A stretch of DNA of 64,000 nt, taken from contig NZ_AP023179.1 of assembly GCF_013426915.1 (NCBI RefSeq), positions 3,596,001 through 3,660,000 of the forward strand. The letters run 5' to 3'. This document shows positions 1 to 64,000 of this stretch, piece by piece. The notes beneath the pieces are model-generated. The model ran no database searches and had not been told where the DNA came from. It saw nothing but the letters and a program-made list of their open reading frames with translations. The position numbers and the translations under genes were made by a program. Source of the DNA: Paraburkholderia sp. PGU19 (GTDB lineage Bacteria > Pseudomonadota > Gammaproteobacteria > Burkholderiales > Burkholderiaceae). How positions within the stretch are numbered: position 1 is the first letter of the stretch; the number at the start of each line of letters is the position of its first letter.

Positions 1-2
1 GG

Positions 3-773
3 CCGCTTGCGAGCGTGATCGCCGGAACATTTGGCTGGCGCGCTTTCTACGGCATCGAAGCGTTTGCGGACGCGTTGCTGGCCGTCGTGCTGTACGTTCA
101 GCTGCCGAACCACGCGCCGCAGGCCACCGCGCGCTATTCCGAATTGCTGCGCTCGCTCTGGACGCTGCTGCGCACCGAAGCCGTACTGCAACGGCGCGCT
201 ACACTGGCCGCCCTCGCGCTCGGCGCGTTCAGCGCGTTCTGGACGGCCATCGCGCTGCGGCTCGCGCAGCCGCCGTTCTCGCTCGGCATGCAAGGCATCG
301 CCGCATTCGCGCTGGCGGGCGCGACGGGCGCAATCGTCACGCCGCTCACCGGTTATCTCGGCGATCGCGGCGCGGGACGCGCGACACAGATCGTCGCGCA
401 TCTGGTGATGATCGCGGCTGTCCTCGTGCTGGGTGTCGCGGGCGCTGGCTGGGGCGGATTCTCGCCTGCGGCGCATCCCGTGGCGGCGCTCGCGCTGCTC
501 GTCGCCGGCGCGGCAGCGCTCGACGCCGGCGTCATCGCCGATCAAACGCTCGGACGACGCGCGATCAATCTCATCAATCCCGCTGCGCGCGGCCGGTTGA
601 ATGCACTCTTTGTGGGAATTTTCTTTGTCGGCGGGGCAATTGGCGCCGCGCTGTCGGGCGTTGCGTGGGCAAGGGCCGGATGGAGCGGCGTGTGCGCAGT
701 CGCGCTGGGATTCGCGGTTGCCGTGTCCCTGTTCGGTTTCGCCGATCGTGCCGCGCAAGCCGGCCATCAGTGA
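3..773 (+). CDS. MFS transporter, C-terminal part (cut by window edge)
   Basis: The reading frame is open from the first bases, so the true start lies outside the window; the GTG at 15 is internal. About 257 residues remain. They form roughly six hydrophobic helices separated by short basic loops, including a GYLGDRGAGR-type loop that resembles the cytoplasmic loop motif of major facilitator superfamily carriers. The protein is therefore an inner-membrane secondary transporter. Its substrate cannot be read from this half. It ends convergently with the LysE gene, with a hairpin between the stops. The family call is fairly safe; the specificity is unknown. Confidence 0.8.
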   Translation, partial: PLASVIAGTFGWRAFYGIEAFADALLAVVLYVQLPNHAPQATARYSELLRSLWTLLRTEAVLQRRATLAALALGAFSAFWTAIALRLAQPPFSLGMQGIAAFALAGATGAIVTPLTGYLGDRGAGRATQIVAHLVMIAAVLVLGVAGAGWGGFSPAAHPVAALALLVAGAAALDAGVIADQTLGRRAINLINPAARGRLNALFVGIFFVGGAIGAALSGVAWARAGWSGVCAVALGFAVAVSLFGFADRAAQAGHQ

Positions 774-779
774 CGAGAA

Positions 780-813
780 AGCGCTCGCCGCGCCGTGAGA
801 GGCAGCGAGCGCT
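780..813. terminator. Hairpin between convergent MFS and LysE genes
   Basis: AGCGCTCGC (780-788) pairs with GCGAGCGCT (805-813) around a 16-nt loop. It fills most of the 52-bp gap between two converging stop codons. The T-tract is poor on both strands, so it may end transcription only weakly or act as a 3' stabiliser. Confidence 0.4.
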
Positions 814-825
814 GAAAGGCAGGCG

Positions 826-1473
826 TCAGTGCCGCACCAGCGCCATCATCGCGCCGAAGCCGACGAACACGCCGCCCGTCAACCGGTTGAACGCCTTTGC
901 GACGCTGCTGCTTTTCAGCTTCGCGCCGATCCGCGTGCCGCAGCCCGCGTAGACCATGTACCAGCTGACTTCCATCACCGCCGTCGTGGCGACGAGCACC
1001 GCGAACTGCGGAAGCGTCGGGCGCGAAGCGTCGATGAATTGCGGCAACAGCGCGGCCGAAAACAGAATCGCCTTCGGGTTGCTGCTGCCGACCAGAAAAC
1101 CGTTGCGCATCAACGCACCGCGTGACGGTGCGCGCTTGCCGCCCATGACACCAGCGGAAGTATCGGCTTGCGTCGCCGCGGCTTCGCTCGCCGGCGCGCG
1201 CCATGCCTTCACGCCGAGCCAGATCAGATAAGCCGCGCCGAGCAGGCGCAGCGTGTCGAAGGTCGCCGGCCACGCTTTCAGCAGCACGCCGAGCCCGGCG
1301 ACGGAAACGGCCAGCATCAGCATCAGCGACATCAGGCAGCCGGACATCGTGGCCGTCGTTTGACGCATGCCGTAACGGGCGCCGTGCGTCATCATCAACA
1401 GCATGTTCGGGCCGGGAATCGCGCAGACAACGAAGATCGTGGCCACATAGAGCCACCAGGTATGCAGAATCAT
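826..1473 (-). CDS. LysE/RhtB family amino-acid exporter
   Basis: This 215-residue membrane protein has the LysE/RhtB layout: an N-terminal helix followed by the family motif AIPGPNML near residues 18-25, then five further hydrophobic segments. Members export amino acids such as lysine or homoserine lactone, or other small metabolites, across the inner membrane. The start at 1473 (MILHTWW) was chosen because it gives the usual family length of about 205-215; upstream in-frame codons add an unconvincing extension. It lies downstream of the oxidoreductase on the same strand, but a strong hairpin with a T-run separates them. The substrate is not predictable from sequence. Confidence 0.85.
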   Translation of the reverse strand: MILHTWWLYVATIFVVCAIPGPNMLLMMTHGARYGMRQTTATMSGCLMSLMLMLAVSVAGLGVLLKAWPATFDTLRLLGAAYLIWLGVKAWRAPASEAAATQADTSAGVMGGKRAPSRGALMRNGFLVGSSNPKAILFSAALLPQFIDASRPTLPQFAVLVATTAVMEVSWYMVYAGCGTRIGAKLKSSSVAKAFNRLTGGVFVGFGAMMALVRH

Positions 1474-1496
1474 GATGCGTATTGCTCGATGAAAAT

Positions 1497-1535
1497 GAAA
1501 AACGGGCGGAACGAGCATTATGCTCGCCCCGCCCG
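1497..1535 (-). terminator. Intrinsic terminator or attenuator before the LysE gene
   Basis: On the minus strand a long hairpin forms: an outer CGGGCGG/CCGCCCG pairing (1503-1509 with 1529-1535) and an inner CGAGCA/TGCTCG pairing (1512-1517 with 1521-1526). It is followed by five T residues (1498-1502). It lies after the oxidoreductase stop and only about 24 nt before the LysE start codon. Confidence 0.7.
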
Positions 1536-1599
1536 CTCTCACGCAGTTCGCGATGCTAGCCGGCGCGAATGAGCGCAAGCAAAGACAAGCGCCGCGCCC

Positions 1600-2469
1600 T
1601 CAACGCCCCGCGCGGCGCGATGCGACCTGGCCCAGCACGGCGAAATCCTTGTCGCCGCCGCCGTGCGCGACGGCTTCGATCAGACTGTCGCGCACCACGC
1701 TCGCCACCGGCAGCGGCGTCGACACCGACTCGGCAGCCGCCAGCGCGAGGCGTACGTCCTTCAGGCCGAGGCGCGCCTTGAACAACGCCGGCTCGTAGCG
1801 CTGTTCGGCAATCATCTTGCCGTAGCCCTGATACACGGGACCGGGGAACACGCTGTTCGTGATCACATCGAGAAAATCCTGCATCGCGACGCCGTGACCG
1901 CCGAGCAAGGCCGACGCCTCGCCAAGCGACTCCACAGCCGACGCCAGCATGAAGTTCGCCGCCAGCTTTACAACATTTGCCTGCTGCGGCAGCGAGCCGA
2001 TGCGCCACGTCTTCTGGCCGATCGAATCGAACACGGGTTGAACACGGTCGATCGCTTCGGCAGGCCCGGCGGCCACGATGGTCAGCTTCGCGGCGGCCGC
2101 GACGTCCGGCCGGCCCATCACGGGCGCCGCGACGTAGTTCAGGCCGCGCCCGGCGTGCGCCGTCGCCAGTTCTTCCGCCAGCGCGACGGAGATCGTCGCC
2201 ATGTTCACGTGAATCAGCCCGCGCGGCGCATGCTCGAGCAGCGACGCGCTGATGACGTCGCGCAGCGCGGCATCGTCGGCGAGCATCGAGAAGACGGCGT
2301 CGCCCGTGAAAGCCTCAGCGGGTGAACCGACGATTCGCGCGCCCAGTTCGACGAGCGGCTGCGCCTTGTCCGGCGAGCGGTTCCAGACGCGCACGCTGTG
2401 TCCACCTTTCAGCATGTTTGCGACCATCGCGGCACCCATTTCGCCGAGACCGATAAAACCGATGTCCAT
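1600..2469 (-). CDS. NAD(P)-dependent oxidoreductase, 3-hydroxyisobutyrate dehydrogenase family
   Basis: The 289-residue product begins with a Rossmann motif GFIGLGEMG (residues 4-12) and belongs to the beta-hydroxyacid dehydrogenase family, which oxidises 3-hydroxy acids or reduces short aldehyde acids in the cytoplasm. The family's catalytic lysine is visible at K168, with the conserved asparagine at N172. The substrate-loop segment APVMGRP (115-121) replaces the more common APVSGG. The start at 2469 has an AGGAG ribosome-binding site just upstream; a longer reading frame up to 2535 has no such support. The substrate cannot be named; it could be a tartronate-semialdehyde or succinic-semialdehyde reductase-like enzyme. 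Confidence 0.85.
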   Translation of the reverse strand: MDIGFIGLGEMGAAMVANMLKGGHSVRVWNRSPDKAQPLVELGARIVGSPAEAFTGDAVFSMLADDAALRDVISASLLEHAPRGLIHVNMATISVALAEELATAHAGRGLNYVAAPVMGRPDVAAAAKLTIVAAGPAEAIDRVQPVFDSIGQKTWRIGSLPQQANVVKLAANFMLASAVESLGEASALLGGHGVAMQDFLDVITNSVFPGPVYQGYGKMIAEQRYEPALFKARLGLKDVRLALAAAESVSTPLPVASVVRDSLIEAVAHGGGDKDFAVLGQVASRRAGR

Positions 2470-2570
2470 CAATAACTCCTGTTCAAGAACCCGAAGTAGA
2501 GCATAGCCGCGCGCGTCGTGCAGGTAATTGCCCATCGGCGCTGCGTGAGGCGCGGTGCCATACTGGCGTC

Positions 2571-3326
2571 ATGGTTACGGCCACCTTCCGCTTCTACGAA
2601 GAATTGAACGACTTCCTGGCGCGGCCGCTGCGCCGGCAGTCGTTCAGTTGCGAGTGTGCGCGCGCCGCGAGCGCGAAGCACATGATCGAGGCGCTCGGCG
2701 TGCCGCATACGGAAGTCGAACTGATCGTCGTGAACGGCGAATCGGTCGGTTTCGATCACCTGTTGCAGGAAGGCGACCGCGTTGCCGTCTACCCGAAATT
2801 CGAGGCGCTCGACATCCAGCCGATCCTGCGCGTGCGCGAGCGGCCTTTGCGCGTGGTGCGCTTCGTCGCCGACGCGCATCTCGGCGGACTGGCGCAACTG
2901 CTGCGGCTGGCCGGCTTCGACACACTTTACGACAACCACTACGCCGATTCGCATATCGAGTCGATTGCATCCGACGAAGGCCGCATCGTCCTGACGCGCG
3001 ACCGTGAACTGCTGAAACGCCGCACGATCACACACGGCTGCTATGTCCGCGCGCTGAAACCCGAGGTGCAACTGCGCGAGATTTTCGACCGGCTCGATCT
3101 GGCGCGCAGCGCGCGGCCGTTTCGCCTGTGCCTCACGTGCAACGCGCCGCTGCGGCGCATTGCGAAAGACGAAGCGATTGGGCGCGCGCCCGAAGGCGTG
3201 CTCGAACGGCATGCGCAGTTCGTGACCTGCGATGTTTGCCAGCGCGTTTTCTGGGAGGGCACGCACTGGCGACGCATGCGCGCGCTGATGGACAGCGTGA
3301 CGAACGCGGAAGCGTCGGCGAAATAG
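2571..3326 (+). CDS. Mut7-C RNase-domain protein with N-terminal ubiquitin-like domain
   Basis: The 251 residues split into three parts. Residues 1-85 resemble the ubiquitin/ThiS-like Mut7-C_ubiquitin domain (VNGES, LQEGDRVAVYP). Residues 95-180 form the Mut7-C PIN-like nuclease fold with acidic residues in VADAHLGGLA (D101) and LTRDREL (D144). The tail is a zinc ribbon with C187/C190 and C220/C223. Such proteins are predicted ribonucleases. They are widespread but largely uncharacterised, and the role of the fused ubiquitin-like domain is unknown. The gene is transcribed away from the oxidoreductase and has no obvious operon partner. Confidence 0.85.
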   Translation: MVTATFRFYEELNDFLARPLRRQSFSCECARAASAKHMIEALGVPHTEVELIVVNGESVGFDHLLQEGDRVAVYPKFEALDIQPILRVRERPLRVVRFVADAHLGGLAQLLRLAGFDTLYDNHYADSHIESIASDEGRIVLTRDRELLKRRTITHGCYVRALKPEVQLREIFDRLDLARSARPFRLCLTCNAPLRRIAKDEAIGRAPEGVLERHAQFVTCDVCQRVFWEGTHWRRMRALMDSVTNAEASAK

Positions 3327-3383
3327 GCGCGGCATCTCGCGCGGCGACGGCATGCGTCCGGCATTCACGCGCCGCGCGATGCG

Positions 3384-3389
3384 TACAAT
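3384..3389 (+). promoter_or_regulatory. Candidate -10 box TACAAT
   Basis: TACAAT lies 34 bp upstream of the start of the 95-residue gene, in the short gap after the Mut7-C gene. No convincing -35 box is seen, so the assignment is tentative. Confidence 0.35.
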
Positions 3390-3423
3390 GGTGGATTGCT
3401 TACCTGTTTAGAGGCCTTACCGC

Positions 3424-3711
3424 ATGGCAATGAAGAAATTCGACCTTGAGAAAAACAAGGCGCTGAAACTCGGCAACGAGATGAAACAGTCGCTCTCCGC
3501 CGATCGCTTCGGCAAGGCCTCGTCGCTGCAGCCGCAACTCGACCGGCGCGAGCAGCGCAAAGTCGATCAGGCCAAAGGCCTCGTGCCGTTCGCGTGCAAG
3601 CTGCCGGATTCGCTGGTCGATCAGTTGAAGGAGCGCGCCGCGAGTCATCCCGAAGGCATGAACGGACTGATCGCCGAGCTGCTGGTCAACGGGCTCGCCG
3701 CAGGCGCTTGA
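3424..3711 (+). CDS. Small conserved-looking protein of unknown function
   Basis: The 95-residue, lysine-rich soluble protein starts MAMKKFDLEKNK. Its C-terminal half (KLPDSLVDQLKERAA, then GMNGLIAELLVNGL) looks like a strand-helix-helix arrangement similar to ribbon-helix-helix DNA-binding proteins. That is a guess from pattern, not a domain hit. Codon use matches the neighbouring core genes, the gene follows a TACAAT -10 candidate, and it ends just before a strong terminator, all of which support a real gene. No function is assigned. Confidence 0.7.
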   Translation: MAMKKFDLEKNKALKLGNEMKQSLSADRFGKASSLQPQLDRREQRKVDQAKGLVPFACKLPDSLVDQLKERAASHPEGMNGLIAELLVNGLAAGA

Positions 3712-3797
3712 GCAGCGTTGCGGGCGTCGCGCGCTTCAATGCGCGGGCGTACGGATCGAATGCGCCACAAGCGCGTCAACAGCGCGCCACAAAAACA

Positions 3798-3830
3798 AAA
3801 GGCCGAAGCATCGCTTCGGCCTTTCTTTTT
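3798..3830. terminator. Bidirectional intrinsic terminator
   Basis: AAAGGCCGAAGC (3798-3809) pairs with GCTTCGGCCTTT (3813-3824), followed by a T-rich run on the plus strand and preceded by an A-rich run. It therefore serves both converging genes, the 95-residue gene on plus and the small exported protein on minus. Confidence 0.8.
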
Positions 3831-3848
3831 GCTGCGCGAACGGGCTGC

Positions 3849-4058
3849 TTAGTTCGGCGTGCCCTTGTCGTTCGTGCCTGCTGCCGATGCAGCCGACGAC
3901 ACACCAGCGCGCTTGCCGTGCGTCTTCAGTTGCTTGTGAGCGTGCTTCGGCTTCGCGGCGCTAGCTGCTGCCGGCGCTGCGTCGGATGCCTGTGCGAAAG
4001 CTTGAACGGACACCAGCGCGAGCGAGGCGGTGACGAGCGAGGCGATGATTTTCTTCAT
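3849..4058 (-). CDS. Small exported protein, Lys/Ala/His-rich, unknown function
   Basis: The 69-residue product starts MKKIIASLVTASLALVS and has a typical Sec signal peptide, with likely cleavage after QAFAQA near residue 22. The mature part is low-complexity: alanine and serine with a basic KPKHAHKQLKTHGKR stretch. Similar small periplasmic proteins are common in Burkholderia relatives and their role is unknown. The start at 4058 was chosen because it gives a clean signal peptide; the frame extends upstream without one. It stands alone, facing a bidirectional terminator. Confidence 0.7.
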   Translation of the reverse strand: MKKIIASLVTASLALVSVQAFAQASDAAPAAASAAKPKHAHKQLKTHGKRAGVSSAASAAGTNDKGTPN

Positions 4059-4149
4059 GTGTGTTATCCCCAAACCTGACGACTGTAAGTCAAATGTTGA
4101 ATTGGAACCGCATGATGGCGAAGCCGGCTGGGCCACACAGCGCCCGGCG

Positions 4150-4165
4150 ACTCCCCGCGGGGAGT
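4150..4165. repeat. Perfect 16-bp palindrome
   Basis: ACTCCCCGCGGGGAGT is fully self-complementary. It lies in the gap between the small exported protein and the DMT transporter, about 90 bp upstream of the former's start. It could be an operator or a hairpin; nothing shows which. Confidence 0.3.
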
Positions 4166-4334
4166 ATCACGCAGCGTAGGCGGTTTGTCATCCCATACGC
4201 TTCGATATGTATTTTCCGGGAGACAGCCTTCTTACCGATTGCTTTCATCAACTCGACGCTTAGCCGACGGCCATACAGGTATCATGTCGGCTGCCATTCA
4301 ATGACCGTCGTTTCGTCTGAACAGAAGGCATGCG

Positions 4335-5351
4335 ATGCGCCTGTGCGGCATCGGAAGCTTGCCGCGCGAAACGATCTGTCCTGTCAGGAATATCCGCTTG
4401 AAAACCGCCACCCGCCAACACCTGCGCGCGAATCTGCTGATGCTCGTCGCCGCGATGATCTGGGGCAGCGCGTTCGTCGCGCAACGCCTGAGCCTCGATT
4501 CGATCGGTCCGTTTCTCTTCACGGGACTGCGCTTTCTGCTGGGCGCATTCGTTGTCCTGATCGTGTGGTCGGTCGTGCGGCGGCGTCGCAAGCTGGCGGG
4601 CGGTGGTGACGCACCCGCTTCTTTCGCGCCTTCCCGCGCATCCAAACTATGGCGCGACGGTGCGCTGCTCGGCCTGCTCGTCGCCGTGTCGATCTCCTGC
4701 CAGCAGATCGGCCTGCAATACACGAAGGTGGCGAACGCGGGCTTCATCAGTTCGCTGTATGTCGTGATCGTGCCGCTGATCGGCGTGGTGCTGCGTCACC
4801 AGACGGGCATCGGCGTATGGCTCGGCGCGCTGCTGGCCGCGCTCGGCATGTATTTTCTGAGCGTCGATGAACATTTTTCCATCCTGTACGGCGACTGGCT
4901 GCAACTCGCGGGATCGATTGTCATTTCTGCGCAGGTCGTGCTCGTGAGCCGCTTTGCGCGTCGTCACGATCCGTTGGCACTCGCGCTGGTGCAGTTCGTC
5001 GTGTGCGGCGTGGTCAGCCTCGCGGTGGGACTCGCCGTCGATCCGCTGCGCATCGCCGACATCGTCCGCGCTGCCCCCACCATTCTTTACGGCGGCGCGC
5101 TTTCAGTCGGCGTTGCTTACACGATCCAGGTCGTCGCGCAAAAGGATGCGGCGCCCGCGCACGCGGCCGTGATATTCAGCATGGAAGGTGTGTTCGCCGC
5201 GCTCGCCGGCTGGCTCGTGCTGGGCGAAACGCTGGCGACACGCGCGCTGCTCGGCTGCGCGCTGATGCTGGCGGGATTGATCGTCTGTCAGGTGATGCCG
5301 ATGTGGACGGCCCGGCGCGAAGTCTCGTCGGACTCGGCGGAACCAGCCTGA
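4335..5351 (+). CDS. DMT (EamA) family transporter
   Basis: This is a drug/metabolite transporter with two EamA repeats and about ten helices. The first repeat opens with LLMLVAAMIWGSAFVAQR, and the second covers roughly residues 185-325. Such proteins export metabolites across the inner membrane; the substrate is unknown. Two starts compete. ATG at 4335 has GAAGG upstream but adds 21 unlike residues rich in Cys and Arg. TTG at 4398 has AGGAA seven bases upstream and begins directly before the first helix (MKTATRQHLR). The TTG start may be the true one, giving 317 residues. Confidence 0.85.
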   Translation: MRLCGIGSLPRETICPVRNIRLKTATRQHLRANLLMLVAAMIWGSAFVAQRLSLDSIGPFLFTGLRFLLGAFVVLIVWSVVRRRRKLAGGGDAPASFAPSRASKLWRDGALLGLLVAVSISCQQIGLQYTKVANAGFISSLYVVIVPLIGVVLRHQTGIGVWLGALLAALGMYFLSVDEHFSILYGDWLQLAGSIVISAQVVLVSRFARRHDPLALALVQFVVCGVVSLAVGLAVDPLRIADIVRAAPTILYGGALSVGVAYTIQVVAQKDAAPAHAAVIFSMEGVFAALAGWLVLGETLATRALLGCALMLAGLIVCQVMPMWTARREVSSDSAEPA

Positions 5352-5405
5352 AACACGGCCGGCGGGCTGGCTCGGCCTCGCACGAGCCAGCCGTCGCGGA
5401 CGACG

Positions 5406-5672
5406 CTAGGCGGCCGCCTGCGCCGCCACCTGGCGCCAGCTTTCGACGGGACGACGGCGGTTCGACGTCGGCGGGAAAACGCACCAGCATCCGTCGTCGT
5501 GACGAAAGAAGAACAACGAACGCAGACCATCCGGCGCGGACGTTTCGACACGCACGTAGCGCGTCTGGTCCCATTTCGTGCGGCCGAACTGCGTGACATG
5601 CACAGGCGCGGAAACCGGCCCAAGCCATTTTTCGACCAGAAAACGCAGCGACTGCTCGGTGGCGTTTTTCAT
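5406..5672 (-). CDS. Hypothetical protein (88 aa)
   Basis: The product begins MKNATEQSLRFLVEKWLG and continues with aromatic- and arginine-rich segments (RYVRVETS, SLFFFRHDDGCWCVFPP) typical of a small soluble alpha/beta protein. No family is recognised. Its start overlaps the stop of the upstream 64-residue gene by an ATGA junction, so the two are probably translationally coupled. The overlap and normal codon use support a real gene. Confidence 0.6.
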   Translation of the reverse strand: MKNATEQSLRFLVEKWLGPVSAPVHVTQFGRTKWDQTRYVRVETSAPDGLRSLFFFRHDDGCWCVFPPTSNRRRPVESWRQVAAQAAA

Positions 5673-5863
5673 GACGTTCTCCACGTCGTCTTGTCGCGGG
5701 TGCTTTCGCGTGCGGTGTCCGGCTTCTCCTGCTCCTCTTCCGCCTCTTGCGCAGCGAGCTCGATCGCCCGTTGCGTTGCAGCCGCGCGCAGCGCCCTGCA
5801 ATCTGCCGCATGCCGTATGTCCGACAGCATCCGGACTAGTTGTCGCGCGTTCCTGCGTTTCAT
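5669..5863 (-). CDS. Hypothetical protein (64 aa), coupled to the next gene
   Basis: The small protein starts MKRRNARQLVRML at 5863, behind a G-rich stretch that can serve as ribosome-binding site. A longer version from 5884 is possible. It is highly charged, with a Glu-rich centre (AAQEAEEEQEKPD) that should be helical. No family is recognised. Its TGA overlaps the ATG of the 88-residue gene, suggesting a two-gene unit. Confidence 0.5.
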   Translation of the reverse strand: MKRRNARQLVRMLSDIRHAADCRALRAAATQRAIELAAQEAEEEQEKPDTARESTRDKTTWRTS

Positions 5864-6132
5864 ATGCACCCCCGCACCGCACAAAAGACTTGAGAAAGCA
5901 CTTTAACTTTAGGCGTTGATCTCGCGTCTCTCTAGTTGTTTTGACGAAATAGCAACAGTCAAATTCGAATTAGATGACTGAGTATTTCATCGGTTTTCAT
6001 CCTGCTCCCGGCTGCGCGCTCGATCTGTGCGCTGGCGACCGCAACGCAGCAACTGTGTGACCCAAATGGCGCATGGCTTGGCACCGAATATGCGGTCGCG
6101 CGTTGTGCAATGCTTTCGCCGAAACGATCAGT
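5864..6132. other. Intergenic region, AT-rich at the left
   Basis: About 270 bp separate the minus-strand hypothetical pair from the stop of the YbfB-type transporter. The part near 5895-5995 is clearly AT-richer than its surroundings and probably holds the promoter of the hypothetical pair. No further gene or repeat is seen. Confidence 0.4.
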
Positions 6133-7491
6133 TCACCGAATGGGTGTTTGCGACAAGCTTGTCTGCAATGCAGCAAGTACCGCGCCAGCAGCAAGCAGAC
6201 ATGCCGAATAGATGAGTCCGCGCTCCAGGCCCACGCCGTCGGACACCAGTCCGATCACGGTCGGCCCGACGATCTGTCCGAACGCGAATACGATTGTGAA
6301 CGCGCTGATGCCGCGGCCCCAATGCGCGGCGGGCAGATTGTGGCGCACGAAGGCGGTTGTCGACGCGACGGCCGACAAGAATGTCGCGCCGAACAGCACA
6401 CCAGACGCGAACGCGACGACAGGATGCACGACGATTGCGGGCAGCAGCGTCGCCAGCGCGAGCAATGCATTGAGTAACGCGAGCACCTGACCGCCGCGCA
6501 TGCGGTCGAGCAGCTTCGACCAGATGCGCGCCGACACGATCGTCGCGACACCGAGCAGCAGATAGAACCCCGTCACGACGCCTTCGCTCATGCCGCCGTT
6601 GCGCAGCAGCGCGATGATGAACGTCATGTAGCCGATATAACCGACCCCGAACAGCCCGTATCCGGCGAGCGCGAACGCATAGCGCAGCATGGGCGTGGCG
6701 CGCGGCGCGGCCGCCGTGGCGTCGCCTGTGCCCGTGTGTGTGACGTGCTGCCTGTCGATGCGCCGCGCAGCACGCGCCGCGACCAACGACAATGTGACGC
6801 ACGCCACAGCGAGCGCGAACCACGCCAACTGCCAGTCATGCGTGCGATGCACGAGTGTGAAGGAAGCGAGCGAAACGGGAACGAGCAGCGCCGACGCGAC
6901 GATGCCCCATCCCGTGCCGCCGTAATACAGGCCGAGCACGAGGCCCGCATCGCGCGGACGCGATGTTGCGAGCCGCGCCGCCAGCACGCCGCCGCTTACG
7001 AAAATGAATGCGCTCGCGATGCCCGTCGCGACGCGCTGAACGAGCAGCGCGCCCGTATCCGACAACACGCCCGTAATGGCCATCAGCACGGCTGTCGCCA
7101 TGCATCCGCCGACGAACAGCGTCCCCGCCGACCAGCGACGCGACAAACGTGGAAACGCGAGCGCGCCGAGCAGATAGCCGAGCGCGTTCGCGGTATTCAT
7201 CGCGCCCGCCTGCGCGAAGCTCCAGCCGAGGTCGATTTTCATCGGCGGCAACAGCAATGCGTAGGAAAAGCGCGCAAGCCCTAGCGCAATCGCGCTGCCC
7301 ATCGACAGGCTGACGGCCAGCCAGAGCGTCGGCCCGCGCCCTGGCGAACGGGTGGCATCGGCGGCATTGGCGGCATCGCCGTGTTCGCTTGCCGGTGGCG
7401 TCGCGCGTGATGCCTGTCGCGGGTTGCTTGCCGTCACACCGCTCAGAACACAAGTCCAGGCAAACACGCGTTGGGCGAAACCAGTCGTCAT
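6133..7491 (-). CDS. YbfB/YjiJ family MFS transporter
   Basis: The product has about 452 residues and 12 predicted helices. The N-terminal block GSAIALGLARFSYALLLPPM followed by FAQAGAMNTANALGYLLGA matches the YbfB/YjiJ branch (MFS_4) of the major facilitator superfamily. Members are inner-membrane transporters of unknown substrate. The start at 7491 (MTTGFAQR) leaves a polar N-terminal tail of about 60 residues, which is long for the family; the first helix begins near residue 63, so a later start is possible. It is transcribed divergently from the first diguanylate cyclase. Confidence 0.85.
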   Translation of the reverse strand: MTTGFAQRVFAWTCVLSGVTASNPRQASRATPPASEHGDAANAADATRSPGRGPTLWLAVSLSMGSAIALGLARFSYALLLPPMKIDLGWSFAQAGAMNTANALGYLLGALAFPRLSRRWSAGTLFVGGCMATAVLMAITGVLSDTGALLVQRVATGIASAFIFVSGGVLAARLATSRPRDAGLVLGLYYGGTGWGIVASALLVPVSLASFTLVHRTHDWQLAWFALAVACVTLSLVAARAARRIDRQHVTHTGTGDATAAAPRATPMLRYAFALAGYGLFGVGYIGYMTFIIALLRNGGMSEGVVTGFYLLLGVATIVSARIWSKLLDRMRGGQVLALLNALLALATLLPAIVVHPVVAFASGVLFGATFLSAVASTTAFVRHNLPAAHWGRGISAFTIVFAFGQIVGPTVIGLVSDGVGLERGLIYSACLLAAGAVLAALQTSLSQTPIR

Positions 7492-7702
7492 ATCGTTGTT
7501 TGTATCGATCGATTGGGCTATCACTGTACATCGCGAACGCTCGTTCAGCGTGCGCGCGCCGGGTCGCGCCTTGTCGCAAAGCGAGCGCGACACCGCCAAC
7601 GCCATCCGCATGCATCGTCCGTGGCGAGACCGCGTGCCGTGCTTGCCGCGCGCTTCGCAACCCTGCTAGCGTAGCGGCACAATCACGACGGAGACGACGC
7701 TC

Positions 7703-9289
7703 GTGTTCAATCCGCTTCTCGTCCTGCGTCAACGGTTTCGCCAACTTGCGCGCAAGCGCGGAGCGGCCGTGTCGCAAGCGGTCGGCAACCGCCCGTTCCT
7801 GACGGGCATCGCGGGCACGGTGATCGCGACGGCGATGGCGGGCCTGACGCTCGCCACGCTGTACTCGGGACGCACCGATGCGCTGAATCACGCGCGCGAA
7901 ACTTCCGCCAATCTGGTTTCGCTGATTTCGAGCGATCTCGCGCGCAACGTCGAGATCTACGATCTGTCGCTGCAGGAAATCGTTCATCGGTCGCAGGAGC
8001 CGACGGTCTGGCATCTGCCCGACGATCTGCGCCGCACCGTGCTGTTCGATCGCGCGACGCTCGCCGCCTACCTCGGCGGCGCCTACGTGGTCGACGAACA
8101 TGGCGTGCTGAAGGCTACGCAGGAAGGGCCCGTCAACAAGAGTGTCCGGTTCGACGACCGCGACTACTTCGTCGTCCATCAGCGCAACCCGAAGGCGGGT
8201 TTGTTCGTCTCGCATCCGTACCGCTCACGGCTGCGCGAGCGCGAGCTTTCGTTTGCGCTGTCGCGGCGCATCGACGCGCGCGACGGCTCGTTTGCGGGCG
8301 TCGCGCTGCTCGCCGTGCGCATCGCCTATCTGCAGCGGCTGCTCGACAAGGTCAACACGGGCCGCAACGGCACCGCGTTCATCCTGCACGAAGACGGCAC
8401 GGTGCTCGCGCGCAAGCCTTATTCCGAAGCCATCATCGGCGTCAATGTGGACCGGTATCCGCAATATCAGGTCACGCATTCGGGAACGGCGGGATCGTTC
8501 ATCGACGACTCTCCCATCGATCATGTCCGGCGCATCTACTCGTACGCGCATGTGTCCGACACGCCGCTGGTGGTGATCGTCGCGCCTGCCCTCGACGACG
8601 TGCTCGCCCCGTGGCGCAAGCGCAGCGCGGTTGCGGGCGCGCTGACGTTCACGCTGGGCGCCGTCGTCGTGCTGGTCTGCTGGACGCTCGCGTTTGCGCT
8701 GCGCGACAAGGTGCGCGCGCAGGCGCGCCTCGCCGAACTCGCGGCCACCGATCCCCTCACCCGTCTCAGCAACCGCCGCACGCTCGACCGGCACCTCGAC
8801 GAAGAATGGCGCCGTGCGCGGCGCAACGGCGCGCTGCTGTCGGTGCTGTTCATCGACATCGATCATTTCAAGCGCTTCAACGACACCTACGGCCACGCCG
8901 CCGGCGACGAAGTTCTGGCTGCTGTGGCTGACTGCATCGCGTCGGTAGCGCGGCGCTCGATCGACGTGGTCGCGCGCTACGGCGGCGAAGAATTCGCGGT
9001 CGTGCTGCCCGATATGGGATCGAACGCTGCGGCGAACTCGTCCGAGAAAGTCCGCCGCGGAGTCGAGGCGCTGCGCATCAGGCAGTTCCCGGTCGTGACG
9101 GTGAGCGTCGGTTGCGCGACGGGCCGGCCTGCCGACGGCGGCAACGCCCCGGACCTGCTCGCCGCCGCCGACGCGCAGCTCTATGCGGCAAAGGCGGCCG
9201 GCCGCAACCAGGTGCAAGGGGTGGACTGGACGCGAATCCAGCCGGACGGCCTGGGCGATCACACTGATCCGGCGAAGCGCCACGCGTGA
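7703..9289 (+). CDS. Membrane diguanylate cyclase with extracytoplasmic sensor
   Basis: This enzyme should make cyclic di-GMP from two GTP. Residues about 32-54 form a first transmembrane helix, residues 55-305 a periplasmic Cache-type sensor, and residues about 310-335 a second helix; a GGDEF domain follows. The active-site motif is GGEEF at 427-431. An RSID inhibitory site sits five residues before it, so product inhibition is expected. The start is GTG at 7703, ten bases after a GGAG site. A strong terminator follows the gene. The ligand of the sensor is unknown. Confidence 0.92.
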   Translation: MFNPLLVLRQRFRQLARKRGAAVSQAVGNRPFLTGIAGTVIATAMAGLTLATLYSGRTDALNHARETSANLVSLISSDLARNVEIYDLSLQEIVHRSQEPTVWHLPDDLRRTVLFDRATLAAYLGGAYVVDEHGVLKATQEGPVNKSVRFDDRDYFVVHQRNPKAGLFVSHPYRSRLRERELSFALSRRIDARDGSFAGVALLAVRIAYLQRLLDKVNTGRNGTAFILHEDGTVLARKPYSEAIIGVNVDRYPQYQVTHSGTAGSFIDDSPIDHVRRIYSYAHVSDTPLVVIVAPALDDVLAPWRKRSAVAGALTFTLGAVVVLVCWTLAFALRDKVRAQARLAELAATDPLTRLSNRRTLDRHLDEEWRRARRNGALLSVLFIDIDHFKRFNDTYGHAAGDEVLAAVADCIASVARRSIDVVARYGGEEFAVVLPDMGSNAAANSSEKVRRGVEALRIRQFPVVTVSVGCATGRPADGGNAPDLLAAADAQLYAAKAAGRNQVQGVDWTRIQPDGLGDHTDPAKRHA

Positions 9290-9469
9290 GCATCACGGCG
9301 ACCGAACCGTACAACTCTGCCCGGCTTCCAGAAACCTGCGCGACACGCAGAATTGCGGGCAAAACCGCTCACTATTCACGCAATGGCCGAGCATCCGCCC
9401 GACGTAGACTCGATCCTGTCTCCACGTTCTCCGTGATTCTTCACGCAGTCGGAATCATTGGAACGCTTC

Positions 9470-9500
9470 GCGCCACGGCTTCGTCCGTGGCGCTTTTCTT
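9470..9500 (+). terminator. Rho-independent terminator between two cyclase genes
   Basis: GCGCCACGG (9470-9478) pairs with CCGTGGCGC (9485-9493) around a six-base loop, followed by TTTTCTT. It should end the first cyclase transcript, so the second cyclase needs its own promoter or read-through. Confidence 0.85.
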
Positions 9501-9574
9501 GAGCGACACGGCGAACCTGGGACCGAGGCCGCACTTCGACGACGCGGCCAGCTCGGAGACCCATCTGCACCGAT

Positions 9575-10525
9575 ATGAAATCGATTCAGGATCTGCGTAC
9601 CGACGACATCGCATGTGAAGCGTTGCTCGGCGCCCTCGACGGCAAAAACACGCTGGTCGCGATCTACGATACGAGCGACCGGCTCGTGTTCGCGAGCAGC
9701 GCATTCAAGCACGCGTTCCGCCTCAACCGCGAGCGCGGCGAAATCACGTTCGCCGATCTCGTGATGCGCGGCATCCTCGGTCAATGCGGCACGCGCATCG
9801 AGGGCGACAACGCCGCAGCGGTGATCGGCGACGCGATCGCCGTGCGCCGCGAACGCGCCGGGCAGCGCAGCTTCGCGACGGAACTGATCGACGGCCGCTG
9901 GTTCTGGATGACGGAATCGCTGCTGGAGAACGACTGGATCGTGCTGACCGGCACGGACATCTCAGCGTTGCGTTCCAGCGAGCAGGCGTGGATCGGCGCG
10001 CACGAACGCGCGGTGCAGGAAGCGCGCACCGACGTGCTGACAGGCCTCTCGAACCGGCGTCATTCGATGTCGGCGCTCGAACTCGCGATCACGGCCGCCG
10101 TGGGCACGGAAACGCCGCTCACGGTCGCGCTCGTCGATCTCGATCATTTCAAGCAAATCAACGACTCGCACGGCCACGCCGCCGGCGACGCCGTGCTGCG
10201 TGATTTCGGCGAAGTCTGTCGGCATGCGACGCGTCAGACGGATATCGCGGGGCGCATCGGTGGTGAGGAATTTCTGGTGGTGTTCCCGTCGACGTCGGTC
10301 GAGCATGGCGTGTCGGCTGTCGAGCGGATGCGCCGTCAGGTGATGAGCCGCCGTGTGCAGGTCGCTGGCGACTGCGCGATCCGATATTCGTTTTCGGCGG
10401 GCGTTTGCAAGGTCGAAACGAGCGACAATCTGAACACGACGCTCGCGCGCGCCGACAGCGCGCTTTACTCGGCCAAACGCGAAGGGCGCAACCGCACCGT
10501 CGCGTGGTCGGCGCAGCGGCAGTGA
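9575..10525 (+). CDS. Soluble diguanylate cyclase with PAS-like N-terminus
   Basis: The 316-residue cytoplasmic protein has an N-terminal PAS-like region (LVAIYDTSDRLVFASSAF, then WFWMTESLLENDWIVLTGTDI) over residues about 20-135 and a GGDEF domain from about residue 150. The active-site motif GGEEF is at 229-233, preceded by the inhibitory RQTD motif with the correct five-residue spacing. It should synthesise cyclic di-GMP under product inhibition. A GGAG element lies about 12 bases before the ATG. It is adjacent to another cyclase but of different architecture, so it is not a simple tandem duplicate. Confidence 0.92.
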   Translation: MKSIQDLRTDDIACEALLGALDGKNTLVAIYDTSDRLVFASSAFKHAFRLNRERGEITFADLVMRGILGQCGTRIEGDNAAAVIGDAIAVRRERAGQRSFATELIDGRWFWMTESLLENDWIVLTGTDISALRSSEQAWIGAHERAVQEARTDVLTGLSNRRHSMSALELAITAAVGTETPLTVALVDLDHFKQINDSHGHAAGDAVLRDFGEVCRHATRQTDIAGRIGGEEFLVVFPSTSVEHGVSAVERMRRQVMSRRVQVAGDCAIRYSFSAGVCKVETSDNLNTTLARADSALYSAKREGRNRTVAWSAQRQ

Positions 10526-10559
10526 AGAGCGGTCGGTAGGGACGCGCCGCGAACCGTAC

Positions 10560-10868
10560 CGAATGCTCTTCGGCGGCGTCATCGTCTTCTGCATCAGAAA
10601 GCGCGGCCGGAAGGTCGCGGGACGCAGGCCCCGGCACACGGTGTTTTCCAGCGCATCGCGGATTTCGTCGGCGACACGGCGCGGCGCTTCAACCACCACG
10701 TCGACCGCTCGTCGCCATTGTCAGTTGTTTCTCTTCCCGTTCCCTGATCCCTTGCCGAATGCGCCACAGCGCGCGCACGTGCGCGCGTCCGTTCGGCACG
10801 CGGTCGACAGTCGCCATGCCGAGACCCGCCAGCAACGCAATTTCCTTGGTCAGCAAGGGATGACGCAT
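10560..10868 (-). pseudogene. LacI-family regulator remnant
   Basis: The minus strand from 10868 reads MRHPLLTKEIALLAGLGMAT then VDRVPNGRAHVR, a LacI-type helix-turn-helix with hinge, and stops at 10689. The expected continuation (VVEAPRRVADEIRDALENT, then RPATFRPRFL) appears in another frame from 10699, so the gene is frameshifted, probably by a small deletion around 10695. Similarity ends near 10560, about 35 bp from the cyclase stop, leaving roughly 100 of about 340 residues. The sugar-binding domain is lost. It faces away from the dioxygenase gene, consistent with a former local regulator. Confidence 0.7.
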
Positions 10869-10950
10869 CACTCGCCAAGCAAATCCGCCGCCCGCTTTTG
10901 ATGTGTTTTTGATGTTTCGTTGATCACGCAGCGCGGGAGATTGCGGATAA

Positions 10951-10986
10951 GCTGGTTTCCAGCATCGGACCACCCGATGACATCGG
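10951..10986. promoter_or_regulatory. Inverted repeats upstream of the broken LacI gene, candidate operators
   Basis: GCTGG-TTT-CCAGC (10951-10963) is a perfect inverted repeat, and CCGATG-A-CATCGG (10974-10986) is a second. Both lie between the LacI remnant and the insertion sequence. They could be operators of the former divergent promoter, which is an inference from position only. Confidence 0.3.
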
Positions 10987-10995
10987 AGGAGATGG

Positions 10996-11009
10996 TATGG
11001 ACGCCTCCC
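10996..11009 (+). repeat. Left inverted repeat of the IS
   Basis: TATGGACGCCTCCC is the exact reverse complement of 12390-12403. Confidence 0.85.
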
Positions 11010-11124
11010 TCACGCGTCGGTGAGCAGAGGCAGTAGAAACGGAGGAGCCCTCGCTGTACCCGACGGCATCAGAGTGCCAAAGTGGTGGTGTGACAACGAC
11101 CACTGAGGGTAAGGAGGGCTCGAA

Positions 11125-12141
11125 ATGAAGACTACGACATTTGGCGTGGACCTGGCAAAGCGGGTCTTTCAGGTGCACTGGGTAGACATGGATACAGGCG
11201 AAATCAACCGCAAGCAGTTCAAGCGCGAACAGCTGGTGAGCTTCTTTGCGAAGCAGGCGCCAGCGCTCATCGCGATGGAAGCGTGTGGCAGCGCCCACTA
11301 CTGGGCGCGCCGTTTTGCAGGCTTTGGCCATCAGGTGAGACTCATCGCGCCCGCGTTTGTGCGCCCGTTCGTCAAGCGCAACAAGACCGATGTCGCTGAC
11401 GCCCAGGCGATCTGGGAGGCCGCGCAACGACCGGAAATGCGCTTTGTGGCTGTCAAGAGCGAACCGCAGCAGGCGGTGCTGACGCTGCACCGCGTACGCC
11501 AGCAACTGAAGAAGATGCACCGCATGCAGACTAACCAGATCCACGGCTTGCTTTATGAATTCGGCGCAACCGTACATCGTGGGTGGCACAGCATGGACGA
11601 TGCGGCACGCCAATTGACCGAACTGGCCGACACCTTGCCCGCGATGGTGATCGATACGCTGCGCGAACAGCTGCAGCGTGTCGAAACACTCGCGCAAGAT
11701 ATCCGCACCATTGAACGCCGGCTTGCCGCATGGCAGCGCCAGGACGAAGCGGCCACACGGCTGGTCGCGATTCCCGGCGTGGGCCTGCTTACCTCGACCG
11801 CTGCGGTGGCCACCATCGGCCAGGCCAGCACATTCCGCTCGGGACGTGAGTTCTCCGCCTGCATCGGTCTGGTGCCGCGACAAAGCGGCACGGGAGGGCG
11901 CGTGAAGCTGCTGGGCATCAGCAAACGGGGCGACGTGTATCTGCGTACCTTGCTGATTCACGGCGCGCGCTCGGTGCTCACTCACTCGAAGCATCTGGAC
12001 GACATGCTGCAGCGTCTGCTGGCGCGACGACCTTTTAACGTAGTGGTCGTCGCACTGGCCAACAGAATGGCACGCATGATCTGGGCGCTGCTGGCCCACG
12101 GCCGTACGTACCAACCCGGTTACGCGGTGCATGCCGTGTAA
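11125..12141 (+). CDS. IS110 family transposase (DEDD recombinase)
   Basis: The 338-residue protein starts MKTTTFGVDLAKRVFQVHWV, the DEDD/RuvC-like N-terminal domain with its first aspartate in GVDLAK. NKTDVADAQAI near residues 88-98 supplies further acidic residues. The C-terminal Transposase_20 domain contains IPGVGLLTSTAAVATIG and the serine-bearing segment RSGREFSACIGLVPRQSGTGG. IS110 enzymes insert their element without staggered cuts, guided by an element-encoded RNA. GGTAAGGAGGG just upstream is a strong ribosome-binding site. The gene is full length, so the element may be active. Confidence 0.93.
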   Translation: MKTTTFGVDLAKRVFQVHWVDMDTGEINRKQFKREQLVSFFAKQAPALIAMEACGSAHYWARRFAGFGHQVRLIAPAFVRPFVKRNKTDVADAQAIWEAAQRPEMRFVAVKSEPQQAVLTLHRVRQQLKKMHRMQTNQIHGLLYEFGATVHRGWHSMDDAARQLTELADTLPAMVIDTLREQLQRVETLAQDIRTIERRLAAWQRQDEAATRLVAIPGVGLLTSTAAVATIGQASTFRSGREFSACIGLVPRQSGTGGRVKLLGISKRGDVYLRTLLIHGARSVLTHSKHLDDMLQRLLARRPFNVVVVALANRMARMIWALLAHGRTYQPGYAVHAV

Positions 12142-12389
12142 AACTTCCACTTAACTATGGAGACTGGTCGTCAACAGGTTGCGCAGGTTGATAGCCATGT
12201 GATGGCACAACAGGTCGGACCGCGGGGAAGCAAGCCTGAACCTCGTCTTGTCCCTCGAGGACTCGCAGGAGATGAGGCCTTCCCCGGCAGATTCCATCAG
12301 GGCCGGCGGACTACCGTCCGCATCCAGAGGCCGGATATAAGTCTGCAGCCACATCCTGTCGGTCACACATGTATATCACCTGGCAAACC
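12142..12389 (+). ncRNA. Long noncoding end of the IS, candidate guide (seek/bridge) RNA region
   Basis: About 248 bp follow the transposase stop before the right inverted repeat, against only about 115 bp on the left side. As I recall the literature, IS1111-type elements encode the target-choosing RNA in the long noncoding end after the transposase. The region is GC-rich and structured but holds no convincing ORF. The RNA itself is inferred, not seen. Confidence 0.35.
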
Positions 12390-12403
12390 GGGAGGCGTCC
12401 ATA
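12390..12403 (-). repeat. Right inverted repeat of the IS
   Basis: GGGAGGCGTCCATA is the reverse complement of the left repeat at 10996-11009. It lies ten bases before the dioxygenase start codon. Confidence 0.85.
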
Positions 12404-12412
12404 TAAGACGAG

Positions 12413-13603
12413 ATGAACCCACAGCATCTGCCTTCAGGCGGACAGACATGGTTTCGCGAAGCCGACTGTTCCGTCGACGACTTCGCGACGCTGATCGAAA
12501 CCTCACGTGAAATGCGTCCACGGCCGCGCCTTGCCGCCGATCTGGCGCACGGCATACCGGTCTACGACGGCGACGCGCTGCGGCCCATCGTGGCCGACGC
12601 GGCGCGCCGTCCCGAGTTGCTCGCCGAATGGGCCAGTGTCCTGCTCGACGGCGCCGGCGTGTTCGTGATGCAGCGCGCGTACGACGATATGACCGCCATC
12701 GACGACGCAACCGCGATCTTCGAATCGATCATTCGCAGCGAGCGCAAGGCAGGCGGCGGCGCCGATCACTTCGCGAAGGCGGGCGCCAACGACCGCATCT
12801 GGAACGCACAGGAAAAGCTGTGCCTCGCGGCACCCGACATCTTCGTCCGCTACTTCGCCAATCCCGTTCTGGTGGCGGCCGCCGAAGCCTGGCTCGGGCC
12901 CGCGTATCAGATGACGTCGCAGGTGAACGTCGTGCGGCCAGGCGGCGAAGCGCAGCAGGCGCACCGCGATTTCCATCTCGGCTTTCTCACCGTCGACGAA
13001 GCGCAACGTTTTCCCGCGCATGTGCACACGATGTCGGCGCTGCTGACGCTGCAAGGCGCCGTCGCACATACCGACATGCCCGTCGAGAGCGGCCCGACCA
13101 AGCTGCTGCCGTTCTCGCAGCGTTACCCGCAAGGCTATGTCGCGTGGCGCCGCGAGGACTTCCGCGCGTATTTCGAATCGCACTACGCGCAGTTGCCGCT
13201 GCAAAAGGGCGACGCGCTGTTCTTCAACCCGGCGCTCTTTCACGCTGCCGGCTCGAACCGCACGCGCGACGTGCAACGGATGGCGAACCTGCTGCAGGTG
13301 TCGTCAGCGTATGGACGCGCGATGGAATCGCTCGACCGCACTCGCATGTGCAACGCCGTGTATCCCGTGTTGCGGGCCATGCACGCGCAACAGCGCCTCG
13401 ACGCGGCGCAAACGGCGGCCGTCATCGCGTCGTGTGCGGAAGGCTACGCGTTCCCGACGAATCTCGACCGCAATCCGCCCGTCGGCGGACTTGCGCCCGC
13501 GAATCAGCAGCAGATCCTCGCGACCGCACTCGACGAAAGCTGGTCCGACGAGCAATTCGCCGACGCGCTGCGCAACCTCGAGTTCCGCAACGCGACGCAC
13601 TAG
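12413..13603 (+). CDS. Phytanoyl-CoA dioxygenase family protein
   Basis: The 396-residue protein is a predicted Fe(II)/2-oxoglutarate-dependent oxygenase of the PhyH family. The metal-binding His and Asp are visible in QAHRDFHLGF (about residues 182-191) and the distal His in FFNPALFHAAGSNRTRD (about 271-287), whose Arg residues would bind 2-oxoglutarate. It pairs with the oxidoreductase downstream, suggesting a small catabolic module for a sugar-like compound or hydroxylated acid; the substrate is unknown. The insertion sequence ends ten bases before its ATG, leaving a poor ribosome-binding site (GACGAG), so expression may be reduced or driven from the IS. Confidence 0.85.
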   Translation: MNPQHLPSGGQTWFREADCSVDDFATLIETSREMRPRPRLAADLAHGIPVYDGDALRPIVADAARRPELLAEWASVLLDGAGVFVMQRAYDDMTAIDDATAIFESIIRSERKAGGGADHFAKAGANDRIWNAQEKLCLAAPDIFVRYFANPVLVAAAEAWLGPAYQMTSQVNVVRPGGEAQQAHRDFHLGFLTVDEAQRFPAHVHTMSALLTLQGAVAHTDMPVESGPTKLLPFSQRYPQGYVAWRREDFRAYFESHYAQLPLQKGDALFFNPALFHAAGSNRTRDVQRMANLLQVSSAYGRAMESLDRTRMCNAVYPVLRAMHAQQRLDAAQTAAVIASCAEGYAFPTNLDRNPPVGGLAPANQQQILATALDESWSDEQFADALRNLEFRNATH

Positions 13604-13644
13604 CCCCTCGCATTACCCGCACATTCGATAACGACGGAGATGAC

Positions 13645-14796
13645 ATGGTGACAAGCACGGTTGGCCGGCGCATCCGGCTGGGTTTGATCGGCGGCGGCCC
13701 GGGGTCGATCATCGGCGAGACGCATCGCATTGCGGCACGCCTGGACGGCCAGTACGACATCGTCGCTGCCGCGCTGTCGTCGAATCCCGAACGCGCGCGG
13801 CAGGCGGCGCTCGACCTTGGCATCGGTGCGGAACGCGCGTATGCATCGTGGCAACAGATGCTCGAAGCGGAAGCGGCGCGCCCCGATCGCGTCGACGCCG
13901 TCGCGGTGATGACGCCCAACGACTCGCATCATCCGATCTGCATGCTGGCGCTCGACCGTGGTTTTCACGTGATCTGCGACAAGCCGCTGGCCAACGATCT
14001 CGCGCAAGCACGCGAGATTGCCGCGCGCGCGAAGACGACGAACGCCGAGTTTTGCGTGACCTATTGCTACACAGGCTTTCCGATGGTGCGCCAGGCGCGC
14101 GACATGATTCGCGCGGGCGAACTCGGCGAGATTCGCCAGGTGCATCTGCAATACGTGCAGAGCTATCTGGCCGGCCACGATCTGCCCGCAGGCTGGCGTA
14201 CGGAAGGGCGCGCGGGCAGTTCGCTGGTGCTGATGGACATCGGCACGCATGCGTTTCATCTGGGCGCGTTCGTGACGGGGCTGGACGTGACGCGCTTGTG
14301 CGCGGACGTCGGGTCCGCGATTCCAGGCCGCCCCATCGACGATTACGTTTCCGCGTTGCTGCGCTACGAGAACGGCGCGCGCGGCTCGCTATGGGTCACG
14401 AATGCCGCGGCGGGCTCGGAGCACGGATTGAGCTTCCGCGTTCACGGCGACAAGGGCGGGCTCGAGTGGCATCAGGAGGAACCGAACCGGCTGATCCATC
14501 GGCGGCAGGACGCGTTCGAAGAGATCATCACGCGCCGGCTGGGACCTGCGACGAGCGAAGGCGCACAGCGTTCGACCCGCATCGCGATCGGTCATCCCGA
14601 AGGTTACCTGGAAGCGTTCGCGAATCTTTATTCGGAGTTCGCACAGCGCGTTGCGACACGGATAGCGGGAACACCTGGCGACGACCGGCCGACGCTCTTC
14701 CCTGGCGTCAGCGATGGTGTGAAGGGACTGGCATTCGTTGCCGCATCGGTGAAAAGCATGGCGACGGGCGGCTGGCAGCACGTCGAGCGCATGTGA
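13645..14796 (+). CDS. Gfo/Idh/MocA family oxidoreductase
   Basis: This 383-residue NAD(P)-dependent enzyme opens with a Rossmann motif GLIGGGPGSIIGETHR and carries the family signature CDKPLAND (about residues 112-119), whose lysine is catalytic. The C-terminal half is the alpha/beta substrate domain. Relatives oxidise inositols, sugars or sugar acids. The start at 13645 was taken because the motif follows at once and GGAG lies upstream; the frame stays open far upstream only as a shadow of the dioxygenase. It is co-transcribed with the dioxygenase, 41 bp downstream. Confidence 0.9.
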   Translation: MVTSTVGRRIRLGLIGGGPGSIIGETHRIAARLDGQYDIVAAALSSNPERARQAALDLGIGAERAYASWQQMLEAEAARPDRVDAVAVMTPNDSHHPICMLALDRGFHVICDKPLANDLAQAREIAARAKTTNAEFCVTYCYTGFPMVRQARDMIRAGELGEIRQVHLQYVQSYLAGHDLPAGWRTEGRAGSSLVLMDIGTHAFHLGAFVTGLDVTRLCADVGSAIPGRPIDDYVSALLRYENGARGSLWVTNAAAGSEHGLSFRVHGDKGGLEWHQEEPNRLIHRRQDAFEEIITRRLGPATSEGAQRSTRIAIGHPEGYLEAFANLYSEFAQRVATRIAGTPGDDRPTLFPGVSDGVKGLAFVAASVKSMATGGWQHVERM

Positions 14797-14813
14797 GAAG
14801 CGCTCGCTGCATG

Positions 14814-14844
14814 AAAAAAAGCCCTGTTCCGCGGGGAACAGGGC
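14814..14844 (-). terminator. Intrinsic terminator on the minus strand
   Basis: GCCCTGTTCC (14821-14830) pairs with GGAACAGGGC (14835-14844). On the minus strand the hairpin is followed by seven T residues (14814-14820). On the plus strand there is no T-run. It should end a leftward transcript, most likely that of the 88-residue gene at 15404-15670. Confidence 0.7.
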
Positions 14845-15403
14845 TCGGTGGATGAGTCATATCGAACAGGCGCGTGGATGCTTGCCGACTGCTGCTCATC
14901 ACGAGAAGCTGTTATTAGTAAAAGCTCTTTTCGCTTCGATTGGCCCCGCGCCCACTCCTTGCTGCTAACCCCAACTGCATTTGATGAACCGGTCTTTCGA
15001 CTGCCTGTTGCTGCGTTGCTCGTATTGCTTGTGTTGCTTGTGTTGCTTGTGTTGCGACTGCAACTTCAAACCGCCAATTCAAACTGCTGATCCCATTGCT
15101 GCGAGTACTTCGTTTGTTACATCGACTTCCGTTGCTGCGCGTACTGCCACTTCGTTGACTGCCACTGCCGGCGCTTCCGCTACTTCTGCTACTTCTGCTA
15201 CTTCTGTTACGACTGCTGGCAACCTGCGGTCTTGCGCAACGCGGAGGGGAACCGCGTCGATGGGCTGTTGAATCGTCGCGCCATGGAAAGAAGTATAGAA
15301 GCCAGCACCCGCATTCAATCGGCGGAAGCGAGGCCGATTCGTGGCTCAGTTCGGCCGTTTGTCCGTACGGCCGTCAGTACGCCGGCACGGCACCGCGTCG
15401 TGT
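14845..15403 (-). other. Untranslated or repeat-rich stretch between small gene and terminator
   Basis: About 560 bp hold no recognisable gene. The 9-bp unit TTGCTTGTG occurs three times in a row (15025-15051), and the 9-bp unit TACTTCTGC occurs 2.9 times (15181-15207). Between them are further TTGCTG- and ACTGCC-type words. Both units are multiples of three, and on the minus strand a 79-codon frame (15318-15079) reads as repeats of EVA before a TGA. A short Ala/Val-rich protein is possible but unproven. The orientation agrees with the leftward terminator at 14814. Confidence 0.45.
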
Positions 15404-15670
15404 TCAGTTCGCGTAGCGGCCGCTGATCGCATTCGATCGGTAGTAGCTGCCGAACAGCACGTCCGGATCGGCGCGTTCTTCGACGGGCGTTTCGCTCAGC
15501 TCGCGGAATGTCGCGACGAGGCTTTGCCACGACGCGGACCAGCGTGTTTCTCTTAGACGGCTGCCTGTGCTGTCGGTGATGCGCAGAACGCCGGTGTCGG
15601 GAAAAAAGGTCAGCGTGACCGCGATTCCATCGATGACACATGTCGCAGTACACGGTTTTGTTGCCAGCAC
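15404..15670 (-). CDS. Hypothetical protein (88 aa)
   Basis: The start is GTG at 15670, supported by GGAGG six bases upstream. The product reads like a compact beta-rich domain (CVIDGIAVTLTFFPDTGVLRI, shortened here to its central VTLTFFPDTGVLRI) followed by a helix with SLVATFRELSETPVEERADP. No family is recognised. It has no partner genes nearby, and its transcript probably continues to the terminator near 14814. Confidence 0.6.
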   Translation of the reverse strand: MLATKPCTATCVIDGIAVTLTFFPDTGVLRITDSTGSRLRETRWSASWQSLVATFRELSETPVEERADPDVLFGSYYRSNAISGRYAN

Positions 15671-16349
15671 GATCGCCTCCGGGGTGTTTTGGTGAGGTCC
15701 GCTTCATTGAGCGGGCGCGCCTTCTAACAGCAATGTGTATGCCCGTTTGCTGCTCGCGGACCTTGCGGCTTGCCACGCATGCTTTCGCGGCGAATCAGGT
15801 TCGTGTGATCGCGCTTGGCAAACGAATGCGGGCGCGGAAGTGTTGGCTCGCGCCATACACATGACTCGCCTGCCGGATGCGAATTCCGACAACGCGCTTT
15901 TCCAGACGGATGCTGTTCGTCGCGCTGTTCATCAGACAGGCAGATTCATCGCCCTGCCGTGCATGCAGGCGCCACGCGCGGTTTGTTTACCGTCTTTGAA
16001 GTTATAAATATGTATACGTAGTAGCAGTTAACAAGGGCAACCACTTTCTGTGGACAAGCGCCAAATCCGCTTTGCACTCAACGGATTGCGAAACGTATAC
16101 CCTTGCGCATAAGCATGGGACCGTTCGCCGCAAGTTTGAATAACTTGTCCCATGTTCGAGCACACCTCGTGTTTACCCAGAATCTGCCCACAGCAATCGC
16201 CTCCGTGATATCCCCATGTTGTCCATAGCATCGTGTGGACATCTGGATGTGCAGAGGTCAGCTGGGACGGTCTTGCGACGATTGGTCGTTGACCTCTGAC
16301 GCGAGGGTCCTATAACGGAAGTGACTTGAAGCACCAAGGGGGGACGTTC
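15671..16349. other. Gene-poor intergenic region
   Basis: About 680 bp without a convincing gene. The centre near 15998-16030 is AT-rich (TATAAATATGTATACG), unlike the surroundings, and could hold a promoter. An inverted repeat AGAGGTCA (16253-16260) / TGACCTCT (16290-16297) with a 29-bp spacer lies about 55 bp before the methyltransferase start and may be regulatory. Confidence 0.4.
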
Positions 16350-17162
16350 ATGAACGAAGACCAGTTCAGTGCTTTCGAACATCGCGGATGGGAGCGCGTC
16401 GCGCAGCCGTATCACACTTTTTTCGGCAACCTGACCATCCAGTCGCACTGCGCGTTGCTCGATGCGCTGGCCGTGCGCCGAGGTGTGCGTCTGCTCGATG
16501 TCGCCTCGGGCCCCGGCTATCTCGCCGCTGCGGCTGCGCAGCGCGGTGCGGATGTCGTCGGGGTGGACTTCGCGGATTCGATGGTCGATCAGGCGAGGCG
16601 CATCTATCCCGCGCTGACGTTTCGCATCGGCAGCGCGGAAGATCTGCCGTTTCCCGACGATGATTTCGATGCCGTCGGCATCAGCTTCGGCATGCTGCAC
16701 TTCTCGCATCCCGAGAAGGCGATCGAGGAAGCGTTCCGCGTGCTTCGGCCGGGTGGCAAGGTCGGTTTCACGGTGTGGGCGTCACCGGACAAGGCCGTCG
16801 GTTTCTCGATCGTGCTGAAGGCGATCGAGAAACATGGCCGGATGGACGTCCAGTTGCCGCCCGGGCCGCCCTTCTTCAGATTCAGCGACTGGGCGGAGTG
16901 CGAGCGTGTATTGCTGGCGGCAGGATTTCGCGAGCCGCGCATCGCGGAAGTCGGGCAGACCTTGCATGCACCCTCGCCGGATGCGCTGTTCGAGATGCTG
17001 TTGCGCGGCGGCGTGCGGGTGTCGGCGATCCTGAATGCGCAGACGCCGGATGCGCTGGCTGCGATCAGCAAGACGGTGCGCGAAGGCGCGTCGGCCTATG
17101 CCAGTGAGGATGAGGTGCGCATACCGATGCCATGCGTGCTGGCCTATGCGACGAAGCCTTGA
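16350..17162 (+). CDS. Class I SAM-dependent methyltransferase
   Basis: The 270-residue cytoplasmic enzyme has the UbiE/Methyltransf_11 layout: motif I LLDVASGPGYLAAAAAQRGA, the acidic strand GVDFADSMVDQA, motif II SAEDLPFPDDDFDAV and motif III RVLRPGGKVGFTVWA. It transfers a methyl group from S-adenosylmethionine to an unknown small molecule. ATG at 16350 was chosen over an upstream TTG at 16326 because a strong AAGGGGGGA sequence precedes it at the right spacing. It stands alone between a long gap and glmS. Confidence 0.88.
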   Translation: MNEDQFSAFEHRGWERVAQPYHTFFGNLTIQSHCALLDALAVRRGVRLLDVASGPGYLAAAAAQRGADVVGVDFADSMVDQARRIYPALTFRIGSAEDLPFPDDDFDAVGISFGMLHFSHPEKAIEEAFRVLRPGGKVGFTVWASPDKAVGFSIVLKAIEKHGRMDVQLPPGPPFFRFSDWAECERVLLAAGFREPRIAEVGQTLHAPSPDALFEMLLRGGVRVSAILNAQTPDALAAISKTVREGASAYASEDEVRIPMPCVLAYATKP

Positions 17163-17209
17163 GGGCCGCGCGAGGCAAACACCAAGGGAAGAGAAAGGAC
17201 ATTTGACAG

Positions 17210-17249
17210 GTTCTGGATACGTCCGCGAGCGCGGCGCCGTATCCAGAAC
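17210..17249. terminator. Extended hairpin at the 3' side of glmS
   Basis: GTTCTGGATACG (17210-17221) pairs perfectly with CGTATCCAGAAC (17238-17249). An inner CCGC/GCGG pairing lies in the loop. There is no T-run on either strand, so it may stabilise RNA ends or act with Rho between the converging methyltransferase and glmS genes. Confidence 0.5.
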
Positions 17250-17293
17250 GCAGGTGAGACGGTTACGGCAACATCAACACAAAGCCACTCACC

Positions 17294-19111
17294 TCACTCC
17301 ACCGTCACGGATTTCGCGAGATTACGCGGCTTATCCACATCCGTGCCGCGCGAGCAAGCCGTGTGATACGCGAGCATCTGCAACGGCACGACGTGCAGGA
17401 TCGGCGACAGCAAGCCGTAATGCTCCGGCATGCGGATCACGTGAATCCCTTCATCGTTGACGATCTTCGTATCGGCATCCGCGAACACGTACAGCTGACC
17501 ACCGCGCGCGCGCACTTCCTGAATGTTCGACTTGAGCTTTTCGAGCAACGCATCGTTCGGCGCGACCGTCACCACCGGCATCGCTTCCGTCACGAGCGCC
17601 AGCGGCCCGTGCTTCAGCTCGCCCGCCGGGTAAGCCTCGGCGTGGATGTACGAGATTTCCTTGAGCTTGAGCGCGCCTTCCAGCGCGATCGGATAGTGCA
17701 GGCCGCGGCCGAGGAACAGCGCGTTTTCCTTGCGCGAGAATTCTTCCGACCACGCGATGATCTGCGGCTCCAGCGCCAGCACGCTATTGAGCGCGGCAGG
17801 CAAGTGACGCAGCTGGCGGATATAGTCCGCTTCCTGCACAGCGCTGACATGACCGCGCATCTTGCCGAGCGTCATGGCGAGCACGAAGAGCGCGACCAGC
17901 TGCGTCGTGAAGGCCTTCGTCGACGCGACACCGATTTCGCGGCCCGCATGCGTGAGGAACGACAGCTCCGTCAGGCGCACCATCGCGCTCGTGCCGACGT
18001 TGCACACCGACAGCGTGTGCTTGTGTCCCAGCGACTGCGCGTGCTTCAACGCGGCGAGCGTATCAGCCGTTTCGCCCGATTGCGAAATCACGACGACGAG
18101 CGCCTTCGGATTCGGCACCGAATCGCGATAACGATATTCGCTCGCGATCTCGACCTGCGTCGGAATCTTCGCGACGGATTCGAGCCAGTACTTCGCCGTC
18201 AGCCCCGAGTAGTAGCTCGTGCCGCACGCGAGAATCAGCAGACTGTCGATTTCCGAAAACGCCTTCTGCGCGTTTTCGCCGAACAGTGACGCATCGAATG
18301 CATCGGCTTGCGGGATCGTGTCGGTGATCGCGCGCGGCTGTTCGAAGATTTCCTTCTGCATGAAGTGGCGATACGGTCCGAGTTCGACCGCGCCGCCGTA
18401 GGCTGCCACCTGGCGCACTTCGCGATCGGCAGGATTGCCGTCGCGATCGAACACGCGCACCTTTTCCAGCGTCAGTTCGCAGACGTCGCCTTCTTCGAGG
18501 AAGATGAAGCGGTCAGTGCTGCCCGCCAGCGCGAGCGCGTCGGAGGCGAGGAAGTTCTCGCCTTCACCCAGGCCGACGACGAGCGGCGAACCTTGACGCG
18601 CGCCCACCACCGTATGCGGCTGGTTCTTGTGCAGCACGGCGATTGCGTATGCGCCATGCAGTTGCGCCGTCGCTTCGCGCACGGCTGCGAACAGATCGCC
18701 GCGATACAGGCTGTGAACCAGATGCGCGATCACCTCCGTATCGGTCTGCGAGACGAACTCGTAGCCCTTGCCGCGCAGCGTCTCGCGCAGCGACTCGTAG
18801 TTTTCGATGATGCCGTTGTGCACGAGCGCCAGTTCGTTGCGCGAGAAGATCGGGTGCGCATTGTCCGTAACGGGCGCGCCATGCGTGGCCCAGCGCGTGT
18901 GGGCGATGCCCGTCGCGCCTTCGAGGCGCGTCTCGCGCACCTGGTCGTCGAGATCGGCGACGCGCGCTACGCTGCGCGCGCGCTTCGGCTCGCCGTTCGC
19001 CAGCACGGCGACGCCGCATGAGTCATAGCCGCGATATTCGAGGCGACGCAGTCCTTCGATCAGAACGGGAACGATGTTTCGCTGCGCAACAGCGCCGACA
19101 ATGCCGCACAT
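17294..19111 (-). CDS. glmS: Glutamine-fructose-6-phosphate aminotransferase (isomerizing)
   Basis: GlmS converts fructose 6-phosphate and glutamine to glucosamine 6-phosphate, the first step to UDP-GlcNAc for peptidoglycan and LPS. The start MCGIVGAV places the nucleophile at Cys2, exposed after Met removal, so ATG at 19111 is preferred to a TTG two codons upstream. The glutaminase domain (about 2-220) includes the family's TRWATHG and HNGIIENYE segments. Two SIS domains follow, with CGTSYYSG and SQSGETADT binding the sugar phosphate. The ending LAKSVTVE is typical. Length is 605. It follows glmU by 60 bp on the same strand. Confidence 0.98.
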
Positions 19112-19171
19112 ATTCAATGGTCCTTTGCAGAGTTAGGGGTCGAGGCGCGCACCTCGCACGCGCGGTTCCCT

Positions 19172-20533
19172 TCAGTTTTTCTTTTTCGTCGGGCGCACGT
19201 AGCCCGTCTTGCCTATCTGGGTCTTTTCGTTGAGCACCAGCAGACCTTCTTCGACATCCTTCCAGACCGTCGTGCCCGCCGCGATCGTCACGCCGCGGCC
19301 GATGCGCACGGGCGCCACCAGTTGCGTATCCGAGCCGACGAACACATCGTCTTCGATGACCGTGCGGAACTTGTTCGCGCCGTCGTAGTTGCAGGTGATC
19401 GTGCCCGCGCCGATGTTCACGCGCGCGCCGACATCCGAATCGCCGATATACGACAGGTGATTCGCCTTCGATCCGTGGCCGAGCACCGCGTTCTTCACTT
19501 CGACGAAGTTGCCGACGTGCGTTTCGTCCGCAAGCGTCGCGCCCGGACGCAGCCGCGCATACGGACCGAGCACGGCCTGCGCGCCGACCTGCGCGCCTTC
19601 GATATGCGTGTACGCGTCGATGCGCGTGCCCGCGCCAACCGACGCATTGCGGATCACGCAGTTCGGTCCGATCGATACGTTGTCGGCCAGCGTGACCTTG
19701 CCTTCGAACACGCAGTTCACGTCGATCGACACATCGCGGCCGCATTCGAGCGTGCCGCGCACGTCGATGCGCGCCGGGTCGGCGATCGTCACGCCCGCGA
19801 CGAGCAATGCATCGGCGACGTTGCGCTGATGGATGCGTTCGAGTTCCGCGAGCTGCTGCTTGCTGTTGACGCCCAGCGTTTCCCATTCTTCGTCGGGCTG
19901 CGCGGTGACGGCTTCGATGCCCGCTTCGATCGCGAGTTCGACGACGTCGGTGAGATAGAACTCTCCCTGCGCATTGTCGTTCTTCAGCGACGACAGCCAG
20001 CCGTCGAGACGCTTCGTCGGCATCACGACGATGCCCGTGTTGATCTCCGCGATCTTCTGCTGTTCCGGCGTCGCGTCTTTCTGCTCGACGATGCGCTCCA
20101 CCTTGCCCTGCGCATCGCGCACGATGCGGCCGTAACCGGTGGGATCGTCGAGCGTGACGGTCAGCACGCCGTAGCCGTCGTGGCCCGCCGCATCGGTCAG
20201 ACGCTTGAGCGTGCTCGTCTTCGTGAGCGGCACGTCGCCATACAGCACGAGCGTCGGCGCGGACGCATCGAGCAGCGGCAACGCCTGCTGTACCGCGTGT
20301 CCTGTGCCGAGCTGCTGTTCCTGCAAGGCGAACTGCACATCGGGCGCCGCGACGGCTTCGCGCACCTGTTCCGCGCCATGACCGATCACGACGACGAGAC
20401 GCGTCGGATTCAGTGTGCGGGCGGTGTCGATGACGTGGGCAAGAAGCGGCCGGCCAGCCAGGGGATGAAGCACCTTTGGCAGTGCAGAGCGCATGCGCTT
20501 GCCGGTGCCTGCCGCCAGAATCACGATGTTCAT
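19172..20533 (-). CDS. glmU: Bifunctional GlcNAc-1-P uridyltransferase / GlcN-1-P acetyltransferase
   Basis: GlmU acetylates glucosamine 1-phosphate and then couples it to UTP, giving UDP-GlcNAc. The N-terminal pyrophosphorylase domain opens with [20 protein letters not shown], where the lysine and arginine contact nucleotide. From about residue 250 the left-handed beta-helix of hexapeptide repeats carries the acetyltransferase ([19 protein letters not shown] region and [20 protein letters not shown]). Length 453 matches the family. The start at 20533 immediately precedes the nucleotide loop. It is the first gene of a glmU-glmS unit. Confidence 0.98.
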
Positions 20534-20664
20534 GACGTGGGCGTATTTGGACGAGTTTGGAGTGGGCGATTCTAGCACGCTGAGTGTGACCGCAACGTGG
20601 CCCTCCCGATCGAAATCACCCCGCAAATACCTGTTTTAAAAGGCTTTGCGGGATGGGCAAAACG

Positions 20665-21669
20665 TCAAATATCGTCGAATTGAACAAAGGAAATCGTTTG
20701 CGATGCCTTCTGCATCCCTTCTGATGCGGAATCGGTCGAACATGGTTCTTCGTCGAAAGCAATATCGCCTTGCGCATCGGCTTCACCCGTGGCGCGCAAC
20801 GATGCAAACGGAAACAGCTTGTGATCCATCAGATGCGAAGGCACGACATTCGACAACGCATTGAACATGTTGTCGACGCGCCCCGGGAAACGCTTGTCCC
20901 ATTCGCGGATCAGCGCCTTCATTTCCGCGCGTTTCAAATTCGGCTGGCTGCCGCACAGGTTGCACGGAATGATCGGGAATTGACGCAGTTCGGCGTATTT
21001 CTCGAGATCGGTTTCCTTCACATACGCCAGCGGCCGGATCACGACGTTCTTGCCATCGTCCGATTGCAGCTTGGGCGGCATGCCCTTCAGCTTGCCGCCG
21101 TAGAACAGGTTCAGCAGCAGCGTCTGCAGGATGTCGTCGCGATGATGGCCGAGCGCGATCTTGGTTGCGCCGAGTTCGCCCGCCACGCGGTACAGGATGC
21201 CGCGCCGCAGGCGCGAGCACAGCGAGCAGGTGGTCTTGCCCTCGGGCACGAGCCGCTTGACGATGCTGTAGGTGTCCTGGTTCTCGATATGAAACGGAAT
21301 GTCGAGCTTGCTCAGGTACTCCGGCAGCACGTGCTCGGGAAAGCCCGGCTGCTTCTGGTCGAGATTCACGGCGACGATGTCGAAGTTGATCGGCGCGCGC
21401 TCGCGCAGCCGCATCAGGATCTCCAGCATCGCGTAGCTATCCTTGCCGCCCGACAGGCACACCATCACCTTGTCGCCGTCCTCGATCATGTTGAAGTCGC
21501 CGATCGCCTGGCCGACCTGGCGCGCGAGGCGCTTGAACAGCTTGTTGTTCTCGTACGCCTCTTTCTGCTCGCGGCGTGTCAGCGCGCGCTTGGGTTCGGC
21601 GGCTTCGAGCTGGGCTTCGGCAATGGGCGCGGCCGCGTCGACGCCCGTCAGCGTTTCGGGAGCGTTCAT
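20665..21669 (-). CDS. ttcA: tRNA 2-thiocytidine(32) synthetase
   Basis: TtcA thiolates cytidine 32 of certain tRNAs using ATP, an iron-sulfur cluster and a sulfur donor. The PP-loop SGGKDS is at residues 73-78 and the cluster ligands include the CSLC pair (148-151), with a further [12 protein letters not shown] motif later. HHRDD in the central domain is also typical. The 334-residue length is slightly long because of an Ala/Glu-rich N-terminal tail. It starts three bases after the folB stop, so the two are co-transcribed. Confidence 0.96.
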
Positions 21670-21672
21670 CGC

Positions 21673-22068
21673 TCAGACCTCTTTGATATGAAAGACTTCG
21701 ACGCCCACGGCATCGCAATCGGGATAAACATCGGGCTTTTCCGTCGACAGACGCACGCCGCGCACTTGCGGATGCGCGAGCAGCGCTTTCGCCAGGTCGT
21801 CGCAGAGCGTTTCCTGCAGATGGATATGCCCCTGGCTCACGCGCTTTGCGATGGTCGAGCGCATGAAGTCGTAATCGACGACTTCGCGCAGCTTGTCTTC
21901 GACGGGCGTGGACAGCGCGAGCGGCACGAACAGTTCGACGTTGATCACCACGCGTTGCTCGCCGCGCTTTTCGAAGTCGTGCACGCCGATGTTGATGTGC
22001 ACCTCGTAATCGCGCAGAAAGAGCCGGCGGCAATCAGCGAGCCGGGGATGAAGCAAAGCGGCAGACAT
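21673..22068 (-). CDS. folB: Dihydroneopterin aldolase
   Basis: FolB cleaves 7,8-dihydroneopterin to 6-hydroxymethyl-dihydropterin and glycolaldehyde in folate synthesis. The 131-residue protein shows the family pattern: FLRDYEVHINIGVHDFEKRG near residues 17-36, the conserved Glu in QRVVINVELFVP, and the VDYDFM segment. The C-terminal strand SDAVGVEV-type ending (DCDAVGVEVFHI) closes the fold. The start at 22068 gives a near-standard length with a short N-terminal tail. It lies between the pteridine-reductase-like SDR and ttcA on one strand. Confidence 0.93.
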   Translation of the reverse strand: MSAALLHPRLADCRRLFLRDYEVHINIGVHDFEKRGEQRVVINVELFVPLALSTPVEDKLREVVDYDFMRSTIAKRVSQGHIHLQETLCDDLAKALLAHPQVRGVRLSTEKPDVYPDCDAVGVEVFHIKEV

Positions 22069-22175
22069 GTTCGTTCCAGTACAAAAAGAGTGCGTGCGAA
22101 CCCGCACACAGTTGCAATTGGGCGCGCTATGCAGCGCGCCGGAGGGCGCAACGTCTAACGACGGCTAACCGTGAG

Positions 22176-23006
22176 TCAGCGGTCGGCGCCCGTCAAAAAC
22201 ATCACATCGCGCGGCAGCGGCACGAGATGCTGGCCGCCGTCGACAACCAGCGTCGTGCCTGTGACGCCGCGCGCATCCGCGAGATACAGCGCCGCCGCGA
22301 CGAGATCCTCGACGCGCGACGCATGGCCGAGCGGCGTCACCTTGTGCGCGGCCGCGAAGCTTTCCGGGGTCTGATCGCCGGATTGCAGCGTGAGGCCGGG
22401 CGCGAGACCCACGACGCGCACTTTCGGCGCCAGCGCCTGCGCAAGCGCAACGGTCGCCGTGCCGAGCGCGGCCTTCGACAGCGTGTACGACAGGTAATCC
22501 GGATTCATGTTGTACAGCTTCTGGTCGAGCACGTTGATGACGGCCGCACGCAGCGACTCGTCGTGACGCGCCGCCTCGGGCGTGACCTCATGCAACATCC
22601 GCGCGAGCACGAGCGGCGCGCCGACGTTGATCGACGTCAGATGCAGCAGCTTCGCGTAGCCGACGTCGAGCGCGGTGTCCTCGTCGAACATCGACGCGTT
22701 GTTCACGATGCACGACGGACGCCCGAGCGCCGCCGTGCAATCGGGCACGAGCCGCTCGACTTCCGCCTCGACGGACAAATCCGCCTTCAGCGCGACGGCG
22801 CGCCGCCCGAGCGCGGCGATTTCCGCGACGACCTCGTCGGCTTTCGCCTTCGACGAGCCGTAATGCACGGCCACGTCCCAGCCCGCCGCGGCAAAGCCCA
22901 GCGCCAGCCCACGGCCGATCCGGTGCCCGCCGCCCGTGACGAGCACGGTGCGGACTGGCCGGTCGGGACGGCCGCTGGCGGCGAAAGTATCGTTCGAGGC
23001 GGTCAT
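22176..23006 (-). CDS. SDR oxidoreductase, FolM/pteridine-reductase-like
   Basis: The 276-residue short-chain dehydrogenase has the cofactor motif TGGGHRIGRG. This is TGxxxRIG, the form seen in pteridine reductases such as PTR1 and FolM, not the usual TGxxxGIG. The catalytic Tyr and Lys lie in YLSYTLSKAAL, preceded by DQKLYNMNPD, again FolM-like. Such enzymes reduce dihydropterins with NADPH. Position beside folB supports a pterin role: probably dihydromonapterin or dihydrofolate reduction. The start codon lies only 13 bp from that of the divergent MidA-like gene. Confidence 0.82.
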   Translation of the reverse strand: MTASNDTFAASGRPDRPVRTVLVTGGGHRIGRGLALGFAAAGWDVAVHYGSSKAKADEVVAEIAALGRRAVALKADLSVEAEVERLVPDCTAALGRPSCIVNNASMFDEDTALDVGYAKLLHLTSINVGAPLVLARMLHEVTPEAARHDESLRAAVINVLDQKLYNMNPDYLSYTLSKAALGTATVALAQALAPKVRVVGLAPGLTLQSGDQTPESFAAAHKVTPLGHASRVEDLVAAALYLADARGVTGTTLVVDGGQHLVPLPRDVMFLTGADR

Positions 23007-23007
23007 T

Positions 23008-23013
23008 TACAAT
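23008..23013 (+). promoter_or_regulatory. Candidate -10 box for a leaderless mRNA
   Basis: TACAAT ends seven bases before the ATG of the MidA-like gene at 23020. Transcription would then begin at or next to the start codon. No clear -35 box is seen. Confidence 0.4.
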
Positions 23014-23019
23014 GCGGGG

Positions 23020-24213
23020 ATGAATCCGAAAGCTCACCAACCCGATAGTTTACCTGCTCCCGGCCCGACCGCGCTCGCGCAGTCGGAAGCGCTGGTTTCG
23101 CAGATTCGCGAGGAGATCGACGCAAACGGCGGCTGGATGCCGTTCGATCGCTACATGGAGCGAGCACTCTACGCGCCGGGACTGGGCTATTACAGCGGCG
23201 GCGCGATCAAGTTCGGCCGACGCGAGGAAGATGGCAGCGACTTCGTGACGGCGCCGGAACTGTCGCCGCTGTTCGCACAAACGCTCGCGCGGCCCGTCGC
23301 ACAGGCTTTGGACATGAGCGGCACGCGGCATGTGATGGAATTCGGCGCGGGCACGGGCAAGCTGGCGGCCGGTCTGCTCAACGCTATGGATGAGTTGGGC
23401 ACGCAGTTCGACACGTATTCGATCGTCGATCTGTCCGGCGAATTGCGCGAGCGTCAGCGCGAAACGATCGAAGCGCAAGCGCCCGGCATGGCCGCACGCG
23501 TGCGCTGGCTCGACGCGTTGCCGGAGCAGTTCGAAGGCGTCGTGGTCGGCAACGAAGTGCTCGACGCGATGCCCGTACGGCTGTTTGCGCGCATCGGCGA
23601 CGAGTGGTCCGAGCGCGGCGTCACGGTGAAAGACGGCGCGCTGCAATTCGAAGACCGCCCCGTTCGGTCGACTCACGATGCCGCCTTCCTGCGCGATCTG
23701 GAGATCGAAAGCGATCACGACTACGTGACGGAAACGCACGACGCCGCCCTCGCCTTCACGCGCACCGTCTGCACGATGCTCACGCGCGGCGCGGTATTGC
23801 TGATCGACTACGGCTTTCCGCGTCACGAGTTCTATCACGCGCAGCGCGCGCAGGGCACGCTGATGTGCCACTATCGGCACCGCGCGCACGGCGATCCGTT
23901 TCTCTACCCTGGCTTGCAGGACATTACCGCGCACGTCGAATTTACCGGTATCGCCGAAGCGGGCGTCGATGCGGGCGCGGACCTGCTCGGCTATACGTCG
24001 CACGCGCGTTTTCTGATGAACGCGGGTATCACGGAAGCATTGAGCGCGATCGATCCATCCGATATCCCCAACTTCCTGCCCGCCGCCAACGCGGTGCAGA
24101 AGCTGCTGTCGGAAGCGGAGATGGGCGAGTTGTTCAAGGTGATCGCGTTTTCACGCGGCATCGACGGCACGCTCGACGCGTTCGCGCGCGGCGACCGCTC
24201 GCATTCGCTCTGA
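23020..24213 (+). CDS. MidA/NDUFAF7-like SAM-dependent methyltransferase
   Basis: The 397-residue protein matches the family of mitochondrial NDUFAF7/MidA, which methylates an arginine of a complex I subunit; the bacterial role is not established. Visible features are GGWMPFDRYMERALYAPGLGYY near residue 36 (shortened here: FDRYMERALYAPGLGYY), the motif I block HVMEFGAGTGKLAAGLL near residue 105, YSIVDLSGELRERQ, and the strand VVGNEVLDAMPVR. ATG at 23020 is the only start giving a normal N-terminus. It is divergent from the SDR with a 13-bp gap and is followed by a DUF2905 gene. Confidence 0.88.
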   Translation: MNPKAHQPDSLPAPGPTALAQSEALVSQIREEIDANGGWMPFDRYMERALYAPGLGYYSGGAIKFGRREEDGSDFVTAPELSPLFAQTLARPVAQALDMSGTRHVMEFGAGTGKLAAGLLNAMDELGTQFDTYSIVDLSGELRERQRETIEAQAPGMAARVRWLDALPEQFEGVVVGNEVLDAMPVRLFARIGDEWSERGVTVKDGALQFEDRPVRSTHDAAFLRDLEIESDHDYVTETHDAALAFTRTVCTMLTRGAVLLIDYGFPRHEFYHAQRAQGTLMCHYRHRAHGDPFLYPGLQDITAHVEFTGIAEAGVDAGADLLGYTSHARFLMNAGITEALSAIDPSDIPNFLPAANAVQKLLSEAEMGELFKVIAFSRGIDGTLDAFARGDRSHSL

Positions 24214-24235
24214 GCTTTAAGCCGAGGCACACACG

Positions 24236-24430
24236 ATGATCCGCTGGCTGCTGACTACTTTCATCGCGGTGGCCGTGCTGTCGGCGTGCTGGCCGTGGCT
24301 GCGCAAGCTCGGCATCGGCAGGATGCCGGGCGATGTCACGCTGCGGCTGTTCGGGAAGGAGTATCCGTTCCCGTTCATGTCGACGCTGGTGCTGTCGATG
24401 CTGCTGTCGCTGGTTGCGCGGTTGCTCTGA
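24236..24430 (+). CDS. DUF2905 family small membrane protein
   Basis: The 64-residue protein has two hydrophobic helices: WLLTTFIAVAVLSACWPWL and FPFMSTLVLSMLLSLVARLL. They flank the conserved GIGRMPGDVTLRLFGKEYPF segment that defines DUF2905. Function is unknown. It starts 23 bp after the methyltransferase stop, so the two are probably co-transcribed. Its stop lies one base from the cca stop on the other strand. Confidence 0.88.
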   Translation: MIRWLLTTFIAVAVLSACWPWLRKLGIGRMPGDVTLRLFGKEYPFPFMSTLVLSMLLSLVARLL

Positions 24431-24431
24431 C

Positions 24432-25691
24432 CTACTCTGCCTCTTCCTCCGACGCCGTTTCGCTCAACGCCTTCGCGACCGCCCGCACCCGCTCCCGATG
24501 CACGGCATCCTTGATCTTCGCCGGATCGCTCTCGTAGGCCTTCGCGACTGCGCCCGCATCGACGGCACGCGCGGCGACCAAAGCCTGGCGCAGACGCTCC
24601 GCCTGCGGATAGGCTTTCGCTTCGAAGCCGAGCCGGCCGCGGGCATCGGCTTCGCAAGCCTGAAGCGCTTCGGCGAAACGCGCCGGCTTGCGCAGCGCGT
24701 CGCTGCGCTCGAAAAGCCGCACGATGCCCGCCGCCTTCGTCTCCATCACGCGATGAATATTGCCGTGCTCGCGCGCCACCAGCAGCGCGAGATCGCGGCA
24801 TTCGTTCGGCACCCGCAGACGCTCGCACAAGGGCTTCAGCAGATCGACACTGCGCCCCTCGTGCCCAATGTGACGCGGCAACACGTCTTCAGGCGTGGTC
24901 GCCTTGCCGAGATCGTGCGTGAGCGCGGCGAAGCGCACCGCGAGCGCATAGTTCTGCGCGGCGGCATGATCGACGACCATCATCACGTGCACGCCCGTAT
25001 CCACTTCCGGGTGATAGTCGGCGCGCTGCGGCACGCCATAGAGCGCGTCGATTTCCGGCAGAATGCGCGCGAGCGCGCCGCATTCGCGCAGCACGTCGAA
25101 CATCCGCGACGGCTTTTTTTCCATCAGTCCGCGCGACAGTTCCTGCCACACGCGCTCAGGCACGAGCGCATCCACTTCGCCCGCTTCGACCATCTTGCGC
25201 ATCAGCGCCAACGTGTCGGGTGCGACAGTGAAGCTAGTGAAGCGCGCCGAGAAACGCGCGACGCGCAGAATGCGCACCGGGTCTTCGAGAAACGCATCGC
25301 TGACATGCCGGAACACGCGTTGCTTCAGATCGTCCTGGCCGCCGAACGGATCGATCACGGGGCCGATCAGCTCGCCGTCCGGCGTGACTTCGCGCGCCAT
25401 CGCATTGACCGTGAGGTCGCGCCGCGCGAGGTCTTCTTCGAGCGTCACATCGGGCGCATAGAAAAACTGGAAGCCGTGATAGCCCGCCGACGTTTTGCGT
25501 TCGGTCCGCGCAAGCGCGTATTCCTCATGCGTGTCGGGATGCAGAAAAACCGGGAAGTCCTTGCCGACCGGGCGAAAGCCCTTTGCAACCATCTGCTCGG
25601 GCGTAGCGCCGACCACGACGTAGTCGCGGTCCTGCACGGGCATCCCGAGCAGTTCATCGCGGATCGCACCGCCTACTGCGTAGATATTCAT
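24432..25691 (-). CDS. cca: tRNA nucleotidyltransferase (CCA-adding), multifunctional with HD domain
   Basis: Cca adds or repairs the 3' CCA end of tRNA. The product has 419 residues. The class II head starts MNIYAVGGAIRDELLG, with RDYVVVGATPEQM and RRDLTVNAMA supplying the metal-binding acids and nucleotide recognition (EDPVRILRVARFSAR). The second half has an HD domain, with H and D visible in FAALTHDLGKATTP, as in the Escherichia coli enzyme with phosphatase and phosphodiesterase activities. It overlaps the upstream GST gene by ATGA, so the two are coupled. Confidence 0.96.
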   Translation of the reverse strand: MNIYAVGGAIRDELLGMPVQDRDYVVVGATPEQMVAKGFRPVGKDFPVFLHPDTHEEYALARTERKTSAGYHGFQFFYAPDVTLEEDLARRDLTVNAMAREVTPDGELIGPVIDPFGGQDDLKQRVFRHVSDAFLEDPVRILRVARFSARFTSFTVAPDTLALMRKMVEAGEVDALVPERVWQELSRGLMEKKPSRMFDVLRECGALARILPEIDALYGVPQRADYHPEVDTGVHVMMVVDHAAAQNYALAVRFAALTHDLGKATTPEDVLPRHIGHEGRSVDLLKPLCERLRVPNECRDLALLVAREHGNIHRVMETKAAGIVRLFERSDALRKPARFAEALQACEADARGRLGFEAKAYPQAERLRQALVAARAVDAGAVAKAYESDPAKIKDAVHRERVRAVAKALSETASEEEAE

Positions 25692-26335
25692 GCGCAGGTG
25701 TCTTGATAGGGGATGCGATGTGTCTCTTGCAATGCGTCGTCGATCCACGCCTTGACCGCGGGCTGTGCCGTCACGCGGCGCGAATAGGCGAGCGCCGCTT
25801 CCGACAGCTTCGGTTGCCACGTATTGAAGCGCATCACGACGGGCGCATACATCGCATCGGCGATCGTGAATTCGCCGAACAGGAACGGACCGCCATACGC
25901 TTCGAGACACTCGTTCCAGATCGCGTCGATACGCGCGATGTCGGCCAGTGCTTCGGGCGTTGCGCCCTTGCCCGGAAACGACGCGCGAATGTTCATCCAC
26001 ATGTTGTTGCGCAGCGCGCCGAAGCCGGAATGCATCTCGGCGCTGACGCTGCGCGCGTGGCCGCGCGCGATTGCATCGCGCGGCCACATCGCGTGTTGCG
26101 GATAGCGTTCGGCGAGCGTCTCGCAGATTGCGAGCGAATCCCAGACGGTGACGCCGTCGTTGGCAATCAGGCACGGCACTTTGCCCGAAGGCGAATGCTC
26201 GAGGATCGACGCTTTCGACTCTGCCTCATTGAGCAGAACCATCACCTCTTCAAATGCAATGCCGAAGTGTTTGAGCACGAGCCACGGCCGCATCGACCAC
26301 GACGAATAGTTCTTGTCACCGATAACGAGTTTCAT
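25688..26335 (-). CDS. Glutathione S-transferase family protein
   Basis: This 215-residue cytoplasmic protein has the thioredoxin-like N-terminal domain (KLVIGDKNYSSWSMRPWLVL, with SSW near residues 11-13 at the usual catalytic position and SGKVPCLIANDG containing the cis-Pro). A helical C-terminal domain follows, with GEFTIADAMYAPVV. It conjugates or reduces substrates with glutathione; the target is unknown. The start at 26335 gives the classic fold start. The gene overlaps cca by four bases. Confidence 0.9.
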   Translation of the reverse strand: MKLVIGDKNYSSWSMRPWLVLKHFGIAFEEVMVLLNEAESKASILEHSPSGKVPCLIANDGVTVWDSLAICETLAERYPQHAMWPRDAIARGHARSVSAEMHSGFGALRNNMWMNIRASFPGKGATPEALADIARIDAIWNECLEAYGGPFLFGEFTIADAMYAPVVMRFNTWQPKLSEAALAYSRRVTAQPAVKAWIDDALQETHRIPYQDTCA

Positions 26336-26369
26336 GCTTCGCCAGAAAGTGGATTGAACGATAAAAAGT

Positions 26370-27326
26370 TTAGCGGCCGGCGTTCGCGCGGAACGCATTG
26401 AAGCGCGAGCGGAACGACGAACCCGTCAGATACACGGGCGCGATCGTTTCGATGCTGGCCGGTTCGATATCGAGCTCCGGCGCGAGCGGCGCGTTCAACA
26501 CAGCATCGATTTTCATCGAATCGAGATTGTCGCGCGAAATCACGGGTTCGCCGGGCGCCAGCTCAAACGACAGCGCCTGCAAGCGCGCCAGCGCATCCGG
26601 CAAGCGGATGATGCGCGCGTGCTTGCCGATCACGTCGCCGCAGTACTCGACGAGCGCTTCGAGCGTGTACACCGACGGCCCGCCAAGCTCGTAGGTGCGG
26701 CCCGTCGATGCATCGAGATCCAGCACGTTGACGATCGCCTTCGCAACATCGCCGACAAAGACCGGCTGAAAGCGGGCGTTGGGTTTCGCGAGCGGAATGA
26801 CGGGGAACATGCGCTGCAGGAACGCGAACTTGTTGAGGAACTCGTCCTCTGGGCCGAACACGACCGACGGGCGAAAGATGGTCGATGCAAGCATCGATGA
26901 AGCATGCACCGCGCGCTCGCCGTCGCCCTTCGAGCGCAGATACATGCTCGGCCCGCGCGGGTCGGCGCCGATTGCGCTCACGTGGATCAGCCTGTGCACG
27001 CCCTTGCCTTCGCACGCGGAAACGATCTTCGTTGGCAGTTCGACATGGGCTTTTGCGAACTCGGGCCCATATGGGTCGCCGCGATGGCCATGCAATACGC
27101 CGACGAGATTGACGACGGCATCCGCGCCCTCGACGAAGCGCGCGAGCTGAATGGGATCGAACACATCCGTTTCGATCACATCGATGGGAAGCAGCGTGAG
27201 ATGCCGCGCGTTATAGCGGCGGCGGGTGGCAATGCGTACCGTCTTGCCAAGTTCGACGAGCGCGTTGACGAGATGACTGCCGATAAACCCGGAACCGCCG
27301 ACGATTGCGATGGTTTGATGTCGCAT
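26370..27326 (-). CDS. Complex I NDUFA9-like NAD(P)H-binding protein
   Basis: The 318-residue atypical SDR begins with the Rossmann motif IVGGSGFIGSHLVNAL (residues 8-23) and shows NLVGVLHG, VHVSAIGADP-like (LIHVSAIGADP) and FRPSVVFGPEDEFLNKFA segments characteristic of the NDUFA9 branch. It lacks a complete YxxxK site, as the branch usually does. In mitochondria the relative is an accessory subunit of complex I; in bacteria it may bind NAD(P)H in redox or quinone-linked processes. It sits upstream of the GST-cca pair with a 34-bp gap, in a likely four-gene unit led by the lytic transglycosylase. Confidence 0.88.
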   Translation of the reverse strand: MRHQTIAIVGGSGFIGSHLVNALVELGKTVRIATRRRYNARHLTLLPIDVIETDVFDPIQLARFVEGADAVVNLVGVLHGHRGDPYGPEFAKAHVELPTKIVSACEGKGVHRLIHVSAIGADPRGPSMYLRSKGDGERAVHASSMLASTIFRPSVVFGPEDEFLNKFAFLQRMFPVIPLAKPNARFQPVFVGDVAKAIVNVLDLDASTGRTYELGGPSVYTLEALVEYCGDVIGKHARIIRLPDALARLQALSFELAPGEPVISRDNLDSMKIDAVLNAPLAPELDIEPASIETIAPVYLTGSSFRSRFNAFRANAGR

Positions 27327-27417
27327 TTTTCGACTCCCTGATGGAAGCCGCGGCAACGGCTGAGGTCGTGCTCCGCCGCGTGCGTGACGTGTCACGCGGC
27401 GGCGGCATGGCGCATCG

Positions 27418-29391
27418 TTACTGCAACGGCTGGATATAACCCAGACGCGCCTTCAGCGATTGCGGACGGCCTTCGAACAACGCTGCATAGTAGACCGTGT
27501 TGGACAGCACGTTCTTCACGTAGTCACGCGTTTCCTGGAACGGAATGGCTTCCGCGAAAATCGCGCCTTCGACACCGCGCGGCAACGTTGAGCGCCAGTT
27601 GCGCGGACGGCCCGGACCTGCGTTGTAACCTGCCGTGGCGAGCACGGCGGACCCGTCGAACTCATTGTAGATCATCGACAGATAGTTCGTGCCGAGCAGG
27701 ATATTGGTGTTGATGTCGTTCATCTGCGCGCGCGAAATCGTGCCGAGACCGATCTTCTTCGCCACCAGTTGCGCGGTGCCCGGCATCAGCTGCATCAGGC
27801 CGCTCGCGCCGACTTCCGAGCGTGCGTTCATGATGAAGCGCGACTCCTGACGGATCAGGCCATACGCCCATTCGACGTCGAGCCCGTTCGACTGCGCGTC
27901 GCGCTCGACGATATCGCGGAACGGCGACAGGTAGCGCAGCGAAAAGTCATGCTCGGTCTTTGTACGATCGGCCGTGTTCACGGCGCGGTCATACAGTTCG
28001 ATACGGCGCGCGTATTCGGCGGTGGCGATCAGCTGGCGGTCCGTCATGCTGCGCAGCGGCCAGTTCCATTCGCGGTTGCCTTCCAGACGCAGGTTCAGCT
28101 GATAGAACTTCTGCGCAAGCGCAAAGCCCGGCGTGTTACCCGCCTGCTCGACTTCGGCGTCCGTGACCGTGGTCTTCGGCGGCACGACGATCTTCTGGCC
28201 GAGTTCTTCCGCGGCAAGCTGGCCGTAGAAATTGAACTGCTGCGAGATCGATTCGAACTCCTGGTTGGCCGTGACGACGTCGCCCGCCTGTTTCAAGGCG
28301 CGCGCATGCCAGTAGACCCACGTGGGCTGGCTGCGCAGCGCAGGCGGCATCTGTTCGACCGACCAGCGCACCATCGTCCAGTCGCCGGCGAGCAGTGCGA
28401 GGCGCGTGCGCCATTCGTATGCGGGATTCGACAGCGGCGCATTCGCCGACAGCCGATACCAGTCGACGGCGCCCGGCATCTGCTTGGCGGCCGCCTGATA
28501 GGCGATCGTGCCCCAGCCGATGGCGCGCTCGGGCGAAGTCAGCGACGGCGCGACGGAACCGAAGGTCGCGGCGGCCATGGCGGGATCGTTGCGGGCCATG
28601 CGTGTGATCGCGAGCAGCGCGAGCTGATGCGATTGCGGATCGGCGCCGACGCCGCGCGCGAGCAGGAGCGGCGGCGTGGTCGCGGCCTGGTCGAACAGCG
28701 TCGGATCGGGACGGTTGTTGCCGAGCGCATCGACGAGCTTGGCGCCCGTGCTGGTCTGGTTCTGTTCGTACGCGAGACGGATCTGCTGCCAGACGTCGTC
28801 GGTGGTGAACTGCTGGTTGATTGCCAGCGACGTAATCAGATCGACACAGCCGTCGCCATAGTTGCGCGGATCGACGAGCAGCGCGCGCGCCGGTTCGACC
28901 ACATTCTCGCCTTTCGCCGCGCGCGATTCGAGCGCGTAGCACTTCACCTGCGTGTCGTCGTTCAGCACGAAGCGCGCGTATTGCTCGTCGAAGTTCTTCC
29001 AGTCATGACGTGCGCCGAGCACGACGAGGTAGTCGTTGCGCAAGCGGTCGGCGATGGCCTGGCCGTCGTAGCGTTGCAGGAACGACAGCACGGGTGCATC
29101 GGGCGCGTCGATGCGCGGATGGCCCGAGCCATCGAACAACTGCGGCTTTAGCTGGAAATATTCCAGATACGACGGCGCCGGGTAATCCGGGATCATCGCC
29201 GCGAGCTGCGCGGCGCGGCCAGCGTCGTTATTGCGCGCTGCCTCGCGCAATTGCACGAAAGTCTGGTCGTCGTTGGTGAGTTGGGAAAGCGGGATCGGCT
29301 TGACGGCGGAGGCCGTGCTGCACGCGACGAGTGCCGCCGCGGCGAGCGCCAGACTGGCCGCGCGATATACTCGGAAGAGGCGTTTGGACAT
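27418..29391 (-). CDS. slt: Soluble lytic murein transglycosylase (lipoprotein)
   Basis: Slt cleaves peptidoglycan between MurNAc and GlcNAc, producing 1,6-anhydroMurNAc. The product has 657 residues. The N-terminus has a signal with lipobox LVAC near residue 20, so it is probably lipid-anchored in the periplasm. The long helical U/L region spans about 30-470. The lytic domain follows with the catalytic Glu in YGLIRQESRF, then SEVGASGLMQLMPGTA and ATAGYNAGPGRPRNW. ATG at 29391 was chosen for the signal peptide. It leads a minus-strand run with the NDUFA9-like, GST and cca genes. Confidence 0.93.
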   Translation of the reverse strand: MSKRLFRVYRAASLALAAAALVACSTASAVKPIPLSQLTNDDQTFVQLREAARNNDAGRAAQLAAMIPDYPAPSYLEYFQLKPQLFDGSGHPRIDAPDAPVLSFLQRYDGQAIADRLRNDYLVVLGARHDWKNFDEQYARFVLNDDTQVKCYALESRAAKGENVVEPARALLVDPRNYGDGCVDLITSLAINQQFTTDDVWQQIRLAYEQNQTSTGAKLVDALGNNRPDPTLFDQAATTPPLLLARGVGADPQSHQLALLAITRMARNDPAMAAATFGSVAPSLTSPERAIGWGTIAYQAAAKQMPGAVDWYRLSANAPLSNPAYEWRTRLALLAGDWTMVRWSVEQMPPALRSQPTWVYWHARALKQAGDVVTANQEFESISQQFNFYGQLAAEELGQKIVVPPKTTVTDAEVEQAGNTPGFALAQKFYQLNLRLEGNREWNWPLRSMTDRQLIATAEYARRIELYDRAVNTADRTKTEHDFSLRYLSPFRDIVERDAQSNGLDVEWAYGLIRQESRFIMNARSEVGASGLMQLMPGTAQLVAKKIGLGTISRAQMNDINTNILLGTNYLSMIYNEFDGSAVLATAGYNAGPGRPRNWRSTLPRGVEGAIFAEAIPFQETRDYVKNVLSNTVYYAALFEGRPQSLKARLGYIQPLQ

Positions 29392-29422
29392 CGTTATTTC
29401 TAGAGCGTTTCTGGAGCGCGAA

Positions 29423-30031
29423 TTGAACTCAAGCATAGCATGCAACCCCACCGCGAAATCGAAAAAGGAACTGCGTGCAACGCTGCTGGAAGCACGTCTG
29501 CATGCGGCTCTCGATGCGGCGGGCAATGATGCCCTGAGGCGTCGGGTGCTCGATGTGTTAACGGTTTATTCGCCTGTAAGTGTAGGGTTGTACTGGCCAT
29601 TGTCAGGAGAGTTCGACATTCGGTCAGTGATTGCCGTTTGGCTCGCTGGCGATAGCGCGCGGCGCGCGAGTTTGCCTGTGATTACTGGGCGTGATCGGCC
29701 GCTGGAATTTCATGTCTGGACGCCTGATATGCCGATGCAGGTCGGGGCTCATCGGATTCACGAACCGACTTCAGGCGAAGTGATTACGCCTGATTTGCTG
29801 TTTGTGCCGTGTGTCGGGTTTGATGTGGATGGGTATCGGCTTGGGTATGGTGGTGGGTACTACGACCGCACGCTGGCCGGTTTTCGCGCGGCGGGGAAGG
29901 TGCCGGTGACCGTCGGTGTCGCGTACGACGTGTGCCGGACTGGCACGATGCAGCGGGAAGCGCATGATATTCCGCTGGATGTTGTCGTTACTGAGGGTTC
30001 TTGTTATCCGGAAGGGAAGCTGGGTTTGTAG
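29423..30031 (+). CDS. 5-formyltetrahydrofolate cyclo-ligase
   Basis: The enzyme converts 5-formyl-THF to 5,10-methenyl-THF with ATP. The product has 202 residues. Visible motifs are KSKKELRATLLEARL at the N-terminus, VGLYWPLSGEFD, and the signature FDVDGYRLGYGGGYYDR near residues 133-149. No ATG is in frame; TTG at 29423 has GGAG six bases upstream and gives a normal length. Codons in the second half are unusually T-rich for this genome (for example GGT, TTT and GTG runs). It is divergent from slt with a 31-bp gap and is followed by the large palindromic repeat. Confidence 0.92.
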   Translation: MNSSIACNPTAKSKKELRATLLEARLHAALDAAGNDALRRRVLDVLTVYSPVSVGLYWPLSGEFDIRSVIAVWLAGDSARRASLPVITGRDRPLEFHVWTPDMPMQVGAHRIHEPTSGEVITPDLLFVPCVGFDVDGYRLGYGGGYYDRTLAGFRAAGKVPVTVGVAYDVCRTGTMQREAHDIPLDVVVTEGSCYPEGKLGL

Positions 30032-30221
30032 TCGTGGTTTTTTGCTGGTCGCGGTGGCGTTCGTGTAGCGCCTTTGCGGCGCGGGTGGTTTGGTTTTTTT
30101 GCCTTTGCGCTGGCATTTGGGGGGCGGTGTTTGCTGCGCAAGCGGTTTGGTTTGCTTGTTTTTGCGCTGGCATCCGCGATTTGTTAGCGTGCTTCAGGCG
30201 TCGCCCCTGTGCGGGGCGGCA

Positions 30222-30255
30222 CCTACTTTTCTTTGCCGCCGCAAAGAAAAGTAGG
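30222..30255. repeat. 15-bp-stem hairpin in left arm of copy A
   Basis: CCTACTTTTCTTTGC, loop CGCC, GCAAAGAAAAGTAGG. The same stem recurs at 30735-30768, 46140-46173 and 46652-46685. Confidence 0.85.
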
Positions 30256-30734
30256 CAAAAGAAAGCGGATAACACCGCTAATTCTTGTTCTCGCCTGAGG
30301 GCTCCCAACGGGTCTTATGCTTCACACGGCAACATCTCTGTTGGCGCTCGTTGCCAACGCGTTGAATGACCGCCTCACCCACTTCAAACACCCGAACAAG
30401 AGCTAGCGTCAGCGAATGGTATGTGCCGCCCAGGTGGCAAACTGTGTGTAGGTTGTCGCGTCGTATAGGGTAGCGCTCCTACAGGGTGGAACGCGTGCGC
30501 TATCGGTCCGGAGTGAGGCGTGTGGACCACTTGGGCCGACACACAGTTTGCCACCTGGGCGGCGGTGGACTATCTGGCACGGCATGATGCAGCGCGGGTG
30601 CGTGAAGCGGGTGAGGCGCACTGCGAGAGTGCTGGCAACTAACATCAGTCATGTGATTGCCGTGTGAAGCGCGGGACCGGTTGGGAGCCCTCAGGCAACA
30701 ACATAGAACTGGCGGTGTGAGCCGCTTTCTTTTG

Positions 30735-30768
30735 CCTACTTTTCTTTGCGGCGGCAAAGAAAAGTAGG
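30735..30768. repeat. 15-bp-stem hairpin in right arm of copy A
   Basis: Same 15-bp stem as at 30222, with loop GGCG, in mirrored context. Confidence 0.85.
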
Positions 30769-30925
30769 TGCCACCCCGCACAGGGGCGACGCGTGAATGG
30801 CAAACACCGTAGCGCGGATGCCAGCGCAAAGCCCAAAACACCACACCGGTTGCACAGCAAACACCGCCCTCGGATGCCAGCGACAACGCAAAAAAACCCA
30901 ACCCGTCGGCAGACAACAAAAACCC

Positions 30926-31438
30926 CTACAACGATGCAGCCGCCCGCGCCGCGGTGTCATAAAGCCCGGAAGCATTCCGCATCAGTTGCGCTGCCTCCCC
31001 AATCTGCTCATTGGTGAGCCCACTTTCCTTAAGCGTTGCGATCAGACAGTTCTCGCGAACCTCGCGATACTTCATACACAGATCACGCCCCGCCTGCGTA
31101 GCAGAAAAAAACACTTCCTTGCCGGTCTTTTCGCTGTTTACATACCCTCTAGCTACGAGCTTCTTGAGCGCGTAAGTCGCAACATGCGTGTCCTCGATAT
31201 TCAGCACGAAGCAGATATCGGCAATCTTCTTGCGCCGCTCGCGGTGGCTCACATGGTGCAGCAGCGAAACTTCGATCGCCGTCATGTCCTTGTCGCCCGC
31301 CGCCGCCATGCAACGGACCATCCATCGATTGAACGCATTGCTCGCCATGATCAGTCCGTACTCGAGTTCGGATAACTCCGCACTAAATTCAGACACAAGA
31401 TGTTCCGATGAGACGATTTTGGTCGGATGACGCGCCAT
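30926..31438 (-). CDS. MarR-type winged-helix regulator, probably of the 5-oxoproline genes
   Basis: The 170-residue protein has a MarR-like winged helix: MTAIEVSLLHHVSHRERRKK (about residues 51-70), DICFVLNIEDTHVATYALKKL as recognition region, and the wing GYVNSEKTGKEVFFSATQAG. It probably acts as a dimeric repressor or activator binding palindromic DNA. It is divergent from pxpB with 191 bp between the starts, where a 19-bp near-palindrome lies. That arrangement suggests control of the pxp operon. It ends next to palindromic repeat copy A. Confidence 0.82.
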   Translation of the reverse strand: MARHPTKIVSSEHLVSEFSAELSELEYGLIMASNAFNRWMVRCMAAAGDKDMTAIEVSLLHHVSHRERRKKIADICFVLNIEDTHVATYALKKLVARGYVNSEKTGKEVFFSATQAGRDLCMKYREVRENCLIATLKESGLTNEQIGEAAQLMRNASGLYDTAARAAASL

Positions 31439-31519
31439 GGTGATTTTTCTAAGCGAAGCGTGGTGGTTGACGGAAGTGTACGACTTCCCTCCTGCACCGG
31501 CGAGCCTGGGGACATCGCT

Positions 31520-31538
31520 TATTGATAAATTGTCGATA
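31520..31538. promoter_or_regulatory. Candidate operator for the MarR-type regulator
   Basis: TATTGATAA-A-TTGTCGATA is a 19-bp near-palindrome, with 7 of 9 pairs complementary. It sits in an AT-rich patch midway between the regulator and pxpB. Size and symmetry suit a MarR dimer. Confidence 0.5.
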
Positions 31539-31629
31539 TTTTATTGAGAATGTAGGCTAGCTCTGTCGTGAGAAGTTAGCATGCATCGTCGGACGAATCT
31601 GCTGCTTCTCTACTTGACCCAGGATATTG

Positions 31630-32283
31630 ATGACTGAACCCCGCATCTTTCCGTTTGGCGATACCGCGCTAGTCTGCGAAGCGCCGCCACCTGCCACGCT
31701 GGATTGCCAGCGCCGCGTGTGGTCGGCCGCCCAGGCCGCGCGCGACTGGCCGCACGTGCTCGAAGTGGTGCCCGGCATGAACAACCTGACCGTGATCTTC
31801 GATCCCCTCGAAGCCGATCCCGACGACCTGACGGCCCGGCTCAAGGCCGCGTGGGAGCAGCCAGGCATCGCGCAAGACCTGGGCCGCGAGGTGGAAATCC
31901 CCGTGCAGTACGGCGGCGAGTTCGGCCCGGATCTAAAGACGGTGGCCGATCACACGGGCCTCACGGTGAAGGAAGTCGTCGAACGGCATGCGGGCGGCGA
32001 GTACATCGTGTTCTTCCTCGGCTTCCAGCCCGGCTTCGCCTACATGGGTGGGCTCGAAGCGGCACTGCACACGCCCCGTCGCGCCGAGCCGCGGCTCGAA
32101 GTGCCCGCCGGTTCGGTCGGCATCGGCGGCGCGCAGACGGGCATCTATCCGGCCACTTCGCCGGGTGGCTGGCAACTGATCGGCCGCACGGCGCTGAAGC
32201 TCTTCGACCCGTCGCGCACGCCGCCCACCCTTCTGCAACCGGGCGATCGCGTCCGCTTCACCATCGCGGGGCTGCACGCATGA
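31630..32283 (+). CDS. pxpB: 5-oxoprolinase subunit PxpB
   Basis: PxpB is one of three subunits of the prokaryotic 5-oxoprolinase, which hydrolyses 5-oxoproline to glutamate with ATP. The product has 217 residues. The N-terminal part (RIFPFGDTALVCEA; VLEVVPGMNNLTVIFDP) and the C-terminal FLGFQPGFAYMGGL with VPAGSVGIGGAQTGIYP belong to the KipI/allophanate-hydrolase C-terminal-like family. ATG at 31630 follows an AGGA site; a TTG three bases upstream is in frame. The stop overlaps pxpC by ATGA. Confidence 0.95.
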   Translation: MTEPRIFPFGDTALVCEAPPPATLDCQRRVWSAAQAARDWPHVLEVVPGMNNLTVIFDPLEADPDDLTARLKAAWEQPGIAQDLGREVEIPVQYGGEFGPDLKTVADHTGLTVKEVVERHAGGEYIVFFLGFQPGFAYMGGLEAALHTPRRAEPRLEVPAGSVGIGGAQTGIYPATSPGGWQLIGRTALKLFDPSRTPPTLLQPGDRVRFTIAGLHA

Positions 32284-33332
32284 TCGACGTGATACGCGCG
32301 GGTCTGTTGACCACGATTCAGGACCTGGGCCGGCACGGCTTCCGGCACCTCGGCGTCGCGATGGGCGGTGCGCTCGACAGGCTGTCGCTCGAAGTGGGCA
32401 ATCGCCTGGTCGGCAACCGGCCCGATGCCGCCGGGCTCGAAATCACCTTCGGCCCGACCGTGCTGCGCTTTCTGCGCCCGACACGCGTCGCGATCACGGG
32501 CACCGAGTTCGGCGCGACGCTCGACGGCAAGCCCGTCTATTCGTACTGGAGCCTGCCCGTGCAGGCCGGCCAGGAACTGACGCTGAACGCGGCGAAGCGC
32601 GGTATGCGCGGCTACGTGTGCATCGCAGGCGGCGTCGATGTGCTGCCCATGCTCGGCTCGCGCAGCACCGACCTGCAGGCGGGCTTCGGCGGCCTGGGCG
32701 GCCGCGCGCTGCGCGACGGCGACCGCCTGCCCGTCGGCGTGCCGCGTGCCGGCGCGGGGTCCGGCTTTTCGCCCGACGCACCCGAGTTCGGCGTGAAAGC
32801 GCCCGCCTGGTGCAAGTTCGTGCTCGTCGACGAGCCGGTGCGGCGCGGCCGTCATCCGTCGGGGGTCGCGTGGGCGCCGCCCATTCGCGTGCTGCCCGGC
32901 CCTGAGTACGACAGCTTCACCGCCGACGCGCAAAGCGCCTTCTGGAACGACGAGTGGCTCGTCACGCCGAATAGCAACCGCATGGGCTTCCGGCTGGCGG
33001 GCACCGAACTCAAGCGCACGCACAAGAGCGATCTGCTGTCGCACGCGGTGATGCCCGGCACGATCCAGGTGCCGCCGAACGGTCAGCCGATCATCCTGAT
33101 GAGCGACGCGCAGACCACGGGCGGCTATCCGAAGATCGGCGCGGTGATTCACGCTGATTTATGGAAGCTCGCGCAGGTGCGCCTGAACGGCGCGGTCCGC
33201 TTCATTCCGACCACGCCTTACGAGGCCCGCCAGGCGCTGATCGAAGAACGCAAGTATCTGCGGCAAATCGATGCCGCAATCGGCATGCATGAAGAACGCT
33301 GCGCGCGGCTCGCCGCGTCCGCAGCCGTGTAA
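32280..33332 (+). CDS. pxpC: 5-oxoprolinase subunit PxpC
   Basis: PxpC is the KipA/biotin-dependent carboxyltransferase-like subunit that works with PxpB and PxpA. The product has 350 residues. It begins [20 protein letters not shown], followed by [21 protein letters not shown] and the [12 protein letters not shown] and [19 protein letters not shown] segments. [20 protein letters not shown] near the C-terminus is a strong family signature. The ATG overlaps the pxpB stop, indicating coupling. It is followed by pxpA after 16 bp. Confidence 0.95.
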
Positions 33333-33348
33333 GACCTACGAGGACATC

Positions 33349-34101
33349 ATGGAAATCGATTTGAACGCCGATCTCGGCGAAGGATGCGGCTCCGACGAGG
33401 CGCTGCTCGATCTCGTCAGCTCGGCGAACATCGCGTGCGGCTGGCATGCGGGCGGACCCAATGCGATGCGTGAATGCGTGCGCTGGGCAGTGGAGAAAGG
33501 CGTGTCGATCGGCGCGCATCCGAGTTTCAACGACCCGGAGAACTTCGGCCGCAAGGAAATGGACTTGCCCGCGGGCGAGATCTACGCGGGCGTGCTGTAT
33601 CAGCTCGGCGCGCTGTCGGCGATCGCGCAGGCCGAGGGCGGGCGCATCGCGCACGTGAAGCCGCACGGCGCGCTCTACAACCAGGCCGCGCGCGACCCGA
33701 AGATCGCCGACGCGATCGTCTCCGCCGTGCATGACTTCGATCCGTCCGTGGCCGTGTTCGCGCTCGCCAACAGCGGGCTGGTGACGGCCGCGCGCGACGC
33801 GGGGCTGGTCGCCATCGAAGAAGTGTTCGCCGATCGCGGCTATCGCGCGGACGGCTCGCTCGTGCCGCGCAAGGAGCCGGGCGCGCTGCTCGACGACGAA
33901 GAAGAAGTGCTGCAACGCACGCTGGCGATGGTGCGCGAGCAGCGCGTGCAGGCCGTGAGCGGCGAATGGGTGCAGCTGAACGCGCAGACCATCTGTCTGC
34001 ATGGCGACGGCCCGCATGCGCTCGCGTTCGCGCGCCGCATCCGCAAGGCGCTCGAAGCGGCCGGCATCGGCGTGCATGCGGCCGGCGCAGCGCGCGTCTG
34101 A
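33349..34101 (+). CDS. pxpA: 5-oxoprolinase subunit PxpA
   Basis: PxpA (LamB/YcsF family) is the third subunit of the ATP-dependent 5-oxoprolinase. The product has 250 residues. It opens with [19 protein letters not shown], then [45 protein letters not shown] and [15 protein letters not shown], all family signatures. ATG at 33349 has AGGAC nearby and gives the canonical N-terminus. A GC-rich hairpin with a short T-run lies 55 bp after the stop, before the membrane-protein genes. Confidence 0.96.
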
Positions 34102-34156
34102 TTGTTGGACGCTGAGCGCTTACGGCTCTGATTGAAGGCAATTACGCAACACTCGA

Positions 34157-34181
34157 CGCCCCGCTTTTCGCGGGGCGTTTT
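34157..34181 (+). terminator. Hairpin after pxpA, possible partial terminator
   Basis: CGCCCCGC (34157-34164) pairs with GCGGGGCG (34170-34177), followed by TTTT. With the 319-bp gap to the next gene it may reduce transcription into DUF969/DUF979. The rest of the gap (34182-34420) shows no gene and may carry an internal promoter. Confidence 0.6.
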
Positions 34182-34420
34182 CCAGGAAGTGAGCCAGAAA
34201 GCAACATTGCCAGTTGCCAACGGCTTTTTGAAGCAGCACAAGTTCGGCAGCAACCGTAGAGAAGTACCCGCAGCAACGACAGGGCAGTGCAGCCTGAGTG
34301 GCCACCGAAGAGCCACAGGGCAACGAGGAAAGCCGGCCCCCAAAAAAACCAGGGCACGGCGTCATTACAGTTCGCCGCCACGAGCGGTGTCCCAATGCAG
34401 GACCACCTCTGGAGATCTAG

Positions 34421-35194
34421 ATGCAGTCAACCGTCAACCTATGGCCGCTCATTGGAGTCGCGGTCATCATCGTCGGGTTTGTGTTGCGCTTCAACCCGAT
34501 GCTGATCGTGGCCGCCGCCGCGGTCATCACCGCCATCGCCGCGCACTTTCCGCCGGACAGAATCCTGGCCGCGATCGGCAGCGGCTTCATCAAGACACGC
34601 AATATCCCCCTCATCATCCTGTTGCCGCTCGCGGTGATCGGCCTGCTCGAACGGCACGGGCTGCGCGAGCGCGCGCAGACGTGGATCGCCAGCATCAAGG
34701 CCGCGACGGCCGGGCGTCTGCTGATCGTCTATCTGCTCGTGCGCGAACTGACGGCGGCCGTCGGTCTGACGGGCCTCGGCGGGCATCCGCAGATGGTGCG
34801 TCCGTTGATCGCGCCGATGGCGGAAGGCGCCACGGAAACGCGCTTCGGCAAGCTCAGCGATGCCGTGCGCTACAAGCTGCGCGCGTTCTCGGCGGCCACG
34901 GACAACGTCGGCCTGTTCTTCGGCGAAGACATCTTCGTCGCGTTCGGCGCGATCGTGCTGATGGTCACGTTCCTGAAGGAAGCGGGCATCACCGTCGAGC
35001 CGATGCACGTCGCGCTGTGGGGCATTCCCACGGCCATCAGCGCCTTCCTGATCCACGGCTTCCGGCTCTGGCTGCTCGATCGCAAGCTCGAACGCGAGTT
35101 GCGCGGCAACGCGGCATCGCAAGGCGCCGCGAACGTCAACACGAACAACCACGCGAGCCACAACGCGACGCGCACGACCGGGGACGAAGCATGA
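34421..35194 (+). CDS. DUF969 membrane protein
   Basis: This 257-residue protein has about six hydrophobic helices (WPLIGVAVIIVGFVLRF; MLIVAAAAVITAIAAHF; IPLIILLPLAVIGLLERHG) and the polar signature TGLGGHPQMVRPLIAPMAEG. It belongs to DUF969, which nearly always accompanies DUF979. The pair is often encoded beside pyroglutamyl peptidase or 5-oxoprolinase genes, so it is a candidate two-part permease for 5-oxoproline or pyroglutamyl peptides. No transport has been shown here. Its stop overlaps the DUF979 start (ATGA). Confidence 0.88.
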   Translation: MQSTVNLWPLIGVAVIIVGFVLRFNPMLIVAAAAVITAIAAHFPPDRILAAIGSGFIKTRNIPLIILLPLAVIGLLERHGLRERAQTWIASIKAATAGRLLIVYLLVRELTAAVGLTGLGGHPQMVRPLIAPMAEGATETRFGKLSDAVRYKLRAFSAATDNVGLFFGEDIFVAFGAIVLMVTFLKEAGITVEPMHVALWGIPTAISAFLIHGFRLWLLDRKLERELRGNAASQGAANVNTNNHASHNATRTTGDEA

Positions 35195-36147
35195 CACTCA
35201 CCATCAACTATCTGTTCTGGCTGCTCGGCATCGTGCTGCTGGTGATCGGCGGCATGATCGCCACCGATAAGGATCATCCGCGCCGCTTCACGGCGGGCGG
35301 CTTCTGGATCATCTACGCGCTGATCTTCCTGGTCGGCGACAAGCTGCCCGCCGAACTGGTGGGCGTGCTCGTCATCGCGATGGCGCTGATCGCGGGCTTC
35401 GGCGGCGTGACAGCGGGCAAACCCAAAGTGCTATCCGAAGCAACGCGCAAGGCGAGCGCCGCGCGTCTCGGCAACAAGCTGTTCGTCCCCGCGCTGACGA
35501 TTCCCGTCGTCACGGTGATCGTCACGTTGTCGGCGAGCCATCTGGTGTTCGGCGGCACGCCGCTGGTCGAGCAGAAGAATGTCACGCTGATCGGCTTCGG
35601 TATCGGCTGCGTGATCGCACTGGCGTTCGCCTGCGTCATGACGCGCGACACCGTCGGTCAGTCGATGAAGGAAGCGCGGCGTCTCGTCGATGCGCTGTCG
35701 TGGGCGGCCGTTTTGCCGCAGATGCTCGGCATGCTCGGCCTCGTGTTCTCCGACGCGGGCGTCGGCAAGGCTGTCGCGCACGTGACGACGGCTTACATCA
35801 GCCTCGACTACCGGCTGATCGCGGTGGCCGTCTACTGCATCGGCATGGCGCTCTTCACGATGGTGATGGGCAACGGCTTCGCGGCCTTCCCAGTGATGAC
35901 GGGCGGCGTCGGCGTGCCGATCCTCGTCAACGTGTTTCACGGCAACCCGGCGGTGATGGTCGCGATCGGCATGTTCTCCGGCTACTGCGGCACGCTGATG
36001 ACGCCGATGGCCGCGAACTTCAACATGGTGCCCGCCGCGCTGCTCGAACTCCCCGACAAGAACGCGGTGATCAAAGTGCAGGTTCCGACGGCGCTCACGC
36101 TGCTCGTCGTGAATATCTTCCTGCTCAACTTCCTGATGTTCCTGTAG
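35191..36147 (+). CDS. DUF979 membrane protein
   Basis: The 318-residue protein has about nine hydrophobic helices. LFWLLGIVLLVIGGMIATD opens it; later segments include GNGFAAFPVMTGGVGVPILV and GMFSGYCGTLMTPMAANFNM, which carry polar and glycine residues inside helices, as in ion-coupled permeases. It belongs to DUF979, partner of DUF969. The four-base overlap with DUF969 suggests coupled synthesis of one complex. Its position downstream of pxpBCA suggests uptake of 5-oxoproline or a related compound; this is inference. Confidence 0.88.
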   Translation: MTLTINYLFWLLGIVLLVIGGMIATDKDHPRRFTAGGFWIIYALIFLVGDKLPAELVGVLVIAMALIAGFGGVTAGKPKVLSEATRKASAARLGNKLFVPALTIPVVTVIVTLSASHLVFGGTPLVEQKNVTLIGFGIGCVIALAFACVMTRDTVGQSMKEARRLVDALSWAAVLPQMLGMLGLVFSDAGVGKAVAHVTTAYISLDYRLIAVAVYCIGMALFTMVMGNGFAAFPVMTGGVGVPILVNVFHGNPAVMVAIGMFSGYCGTLMTPMAANFNMVPAALLELPDKNAVIKVQVPTALTLLVVNIFLLNFLMFL

Positions 36148-36368
36148 CGCTCTTGTGCGGTTGCCGGCTGCGGGCGGTTCGCCGAATCCTATTTCCAGGA
36201 TAAGCGATCCGTCCGCGCGGCTTGTTTCAAAAGGCGCGCCGCCATTATTAGGATGCGTCTGATGGTTTGGCCGAGGCCCCGGACCTAACCTGTGAACGTT
36301 CCATCGTTCATAGTCCGGCGCATCGACAGGTCTGCGCCGGCTCTTTCGAGAGTCTGGAGAGCATCGCC

Positions 36369-37073
36369 ATGCAACCGCAATCCGCCGCTTCTACTTCCAC
36401 CGCTTCCACTTCCACCACCCCGCTTTTCTCCGTCACGCTCGCGTTCGCGCTCGAAGCGCATCGCGCTTGCCGCTTCATCGAAGCCGAGTCGCTGTACCAC
36501 GAAGCGCTCGCGGTCTGCCCGGAACAGCCGGATGCGCTGCACTACTACGGCGTGCTTCTGCATCAGCGCGGCCAGCATACGCTGGCGCTCGAATACATCG
36601 ATCTTTCGCTCGAACTCGAACCGGACAACGCAGAGTGCTGGAACGACCGCGGCTTCGTGGCCGATGCGCTCGGAGATAAAAGCGCTCGCGCTGCGCTGCT
36701 ATCGTGTGTCGCTGGCGCTCGATCCGCGCTCGCCCGATCCGCACAACAACATCGCCGTTGCGCTCGAATCCGAAGGCAAGCTCGGTGAAGCGGTGCATCA
36801 CTATCGCGAGGCGCTGAAGATCGACCCGACGCTCGCCGACGTGCATCTCAATCTCGGCTCGGCGCTCGACCGCCTGATGCGATTCGACGATGCCGACGAG
36901 CACTATCGCGCGTTGCTGTCGCTGAATGCACGCACGGTCAACGTCTGTCTGAAACGAGCGGTTCGAAAGAGCAGTCGCTCGACGCGCTGGAAGCCGCGCT
37001 GATGCTCGCGTCGCAAACGGGCCGTGGACGTGTCGCCAACGGCGCCTTCGGCGCTGTAGGCGCGAGCGTCTAA
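36369..37073 (+). pseudogene. TPR-repeat protein, frameshifted
   Basis: Tetratricopeptide repeats are spread over three frames. Frame one starts at ATG 36369 (MQPQSAASTSTASTSTT) and covers EAESLYHEALAVCPEQPDAL and HTLALEYIDLSLELEPDNAE up to GDK near 36680. Frame two continues with LALRCYRVSLALDPRSPD and AVHHYREALKIDPTLADVHL, HYRALLSL. A third frame gives SLDALEAALMLASQ and stops at 37073. The first shift is a single extra A in AAAA at 36677-36681. Intact, the protein would have about 235 residues and mediate protein contacts. The breaks may be genuine decay or read errors. Confidence 0.7.
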
Positions 37074-37109
37074 CCGTCGCTCACGTTGAGCGCACAGGCC
37101 GCGCGCTCA

Positions 37110-38264
37110 TCAAAAAGATTCGACAACAAACCCCCGCTGCCGCAACAACTGCAGCACACCTTTTTGCCCGCCCAGATGCAGCGCGCCGATCGCGACGAAC
37201 ACCGGCTTGTTCGGCGCAGCGATCAGCAGCATCCGGTTGACGAAGCGCCGGTTGCGATCGAACAGGATCTTGTTATCCACCTGCGCGGAGATGCGCTTGT
37301 CGCGTGCGAGCTTTTCCGACTTCGCAGCTTCCCACGCGCTGATCGCATCCGCGTCGCCTACGCGCCATAGCCGGTGCAAGGTTCGCACGTCGGCAACATT
37401 CTCAGCGGGCGTCTGCACGAGATCCTGCGCAAGCATTTCGCGCTGCTGCGCCAGCGTGAGCCCCGTGAACGCGCGCATCTGTTCGCCGAGCTTCTCCAGC
37501 CCGACAATCTTTCCCTTCTGCCGCAGATACACGTTCTGCAACTGCGCTTCCGTGCCGTATTCCGTCTGTAGCCCGGCGCTCAGCGAATCGTAGGTTTCGA
37601 CCAGCAAGGACGCGAGCCACGGCCGCATCTTGCGGATTTCATCGAGCGCGGCAGGATTGGCACGCAGACGCATCGCGAGCTTGTGCCACAACGGTTCGGG
37701 CAACAGCTTCGGCAGACATTCATACGAGCAGATGCCGTACTTCGACACATCGTCCTGCGAGACGAGCAGATCGTCGGGCGACAGTTCGAGCGCCAGAGTG
37801 GGCGATGCGGCTAACGCACCGAGAATCGGCGCGCGGAATGGCTGGTTCGGAGGATAGTCGTTGGGATCGCCGACATGCAGCGTGCCCAGAAGATAAATCG
37901 TGGTCCTGCCGCGCGTTGCGACATAGAAAGGCATGCGCGCCGGTTGCGCGCGCACGGGGCCGCTCGCCGTGGTGCCGCTCGCATACGAAGGCGGCGGGTT
38001 GAAGCCGGGCAGCGTCGCGCGCGGTTGCGACGGGGTGTGCGGAACGGGAACGGCCGGACGGCCGACCTGATTGGCCTGCGCGGCCTGCACAGGCGTATTC
38101 GCCGAAGCCCCTGCGGCATGCGCGGAGGCGATCACAGCGAACGGATGAAACGGCAGCAACGGACATTGCGCCGCCACGACGAGCAGCGCGCCCATCAGGA
38201 CGCGCGCAACCCGCCGATGTGAAGACGCAGCGCGCGCGCCGCCCGCATGTTTCATAGGCTTCAC
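37110..38264 (-). CDS. TraB/GumN family protein
   Basis: The 384-residue protein has a hydrophobic N-terminal segment (ARVLMGALLVVAAQCPLL) likely to be a signal peptide or anchor, then a Pro-rich linker. The TraB/GumN domain carries the two diagnostic motifs YLLGTLHVGDP (about residue 129) and VFVAIGALHLGGQKG near the C-terminus. This fold resembles the Tiki/EreA metalloprotease superfamily, so a secreted or periplasmic hydrolase is possible. Substrate is unknown. It follows dppF on the same strand with a 49-bp gap containing a small hairpin. Confidence 0.85.
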   Translation of the reverse strand: MKPMKHAGGARAASSHRRVARVLMGALLVVAAQCPLLPFHPFAVIASAHAAGASANTPVQAAQANQVGRPAVPVPHTPSQPRATLPGFNPPPSYASGTTASGPVRAQPARMPFYVATRGRTTIYLLGTLHVGDPNDYPPNQPFRAPILGALAASPTLALELSPDDLLVSQDDVSKYGICSYECLPKLLPEPLWHKLAMRLRANPAALDEIRKMRPWLASLLVETYDSLSAGLQTEYGTEAQLQNVYLRQKGKIVGLEKLGEQMRAFTGLTLAQQREMLAQDLVQTPAENVADVRTLHRLWRVGDADAISAWEAAKSEKLARDKRISAQVDNKILFDRNRRFVNRMLLIAAPNKPVFVAIGALHLGGQKGVLQLLRQRGFVVESF

Positions 38265-38313
38265 ATGCTAACGACGCGCATGACGGCGCGCAACAACACG
38301 CGCCGCCACCCCA

Positions 38314-39347
<1,034 letters not shown>

Positions 39348-39351
<4 letters not shown>

Positions 39352-40352
39352 CGTGCGCCTCCCGGGTGAATGGCATCGCGGACGAGGTTCAGCGGCTTGA
39401 TGCAGCGAACCTGCGCGGCGGGGTCGTGATCGGCCAGCGGCGAAAGCGCGGGCCGCGCCTTGTTGCAATCGTCGACGACGTACTTGCAGCGCGGCGCGAA
39501 CAGACACCCTTTAGGACGGTCGTCGCGTCCCGGCACCATGCCCGGCAGCGCAGCCAGCCGCACGGCGCCGACGTTGTGCTCGGGAATCGCCGCCAGCAGC
39601 GCTTCCGTGTACGGATGATGCGGCGCCTTGAAGATATCGGGCACGCGGTTCGTTTCGATCACTTCGCCCGCGTACATCACGGCCACGCGCTGCGCGACTT
39701 CCGACACCACGGCCAGATCGTGCGAAATCAGCACGAGCGCCATGCCGCGATCTTTCTGCAACTGCACCAGCAGTTGCATGATCTGCGCCTGAATGGTCAC
39801 GTCGAGCGCGGTGGTCGGTTCGTCGGCGATCAGCAGCTTCGGGTTGCACGCGACAGCCATTGCAATCATCACGCGCTGATTCATGCCGCCCGACATCTGA
39901 TGCGGGAACGTGTTGATGCGGTTCTTCGCGTCGGGAATGCCGACCTGATCGAGCAGTTCGAGCGCGCGTTTGTTGAGCGCGTCGCCCTTCAGGCCTTCGT
40001 GCAGCTTCAGCACTTCCTTGATCTGATAGCCGACGGTGTAGCTCGGGTTCAGGCTCGTCAGCGCGTCCTGAAACACCATCGCCACGTCTTTGCCGATGAT
40101 CTTGCGGCGTTGATTGGGCGTCGCGTTCAGCAGATCCTTGCCGTCGAAGGTGACTTCGTCGGCGGTGACCTTGCCGGGCGCGTCGATCAGGCCCATCAGC
40201 GCCATCATCGTCACGCTCTTGCCCGAGCCCGATTCGCCGACCACGCCGACCACTTCGCCCGGCGCCACGTTCAGATTGATTCGATCGACAGCGGGCAGGC
40301 CGCTGAAGTTCACCGCAAGATTGCGGATGGTCAATAGGTTACCGTTGCTCAT
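39348..40352 (-). CDS. dppD: Dipeptide ABC transporter ATP-binding protein
   Basis: The 334-residue ATPase has Walker [11 protein letters not shown], signature [14 protein letters not shown] and Walker B with [12 protein letters not shown]. The C-terminal oligo/dipeptide region holds [15 protein letters not shown]. It pairs with DppF to hydrolyse ATP at the inner membrane face for di- and oligopeptide uptake. The start lies one base after the dppC stop, so it belongs to the same transcript. Confidence 0.93.
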
Positions 40353-40353
40353 G

Positions 40354-41271
40354 TCAGGCCAGCCTTTTGAGTTTCGGGTCGAGTGCGTCGCGCAGCCCGT
40401 CGCCGAGCAGGTTGATCGCGAGCACCGAGATCAGGATGGCGAGACCGGGCATGGTGACGATCCACCATGCGCTGTCGATGTAGTCGCGTGCCGACGCGAG
40501 CATCGCGCCCCACTCCGCCGACGGCGGCTGCACGCCGAGGCCGAGGAAGCCGAGCGCGGCGGCATCGAGAATCGCCGACGAAAAGCCCAGCGTGGCCTGG
40601 ACGATCAGCGGCGCGGTGCAGTTCGGCAGCACCTGCGAGAACATCAGGCGAGCCGTGCCCGCACCCGCGACGCGCGAGGCCATCACATACTCCTTGTGCA
40701 ACTCGCCGAGCGCCGATGCGCGCGTCAGACGCACGTAACCCGGCAGAGCGACGATCGCGATGGCGAGCATCGTGTTCACCAGGCCGGGACCGATAATGGC
40801 CACCACGGCCACTGCGAGCAGCAGCGACGGCAGCGCGAGCAGCACGTCCATGATGCGCATGATGGGCGTGTCGGCCCATTTCTCGAAGAACGCGGCGAGC
40901 AGACCGAGCACGATGCCGGGAATCAGCGCGAGCACCACGGAAACAAAGCCGATCCAGAACGACAGCCGCGCGCCGTACATCAGGCGCGAAAGAATGTCGC
41001 GGCCTGCTTCGTCGGTGCCGAGAATGAATTTCCAGTTGCCACCGTCGAGCCATGCAGGCGGAATCTTCACGGAATCGCGGTATTGCTCGATCGGGCTGTG
41101 CGGGGCGATCAGCGGCGCGAAGATCGCGACGATGATCAGCACCAGCACGATGATGCCCGCGCCGACTGCGCCGCGGTTGCGCGAGAAGTTGGACCAGAAC
41201 TCGCGGGCGGCCAGTGCACGGCCGCTCGGAGGGGTGACTGCCTGGGGGACTGTATTTTGAATGTCTGCCAC
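40354..41271 (-). CDS. dppC: Dipeptide ABC transporter permease
   Basis: The 305-residue inner-membrane permease has the N-terminal OppC_N segment ([20 protein letters not shown]), a periplasmic loop containing [19 protein letters not shown], and four to five further helices. The cytoplasmic coupling loop with [20 protein letters not shown] resembles the EAA motif that contacts the ATPases. It forms the channel with DppB. It starts four bases before dppB ends on the same strand. Confidence 0.93.
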
Positions 41272-41275
41272 GGTA

Positions 41276-42289
41276 TTACCTCGTATGGCGGATGCGTGGG
41301 TTGAGCACGCCGTACAACAGGTCGACGACGAGGTTCACTACGATCACGAGCGTCGCGATCATCAGGATACCGCCCTGCACGACGGGATAGTCGCGCCGGC
41401 CGATCGCGTCGATCAGCCATTTGCCGATGCCCGGCCACGAGAACAATGTCTCCGTCAGCACCGCGCCCGCGAGCAGCGTGCCAACCTGCAAACCGATCAC
41501 CGTCACGACGGGAATCAGCGCGTTACGTAGCGCATGCACGACGATCACGCGTCCCGGCGACAAGCCCTTCGCGCGCGCGGTGCGGATGTAGTCTTCGCGC
41601 AGCACTTCGAGCATCGACGAACGCGTCATCCGCGCGACCACGGCGAGCGGGATCGTGCCGAGCACGATCGACGGCAGGATCAGATGCGACAGCGCCGAGC
41701 GGAACGAGCCTTCGTCCGTGCCGGGCAGCAGCGAGTCGATCAGCAGGAAGCCGGTCACGTGCGGAATGTCGTACTCGACCGCGATGCGGCCCGACACGGG
41801 CGTCCAGCCGAGCTTCGCCGAGAAGAACATGATGAGGATCAAGCCCCACCAGAAAATCGGCATCGAATAGCCGGTGAGCGCCGTGCCCATCACGCCGTGA
41901 TCGACTGCCGTGCCGCGCCGCAGCGCAGCGAACACGCCTGCCGGCAGGCCGACGATCAACGCAAACATCATCGCGCAGATCGACAGTTCGACGGTGGCGG
42001 GGAAACGGGCCAGGAATTCGTCCATCACGCTGGTATTGGTGATGATCGACGTGCCGAGGTTCCCCTGCAGCGCGTGGCCGACGTAATGGAGGTACTGGAT
42101 GGGCAGAGGTTCGTCGAGCCCGAGGCGATGCATCGCAGCCGCGTGCATGGCCGGGTCGACGCCGCGCTCGCCCATCATGACTTCGATGGGGTCGCCCGGA
42201 ATCAGGTGAATGAGCGCAAACGCGAGGATCGTGATACCGATGAAAGTCGGTATGACCATCCCGATGCGGCGCAAAACGAATCGGAACAT
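41276..42289 (-). CDS. dppB: Dipeptide ABC transporter permease
   Basis: The 337-residue permease begins MFRFVLRRIGMVIPTFIGIT, the classic DppB N-terminus, followed by FALIHLIPGDPIEVMMGERG. It has six predicted helices and the EAA-like loop RTARAKGLSPGRVIVVHALRN. It forms the transmembrane pore with DppC. A hairpin followed by a T-run lies in the 154-bp gap after dppA, so expression is probably lower than that of the binding protein. Confidence 0.94.
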   Translation of the reverse strand: MFRFVLRRIGMVIPTFIGITILAFALIHLIPGDPIEVMMGERGVDPAMHAAAMHRLGLDEPLPIQYLHYVGHALQGNLGTSIITNTSVMDEFLARFPATVELSICAMMFALIVGLPAGVFAALRRGTAVDHGVMGTALTGYSMPIFWWGLILIMFFSAKLGWTPVSGRIAVEYDIPHVTGFLLIDSLLPGTDEGSFRSALSHLILPSIVLGTIPLAVVARMTRSSMLEVLREDYIRTARAKGLSPGRVIVVHALRNALIPVVTVIGLQVGTLLAGAVLTETLFSWPGIGKWLIDAIGRRDYPVVQGGILMIATLVIVVNLVVDLLYGVLNPRIRHTR

Positions 42290-42314
42290 GGTTCGTCCCT
42301 ATGGTCTTGGTGAG

Positions 42315-42358
42315 AAAAAACGCAACCGGCGACGAGGGCTCGTGACCCCGGTCGCCGG
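42315..42358 (-). terminator. Attenuating terminator between dppA and dppB
   Basis: CCGGCGAC (42326-42333) pairs with GTCGCCGG (42351-42358). On the minus strand six T residues (42315-42320) follow after five bases. It should reduce transcription of the permease and ATPase genes relative to the binding protein. Confidence 0.6.
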
Positions 42359-42443
42359 ACCATTTCGACCAGTCTTCTAACCGAACGAAAAGCGTACTGC
42401 GTATGGGATGCAGCAGGCAACGAAGCCCACCGCATCACGTGAT

Positions 42444-44075
42444 TTACTTCATGCTCACGCCGTCGAAGCGCGCGTAGCCGAGCGGCTCGATGCGCATATC
42501 GACAACCTTCTTGCTGACCGGCTGATACACCGTCGAGTGGGCGATCGGCGAGAACGGCAGTTGCTGCGCGAAGATCTGCTGCGCCTGCACATACGCCTTC
42601 GTGCGGTCAGCCTGAGCCGTCGTTTCACGGCCCTTCTGCACGAGTTCGTCGAACGGCTTGTAGCACCACTTCGAGAAGTTGTTGCCGTTCACCGCGTCGC
42701 AGCCGAGCAGCGTACCGAGCCAGTTGTCCGGGTCGCCATTGTCGCCCGTCCAGCCGATCAGCATCGTGTCGTCTTCGCCCGCGTGCGCGCGCTTGATGTA
42801 CTCACCCCATTCGTACGTGACGATCTTCGCCTTGACGCCGATCTTGGCCCAGTCGGCCTGGATCATTTCCGCCATCAGCTTGCCGTTCGGGTTGTACGCG
42901 CGCTGCACGGGCATGGCCCACAGCGTGATGTCGAAACCGTTCGGGAAGCCAGCTTTGGCGAGCAGCGCCTTGGCCTTTTCCGTATCGTACGTCGGCATCT
43001 TCAGGTTCTTGTCGTACGACCATTGCGTCGGCGGCATCGGGTTCGTCGCGGCCTGGCCAGCGCCTTGATACACGGAATCGATGATCGCCTTCTTGTTGAT
43101 CGCCATGTCGAGCGCCTGACGCACTTCGAGCTTGTCGACCGGCTTGTGCGTCACGTTGTACGCCAGATAGCCCAGGTTGAAACCCGGCTGCGACGGCATG
43201 TCAATGCTCGAATCGGCCTTCAGCGGCGCGATGTCGGCGGGACGCGGATAGCTCATCACCTGGCATTCGCCGGCCTTGAGCTTCTGCACGCGCACGCCAG
43301 CATCCGGCGTGATCGAGAAGATCAGCTTCGAGATCTTGACGGTGTTGGGCTTCCAGTAATCCGGATTGCCGTCGAAACGGATCGTCGCGTCTTTCGTGTA
43401 GCTGCGGAAGATGAACGGGCCCGTGCCGACCGGCTTCTGGTTGATGTCGGCGGCCTTGCCGTCCTTCATCAGCGAATCCGCATATTCAGCCGAAAGGACC
43501 GACGCGTATTCCATTGCCAGGTTCTGGATGAACGGCGCGTTGACTTCCTTCAGCGTGAACTTGACCGTGTACGGGTCGACCTTTTCGACCTTCTCGATCA
43601 GCTTGTCGAGGCCCATGTCGGTGAAGTACGGGAACTGCACCGGGTAAGCCTTGCGGAACGGCTGGTTCGTGTCCAGCATGCGCTGGAACGTGAACACGAC
43701 GTCATCCGCGTTGAATTCGCGGGTCGGCTTGAACCATGACGTGGTGTGGAACTTGACGCCGTGGCGCAGATGGAACGTGTACGTCTTGCCGTCCGGCGAG
43801 ACATCCCACTTTTCTGCTAGGCCCGGCTCGACCTTCGTGCCGCCGCGTTCGAACTCGACGAGGCGGTTATAGACGGTAAACGTATTGGCCGTGAAATCCA
43901 CGCCCGTGGTGTATTGCGCCGGATCAAAACCTGCCGGGCTGCCTTCCGAGCAGTAGACGAGGGTTTTGTTCGGGATATCGGCGGCGTTCGCCAGTTGGGT
44001 CCCCGCCATCGATGCCGCTGCCGTCGCGGCCAGCATCGTGAGCCGTGCCGCGCGCAACAGTTTGTTTTGCTTCAT
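42444..44075 (-). CDS. dppA: Periplasmic dipeptide-binding protein, second of two paralogues
   Basis: The 543-residue SBP_bac_5 protein has a signal peptide (MKQNKLLRAARLTMLAATAA, cleaved near residue 32), then LVYCSEGSPAGFDPAQYTTG and the GTGPFIFRSYTKDATIRF segment characteristic of DppA. It captures peptides in the periplasm for DppBC. It is closely similar to the adjacent upstream gene; the two share long identical blocks, for example YQGAGQAATNPMPPTQW. The gap between them is 185 bp with a GC-rich hairpin. Confidence 0.94.
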   Translation of the reverse strand: MKQNKLLRAARLTMLAATAAASMAGTQLANAADIPNKTLVYCSEGSPAGFDPAQYTTGVDFTANTFTVYNRLVEFERGGTKVEPGLAEKWDVSPDGKTYTFHLRHGVKFHTTSWFKPTREFNADDVVFTFQRMLDTNQPFRKAYPVQFPYFTDMGLDKLIEKVEKVDPYTVKFTLKEVNAPFIQNLAMEYASVLSAEYADSLMKDGKAADINQKPVGTGPFIFRSYTKDATIRFDGNPDYWKPNTVKISKLIFSITPDAGVRVQKLKAGECQVMSYPRPADIAPLKADSSIDMPSQPGFNLGYLAYNVTHKPVDKLEVRQALDMAINKKAIIDSVYQGAGQAATNPMPPTQWSYDKNLKMPTYDTEKAKALLAKAGFPNGFDITLWAMPVQRAYNPNGKLMAEMIQADWAKIGVKAKIVTYEWGEYIKRAHAGEDDTMLIGWTGDNGDPDNWLGTLLGCDAVNGNNFSKWCYKPFDELVQKGRETTAQADRTKAYVQAQQIFAQQLPFSPIAHSTVYQPVSKKVVDMRIEPLGYARFDGVSMK

Positions 44076-44192
44076 GTTTCCTCCAGGATCATCGCCGGCT
44101 AAAACCAGCGTAGCGCGATATTACTGAGCTTTGCCAGGGGCCGCAATTGGAGGAAATTAACTTTGTTGACGATCGGAAACAGCTTACATCCG

Positions 44193-44217
44193 GGTTGCCG
44201 CGCCTGGCGCGGCAACC
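44193..44217. repeat. GC-rich hairpin between the two dppA paralogues
   Basis: GGTTGCCGCG (44193-44202) pairs with CGCGGCAACC (44208-44217) around CCTGG. There is no T-run. It may protect the upstream mRNA end or partly stop transcription. Confidence 0.5.
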
Positions 44218-44260
44218 GTCCCGGATTAGAGCGAAATTGGGGAGAGAAGCAGTAAATTAC

Positions 44261-45904
<1,644 letters not shown>

Positions 45905-46139
45905 GGCGTTCTCCGCAAGGCAGTTGGGGTCGAGTGCCTTTGGATCATAGTCAGCCAATAATCAGATTCAATATGGGTTTTCACTCCGCTTCGCTTCGTG
46001 GCAGGTTTGGTTTGCCTGCCTTTGTTCTGGCATCCGGAGGATGGTGTTTGCTGCGCAAGCCGTTTTGGGTTGGTTGACTTTTCGCTGGCATCCGCGTTTC
46101 GTTAGCGTGCTTCAAGCGTCGCCCCTGTGCGGGGCGGCA

Positions 46140-46173
46140 CCTACTTTTCTTTGCCGCCGCAAAGAAAAGTAGG
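46140..46173. repeat. 15-bp-stem hairpin in left arm of copy B
   Basis: Same stem and loop as 30222-30255. Confidence 0.85.
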
Positions 46174-46651
46174 CAAAAGAAAGCGGCTAACACCGCCAAC
46201 TCTTGTATTTGCCTGAGGGCCCCCAACCGGTCCTACACTTCACACGGCAACGTCCTCGTTCGCGTTCGTTGCCAACGCTTCGAATGAACGCCTCACCCAC
46301 TTCAAATACCTGCGTACAAGCTAGCGGCAGCGAACGGTTTCTGCCGCCCAGGTGGCAAACTGTGTGTAGGTTGTCGCGTCGTATAGCTTGGCGCTCTAAC
46401 ACGGTGGAACGCGTGCGCTATCGGTCCGAAGTGAGGCATGCGGAGCACTTGGGCCTACACACAGTTTGCCACCTGGGCGGCGGCGGAATATTCGGTGCGG
46501 CATGCCGCAACGCGGGTGCGTGAAGCGGGTGAGGCGCTCATTCAGAGCGTTGGCAACGGACGTGGGTCAGGTGATTGCCGTGTGAAGTGAGGGACCGGTT
46601 GGGGGCCCTCAGGCAAACACAAGAACTGGCGGTGTTAGCCGCTTTCTTTTG

Positions 46652-46685
46652 CCTACTTTTCTTTGCGGCGGCAAAGAAAAGTAGG
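46652..46685. repeat. 15-bp-stem hairpin in right arm of copy B
   Basis: Same stem as 30735-30768, with loop GGCG. Confidence 0.85.
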
Positions 46686-46854
46686 TGCCGCCCCGCACAG
46701 GGGCGACGCGTGAAGCTAGATAGCAACTCGCGGATGCTAGCGCAAAGTCAAACAACCCAAAATGGCTTGCACAGCAAACACCGCCCCCCCGGATGCCAGC
46801 GAAAAGTCAAACAACCCAAAACGGCTTGCGCAGCAAACACCGCCGCAGACGAAC

Positions 46855-46889
46855 AAAAAAAAATCGGTGCACGCTCACACGCACACCGA
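46855..46889 (-). terminator. Intrinsic terminator of the ahcY-metF transcript
   Basis: On the minus strand TCGGTG and CACCGA (46884-46889 and 46864-46869) pair around a GT-rich loop and are followed by nine T residues (46855-46863). It lies 40 bp after the metF stop. Confidence 0.75.
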
Positions 46890-46929
46890 CTTTGCAAAAA
46901 ACAGAAAAACAGAAAAACCAAAAAACCGG

Positions 46930-47760
46930 TCAGCCAGCGAGCCGCTCGCAAATAGCCTTCGTCGCAGCCGCCCCATTGAGCGTGTAAAAATGCAGCCCAG
47001 GCACCTTCGCATCAACGAGACGGCGGCAAAGATCCGCCACCACATCGAGGCCAAATGCCCGAATCGACTCGCGATCATCACCAAAACTTTCGAGCCGTCG
47101 CGCGACCCACCGCGGCACTTCTGCGCCGCACATTTCGGAGAACCGCATCAACTGCGAGAAGTTCGTGATAGGCATGATGCCCGGCACGATAGGCACATCA
47201 ACACCAAGCTTGTACGCATCGTCGACGAACCGGAAATACGCGTCAGCGTTGAAGAAGTACTGCGTGATCGCCGAATTGGCACCCGCCTTCACCTTGCGCG
47301 CGAAGTTCTCGAGATCATGCTTCGGCGAACGCGACTGCGGGTGATACTCGGGATATCCCGCGACTTCGATGCGGAACCAGTCGCCGAATTCGGCGCGAAT
47401 AAAACTCACCAGTTCCGACGCGTAGCGCAACTCGCCGACTGCGCCCATGCCCGACGGCAAATCGCCACGCAACGCGACGATATGGCGAATGCCATGCGAG
47501 CGATACTCGTTGAGAATCGCTCGCAAGCTTTCCCTCGACGAGCCGATGCACGACAGGTGCGGCGCGGCTTCGAGGCCGTCCTTCGCTATGTCGAGCACCG
47601 TGTCGAGCGTGCCTTGCTGGGTCGAACCGCCAGCGCCGAACGTAACGGACACGAACTTGGGCTTGAGCGGCAACAGTTCCGCGCGCGTCGCACGCAGCTT
47701 GTCGAGCCCTTCCTGTGTCTTCGGCGGGAAGAATTCGAATGAAAGTTCGATGGGATTCAT
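46930..47760 (-). CDS. metF: 5,10-methylenetetrahydrofolate reductase
   Basis: MetF reduces methylene-THF to 5-methyl-THF, the methyl donor for methionine. The product has 276 residues. The start MNPIELSFEFFPPKTQEG holds the catalytic Glu of the SFEFFPPK motif. VSVTFGAGGSTQQGTLD, HIVALRGDLPSG and AITQYFFNADAYFRF form the FAD/folate site. ATG at 47760 directly precedes the motif; the frame upstream is a shadow of the next gene. It follows ahcY and the small membrane protein, linking it to the SAH-responsive transcript. Confidence 0.96.
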   Translation of the reverse strand: MNPIELSFEFFPPKTQEGLDKLRATRAELLPLKPKFVSVTFGAGGSTQQGTLDTVLDIAKDGLEAAPHLSCIGSSRESLRAILNEYRSHGIRHIVALRGDLPSGMGAVGELRYASELVSFIRAEFGDWFRIEVAGYPEYHPQSRSPKHDLENFARKVKAGANSAITQYFFNADAYFRFVDDAYKLGVDVPIVPGIMPITNFSQLMRFSEMCGAEVPRWVARRLESFGDDRESIRAFGLDVVADLCRRLVDAKVPGLHFYTLNGAAATKAICERLAG

Positions 47761-47777
47761 GGTTCTGTTGGCACCTG

Positions 47778-48131
47778 TCAGCTCAGGCCGCGGTTGCCGA
47801 AGATGAGCGCGGACAGCAGCCACGAAACGATGCTGTACAGGATCGAGCCGAAGAACGCCGACCAGAATCCCGACACTTCGAAGCCCTTCAGCAGCGACGC
47901 GCACAACCAGAAGCACAGCGCATTCACCACCAGAATGAAGAGCCCAAGCGTGAGAATCGTGACGGGCAACGTCAGCAGGATCAGCACCGGCCGCAAGACG
48001 GCATTGATGAGCCCCAGCACGAGCGCGACGATCAGCGCAGTGCCGAAACTGCGAATGTGGATCGACGGCACGAGGTAGGTGATGATCAGCAGCGCGAGCG
48101 CATTGATCACCCAGGTCAGCAATACAGTCAT
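47778..48131 (-). CDS. Phage-holin-4-like small membrane protein
   Basis: The 117-residue protein has four hydrophobic helices: WVINALALLIITYLVP, ALIVALVLGLINAVL, LTLPVTILTLGLFILVVNAL and a C-terminal one. The VLRPVLILLTLPVTILTLGLF segment (quoted partly above) is typical of the family named phage holin 4 (PF04020). Despite the name, members occur outside phages and their function is unknown; there are no phage genes here. It is conserved between ahcY and metF in Burkholderiales, so it may be read from the SAH-controlled transcript. Confidence 0.88.
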   Translation of the reverse strand: MTVLLTWVINALALLIITYLVPSIHIRSFGTALIVALVLGLINAVLRPVLILLTLPVTILTLGLFILVVNALCFWLCASLLKGFEVSGFWSAFFGSILYSIVSWLLSALIFGNRGLS

Positions 48132-48234
48132 GGACAGCTCCTGGTCGTCTGTGGGCGTGAAGTCCGAATTGAACTCGAAGGCACGCGAGAAGCATCAGCC
48201 GATGCAATGCCTTGCATGGGCGTGCGCTTCGTCC

Positions 48235-48289
48235 GGTGCAGCCGCGTGCCGAAGCAGGCGGCTGCACCTGTCATGCCGCTTTTTGCGGC
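48235..48289 (-). terminator. Two hairpins after the ahcY stop
   Basis: GCCGC-TTTTT-GCGGC (48275-48289) touches the ahcY stop codon. GGTGCAGCCGC (48235-48245) pairs with GCGGCTGCACC (48258-48268). No T-run follows on the minus strand, so they probably protect the ahcY message or only partly terminate, allowing read-through to metF. Confidence 0.5.
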
Positions 48290-49711
48290 TTAATAACGGT
48301 AGTGGTTCGGCTTGAACGGACCGTTCTTGTCGACGCCGATGTAGCCAGCCTGTTCCGTCGACAGCTCCGTCAGGTTCGCGCCGATGCGCGCGAGGTGCAG
48401 GCGCGCGACCTTCTCGTCGAGCTGCTTCGGCAGAACATAAACCTTGTTCTCGTACTTCGCGCCGTCGACGAACAGTTCGATCTGCGCGAGCGTCTGGTTC
48501 GTGAACGAGTTCGACATCACGAACGACGGGTGGCCCGTCGCGCAACCCAGGTTCACGAGGCGGCCTTCAGCCAGCAGGATCACGCGCTTGCCGTCCGGGA
48601 AAATGATGTGGTCGACTTGCGGCTTGATGTTTTCCCACTGGTACTGGCGCGTCGACGCAACGTCGATTTCCGAGTCGAAGTGGCCGATGTTGCAGACGAT
48701 CGCGTTGTTGCGCATCGCCTTCATGTGATCGTGGTTGATCACGTGGTAGTTGCCCGTTGCCGTCACGAAGATGTCGGCGTGCGGCGCAGCGGCTTCCATC
48801 GTCACGACGCGGTAGCCTTCCATCGCGGCTTGCAGCGCGCAGATCGGATCGATTTCCGTGACCCACACCGTCGCGCCCAGACCGCGCAGCGATTGCGCGC
48901 AGCCCTTGCCCACGTCGCCGTAACCGGCCACAACCGCAATCTTGCCGGCGATCATCACGTCGGTCGCGCGCTTGATGCCGTCGACGAGCGACTCACGGCA
49001 GCCATACAGGTTGTCGAACTTCGACTTCGTGACCGAGTCGTTCACGTTGATCGCGGGGAACGGCAGACGGCCTTCCTTCTCCATCTGATACAGGCGGTGC
49101 ACGCCCGTTGTCGTTTCTTCCGTCACGCCCTTGATGTGCGCGAGGCGCTTCGAGTACCACGTCGGGTCGACTTCGAGATGCGCGGCGATCGACTTGTACA
49201 GCGCGACTTCTTCCTCGTTGGTCGGCTTCGAGATCACCGAGCGATCCTTCTCGGCCTTCGAACCGAGGATCAGCAGCAGCGTTGCGTCGCCGCCGTCGTC
49301 GAGGATCATGTTGGCGAACTCACCGTTCGGCCATTCGAAAATGCGGTGCGAGAATTCCCAGTATTCGTCGAGCGATTCGCCCTTGAACGCGAACACGGGC
49401 GTGCCGGCCTTCGCGATGGCGGCGGCGGCGTGATCCTGCGTCGAGAAGATGTTGCACGATGCCCAGCGAACGTCAGCGCCGAGTGCCGTCAGCGTCTCGA
49501 TCAGCACGCCAGTCTGAATGGTCATGTGCAGCGAACCCGCAACGCGCGCGCCCTTCAGCGGCTGCTGCGTCTTGTACTCTTCGCGGGTTTGCATGAGACC
49601 GGGCATTTCGGTCTCGGCGATGGTGAGTTCCTTGCGGCCCCAGTCAGCCAGCGACAGGTCGGCAACAACGAAATCCTGAGAATTTTTGGAATCCATAACT
49701 GCGGCGTTCAT
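48290..49711 (-). CDS. ahcY: Adenosylhomocysteinase
   Basis: AhcY splits S-adenosylhomocysteine into adenosine and homocysteine, relieving inhibition of methyltransferases. The 473-residue length is standard for Burkholderiales. Motifs include [15 protein letters not shown], the catalytic segment with [20 protein letters not shown] (Lys and Asp), the NAD fold [16 protein letters not shown], and the C-terminal FKPNHYRY that reaches into the neighbouring NAD site. ATG at 49711 has AGGAGG seven bases upstream. An SAH riboswitch precedes it. A small membrane protein and metF follow. Confidence 0.98.
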
Positions 49712-49746
49712 CACGCCCTCCTTTCTAAAAATGACTAGAAATTTGA

Positions 49747-49856
49747 CGTGAGCGCCGTTCGATGCGGTTGGTTTGTAGGCGCGGCGCGCGTCCAATCCTT
49801 CCGATTGAAAGCCTTCGAGCCTGGCGGGTCGAACCCGTCGCAACGCTCCTCGAAGA
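49747..49856 (-). promoter_or_regulatory. S-adenosylhomocysteine (SAH) riboswitch
   Basis: Read on the minus strand, the leader contains TCGAGGAGCGTTGCGACGG, then CGCCAGGCTCGA and, after a variable arm, AACGGCGCTCACG. These are the conserved blocks of the SAH riboswitch aptamer: the CGAG/CTCG stem, the GAGCG/CGCTC pseudoknot and the CCAGG internal segment. SAH binding is known to turn expression on. Downstream, TTTCTA/TAGAAA (49722-49741) can form a small hairpin overlapping the ribosome-binding site, so control may act on translation. Confidence 0.92.
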
Positions 49857-49865
49857 CGAGTGGCG

Positions 49866-49874
49866 ATTGTAGCA
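49866..49874 (-). promoter_or_regulatory. Extended -10 promoter of the SAH riboswitch transcript
   Basis: The minus strand reads TGCTACAAT, an extended -10 box (TGn plus TACAAT), about 10 bases before the riboswitch. No good -35 box is seen, in keeping with an extended -10 promoter. Confidence 0.6.
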
Positions 49875-49906
49875 AAACGAGATGGCTTGCGGTATGACGA
49901 TTCAGC

Positions 49907-50716
49907 TTATGCCGATTGATCTGGCGGTGAATCTGCGCCCGATTGCGCGCTCAGATGTGGCGCGAGTTCGACGCCGCGCAATTCCTTCACCGCTTCATAC
50001 GCGCGGCGCACGTAGCGCCACGACGCTTCGCGCGTCGAGTTGACGAGTTCGTCCGACGCCTGGAGCATGCCCATCGAAATGCGGAAATACCGTTCTGCGT
50101 GGATGTTCGGGTGATAGTGCATGCGCACGCGCTTGCGGTCATTGAGACGCGGATTGCCGAAGATATTCAGCAGCGCCAGTGAAAACGCACCGTCCTCGCC
50201 GCCGTGGCGCCGGAACACGTCGTCGAGCGGAAATCCGCCGAACGCGGCATAGACGGAGCGGCGGATCACGAGGCTGCTCGGCACCGTGTTGCTCAGCGTC
50301 GCCGCGTGAATGTCGAATTGCGGATGACCTGCGATGTCGGCGGGAAAGCCGCAATACTCGACGTCGAGGCGGATCGAGGGCTGACCCGGATGTTCGTGCA
50401 GGAAGGCGGCGGCAGCGCTGAGCGCGTGCGGCATGTATTCGTCGTCGGCGTCGATGAAAGCCAGCAGCGGGTGCGACGCATGCGTCGCGCCCCAGTTCCG
50501 CGCGCGGGCTGCGCCGCCGTTTTGCGGCATGCGCAGCAGTTCGATCTGCGGGTGCTGCTGCGCGTATTGGGCAGCGATGTCGGGCGAAGCGTCACGCGAG
50601 CCGTCGTCGATCACGAGAATCTGCGCGGCTTCGGCCTGCGCGATGCAGCTATCGAGCGTACGCGCGAGCGTCTGTTCGGCGTTGTAGCAGGGAATGATGA
50701 CGGAAATGGGAAGCAT
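49907..50716 (-). CDS. Family 2 glycosyltransferase
   Basis: The 269-residue GT-A fold enzyme starts PISVIIPCYNAEQTLARTL, with the nucleotide-binding aspartate in LVIDDGSRDASPDIA and the metal-binding DADDEYMPHAL (DxD-like) near residues 89-99. GGFPLDDVFRRHGGEDGAFS supplies the second acidic motif. It transfers a sugar from a nucleotide donor to an unknown acceptor, for example in surface polysaccharide. It is a single gene on the ahcY strand, upstream of the riboswitch promoter. Donor and acceptor cannot be read from sequence. Confidence 0.88.
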   Translation of the reverse strand: MLPISVIIPCYNAEQTLARTLDSCIAQAEAAQILVIDDGSRDASPDIAAQYAQQHPQIELLRMPQNGGAARARNWGATHASHPLLAFIDADDEYMPHALSAAAAFLHEHPGQPSIRLDVEYCGFPADIAGHPQFDIHAATLSNTVPSSLVIRRSVYAAFGGFPLDDVFRRHGGEDGAFSLALLNIFGNPRLNDRKRVRMHYHPNIHAERYFRISMGMLQASDELVNSTREASWRYVRRAYEAVKELRGVELAPHLSAQSGADSPPDQSA

Positions 50717-50809
50717 CGCCTGGACGGGTCTCTGGAATCAACGACACCGGCAATCATAGAGCGAGCGCGCCGCCGTTCATCCCAAATTAGTTGCCGATTC
50801 ACGGCTACG

Positions 50810-51532
50810 TCAAAGCGGTAGCATCCCGAACAGCGGCGCGAGCAGCACCATCACGACGCCGGCGATCATCATCGTCAGGCTCGCGACGACGCCCTCTTCG
50901 CTGCCCAGCTCACGCGCCTTCGCGGTGCCGACGCCATGTGCCGCCGCCCCGAACAGCGCGCCGCGCGCGAGCCGCGTGCGCAGCGGCACGAGCGCGAGCA
51001 CGAGTTCACCGAACAGCATCCCGCAAACGCCCGTCGCGATGACGAACAGCGCAGTCAGGTCCTTCGGCGCGTGAATCTTGTCGGAGACGGCGAGCGCGAA
51101 GGGCGTCGACACCGAGCGCGTCATCAGGCTGCGTTGCAGTTCCGGCGACAGATGCAGCAGCTTCGACAACGCGAGCGAGCCGCCCACGGCAACGATGATG
51201 CCGACCGTCACGCCGACGGTGAGCGAAATCCAGTGCCGCCGCAGCAGATCGCGGTATTCGTAGATGGGCACCGCGAACGCGACCGTGGCCGGGCCGAGCA
51301 GCCACATCAGCCAGCGCGTGTCCTGAAAGTAGACAGCGTACGGAATCCGCGCGATAACGACGATCGCGGCCAGCACCGCGGGCACGGCGAGAAGCGGCGT
51401 GAGCCACGGCGATCTGAAGCGCGCATACAGCGCCTTCGACGCGAAATAGAGCGCCACCGTCAGCACGAAGCAGCCGGCGGCGATGAGCCGGGAGGCGTCG
51501 TCGGCGAAAAGGGACGTGTAGAAGGCGCTCAT
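50810..51532 (-). CDS. lrgB: LrgB/CidB family membrane protein
   Basis: The 240-residue protein has about seven helices. Segments GPATVAFAVPIYEYRDLLRR and RSVSTPFALAVSDKIHA followed by GVCGMLFGELVL and GAAAHGVGTAKARELGSEEG are the LrgB signatures. LrgAB proteins influence murein hydrolase activity and cell lysis, and relatives export short organic acids such as pyruvate or glycolate. It follows lrgA by 24 bp on the same strand. Confidence 0.92.
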   Translation of the reverse strand: MSAFYTSLFADDASRLIAAGCFVLTVALYFASKALYARFRSPWLTPLLAVPAVLAAIVVIARIPYAVYFQDTRWLMWLLGPATVAFAVPIYEYRDLLRRHWISLTVGVTVGIIVAVGGSLALSKLLHLSPELQRSLMTRSVSTPFALAVSDKIHAPKDLTALFVIATGVCGMLFGELVLALVPLRTRLARGALFGAAAHGVGTAKARELGSEEGVVASLTMMIAGVVMVLLAPLFGMLPL

Positions 51533-51556
51533 CGGCGGAACGTTCCGGGACGGGGA

Positions 51557-52048
51557 TTAGAGGAAGTTGCGGCTAACAGGACGACGTTCGACAGGCGAGC
51601 GCTGAACCATCACGCGACGCAGCGCGAGACGGCGTTCGAGTCGCGCGGCCTGTTCGACGGCGAATGCGACAGCCACCATCACCATCAGCGTGCCCGCGAC
51701 CACGACGAGCGCAAGACGCCAGCCGTCTTCGCGGAACAGGCCGCCGTACTGGACGGCCGCAACGGCGGCGGGAATGAAGAACAGCAGCATGTCCGACAGC
51801 AACCAGTCGGCGCCCGCCTTCACCCAGCGCGGCGCGACGCCGCCGCAGAACAACAGCGCAAGCAGCGCGACGAGGCCCACGACGCCGCCCGGCACCGGCA
51901 AGCCAAAACGGCGCACGACGTAGTCGGCGGCGAACCAGACTGCGGTGATCCCGGCGCTCTGCACGGCGATCCGGCCGATCTTCGCGACGGGCGACGTCGC
52001 ATCGAGGCGGACAGAAGCGGCAAGACGGGCGATCAGCGGCGAGATCAT
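51557..52048 (-). CDS. lrgA: LrgA/CidA family membrane protein
   Basis: The 163-residue product has four helices and the family segment LPVPGGVVGLVALLALLFCG followed by WLLSDMLLFFIPAAVAAVQYG. These holin-like proteins act with LrgB. The N-terminal 30 residues and a basic C-terminal tail (ERRLALRRVMVQRS) are extra compared with a minimal LrgA. It is divergent from a LysR-type regulator, with 114 bp between the starts, which suggests local control. Confidence 0.9.
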   Translation of the reverse strand: MISPLIARLAASVRLDATSPVAKIGRIAVQSAGITAVWFAADYVVRRFGLPVPGGVVGLVALLALLFCGGVAPRWVKAGADWLLSDMLLFFIPAAVAAVQYGGLFREDGWRLALVVVAGTLMVMVAVAFAVEQAARLERRLALRRVMVQRSPVERRPVSRNFL

Positions 52049-52131
52049 GGCAAACCCTAGGTGACTTTTGGATGAGATTCAGTATAGGGTGCGGTGCAAC
52101 ATAAATATAATGACTTAGAATTATCTGCTTC

Positions 52132-52146
52132 ATTCCAAATTGGAAT
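52132..52146. promoter_or_regulatory. LysR-type box between lrgA and its regulator
   Basis: ATTCCAA-A-TTGGAAT is a perfect 15-bp palindrome and contains the T-N11-A spacing of LysR-type binding sites. It lies 17 bp before the regulator's start and about 84 bp before lrgA, suited to autoregulation and activation of lrgAB. Confidence 0.65.
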
Positions 52147-52162
52147 TCCGAGGGCTACGAAC

Positions 52163-53122
52163 ATGGAACTGCGCGCGCTTCGCTATTTCGTTGAAGTCGT
52201 TCGACAACAGAGCTTCACCGTCGCCGCCGAGCAGATGTTCGTCACGCAGCCGACCATCAGCAAGATGGTGAAGGCGCTGGAGGACGAAACCGGCTCGCCG
52301 CTGCTGCTGCGCGACGGACGGCAAATGGTGCTGACGGATGCCGGGCGCATCGTCTATCAGCGCGGCCAGGACGTGCTCGCCGCCTACGCGCAGTTGCAGG
52401 CCGAGCTGCACGACCTCGACAAACTCGGGCGCGGCGAGCTGACGATCGGCATCCCGCCGATGGGCGGGTCGCTGTTCACGCCCGCCATCGCCGCGTTCCG
52501 TCAGCGCCATCCGAAGATCGAGCTGAAACTCTTCGAACAGGGCTCGAAAGCCATCGAAGCCGCGCTGATTTCCGGCGAACTGGAATTGGGCGGCGTGCTG
52601 CAACCCGTCGACGACATGATCGACGTGCTGCCGATGAGCCGCCAGGTGCTGTGGCTCGTCGCGCGTCAGGGTTCGCGCTGGGATGAGTTGCAGGAAGTGC
52701 CGCTCGCCGATCTCGCCAGTGAACCGTTCGTGTTCTACGGCGAAAGCCTCGCGCTCAACGACGTCGTGCTGACGGCGTGCCGCACGGCCGGTTTCGCGCC
52801 GACCATCGTCGGACGCAGCGGGCATTGGGATTTCATGGCGGCGCTGGTGCTGGCGGGCGTCGGCATTGCGCTTCTGCCCGCGCCGTATTGCCGGCGGCTC
52901 GACGCGGCGCAGTTCACCTGCCGGCCCGTCGTCGCGCCGGAGATTCCGTGGGAAATGGCGATCGGCTGGCGGCGCAAGGGGTATCTGTCGCACGCGGCGC
53001 GCGCATGGCTCGAGGTCGCGCGCGAAACGCTGCCGGGACTGACCACCGACAACTTCACGCACCCGCTGACCTTCGACTCGCCCACGACTACGCCGGATCG
53101 CGTGAAACCGCCGCTGAAATGA
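52163..53122 (+). CDS. LysR-type transcriptional regulator (CidR-like)
   Basis: The 319-residue regulator has the LysR winged helix at residues 1-60 (ELRALRYFVEVVRQQSFTVA; QPTISKMVKALEDETGSPLL) and a periplasmic-binding-protein-like effector domain from about residue 90 (GELTIGIPPMGGSLFTPAIA). It probably controls the divergent lrgAB genes through the palindrome next to its start; the effector may be acetate or another small organic acid by analogy with CidR. ATG at 52163 is chosen for the canonical MELRALRYF start. Confidence 0.9.
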   Translation: MELRALRYFVEVVRQQSFTVAAEQMFVTQPTISKMVKALEDETGSPLLLRDGRQMVLTDAGRIVYQRGQDVLAAYAQLQAELHDLDKLGRGELTIGIPPMGGSLFTPAIAAFRQRHPKIELKLFEQGSKAIEAALISGELELGGVLQPVDDMIDVLPMSRQVLWLVARQGSRWDELQEVPLADLASEPFVFYGESLALNDVVLTACRTAGFAPTIVGRSGHWDFMAALVLAGVGIALLPAPYCRRLDAAQFTCRPVVAPEIPWEMAIGWRRKGYLSHAARAWLEVARETLPGLTTDNFTHPLTFDSPTTTPDRVKPPLK

Positions 53123-53153
53123 AAAATGCCGCCCGGTTTGCACCGGGCGGCAT
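53121..53153 (-). terminator. Intrinsic terminator of the OmpA-like gene
   Basis: ATGCCGCCCGG (53126-53136) pairs with CCGGGCGGCAT (53143-53153). On the minus strand it is followed by Ts (53122-53126). It lies 34 bp after the minus-strand stop and directly after the LysR gene's stop, so it may also block rightward read-through. Confidence 0.75.
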
Positions 53154-53186
53154 CGTGTCCTGCGTTTCTACGCGGACTGACGACGC

Positions 53187-54971
53187 TTACTTCGCCAGAG
53201 CCGGCGCTTGGGCCTGCGTCGTCTGAGCTTGCGCCTCGCTAAATTCGATCCGGCGATTCGCGAAGCGTCCGCTTTCCGTCGCGTTGCTCGCCACAGGACG
53301 GACGTTGCCATAGCCATGCGCGACGAGCGCATCTGCGGGCACGCCGGCCTTCACGAGGAAGGCGCACACGGCGTCGGCACGTTCCTTCGACAGTTCCAGA
53401 TTCGCCGATTCGCTGCCGAGATTATCCGAGAAGCCGGCCACTTCGAGTTTCAGCGCGTGGCCGCTCGTCGCGCACGACTTCAGCAGTTGCGCGGACTGGT
53501 TCAGATCGTCGAGCGCGGACTGCGGCACGTGCGCGTCACGCGATGCGAAATTGACGACCTGCAGGTTCAGCGTCCTGACGACATCCGCGCTCGCGCACGA
53601 CGCGCCCAGCGACTTCGCCGCGTTCTTGAACGACTGCGCGGCGTTCACAACGGCTTGCGCCGCATCGAATGCGCTCACCTGGTATTGCGCGACAAACAGC
53701 GACTTCAGACGATCGAGCCAGCCCGATTTCGCATCGGCGGCCGTGCCGCTCAGCTCGACACGCGTGCCGTCGATTTTCATCTCCGCACCCGGCGTAGACA
53801 GCATCGGCATCAGCGCGTCGATCTGCGCGAGCCAGTCGGCTGCCTTACGGCTTTCGTCGACGGTGATGTCGGCGTTGAAGTTACCGGCGTCGAATTTCTT
53901 CGTCAGCGCGTTCAGCAGCGCCGATTTTTCGGCGACGTTCTGGACGGTCGCGGTAAGCGTCGGCTTGCCCTTCCCGTCGACGGCGACGATCAGTTGCGAG
54001 TCCTTCGCGACGGCGGGTGCCGCTTCAGCTTCGACCTTGCCGACGGCGCTGGCCGCGTCGTCCTGCGGCGCTTGCGATCCGGGCTGCACATCCGCTTGCG
54101 TCGGAGCAGCCGGCGCCTCAACCGTAGCGGCGGTGGCATGCTGACCGAGAAAGCTGGTCGCCGCCGGGCACGAGGCCAACGCCACCCACGTCAGCATTGC
54201 AGCGATCGCACCGATCAGCGCGGACAAGGCCGCCATGCCGAACCAGTGCTTCGCCTTCGGGCCGACATAGCGCACTTCGCGCGCGGGCGCCGCAACGGAA
54301 ATCGCTGTGGCAGACAACGTGGATTCGACGGGAGCGCGCGCGGTCGTCGGCGCTGGCGCTACGGCGGGATGTTCGAAATGCGACGACACCGCGCGCACCT
54401 GCGAGCCGATTGTCTGCGCGAAGGCAGCCGCGCCGCCCAGCCCCAGTACGGTCGTGAGGCCGTCGTTCAGAAACGGCGCGATGGTCTGCAACTGCTGGCC
54501 GAGCAAGGTCGGCAACTGACCGATGTTGCCCCGATGCTCAAGAATGTGGCGCTTGCGCACGCCCATCAGAATGCTGCCCGCAATGCCCGACACGGCATGC
54601 GTCGCGTGCGCGGGCACGCCTGTTTGCATCGATACGGTGTCGCTGAGTCCGTCGATGCGGCGCTCGAACGAATGCTCGAGCAACTGACGTCCCGTCGACG
54701 ACAACTGCGTGACACCCGTCGTGCTAGCGAAGAGGCGAGGCAGCTGTTCGGCGACATCCGCGTTGACTTCCTGACCGAGGATCGTCGCGAACAGCGCACG
54801 CGCGCCATCGACCGTTGCGCACTTGTTCATCAGACCGGCGACGAGCGCGGGCGTGGTGACGTCCACGACTCTCGCCGTTGCTTCCGGCGGCAATCCGAGG
54901 CAGTTCGACAGTTGTTGAACTACGGTGTCCGGCAACGCAGACCGGACCAGTTGAATCACATTGACACTCAT
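53187..54971 (-). CDS. DUF937 - transmembrane - OmpA fusion protein
   Basis: The 594-residue protein has three parts. Residues 1-170 resemble DUF937 (VVQQLSNCLGLPPEATARVV; RALFATILGQEVNADVAEQL). There is one helix near 245-270 (FGMAALSALIGAIAAMLTWV). After an Ala/Pro-rich linker and a region resembling repeated BON-like strands (DSQLIVAVDGKGKPTLTATV), residues about 505-575 form the OmpA peptidoglycan-binding domain with GFSDNLGSESANLELSKERA and RRIEFSEAQ. There is no signal peptide, so the N-terminus should be cytoplasmic and the OmpA part periplasmic. Role unknown. Confidence 0.85.
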   Translation of the reverse strand: MSVNVIQLVRSALPDTVVQQLSNCLGLPPEATARVVDVTTPALVAGLMNKCATVDGARALFATILGQEVNADVAEQLPRLFASTTGVTQLSSTGRQLLEHSFERRIDGLSDTVSMQTGVPAHATHAVSGIAGSILMGVRKRHILEHRGNIGQLPTLLGQQLQTIAPFLNDGLTTVLGLGGAAAFAQTIGSQVRAVSSHFEHPAVAPAPTTARAPVESTLSATAISVAAPAREVRYVGPKAKHWFGMAALSALIGAIAAMLTWVALASCPAATSFLGQHATAATVEAPAAPTQADVQPGSQAPQDDAASAVGKVEAEAAPAVAKDSQLIVAVDGKGKPTLTATVQNVAEKSALLNALTKKFDAGNFNADITVDESRKAADWLAQIDALMPMLSTPGAEMKIDGTRVELSGTAADAKSGWLDRLKSLFVAQYQVSAFDAAQAVVNAAQSFKNAAKSLGASCASADVVRTLNLQVVNFASRDAHVPQSALDDLNQSAQLLKSCATSGHALKLEVAGFSDNLGSESANLELSKERADAVCAFLVKAGVPADALVAHGYGNVRPVASNATESGRFANRRIEFSEAQAQTTQAQAPALAK

Positions 54972-55152
54972 CGATTCGTTTCCCTGAATTTCGAACGCGC
55001 GCCCATGCGCCCTTCGTTGGGCCGCGATTATAGGAGCGGGAAAATCTCAGAATTGAAGCGATCAATGATTTTCAAACTTTATCGGAATTCTCTTACGGCG
55101 CTTTTTGCGCTTTATCACAATCGACGGCGTGCATCGCCGGAATCACATCGTT

Positions 55153-56792
55153 TCACGTGGCACGCGCCGGCTCGTCGGCGGTCGCCGGACTCGGCGCTGC
55201 ACGGCGCGCAGCGGCGATGAAATCGGCGGCTCGCTCGCCGATCATCACCGTCGGCGCATTCGTGTTCCCGCCGATCAGCGTCGGCATCACGGAAGCATCG
55301 ACCACGCGCAGCCCCGTCACGCCGCGCACACGCAATTGCGTATCGACGACGGACCGCTCGTCGCCGCCCATGCGGCACGTCGAAACGGGGTGATAGATGG
55401 TGTCGGCATGCGCGGCGATCGTGGCGCGCAATTCGGCGTCCGTCTGGCCATGCCGCGTATACAGCTCGCGGCCGCCGCACAGCGCGAGCGACGGCGCGTC
55501 TAGAATGCGCCGCGACAGATGCACCCCTTCGACCAGCAGGTCGAGATCGCGCGGATCGCTGAGAAACGCGGGATCAATGACGGGTGCTTCGCGCGCATCG
55601 CTGCTCGCCAGCGTGACCGAGCCGCGGCTACGCGGACGCAGCACGCACACGTGCAGCGAATAGCCGTGCCCCAATGCATGTGGCGGTTGTGATCGTCGAC
55701 GAGCGCCGTGCAGAAATGCAGTTGCAGATCGGGCCGGTCGAGCGTCGGCCGGCTTTTCAGAAAGCCGCCCGCTTCCGCAACGTTGCTCGTCAGCATGCCG
55801 CGCCCGCTGCGCAGATACGAGACAAAGCCAGGCACCATCTTCGCAAAGCCGCGCAGCGAGAAGCCGATCGTTTGTGCCGACGAGACACGCTTATTGATCG
55901 TGAAGTCGACGTGATCCGTGAGATTGCGTCCGACCTCGGGCGCGTCGTGCAGTACGGGAATGCCGAGCGCGCGCAGATGATCGGCGGGACCGATGCCCGA
56001 GCACATCAGCAGTTGCGGCGAGTTGAACGTCCCCGCCGACAGCACGACTTCCGCGCGCGCTTCGATCGTCTCCGTGACACCGCCGCGCATCACTTCGACG
56101 CCCTTCGCGCGCTTGCCGTCGAACACCACACGCAGCACGGTCGCATCGGCGATCGTGTGCAGATTCGGACGCGAGCGGCCGTAGATGTAAGCGCGCGCGA
56201 CGCTCCAGCGTTGTCCGTCGCGCTGCGTCACCTGATAAAAGCCGACGCCTTCCTGCTGCGGGCCGTTGAAGTCGTCGTTGCACGGGAAGCCCGCTTCGAC
56301 GGCGGCTCTCACGAAGCGATGCGAAAACGGATTCTGAAACCGCAGGTTCGACACGTTGAGCGGACCGTCCGCGCCGTGCAGCGCATCGGCGCCGCGTTCG
56401 TTGCCCTCGGCGCGGCGGAAATATAGCAACACGTCGTCGAACGCCCAGCCATCGCAGCCAAGACGCGCCCAGTCGTCGTAATCGAGGGGATGGCCGCGCG
56501 TGTACACCATCGCGTTGATCGCGCTCGATCCGCCGAAGCCGCGTCCACGCGGCTGATAACCGCGCCTTCCGGCAAGGCCGGGTTGCGGCGTCGTCAGATA
56601 GCCGTAGTTGGTCTTGCGCCGGAACGGCACGACGGCCGCGACGCCAAGCGGCATGTTGACGAACAGATTGCGCTCGGTGTGCGGGCCGGCTTCGATGAGC
56701 GCGATGGTCGCATCGGGACATTGCTCCGCGAGACGCCCGGCGAGCGAACAGCCGCCCGAGCCCGCGCCGACGATGACGTAGTCATATTGCAT
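55153..56792 (-). pseudogene. GMC-family oxidoreductase, frameshifted
   Basis: The gene starts at 56792 with the FAD motif YDYVIVGAGSGGCSLAGRLA and continues through GFGGSSAINAMVYTRGHPLD and SAGTFNSPQLLMCSGIGP, a choline-dehydrogenase-like GMC oxidoreductase. The frame breaks near 55672 after HMHWG. The rest (HGYSLHVCVLRPRSRGSV, then VDASVMPTLIGGNTNAPTVM with the C-terminal active site) lies one frame over, ending at 55153. Loss of one G from a run of five at 55672-55676 explains it. Intact length would be about 546. Genuine decay and a sequencing error both fit. Confidence 0.8.
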
Positions 56793-57101
56793 CCGCTCCT
56801 CCTATGGACTGCGCCGAATTGCTGGCGACATCTGTCTCGTGCACACTTGTCTACGTGTGTTGGTCTGCGCATTGTAGGGAGCGCCAGGCGTTCGCGCGCT
56901 GCCGGCGCCAGAGCGATCACTCTAAACGGAACCCGCCACGCGCCCCTATGATGAAAGGTGCTGTCCGCGCCCGACACCGCGTGCGGACCTCATTCAAACA
57001 CGGTCTTTCGCGCATCGTCCTATACGCACATGGCTTGCGCGCTCCAATAAAACAGCGCCCTGCGCAACGACCGGCGCGCGTGTATCGAATGGAGACATCA
57101 G
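56793..57101. other. Divergent promoter region between GMC and aidB genes
   Basis: About 309 bp hold no gene. The inverted repeat GTCCGC (56963-56968) / GCGGAC (56983-56988) and the pair ACAC/GTGT around TTGTCTAC near 56844-56860 are possible regulator sites. No clear promoter boxes are seen. Confidence 0.35.
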
Positions 57102-58775
57102 ATGGAACGGTTCGGCCCCGGCAACACGCATGAAGTGACCAATCAGGTCCCGCTGCTTGCGAACTACAACCTGTTTGCGAGCAATGCCGCGCTGGCCGCC
57201 GCCGTCGAGCGCGAAGGCGCGGCGTGGCATCGCGAGGCGCTCGCGCGCGACGGCGCCGCGCTGACAAAACCGGAAGTGCTCACGCTCGCCGATCTGGCGA
57301 ACCGCCACACGCCCGAACTCGCTAGCTTCAGCCCGCGAGGCGAGCGCATCGACGCGCTCGAGTTTCATCCTGCGTGGCATACGTTGCTGAGCCTGCTGCG
57401 CCGCGAAGGCCTGCACGCACTGCCGTTCTCCGATCCGCAGCCCGGCGCGATGGTCGCGCGCTGCGCGGGCTACTTTCTGCACGCGCAACTCGAATCCGGC
57501 TCGCTCTGTCCGCTGACGATGACCTTCGCCAGCATTCCCGTGCTGCAACGTGAGCCCGCGCTATTCGACACGCTGCGCGACAAGCTGTATTCGCGCGAGC
57601 ACGATCCGCGCGACGTCCCGCTCGATCAGAAGACTTCGATGATGATCGGCATGGGCATGACCGAGAAGCAAGGCGGTTCCGACGTGCGCAGCAACCGCAC
57701 GCAAGCGTTCGCGGCGAACGGCGGCGGACGCGGCGCGGCGTATCGGCTGGTCGGTCACAAGTGGTTCTTTTCGGCGCCGCAGTGCGACGCGCATCTCGTG
57801 CTCGCGCGCGCCGAAGATCAGGAAGCGCTGTCGTGCTTCTTCGTGCCGCGCTTCGCGCCCGACGGCAGCAAGAACGCCGTGCGCGTGCAGCGCCTGAAGG
57901 ACAAGCTCGGCAACCGTTCGAACGCGAGCAGCGAGGTCGAATTCTTCGACGCCTACGGCGTGATGATCGGCGACGAAGGGCGCGGCGTGCCGACCATCAT
58001 CGAAATGGCGAACTACACGCGGCTCGACTGCGTGATCGGCAGCGCGGCGCTGATGCGCGCGGCGCTCGTGCAGGCGATCCACCATGCGCGGCATCGCAGC
58101 GCATTCGGCCGCCATCTCGCCGATCAGCCGCTGATGCGCAACGTGCTCGCCGACCTGTCGCTCGAAACGGAAGCGGCAACGGTGCTGTTCATGCGCCTCG
58201 CGCGCGCATTCGAAGACACCACGAACGCGCCTGAAGAACGCGCGTGGCGGCGTCTCGTCACGCCCGCCGCGAAGTACTGGGTTTGCAAGCGCACGCTCGA
58301 ATTCACGGGCGAAGCGATGGAAGTCTGGGGCGGCAACGGCTACGTCGAAGAAGGGCCGATGGCGCGCTTCTACCGCGAAGCGCCCGTGAACTCGATCTGG
58401 GAAGGCTCCGGCAACGTGATGTGTCTCGACGTATTGCGCGCGATGGAACGCGAGCCCGACGCCGCGCAGGCTCTGCTTGCCGCGTGGCGCGACGTGGCGC
58501 AAACCCATCCCGCGCTGAACGCGGCGCTCGAACATCTGATGCGCGCGCTGACGTCGGCACCCGAAACGCGCGAGGCATCCGCGCGCCGGATCGCGCAGCA
58601 GATCGTGCTGATCGCGCAAGCGGTGCTGCTCGCGCAGCACGCGCCTGCCTTCGTCGCCAATGCGTTCATCGCGACGCGGCTGGGCGAAGGCTGCGGCGAA
58701 AGCGGCCGCGTGTACGGTACGCTGCCCGCCTCGTTCGACCATAAGGCGATCGTCGATCGCGCGTTCACCGGCTGA
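57102..58775 (+). CDS. aidB: AidB-type acyl-CoA dehydrogenase
   Basis: AidB is an FAD protein of the acyl-CoA dehydrogenase fold, linked in Escherichia coli to the response to DNA alkylation. It binds DNA and has only weak isovaleryl-CoA dehydrogenase activity. The 557-residue product follows AidB closely: EFHPAWHTLLSLL, LHAQLESGSLCPLTMTFA, MGMTEKQGGSDVRSN, GHKWFFSAPQCDAHLVLA, KLGNRSNASSEVEF and EAPVNSIWEGSGNVMCLDVL. Many genomes label it isovaleryl-CoA dehydrogenase. Here it lies 39 bp before an aldehyde dehydrogenase on the same strand, an unusual partner for a repair protein. Confidence 0.88.
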   Translation: MERFGPGNTHEVTNQVPLLANYNLFASNAALAAAVEREGAAWHREALARDGAALTKPEVLTLADLANRHTPELASFSPRGERIDALEFHPAWHTLLSLLRREGLHALPFSDPQPGAMVARCAGYFLHAQLESGSLCPLTMTFASIPVLQREPALFDTLRDKLYSREHDPRDVPLDQKTSMMIGMGMTEKQGGSDVRSNRTQAFAANGGGRGAAYRLVGHKWFFSAPQCDAHLVLARAEDQEALSCFFVPRFAPDGSKNAVRVQRLKDKLGNRSNASSEVEFFDAYGVMIGDEGRGVPTIIEMANYTRLDCVIGSAALMRAALVQAIHHARHRSAFGRHLADQPLMRNVLADLSLETEAATVLFMRLARAFEDTTNAPEERAWRRLVTPAAKYWVCKRTLEFTGEAMEVWGGNGYVEEGPMARFYREAPVNSIWEGSGNVMCLDVLRAMEREPDAAQALLAAWRDVAQTHPALNAALEHLMRALTSAPETREASARRIAQQIVLIAQAVLLAQHAPAFVANAFIATRLGEGCGESGRVYGTLPASFDHKAIVDRAFTG

Positions 58776-58814
58776 CTTCACGCAGCACACAACAACACAG
58801 GGAGACACGACGAA

Positions 58815-60233
58815 ATGAAAAACGATCGGCCGGACATCGCGGCCCTGGAAGAGCTTCTGCGCGAACAGGACGCCGCGCATCTGCGCGCGCCGTATCCGAC
58901 ATGGGAACAGCGCGCCGCGCATCTGAAGGCATTGCGCGAAGTGCTGCTCGACAATCGCGACATGCTCGCCGATGCGATGCACGCCGACTTCGGCAATCGC
59001 GCAAAAGAAGAAATCCTGCTGGCCGAATTTCTGCTCGTGAAAGAGGAAATCGACGGCGCGCTGCGTCACGGCAAACGCTGGATGAAAACGCAGCGTCGCG
59101 CGACCAACAAGTGGCTCTTGCCTGCCCGCGCGAAGGTCGTGCCGCAGCCGCTGGGCGTCGTCGGCATTATCGTGCCGTGGAATTATCCGGTGCTGCTGGC
59201 GGCCGGGCCGCTCATCAGCGCGCTCACGGCCGGCAACCGCGCGATCATCAAGATGTCGGAACTCACACCGCGCACGTCGCTGCTCTTCGAGCAACTCATC
59301 GCACAGACTTTCGCCCGCGATCACGTCGCCGTCGTGAACGGCGACGCCACGCTCGCAGCGGCGTTCAGCGCGCAGCCATTCGATCATCTGCTGTTCACCG
59401 GCTCGACGAAGGTCGGCCATGAAGTGATGCGTGCCGCCGTCACGCATCTGACGCCCGTGACGCTCGAACTTGGCGGCAAGTCGCCCGCCATCGTCGGACC
59501 GCAGGCGCGCTTCGACTACGCCGTCGACAGCATCGTCGCGGGCAAAACGCTCAACGCAGGCCAAACCTGCATCGCGCCCGATTACGTGCTCGTGCCGCGC
59601 GGCAAGGAACAGGCGTTCATCGAGCGGGCACGCTTGCGCATGGCGCGTCTGTATCCCGATTTCGCGCGCAACCCCGATTACACGTCGATCATTTCGCCGC
59701 GTCATTTCGAGCGCCTGCAGCGTCTCGCCGACGAAGCACGCGAACAGGGCGCGCAACTGCACGCGCTCACCGATGCCGCGCCCGATGCGAGCACGCGCCG
59801 CTTTCCGCTCGTCGCCGTGACGCAGGCGACCGACACGTCCACGCTGATGCAGGAAGAAATTTTCGGCCCGTTACTGCCCGTGATTCCCTACGATTCGCTC
59901 GACGACGCCATCGCCTACGTCAACGCGCGCCCTCGTCCGCTGTCGCTCTATCTGTACGACGACGACAAGGCGGCGATTGCGCGCGTCACGCATGAAACCA
60001 TCGCGGGCGGGATGTCCGTCAACGAAACGCTGATGCATCTCGCGTGCGAGAGCCTGCCGTTCGGCGGCGTCGGCGCGAGCGGGATGGGCGCGTATCACGG
60101 GTACGAAGGCTTCGTCACGTTCTCGAAGATGAAGCCGGTCTTGACGCAGGCGCGCTTCAACGCGCGCGGGCTGATCACGCCGCCGTACGGCCGGCGCGTG
60201 CGGGCGCTGCTCAGCCTGATGATGCGGTTCTGA
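58815..60233 (+). CDS. Coniferyl-type aldehyde dehydrogenase
   Basis: The 472-residue NAD(P)-dependent enzyme belongs to the CALDH-like group of aldehyde dehydrogenases. It has the cofactor segment VVGIIVPWNYPVLLAAGPL, LFTGSTKVGHEVM, the general-base Glu in TLELGGKSPAIVG, and the nucleophile Cys in LNAGQTCIAPDYVLVP. It oxidises aromatic or aliphatic aldehydes to acids; coniferaldehyde is the type substrate. GGGAGAC upstream of the ATG is a ribosome-binding site. It is co-transcribed with aidB. Confidence 0.88.
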   Translation: MKNDRPDIAALEELLREQDAAHLRAPYPTWEQRAAHLKALREVLLDNRDMLADAMHADFGNRAKEEILLAEFLLVKEEIDGALRHGKRWMKTQRRATNKWLLPARAKVVPQPLGVVGIIVPWNYPVLLAAGPLISALTAGNRAIIKMSELTPRTSLLFEQLIAQTFARDHVAVVNGDATLAAAFSAQPFDHLLFTGSTKVGHEVMRAAVTHLTPVTLELGGKSPAIVGPQARFDYAVDSIVAGKTLNAGQTCIAPDYVLVPRGKEQAFIERARLRMARLYPDFARNPDYTSIISPRHFERLQRLADEAREQGAQLHALTDAAPDASTRRFPLVAVTQATDTSTLMQEEIFGPLLPVIPYDSLDDAIAYVNARPRPLSLYLYDDDKAAIARVTHETIAGGMSVNETLMHLACESLPFGGVGASGMGAYHGYEGFVTFSKMKPVLTQARFNARGLITPPYGRRVRALLSLMMRF

Positions 60234-60242
60234 CGCCGGTCG

Positions 60243-60578
60243 TCAAAGCTCGCTGGACGCGTCGGGGGGAAGGTCGGTGGCAACCACGTCGATGACGGGT
60301 GACGCATCGCCAGCGCCGCTCTCCAGCCGATGCAGCCACGCGAGCAATTCCGCGACGGCCTGATACAGCCGCGGCGGAATGCGCGAGTCGACATCGACCT
60401 GCATCAGCAGCGACACCATTTCGGGCGATTGATGCACGTACAGGCCCGCTTCCTTCGCGCGCTGCACGATCATCTCGGCGACGATCCCGTAGCCTTTCGC
60501 GACGATGCGCGGCGCGTCGTCGTGACCGTGCGAATCGTAGACCAGCGCCGCCGCGCTCCTGCGACTGGTGCGGCTCAT
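60243..60578 (-). CDS. fhlB: FhlB: FlhB C-terminal-domain-like protein
   Basis: The 111-residue cytoplasmic protein matches only the C-terminal part of FlhB: APRIVAKGYGIVAEMIVQRA, AGLYVHQSPEMVSLL and RIPPRLYQAVAELLAWL. It has no membrane part and lacks the NPTH self-cleavage site. In Salmonella, FhlB-like fragments can replace part of FlhB in switching flagellar export specificity. It overlaps the fliK stop by ATGA, which fits because FliK is the protein that triggers that switch. Confidence 0.88.
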   Translation of the reverse strand: MSRTSRRSAAALVYDSHGHDDAPRIVAKGYGIVAEMIVQRAKEAGLYVHQSPEMVSLLMQVDVDSRIPPRLYQAVAELLAWLHRLESGAGDASPVIDVVATDLPPDASSEL

Positions 60579-61975
60579 TGCATGTCCCAGTCGAAATCGT
60601 GGTTGTCGGCGGCGTCGTTCTGCGTGGTGTTGTCCGCCGTCGAGCGCGCATACGCCGATGCCGCAGCGGCAGCCGCTGCCGCTGCCGCGCCGCCCGCCGG
60701 CATGCTTCCGCCGATTTCGAGGATCGACAGGCCGCTCAACTCGATGCCCGCTTGCGCGAGGCGCTGGCGGAAGGTCTCACCCTGCGCCGCGAGCCGCGCC
60801 GCGCCGCCAGGGCTCGCCTGCACGCGCGCGACGAGCCGCGAGCCCGTCAGCGTGAGTTCGGCATCGACGGTGCCGAGCGAGGGCAGCGACAGCGTGAGGC
60901 GCGTGCGCCAAGGGTATTCGTCGTCGGCGGATGCGGCGCCGTTGCCGCTGCGCCGCCATTCGTCGCCCTCCTGCTCGATCGTCCAGTCGAGGCGCGCGCC
61001 CGGCCACGCTTCGCCCGTCCAGCGGAATTGCCCCGTCGCGAGCAGATCGAGTTGCTGGCGCACGAGGGGAATCGTCGCGGGGTGCAGCGCCGCCGCCATC
61101 GATTGCTGTTGGCGCGCGCTGGCGTCGTCGATGCCAGCTGCATGGGCCGGCGCCGGATTCTGCGTCGATTGCCCAGGCTGGTCGGGCGTGTCGATGATGT
61201 CGTGCGTCGCCAGATCGAACGTCGTGAAGCGTGCCGACTGCGTGTGCGGGCCTTCAGGTGTGCCGCGCGCCGCGGCAACGGCGGCCGCAAAAGCCGCGGC
61301 GCCCGTGTTGCCCGACGGGCGGCCTTGCGCCCATGCGTTCGATTCGTCGGCATCGTGGCTCAAGTCGAGCGGCGCTTGCGACGCCGCGTCGGCGAGGCGA
61401 TTCTGTGGCTCGCCTGCAAGCGATTCGACGGGTCGTTGCCCCGACAGCCACTGCGCGAGATGCGATTCGTAGAAGAGTCCGCTTTCGTCGACGGTACGCC
61501 TGAGCGCGGCCGCCAGCTCGGCGACGGGCAAAGGCGCGGCGACGATGTTCGCCGCCGCGTCCGCGCCGTGCGCGGCATTCGTGCCGCCCGCGTTCTGCGC
61601 CGGCGCGGCAGCCGCTGCGGGGTTACCGGAAGCGGCCGTCTGCGATGCGTTCGCGCCCGTGTCGAACAGCGGCAAAGGCGCGATGTCGATGGCGGGCGCT
61701 GCGGGCCAAACGGGGAGCTGGCCGACCAGCGCGGGCGTCGCCTCGCCGCCGGAGCGCGTGATCGCGTCGAGCGTCAGCGCGACGGCCGACAGCACCGTCT
61801 GCGCGGACGCCGGCAACGGCGCGGGCATCATCGCGATGGGCGCACCGGGCGGCTGCCTGACGTTCAGGGACGCGTCGGTCTGTGCGGTCGTCGCGCTGGA
61901 TCGCGAGCCGAGGGGAAGCAGGCTGTCGATGCGGCTAGCCAGCAGCGAGGCCACCGCCGTGTCGATTCCGTTCAT
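60575..61975 (-). CDS. fliK: Flagellar hook-length control protein
   Basis: FliK measures hook length and makes the export gate switch from hook to filament proteins. The 466-residue product is Ala/Pro-rich for its first 330 residues, as expected for the ruler part. The conserved C-terminal Flg_hook domain is seen with RTRLTLSLPSLGTVDAELTL, RVQASPGGAARLAAQGETFR and LSGLSILEIGG. A run of alanines (AAAAAAAAAASA) follows near the end. It precedes fhlB with a four-base overlap and follows fliT. Confidence 0.92.
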   Translation of the reverse strand: MNGIDTAVASLLASRIDSLLPLGSRSSATTAQTDASLNVRQPPGAPIAMMPAPLPASAQTVLSAVALTLDAITRSGGEATPALVGQLPVWPAAPAIDIAPLPLFDTGANASQTAASGNPAAAAAPAQNAGGTNAAHGADAAANIVAAPLPVAELAAALRRTVDESGLFYESHLAQWLSGQRPVESLAGEPQNRLADAASQAPLDLSHDADESNAWAQGRPSGNTGAAAFAAAVAAARGTPEGPHTQSARFTTFDLATHDIIDTPDQPGQSTQNPAPAHAAGIDDASARQQQSMAAALHPATIPLVRQQLDLLATGQFRWTGEAWPGARLDWTIEQEGDEWRRSGNGAASADDEYPWRTRLTLSLPSLGTVDAELTLTGSRLVARVQASPGGAARLAAQGETFRQRLAQAGIELSGLSILEIGGSMPAGGAAAAAAAAAASAYARSTADNTTQNDAADNHDFDWDMQ

Positions 61976-62043
61976 CCCCGCTTCCTCTCGCGCATTGACG
62001 CAGCGTGGCCGCTAGCGGCTCGTATTGGACGTTATGAAAGCGC

Positions 62044-62373
62044 TCAGCGCGCCTGGTAAAGTTCTTTCAGCACGATGGCCGGGCGGCTCGGCGCGAACAG
62101 CGCCTGCAGCTTGGCCATGCGCGGGTTCGCGAGATCGCGGACCGTCGCGTCGTTCGCGAGGATCTGGCGAATCAGGGCGAATTTGCGCGAGCGTTCGTCG
62201 TCGGACAGGCGTACGCCGTCTTCCGCGTGCTTCAGCGCGTCGACGAGATGCCGGTACTCGTCCTGCAACAGGACGAGATCGTTCCAGAGCGCGTCTCGCG
62301 CTGCCATCACCATCCGGACCGAAATCGCTGCGATCGCCTCGTAGCGGGCGAAATATTCTGCGTTCGAACTCAT
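62044..62373 (-). CDS. fliT: Flagellar export chaperone FliT
   Basis: FliT is the chaperone of the filament cap protein FliD and, in enterics, inhibits FlhDC. The 109-residue product is almost all helix (YEAIAAISVRMVMAARDALW; LVLLQDEYRHLVDALK) and has the FliT-like C-terminal half (DATVRDLANPRMAKLQALF). Sequence is poorly conserved in this family, so position matters: it starts four bases inside the end of fliS, the classical fliST arrangement. Confidence 0.88.
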   Translation of the reverse strand: MSSNAEYFARYEAIAAISVRMVMAARDALWNDLVLLQDEYRHLVDALKHAEDGVRLSDDERSRKFALIRQILANDATVRDLANPRMAKLQALFAPSRPAIVLKELYQAR

Positions 62374-62804
62374 CTCATGCTTTCGGCGGATGACTGCATC
62401 GCCATCCGCGCAATCTCCGGCGCGATTCCAATCCAGGCTTCCTCGAGCGTAGCCAGCAAGCCGTCGACTTCGACGAGCATCGCATCGCTTTGTTTGAGGT
62501 TCGCCTCGAGCAGTCGCCGAGTCATATAGCTATAGAGCGCATGGAGACGCTCCGCGATTTCACCGCCTGCTTCTACGTTGAGCGCCTGCTGCAACCCGTC
62601 GCCGATGATCTGGATGGCCTTGCCGATCGCCTCGCCGCGCGCCGCAATGTCACCCTGTTGCAGATGCATGCGCGCCTGCGCAACGGCCTTGCGTGCCCCC
62701 TGGTAGAGCATCACGATCAGGCGATGGGGACTGGCGCCCATCACCCCTGTCTCCACGCCAACCCGAGCGTAGGCATTGGCTCCAGAGTGTCCCGGGGAAA
62801 ACAT
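62370..62804 (-). CDS. fliS: Flagellar export chaperone FliS
   Basis: FliS binds flagellin in the cytoplasm and delivers it for export. The 144-residue product has the family segments ANAYARVGVETGVMGASPHRL, VMLYQGARKAVAQARMHLQQ, IIGDGLQQALNVEAGGEIAE and LYSYMTRRLLEAN. ATG at 62804 follows AGGAGGAG; upstream residues in the frame are not FliS-like. A sigma-28 promoter lies about 112 bp upstream, which makes fliS-fliT-(fliK-fhlB) a late flagellar transcript. Confidence 0.95.
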   Translation of the reverse strand: MFSPGHSGANAYARVGVETGVMGASPHRLIVMLYQGARKAVAQARMHLQQGDIAARGEAIGKAIQIIGDGLQQALNVEAGGEIAERLHALYSYMTRRLLEANLKQSDAMLVEVDGLLATLEEAWIGIAPEIARMAMQSSAESMR

Positions 62805-63190
62805 CGGCGCTCCTCCTGTATTACAGATGACGATCAGATCAGACTGACAGCGGACGGCCCGCCGGAGCGCTGCGCAATTCTGCCGCACGCCTTCCGGCCA
62901 GCCCTTGTATCAAGGTTATCGGTTCATACGAATAAAGCTTTAGCCCGCTGGAAGGAAGCGTCAGGAAAGATGCGCGGCACAGCGCCCGGGCTCGCGTTGG
63001 CTGCGAACGGTGGGCCGCTGCACCGGCACGGTGCGCTGAACCGGCACGCATGGCTGCCCGGCGAGGCGAGCGACGGGGCGCTGCGCACGCTTGCGACAGA
63101 CGCAACGCGATGCCGCCTGCATCGACCGCGCCCCGCCGCCCAGAGACCGGCGGCGGCTCGCAATCGCCTGCGACACGCGTCGCAGGCGTC
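62805..63190 (-). other. Leader and intergenic region between fliE and fliS
   Basis: About 386 bp with no gene. It contains the sigma-28 promoter of fliS and, near fliE, GC-rich inverted words such as GCCTGCGACACGCGTCGCAGGC (a 22-bp near-palindrome, shown by its halves GCCTGCGAC / GTCGCAGGC at 63169-63190), which is the likely 3' hairpin of fliE. Confidence 0.5.
62916..62942 (-). promoter_or_regulatory. Sigma-28 (FliA) promoter of fliS
   Basis: The minus strand reads TAAAGCTT, eleven bases, then ACCGATAA. The consensus is TAAAGTTT-N11-GCCGATAA, so 14 of 16 positions agree with exact spacing. It lies about 112 bp before fliS. Confidence 0.9.
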
Positions 63191-63526
63191 TCAGACGGCC
63201 ATCTGCATGATGTCGTTGTAGGCCGACACGAGCTTGTTGCGCACCTGCAGTCCGAACTGGAAGCCGACGTTGGCCTTCTGCATGTCGACCATCACGTCGT
63301 TCAGCGACACGTTCGGCGCGCCGAGTTCGAACGCATGGGCTTCGCCGATCGCGCTCTTCTGGTCGCCGCTGATCTTGTCGATCGAGGCTTTCAGGGCCGA
63401 CGCGAAGCCGCCCGCCGTGGCCGCGCCATTGTCGTTCCCAACCGGGGCGCTGCCGCCCGTAGCCTGGGCCGCCATCTCCTGCATCTGCTGCAAGGCCGAC
63501 TGGATCGGATTGATGAGTGCCGTCAT
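63191..63526 (-). CDS. fliE: Flagellar hook-basal body protein FliE
   Basis: FliE links the MS ring to the rod and is needed to open the export gate. The 111-residue product ends with the family signature [20 protein letters not shown] and [27 protein letters not shown] tail ([15 protein letters not shown]). The N-terminal half is Ala/Gly-rich and variable. ATG at 63526 has GGAGAGA upstream (AGGAGAGAAC). It is divergent from fliF with a 232-bp control region. Confidence 0.95.
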
Positions 63527-63758
63527 GTTCTCTCCTGAGTGAGATGCAGGCGAGCGTTCGCGCCATACACCGATTGGACAGGAAGCATAGCAGCGGGCCT
63601 TTTGTGAAAGCCGTGAAAGTAAGGGGAAACCCCCCGCTATTCGGCGCATCGGGTTGCTTACCCATGCGGATAATCCCTAGCGTGAAAGTCTCTGTCGGCA
63701 GGCAAGGTAAGGCGCCGTAAGCCGCAGAACGCAAAAGCATTCCGGAGAAACCCGACGC

Positions 63759-64000
63759 ATGGATTCGTCAGCCAACTCTTTGATCAACCCCGACGCCCGT
63801 ATGGGCCTCGCCGGCGCGCAGCCGGGCACAGCGGGAGCAGCCGGCGGCGCTGCAGGCCTCGACCTCGGCGGCACGGGCGGTGGATTCGCCACGCGCTTCC
63901 CGGGCCTGCCCACGTCGCTGTCGCAGATGCGCGGCAACCCGCGCGCACCGCTGATCTTCGCCGTCGCGTTGCTGGTCGCCGTGGTCGCGGGGCTGATCCT
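63759..64000 (+). CDS. fliF: Flagellar MS-ring protein FliF, N-terminal part (cut by window edge)
   Basis: The frame from ATG 63759 reads MDSSANSLINPDARMGLAGA and stays open to the window end (80 codons). After a Gly/Ala-rich stretch come RFPGLPTSLSQMRGNPRAPL and the first transmembrane helix IFAVALLVAVVAGLIL, as in Burkholderia FliF. FliF forms the membrane ring on which the flagellar basal body is built. A GGAG site lies about 12 bases upstream. It is divergent from fliE. Confidence 0.85.
   Translation, partial: MDSSANSLINPDARMGLAGAQPGTAGAAGGAAGLDLGGTGGGFATRFPGLPTSLSQMRGNPRAPLIFAVALLVAVVAGLI

Follow-up and report, generated by a model that had tools for sequence, protein, structure and literature searches.

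The window analysed here, 64,000 nucleotides of the genome of Paraburkholderia sp. PGU19 (contig NZ_AP023179.1, positions 3,596,001 to 3,660,000), holds at 30032-30925 an intergenic palindrome, copy A, which is bounded by the stop codons of two converging genes (at 30031 and 30926; Table 1). A sequence-only reading had described a palindrome of about 0.8 kb between these genes, and the arm pairs as well as the flanking stop codons were found. The entire gap probably belongs to the element, since in other copies the outer units often start right after the stop codon. The strongest arm pair, I1 (30193-30285 with 30705-30797), spans 93 nt at 94% and is accompanied by the further inner pairs I3 (47 nt, 85%), I4 (45 nt, 71%) and I6 (28 nt, 96%), the last of which adjoins the 83-nt centre, and by the outer pairs I2 (57 nt, 84%) and I5 (37 nt, 81%). 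Each arm carries the features that had been read in it, namely a perfect 15-bp hairpin (I9, 30222-30255; I10, 30735-30768), a shared block, GTCGCCCC-TGTGC-GGGG, and the core beside the centre. The picture of two arms of about 400 bp mirrored around an asymmetric centre stands for the arms and for the centre but not for a continuous symmetry, which is blockwise: mirrored blocks alternate with non-complementary linkers of equal length.

Table 1. Coordinates of the element copies in the window, of the parts of copy A and of its neighbouring genes
Feature	Position	Strand	Remarks
5-formyltetrahydrofolate cyclo-ligase (neighbour)	29231..30031	+	listed ORF; start of the gene caller at 29384
Copy A, whole element (probable extent)	30032..30925	.	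palindromic core 30193-30797 plus outer repeat units
Left outer units	30073..30178	+	tandem 57-bp repeat ending in GCGCTGGCATCC (D1, I2, I5)
Left GC hairpin P1	30200..30220	.	GCCCC-TGTGC-GGGGC; compensatory changes between species (helix 1, alignment A1)
Left module	30222..30269	-	on the minus strand: tag 30265-30269, T/C linker 30256-30264, 15-bp hairpin 30222-30255
Left 28-nt core	30425..30452	+	near invariant in 64 copies
Asymmetric 83-nt centre	30453..30535	+	orientation varies among copies, 42 versus 22
Right 28-nt core	30536..30563	-	
Right module	30721..30768	+	tag GCCGC 30721-30725, linker TTTCTTTTG 30726-30734, hairpin strands 30735-30749 and 30754-30768
Right GC hairpin P1	30770..30790	.	
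Right outer units	30813..30906	-	D3, I2, I5
Winged-helix/MarR-like regulator (neighbour)	30926..31438	-	converges on copy A
Copy B of the element	45989..46845	.	composite of repeat families; hairpins 46140-46173 and 46652-46685

Copies in the genome, the genus and beyond

The half-hairpin word, searched with up to 2 mismatches, has 8 occurrences in the window, where dinucleotide shuffles predict 0.04; all 8 are exact and lie in copies A and B. In copy B, the right outer unit is duplicated in tandem (46731-46844, 59-bp step, 93% alike). Further along, at 49743-49857 on the minus strand, lies an ordinary SAH riboswitch aptamer (RF01057, 55.2 bits).

In the whole 11.25-Mb genome, 251 of the 34-nt hairpins are found at up to 3 mismatches and a control pattern is found 0 times. 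Among the hairpin places listed, most form pairs about 513 bp apart, so the genome would hold about 120 elements. Named loci that share the hairpin or the element are for the most part from Paraburkholderia. The sequence-only reading had advised a search for more copies in Burkholderiales genomes and had thought that similar hairpin words may occur in Burkholderia relatives; further copies were found in such relatives. At up to 1 mismatch, the hairpin is present in 19 of the 59 genomes searched, our own included, with 1 to 342 copies each; all 19 are among the 35 genomes of the genus, and all 24 genomes of other genera of the order lack it. As it is absent from 16 of the 35 and has few copies in most of the others, the hairpin can have no essential role in the host. 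Palindromes with like arm ends but differing interiors are found in other named genomes, where 16 of the 80 loci could be parsed as pairs (the core word being present in 2 of the 16), and also in Caballeronia (L368). A covariance model of the arm, R1, describes nested helices only and has rough E-values. Of 300 genomes sampled in the order, it matches 101 (54 of the 134 sampled genera), and of 369 in the class, 77 (62 of 272 genera); in the latter set, the hairpin pattern at 2 mismatches finds 2 genomes. In the phylum the model matches 37 of 299 genomes: 24 belong to the class, and the other 13, with weak E-values, all come from a single family of another class. A phage or viral origin was considered and rejected, as 605 bases gave no blastn match in phages, and neither the hairpin pattern nor the 22-nt core word had an exact match in viral_contigs, at the sensitivities used.

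A pairing and mirror code in each arm

The sequence-only reading had imagined that the palindrome, once transcribed, would fold into one very long RNA stem, and had proposed to look for covariation between the arms. In the 64 copies out of 71 that entered the core alignment (IS-bearing or shortened ones being excluded), the inner arms pair with each other no better within a copy (0.7606) than between copies (0.7593), a within-copy value that 1228 of 5000 permutations reach, so a long stem is not what selection keeps. An unoriented version of this comparison (0.768 within, 0.810 between) is misleading because the elements lie in both orientations. That the element is a source of long dsRNA, or a single giant cruciform whose full-length symmetry is maintained, is therefore very improbable: the arms of about 400 bp would suit it, but the inner arms covary no more than chance allows, the linkers are non-complementary and the modest similarity within a copy is limited to the outer 60 nt or so. 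What is conserved lies elsewhere. Among the 64 oriented copies, divergence amounts to 0.2% for the left hairpin with its linker and tag and 0.8% for the right hairpin region, against 1.2-1.4% for the 28-nt cores, 12% for the centre and 15-26% for the asymmetric linkers.

Covariation is indeed present, but in a small module within each arm. This module consists of the GC hairpin followed by a hairpin of 14-15 bp, the loop of which pairs with a tag across a T/C-rich linker; in the right module of copy A, the loop is GGCG. Between species, the stem changes on both sides, and the loop half changes together with the tag behind the linker. Three alignments were used: A1, with 25 of 152 distinct arms; A2, with 70 of 71 picks (98 before thinning); and A3, with 46 of the 70 rows of A2 from many genera, linker-length variants and shifted tags being excluded. 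The complementarity of loop and tag, over 18 distinct loops, was reached in 0 of 5000 shuffles. In A3, 95.7% of the cells are paired, 12 of the 18 pairs are altered on both sides, and 115 cells have changed on both sides against 30.9 in shuffles, a number that 0 of 500 shuffles reach; the further pair types of A3 are not above shuffles (169 of 500). With the two helices in pseudoknotted order, the paired cells and the covariation score were likewise reached in 0 of 500 shuffles, in A1 as in A3.

The linker follows a rule of its own. In A3, it mirrors the pyrimidine strand of the stem at 366 of 368 positions, compared with a maximum of 339 when linkers were shuffled among rows and with 275 in the direct register. 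This is what is expected for U.A-U and C.G-C triples. Among the far loci L370-L439, 43 of 48 parsed modules have linker and stem in mirror order, and the direct order fits 8 modules, all 8 of them symmetric. A second set of modules, from outside the order, gives the mirror in 20 of 23 cases and a loop-tag complement of 4.39 against a shuffle maximum of 3.30. For the far loci, the oriented parser gives 4.73 against a shuffle maximum of 4.10 (48 modules), and 26 modules of far loci with mixed orientations, at 3.46 against a shuffle mean of 3.15 and maximum of 3.69, are not above shuffles. The module parser needs A/G runs in stem and linker and misses variants (8 of 29 loci outside the order were unparsed). 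Comparison of the aligned sequences establishes the pairing and the mirror code, and the module is very probably an H-type pseudoknot with a triple helix, in which the triads themselves (U.A-U, C.G-C) and the placement of the linker in the groove would follow from the code. In several far relatives (L376-L432), a second conserved stretch is observed within the element downstream of the module, with words like GGAACTCGC and CTCAAACAGTCCTCGCCGA.

Triple-helix H-type pseudoknots are known from telomerase RNA and from the SAM-II and preQ1-II riboswitches, where the order is S1a-L1-S2a-S1b-L3-S2b and a U-rich L1 lies along S2. The module shares this order and a U-rich L1 along S2, but its S2 is longer (14-15 bp), 8 triads are predicted and it is repeated many times in the genome.

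The strand on which the module folds can be read from the stem mismatches. In 76 far modules, which are not all independent, the purine-linker strand shows them as C.A in 12 cases, as G.T in 1 and as other mismatches in 11, and this excess of C.A corresponds mostly to G.U wobbles on the pyrimidine strand. The Paraburkholderia set gives 5 C.A, three of them from one misparsed locus (L139), and 0 G.T. A1 runs contrary to this trend: its three one-sided changes (2 in P1 and 1 in the loop-tag helix) read as G.U when the purine-linker strand is taken. The folded strand probably runs outward from the centre of the palindrome. In an A-form helix, the deep groove has room for eight bases of the linker, with one more base to bridge about 5 bp. 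This linker geometry favours RNA over B-form DNA, without amounting to proof; the fold would then act as RNA, but it could also act as single-stranded DNA.

In the Rfam 15 scans made, RF02421 (Bp1_684) was the sole family with a notable score. It overlaps the edge of the module and reaches 43.8 bits in the left arm (30124-30232, minus strand), just under its cut-off of 44, and 27.6 bits in the right arm; mir-784 and COG2908 matched far under their cut-offs. RF02421 is above its cut-off in L367 (B. cepacia, 118.8 bits) and in L372, and no match at an E-value of 0.001 was found in 16 further loci. The family, a Burkholderia sRNA candidate (Bp1_Cand684_SIPHT), lies on the strand proposed here as the folded one and covers the end of the long hairpin, the GC hairpin and the outer unit. 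However, the Rfam model begins within the long hairpin and is devoid of tag, linker, loop pairing and triple helix. The statement that the element has no accepted name thus holds for the element as a whole, but its edge does overlap this named family. Bp1_684 figures in a table of RT-PCR validated sRNA genes and, in the accessible parts of that article, is treated as an sRNA and not as a repeat or palindrome (PMC3521395). Among the listed titles and abstract openings of the freely accessible literature, no description of the repeat was found, and a search by its letters returned no paper.

Gain, loss and invasion of the element

The locus of copy A was surveyed in related genomes: 37 of 39 had a match, 30 loci were examined and both genes were present in 25. 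Where the element is present, the aligned coding ends enclose a gap of 901 bp (our genome) or 798 bp (the relative G001); in the other 23 of these 25 Paraburkholderia loci the gap is 40-186 bp, free of the element, and about 44 bp in the nearest empty relatives. The empty sites that the sequence-only reading had suggested to look for do therefore exist, though the spacers are too diverged for a target-site duplication to be read, and in a comparison for terminal inverted repeats the ends of copy A are degenerate. With more flank, a diverged element is also seen at this locus in G020, in a gap of about 2.25 kb that holds a further insert resembling a transposase (putative, by reading).

Comparison with G001, which is about 93% identical, shows three sites that are long in G001 and short here, and one element (G000 C1 112413) that is missing in G001. 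The short form, of about 100 bp, consists of the outer arms and one GTCGCCCC-GCACA-GGGGC hairpin. This scar structure is what a deletion between CGCCCC direct repeats would leave, and such a deletion may have generated the short forms. There are 29 exact short forms in this genome, and 9 of 39 genus genomes have some; one of these, G021, is without the hairpin (G059 is not in the hairpin count), so insertion into short sites is possible too. Plasmid and chromid records were not informative on the polarity between long and short forms. The annotation of plasmid records tells little, as two of them have one annotated feature each. Directly behind a terminator hairpin and adjoining a short-form scar lies, at L209 (G000:C1:271345-273250), an insert resembling a group II intron with a reverse transcriptase (putative, by reading).

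Four orthologous pairs of elements shared with G001 have identities of 0.879, 0.783, 0.832 and 0.830, and the median identity of the G001 elements to all G000 copies is 0.80-0.85. The orthologue is the best match in 1 of the 4 pairs (0.879, the next being 0.875) and is not in the other three, one of which is inverted. Variable sites less than 20 bp apart are linked with an r2 of 0.13, a value that drops to 0.03 for distances of 20-39 bp and to about 0.02 for longer ones. The copies look like recombinational mosaics, and the genome comparisons establish a repeat family with presence/absence and long/short polymorphism at orthologous sites.

Copy A itself contains no transposase, as the sequence-only reading had stated; its family, variable in copy number and polymorphic at orthologous sites, is a target of several. 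A 356-aa transposase of the IS30 family (NF033563, 292.6 bits for the L049 copy) is present in 10 copies, two of which are split reading frames, with two further weak hits (C5, C3) left out of this count; 9 of the 10 are inside elements and 1 outside. Eight of the 10 sit, in both orientations, at GTAGG|IS|AGGCAAAAG, a single nucleotide at the foot of the hairpin, the ninth lies elsewhere in an element, and a 56% relative is found outside elements. Transposases with DDE_3 and DDE_Tnp_1 domains also lie within elements. By the positions of these insertions, the element is a favoured landing site of an IS30-family element. That the palindrome is itself a MITE derived from such an element and mobilised by its transposase would agree with the 9 of 10 copies inside elements, but we reject this parentage as barely credible: the IS possesses ends of its own and, within the palindrome, seems to have an AGG duplication on its flanks, insertion at one nucleotide in both orientations reflects target choice and not descent, the orthologue of one IS-bearing element is without the IS (G001 508402 versus G000 482506), and other transposases enter the elements too. 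IS30 is known to insert at nearly palindromic hot spots, according to the accessible part of PMC9333248. Here too the IS30-family element picks a hairpin foot, but what it targets is a structured repeat with many copies. In G001, a 379-aa transposase-like gene lies in the hairpin loop of the palindrome at two sites, on opposite strands (L220:4795-5934 and L229:2851-3990).

The REP, BIME and REPIN repeats of Pseudomonas and enterobacteria occur as inverted pairs, and a RAYT (Y1) transposase partner is one of their features. The element resembles them in its many intergenic palindromic copies, its inverted pairs and its use as an IS landing site, the latter being reported for REP-type repeats in the accessible part of PMC1525189; it differs in being much larger and in that its module is no plain hairpin but a pseudoknot that follows a triple-helix code. 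The element might be a REPIN-like mobile repeat, with a module that a transposase supplied in trans would recognise as single-stranded DNA. The inverted pair with its variable interior would be the moving unit, and only folded single-stranded DNA would be mobilised, which would explain why the structure is conserved. The inverted-pair architecture with interiors unlike between species, the lineage-specific amplification (0-342 hairpins per genome), the whole element inserted in the gap of about 44 bp, the weak orientation bias of solo modules and the strand asymmetry of the stem mismatches all speak for it. We nonetheless consider it rather unlikely, as neither a clean target-site duplication nor an autonomous partner was found among the elements seen, the genome has only 3 Y1_Tnp matches, none of them tied to the element, the modules are near invariant while the linkers diverge, and one linker nucleotide bridging about 5 bp suits RNA better than B-form DNA.

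Gene context and a possible RNA 3' boundary

The elements lie mostly downstream of genes. With genes called by a self-trained hexamer model, 40 of 71 elements lie between converging genes, 29 between tandem and 2 between diverging ones; for the 29 short forms the numbers are 16, 12 and 1. The background, unweighted by gap length, is 64 convergent and 62 divergent among 355 neighbouring gene pairs. A terminator-like site within 75 nt of the 3' end is found in 3 of 107 cases beside elements versus 20 of 200 without an element, and in 16 of 76 convergent 3' ends without an element. The word GTCTGCGA occurs within 75 nt of the stop codon in 28 of 107 3' flanks, often after a T-run. In copy A, the region 29900-31100 has 9 terminator-like sites against 2.1 (sd 1.9) in shuffles, two of which are P1 followed by ACCTACTTTT with the tract offset from the hairpin; sigma-70-like promoters number 0 there against 0.5 in shuffles. 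A gene lies no more than 450 bp upstream in 12 of the 13 solo modules found among Paraburkholderia and related loci, and in 10 cases this gene is on the purine-linker strand. In tandem pairs, solo modules lie with the purine-linker strand in 11 cases and against it in 7 in the far set, and in 4 and 2 in the Paraburkholderia set (read from rows). This weak bias counts against a 3'-UTR function, for which a strong one is expected.

The reading that we favour, with moderate confidence, is that of a composite non-coding intergenic repeat made of paired pseudoknot modules, which would serve as an RNA 3' boundary and spread by REP-like amplification. The element would consist of two inverted single-strand modules, a variable interior and outer units beside the stop codons. 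On the outward strand, the order would be tag, T/C linker, stem strand, loop and stem strand; tag and loop would pair into the H-type pseudoknot, with the linker laid in the stem groove as a triple helix and the GC hairpin behind. Such a fold in RNA would block the polymerase or a 3'-5' exonuclease at transcript ends, and the palindrome would act as a two-faced 3' boundary for converging genes. The position of the elements behind stop codons would be tolerated, their number would have grown by REP-like amplification, and gene conversion would keep them uniform. The 3'-boundary role taken by itself is put forward tentatively, and the biological role would lie between an RNA 3' boundary and a mobility signal.

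Eukaryotic and viral ENE triple helices protect RNA 3' ends. We may even be facing a new large class of bacterial triple-helix RNAs in Burkholderiales and gammaproteobacteria that protects or defines RNA 3' ends and whose inverted pairs bound converging genes, a proposal that we regard as doubtful. An unexplained palindrome has in any case become a testable structure with a strict covariation code, seen in 54 of the 134 genera sampled from the order. Should the fold operate in RNA, bacteria would have in it a very common triple helix; should it operate in single-stranded DNA, mobile repeats would have a recognition signal of a new kind. In both cases, an explanation is offered for the IS30-family hot spot, and a clean system is available for the study of palindrome deletion and gene conversion.

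Two minor observations concern copy A. The GC hairpin immediately 5' of the T-rich linker (30711-30726 on the plus strand and 30279-30264 on the minus strand) resembles an intrinsic terminator; since it shares its tag with the pseudoknot, both could be alternative folds. The listed ORFs that run through the hairpin at 29988-30919 (FFAAAKKS-type) are probably spurious and may pollute annotations.
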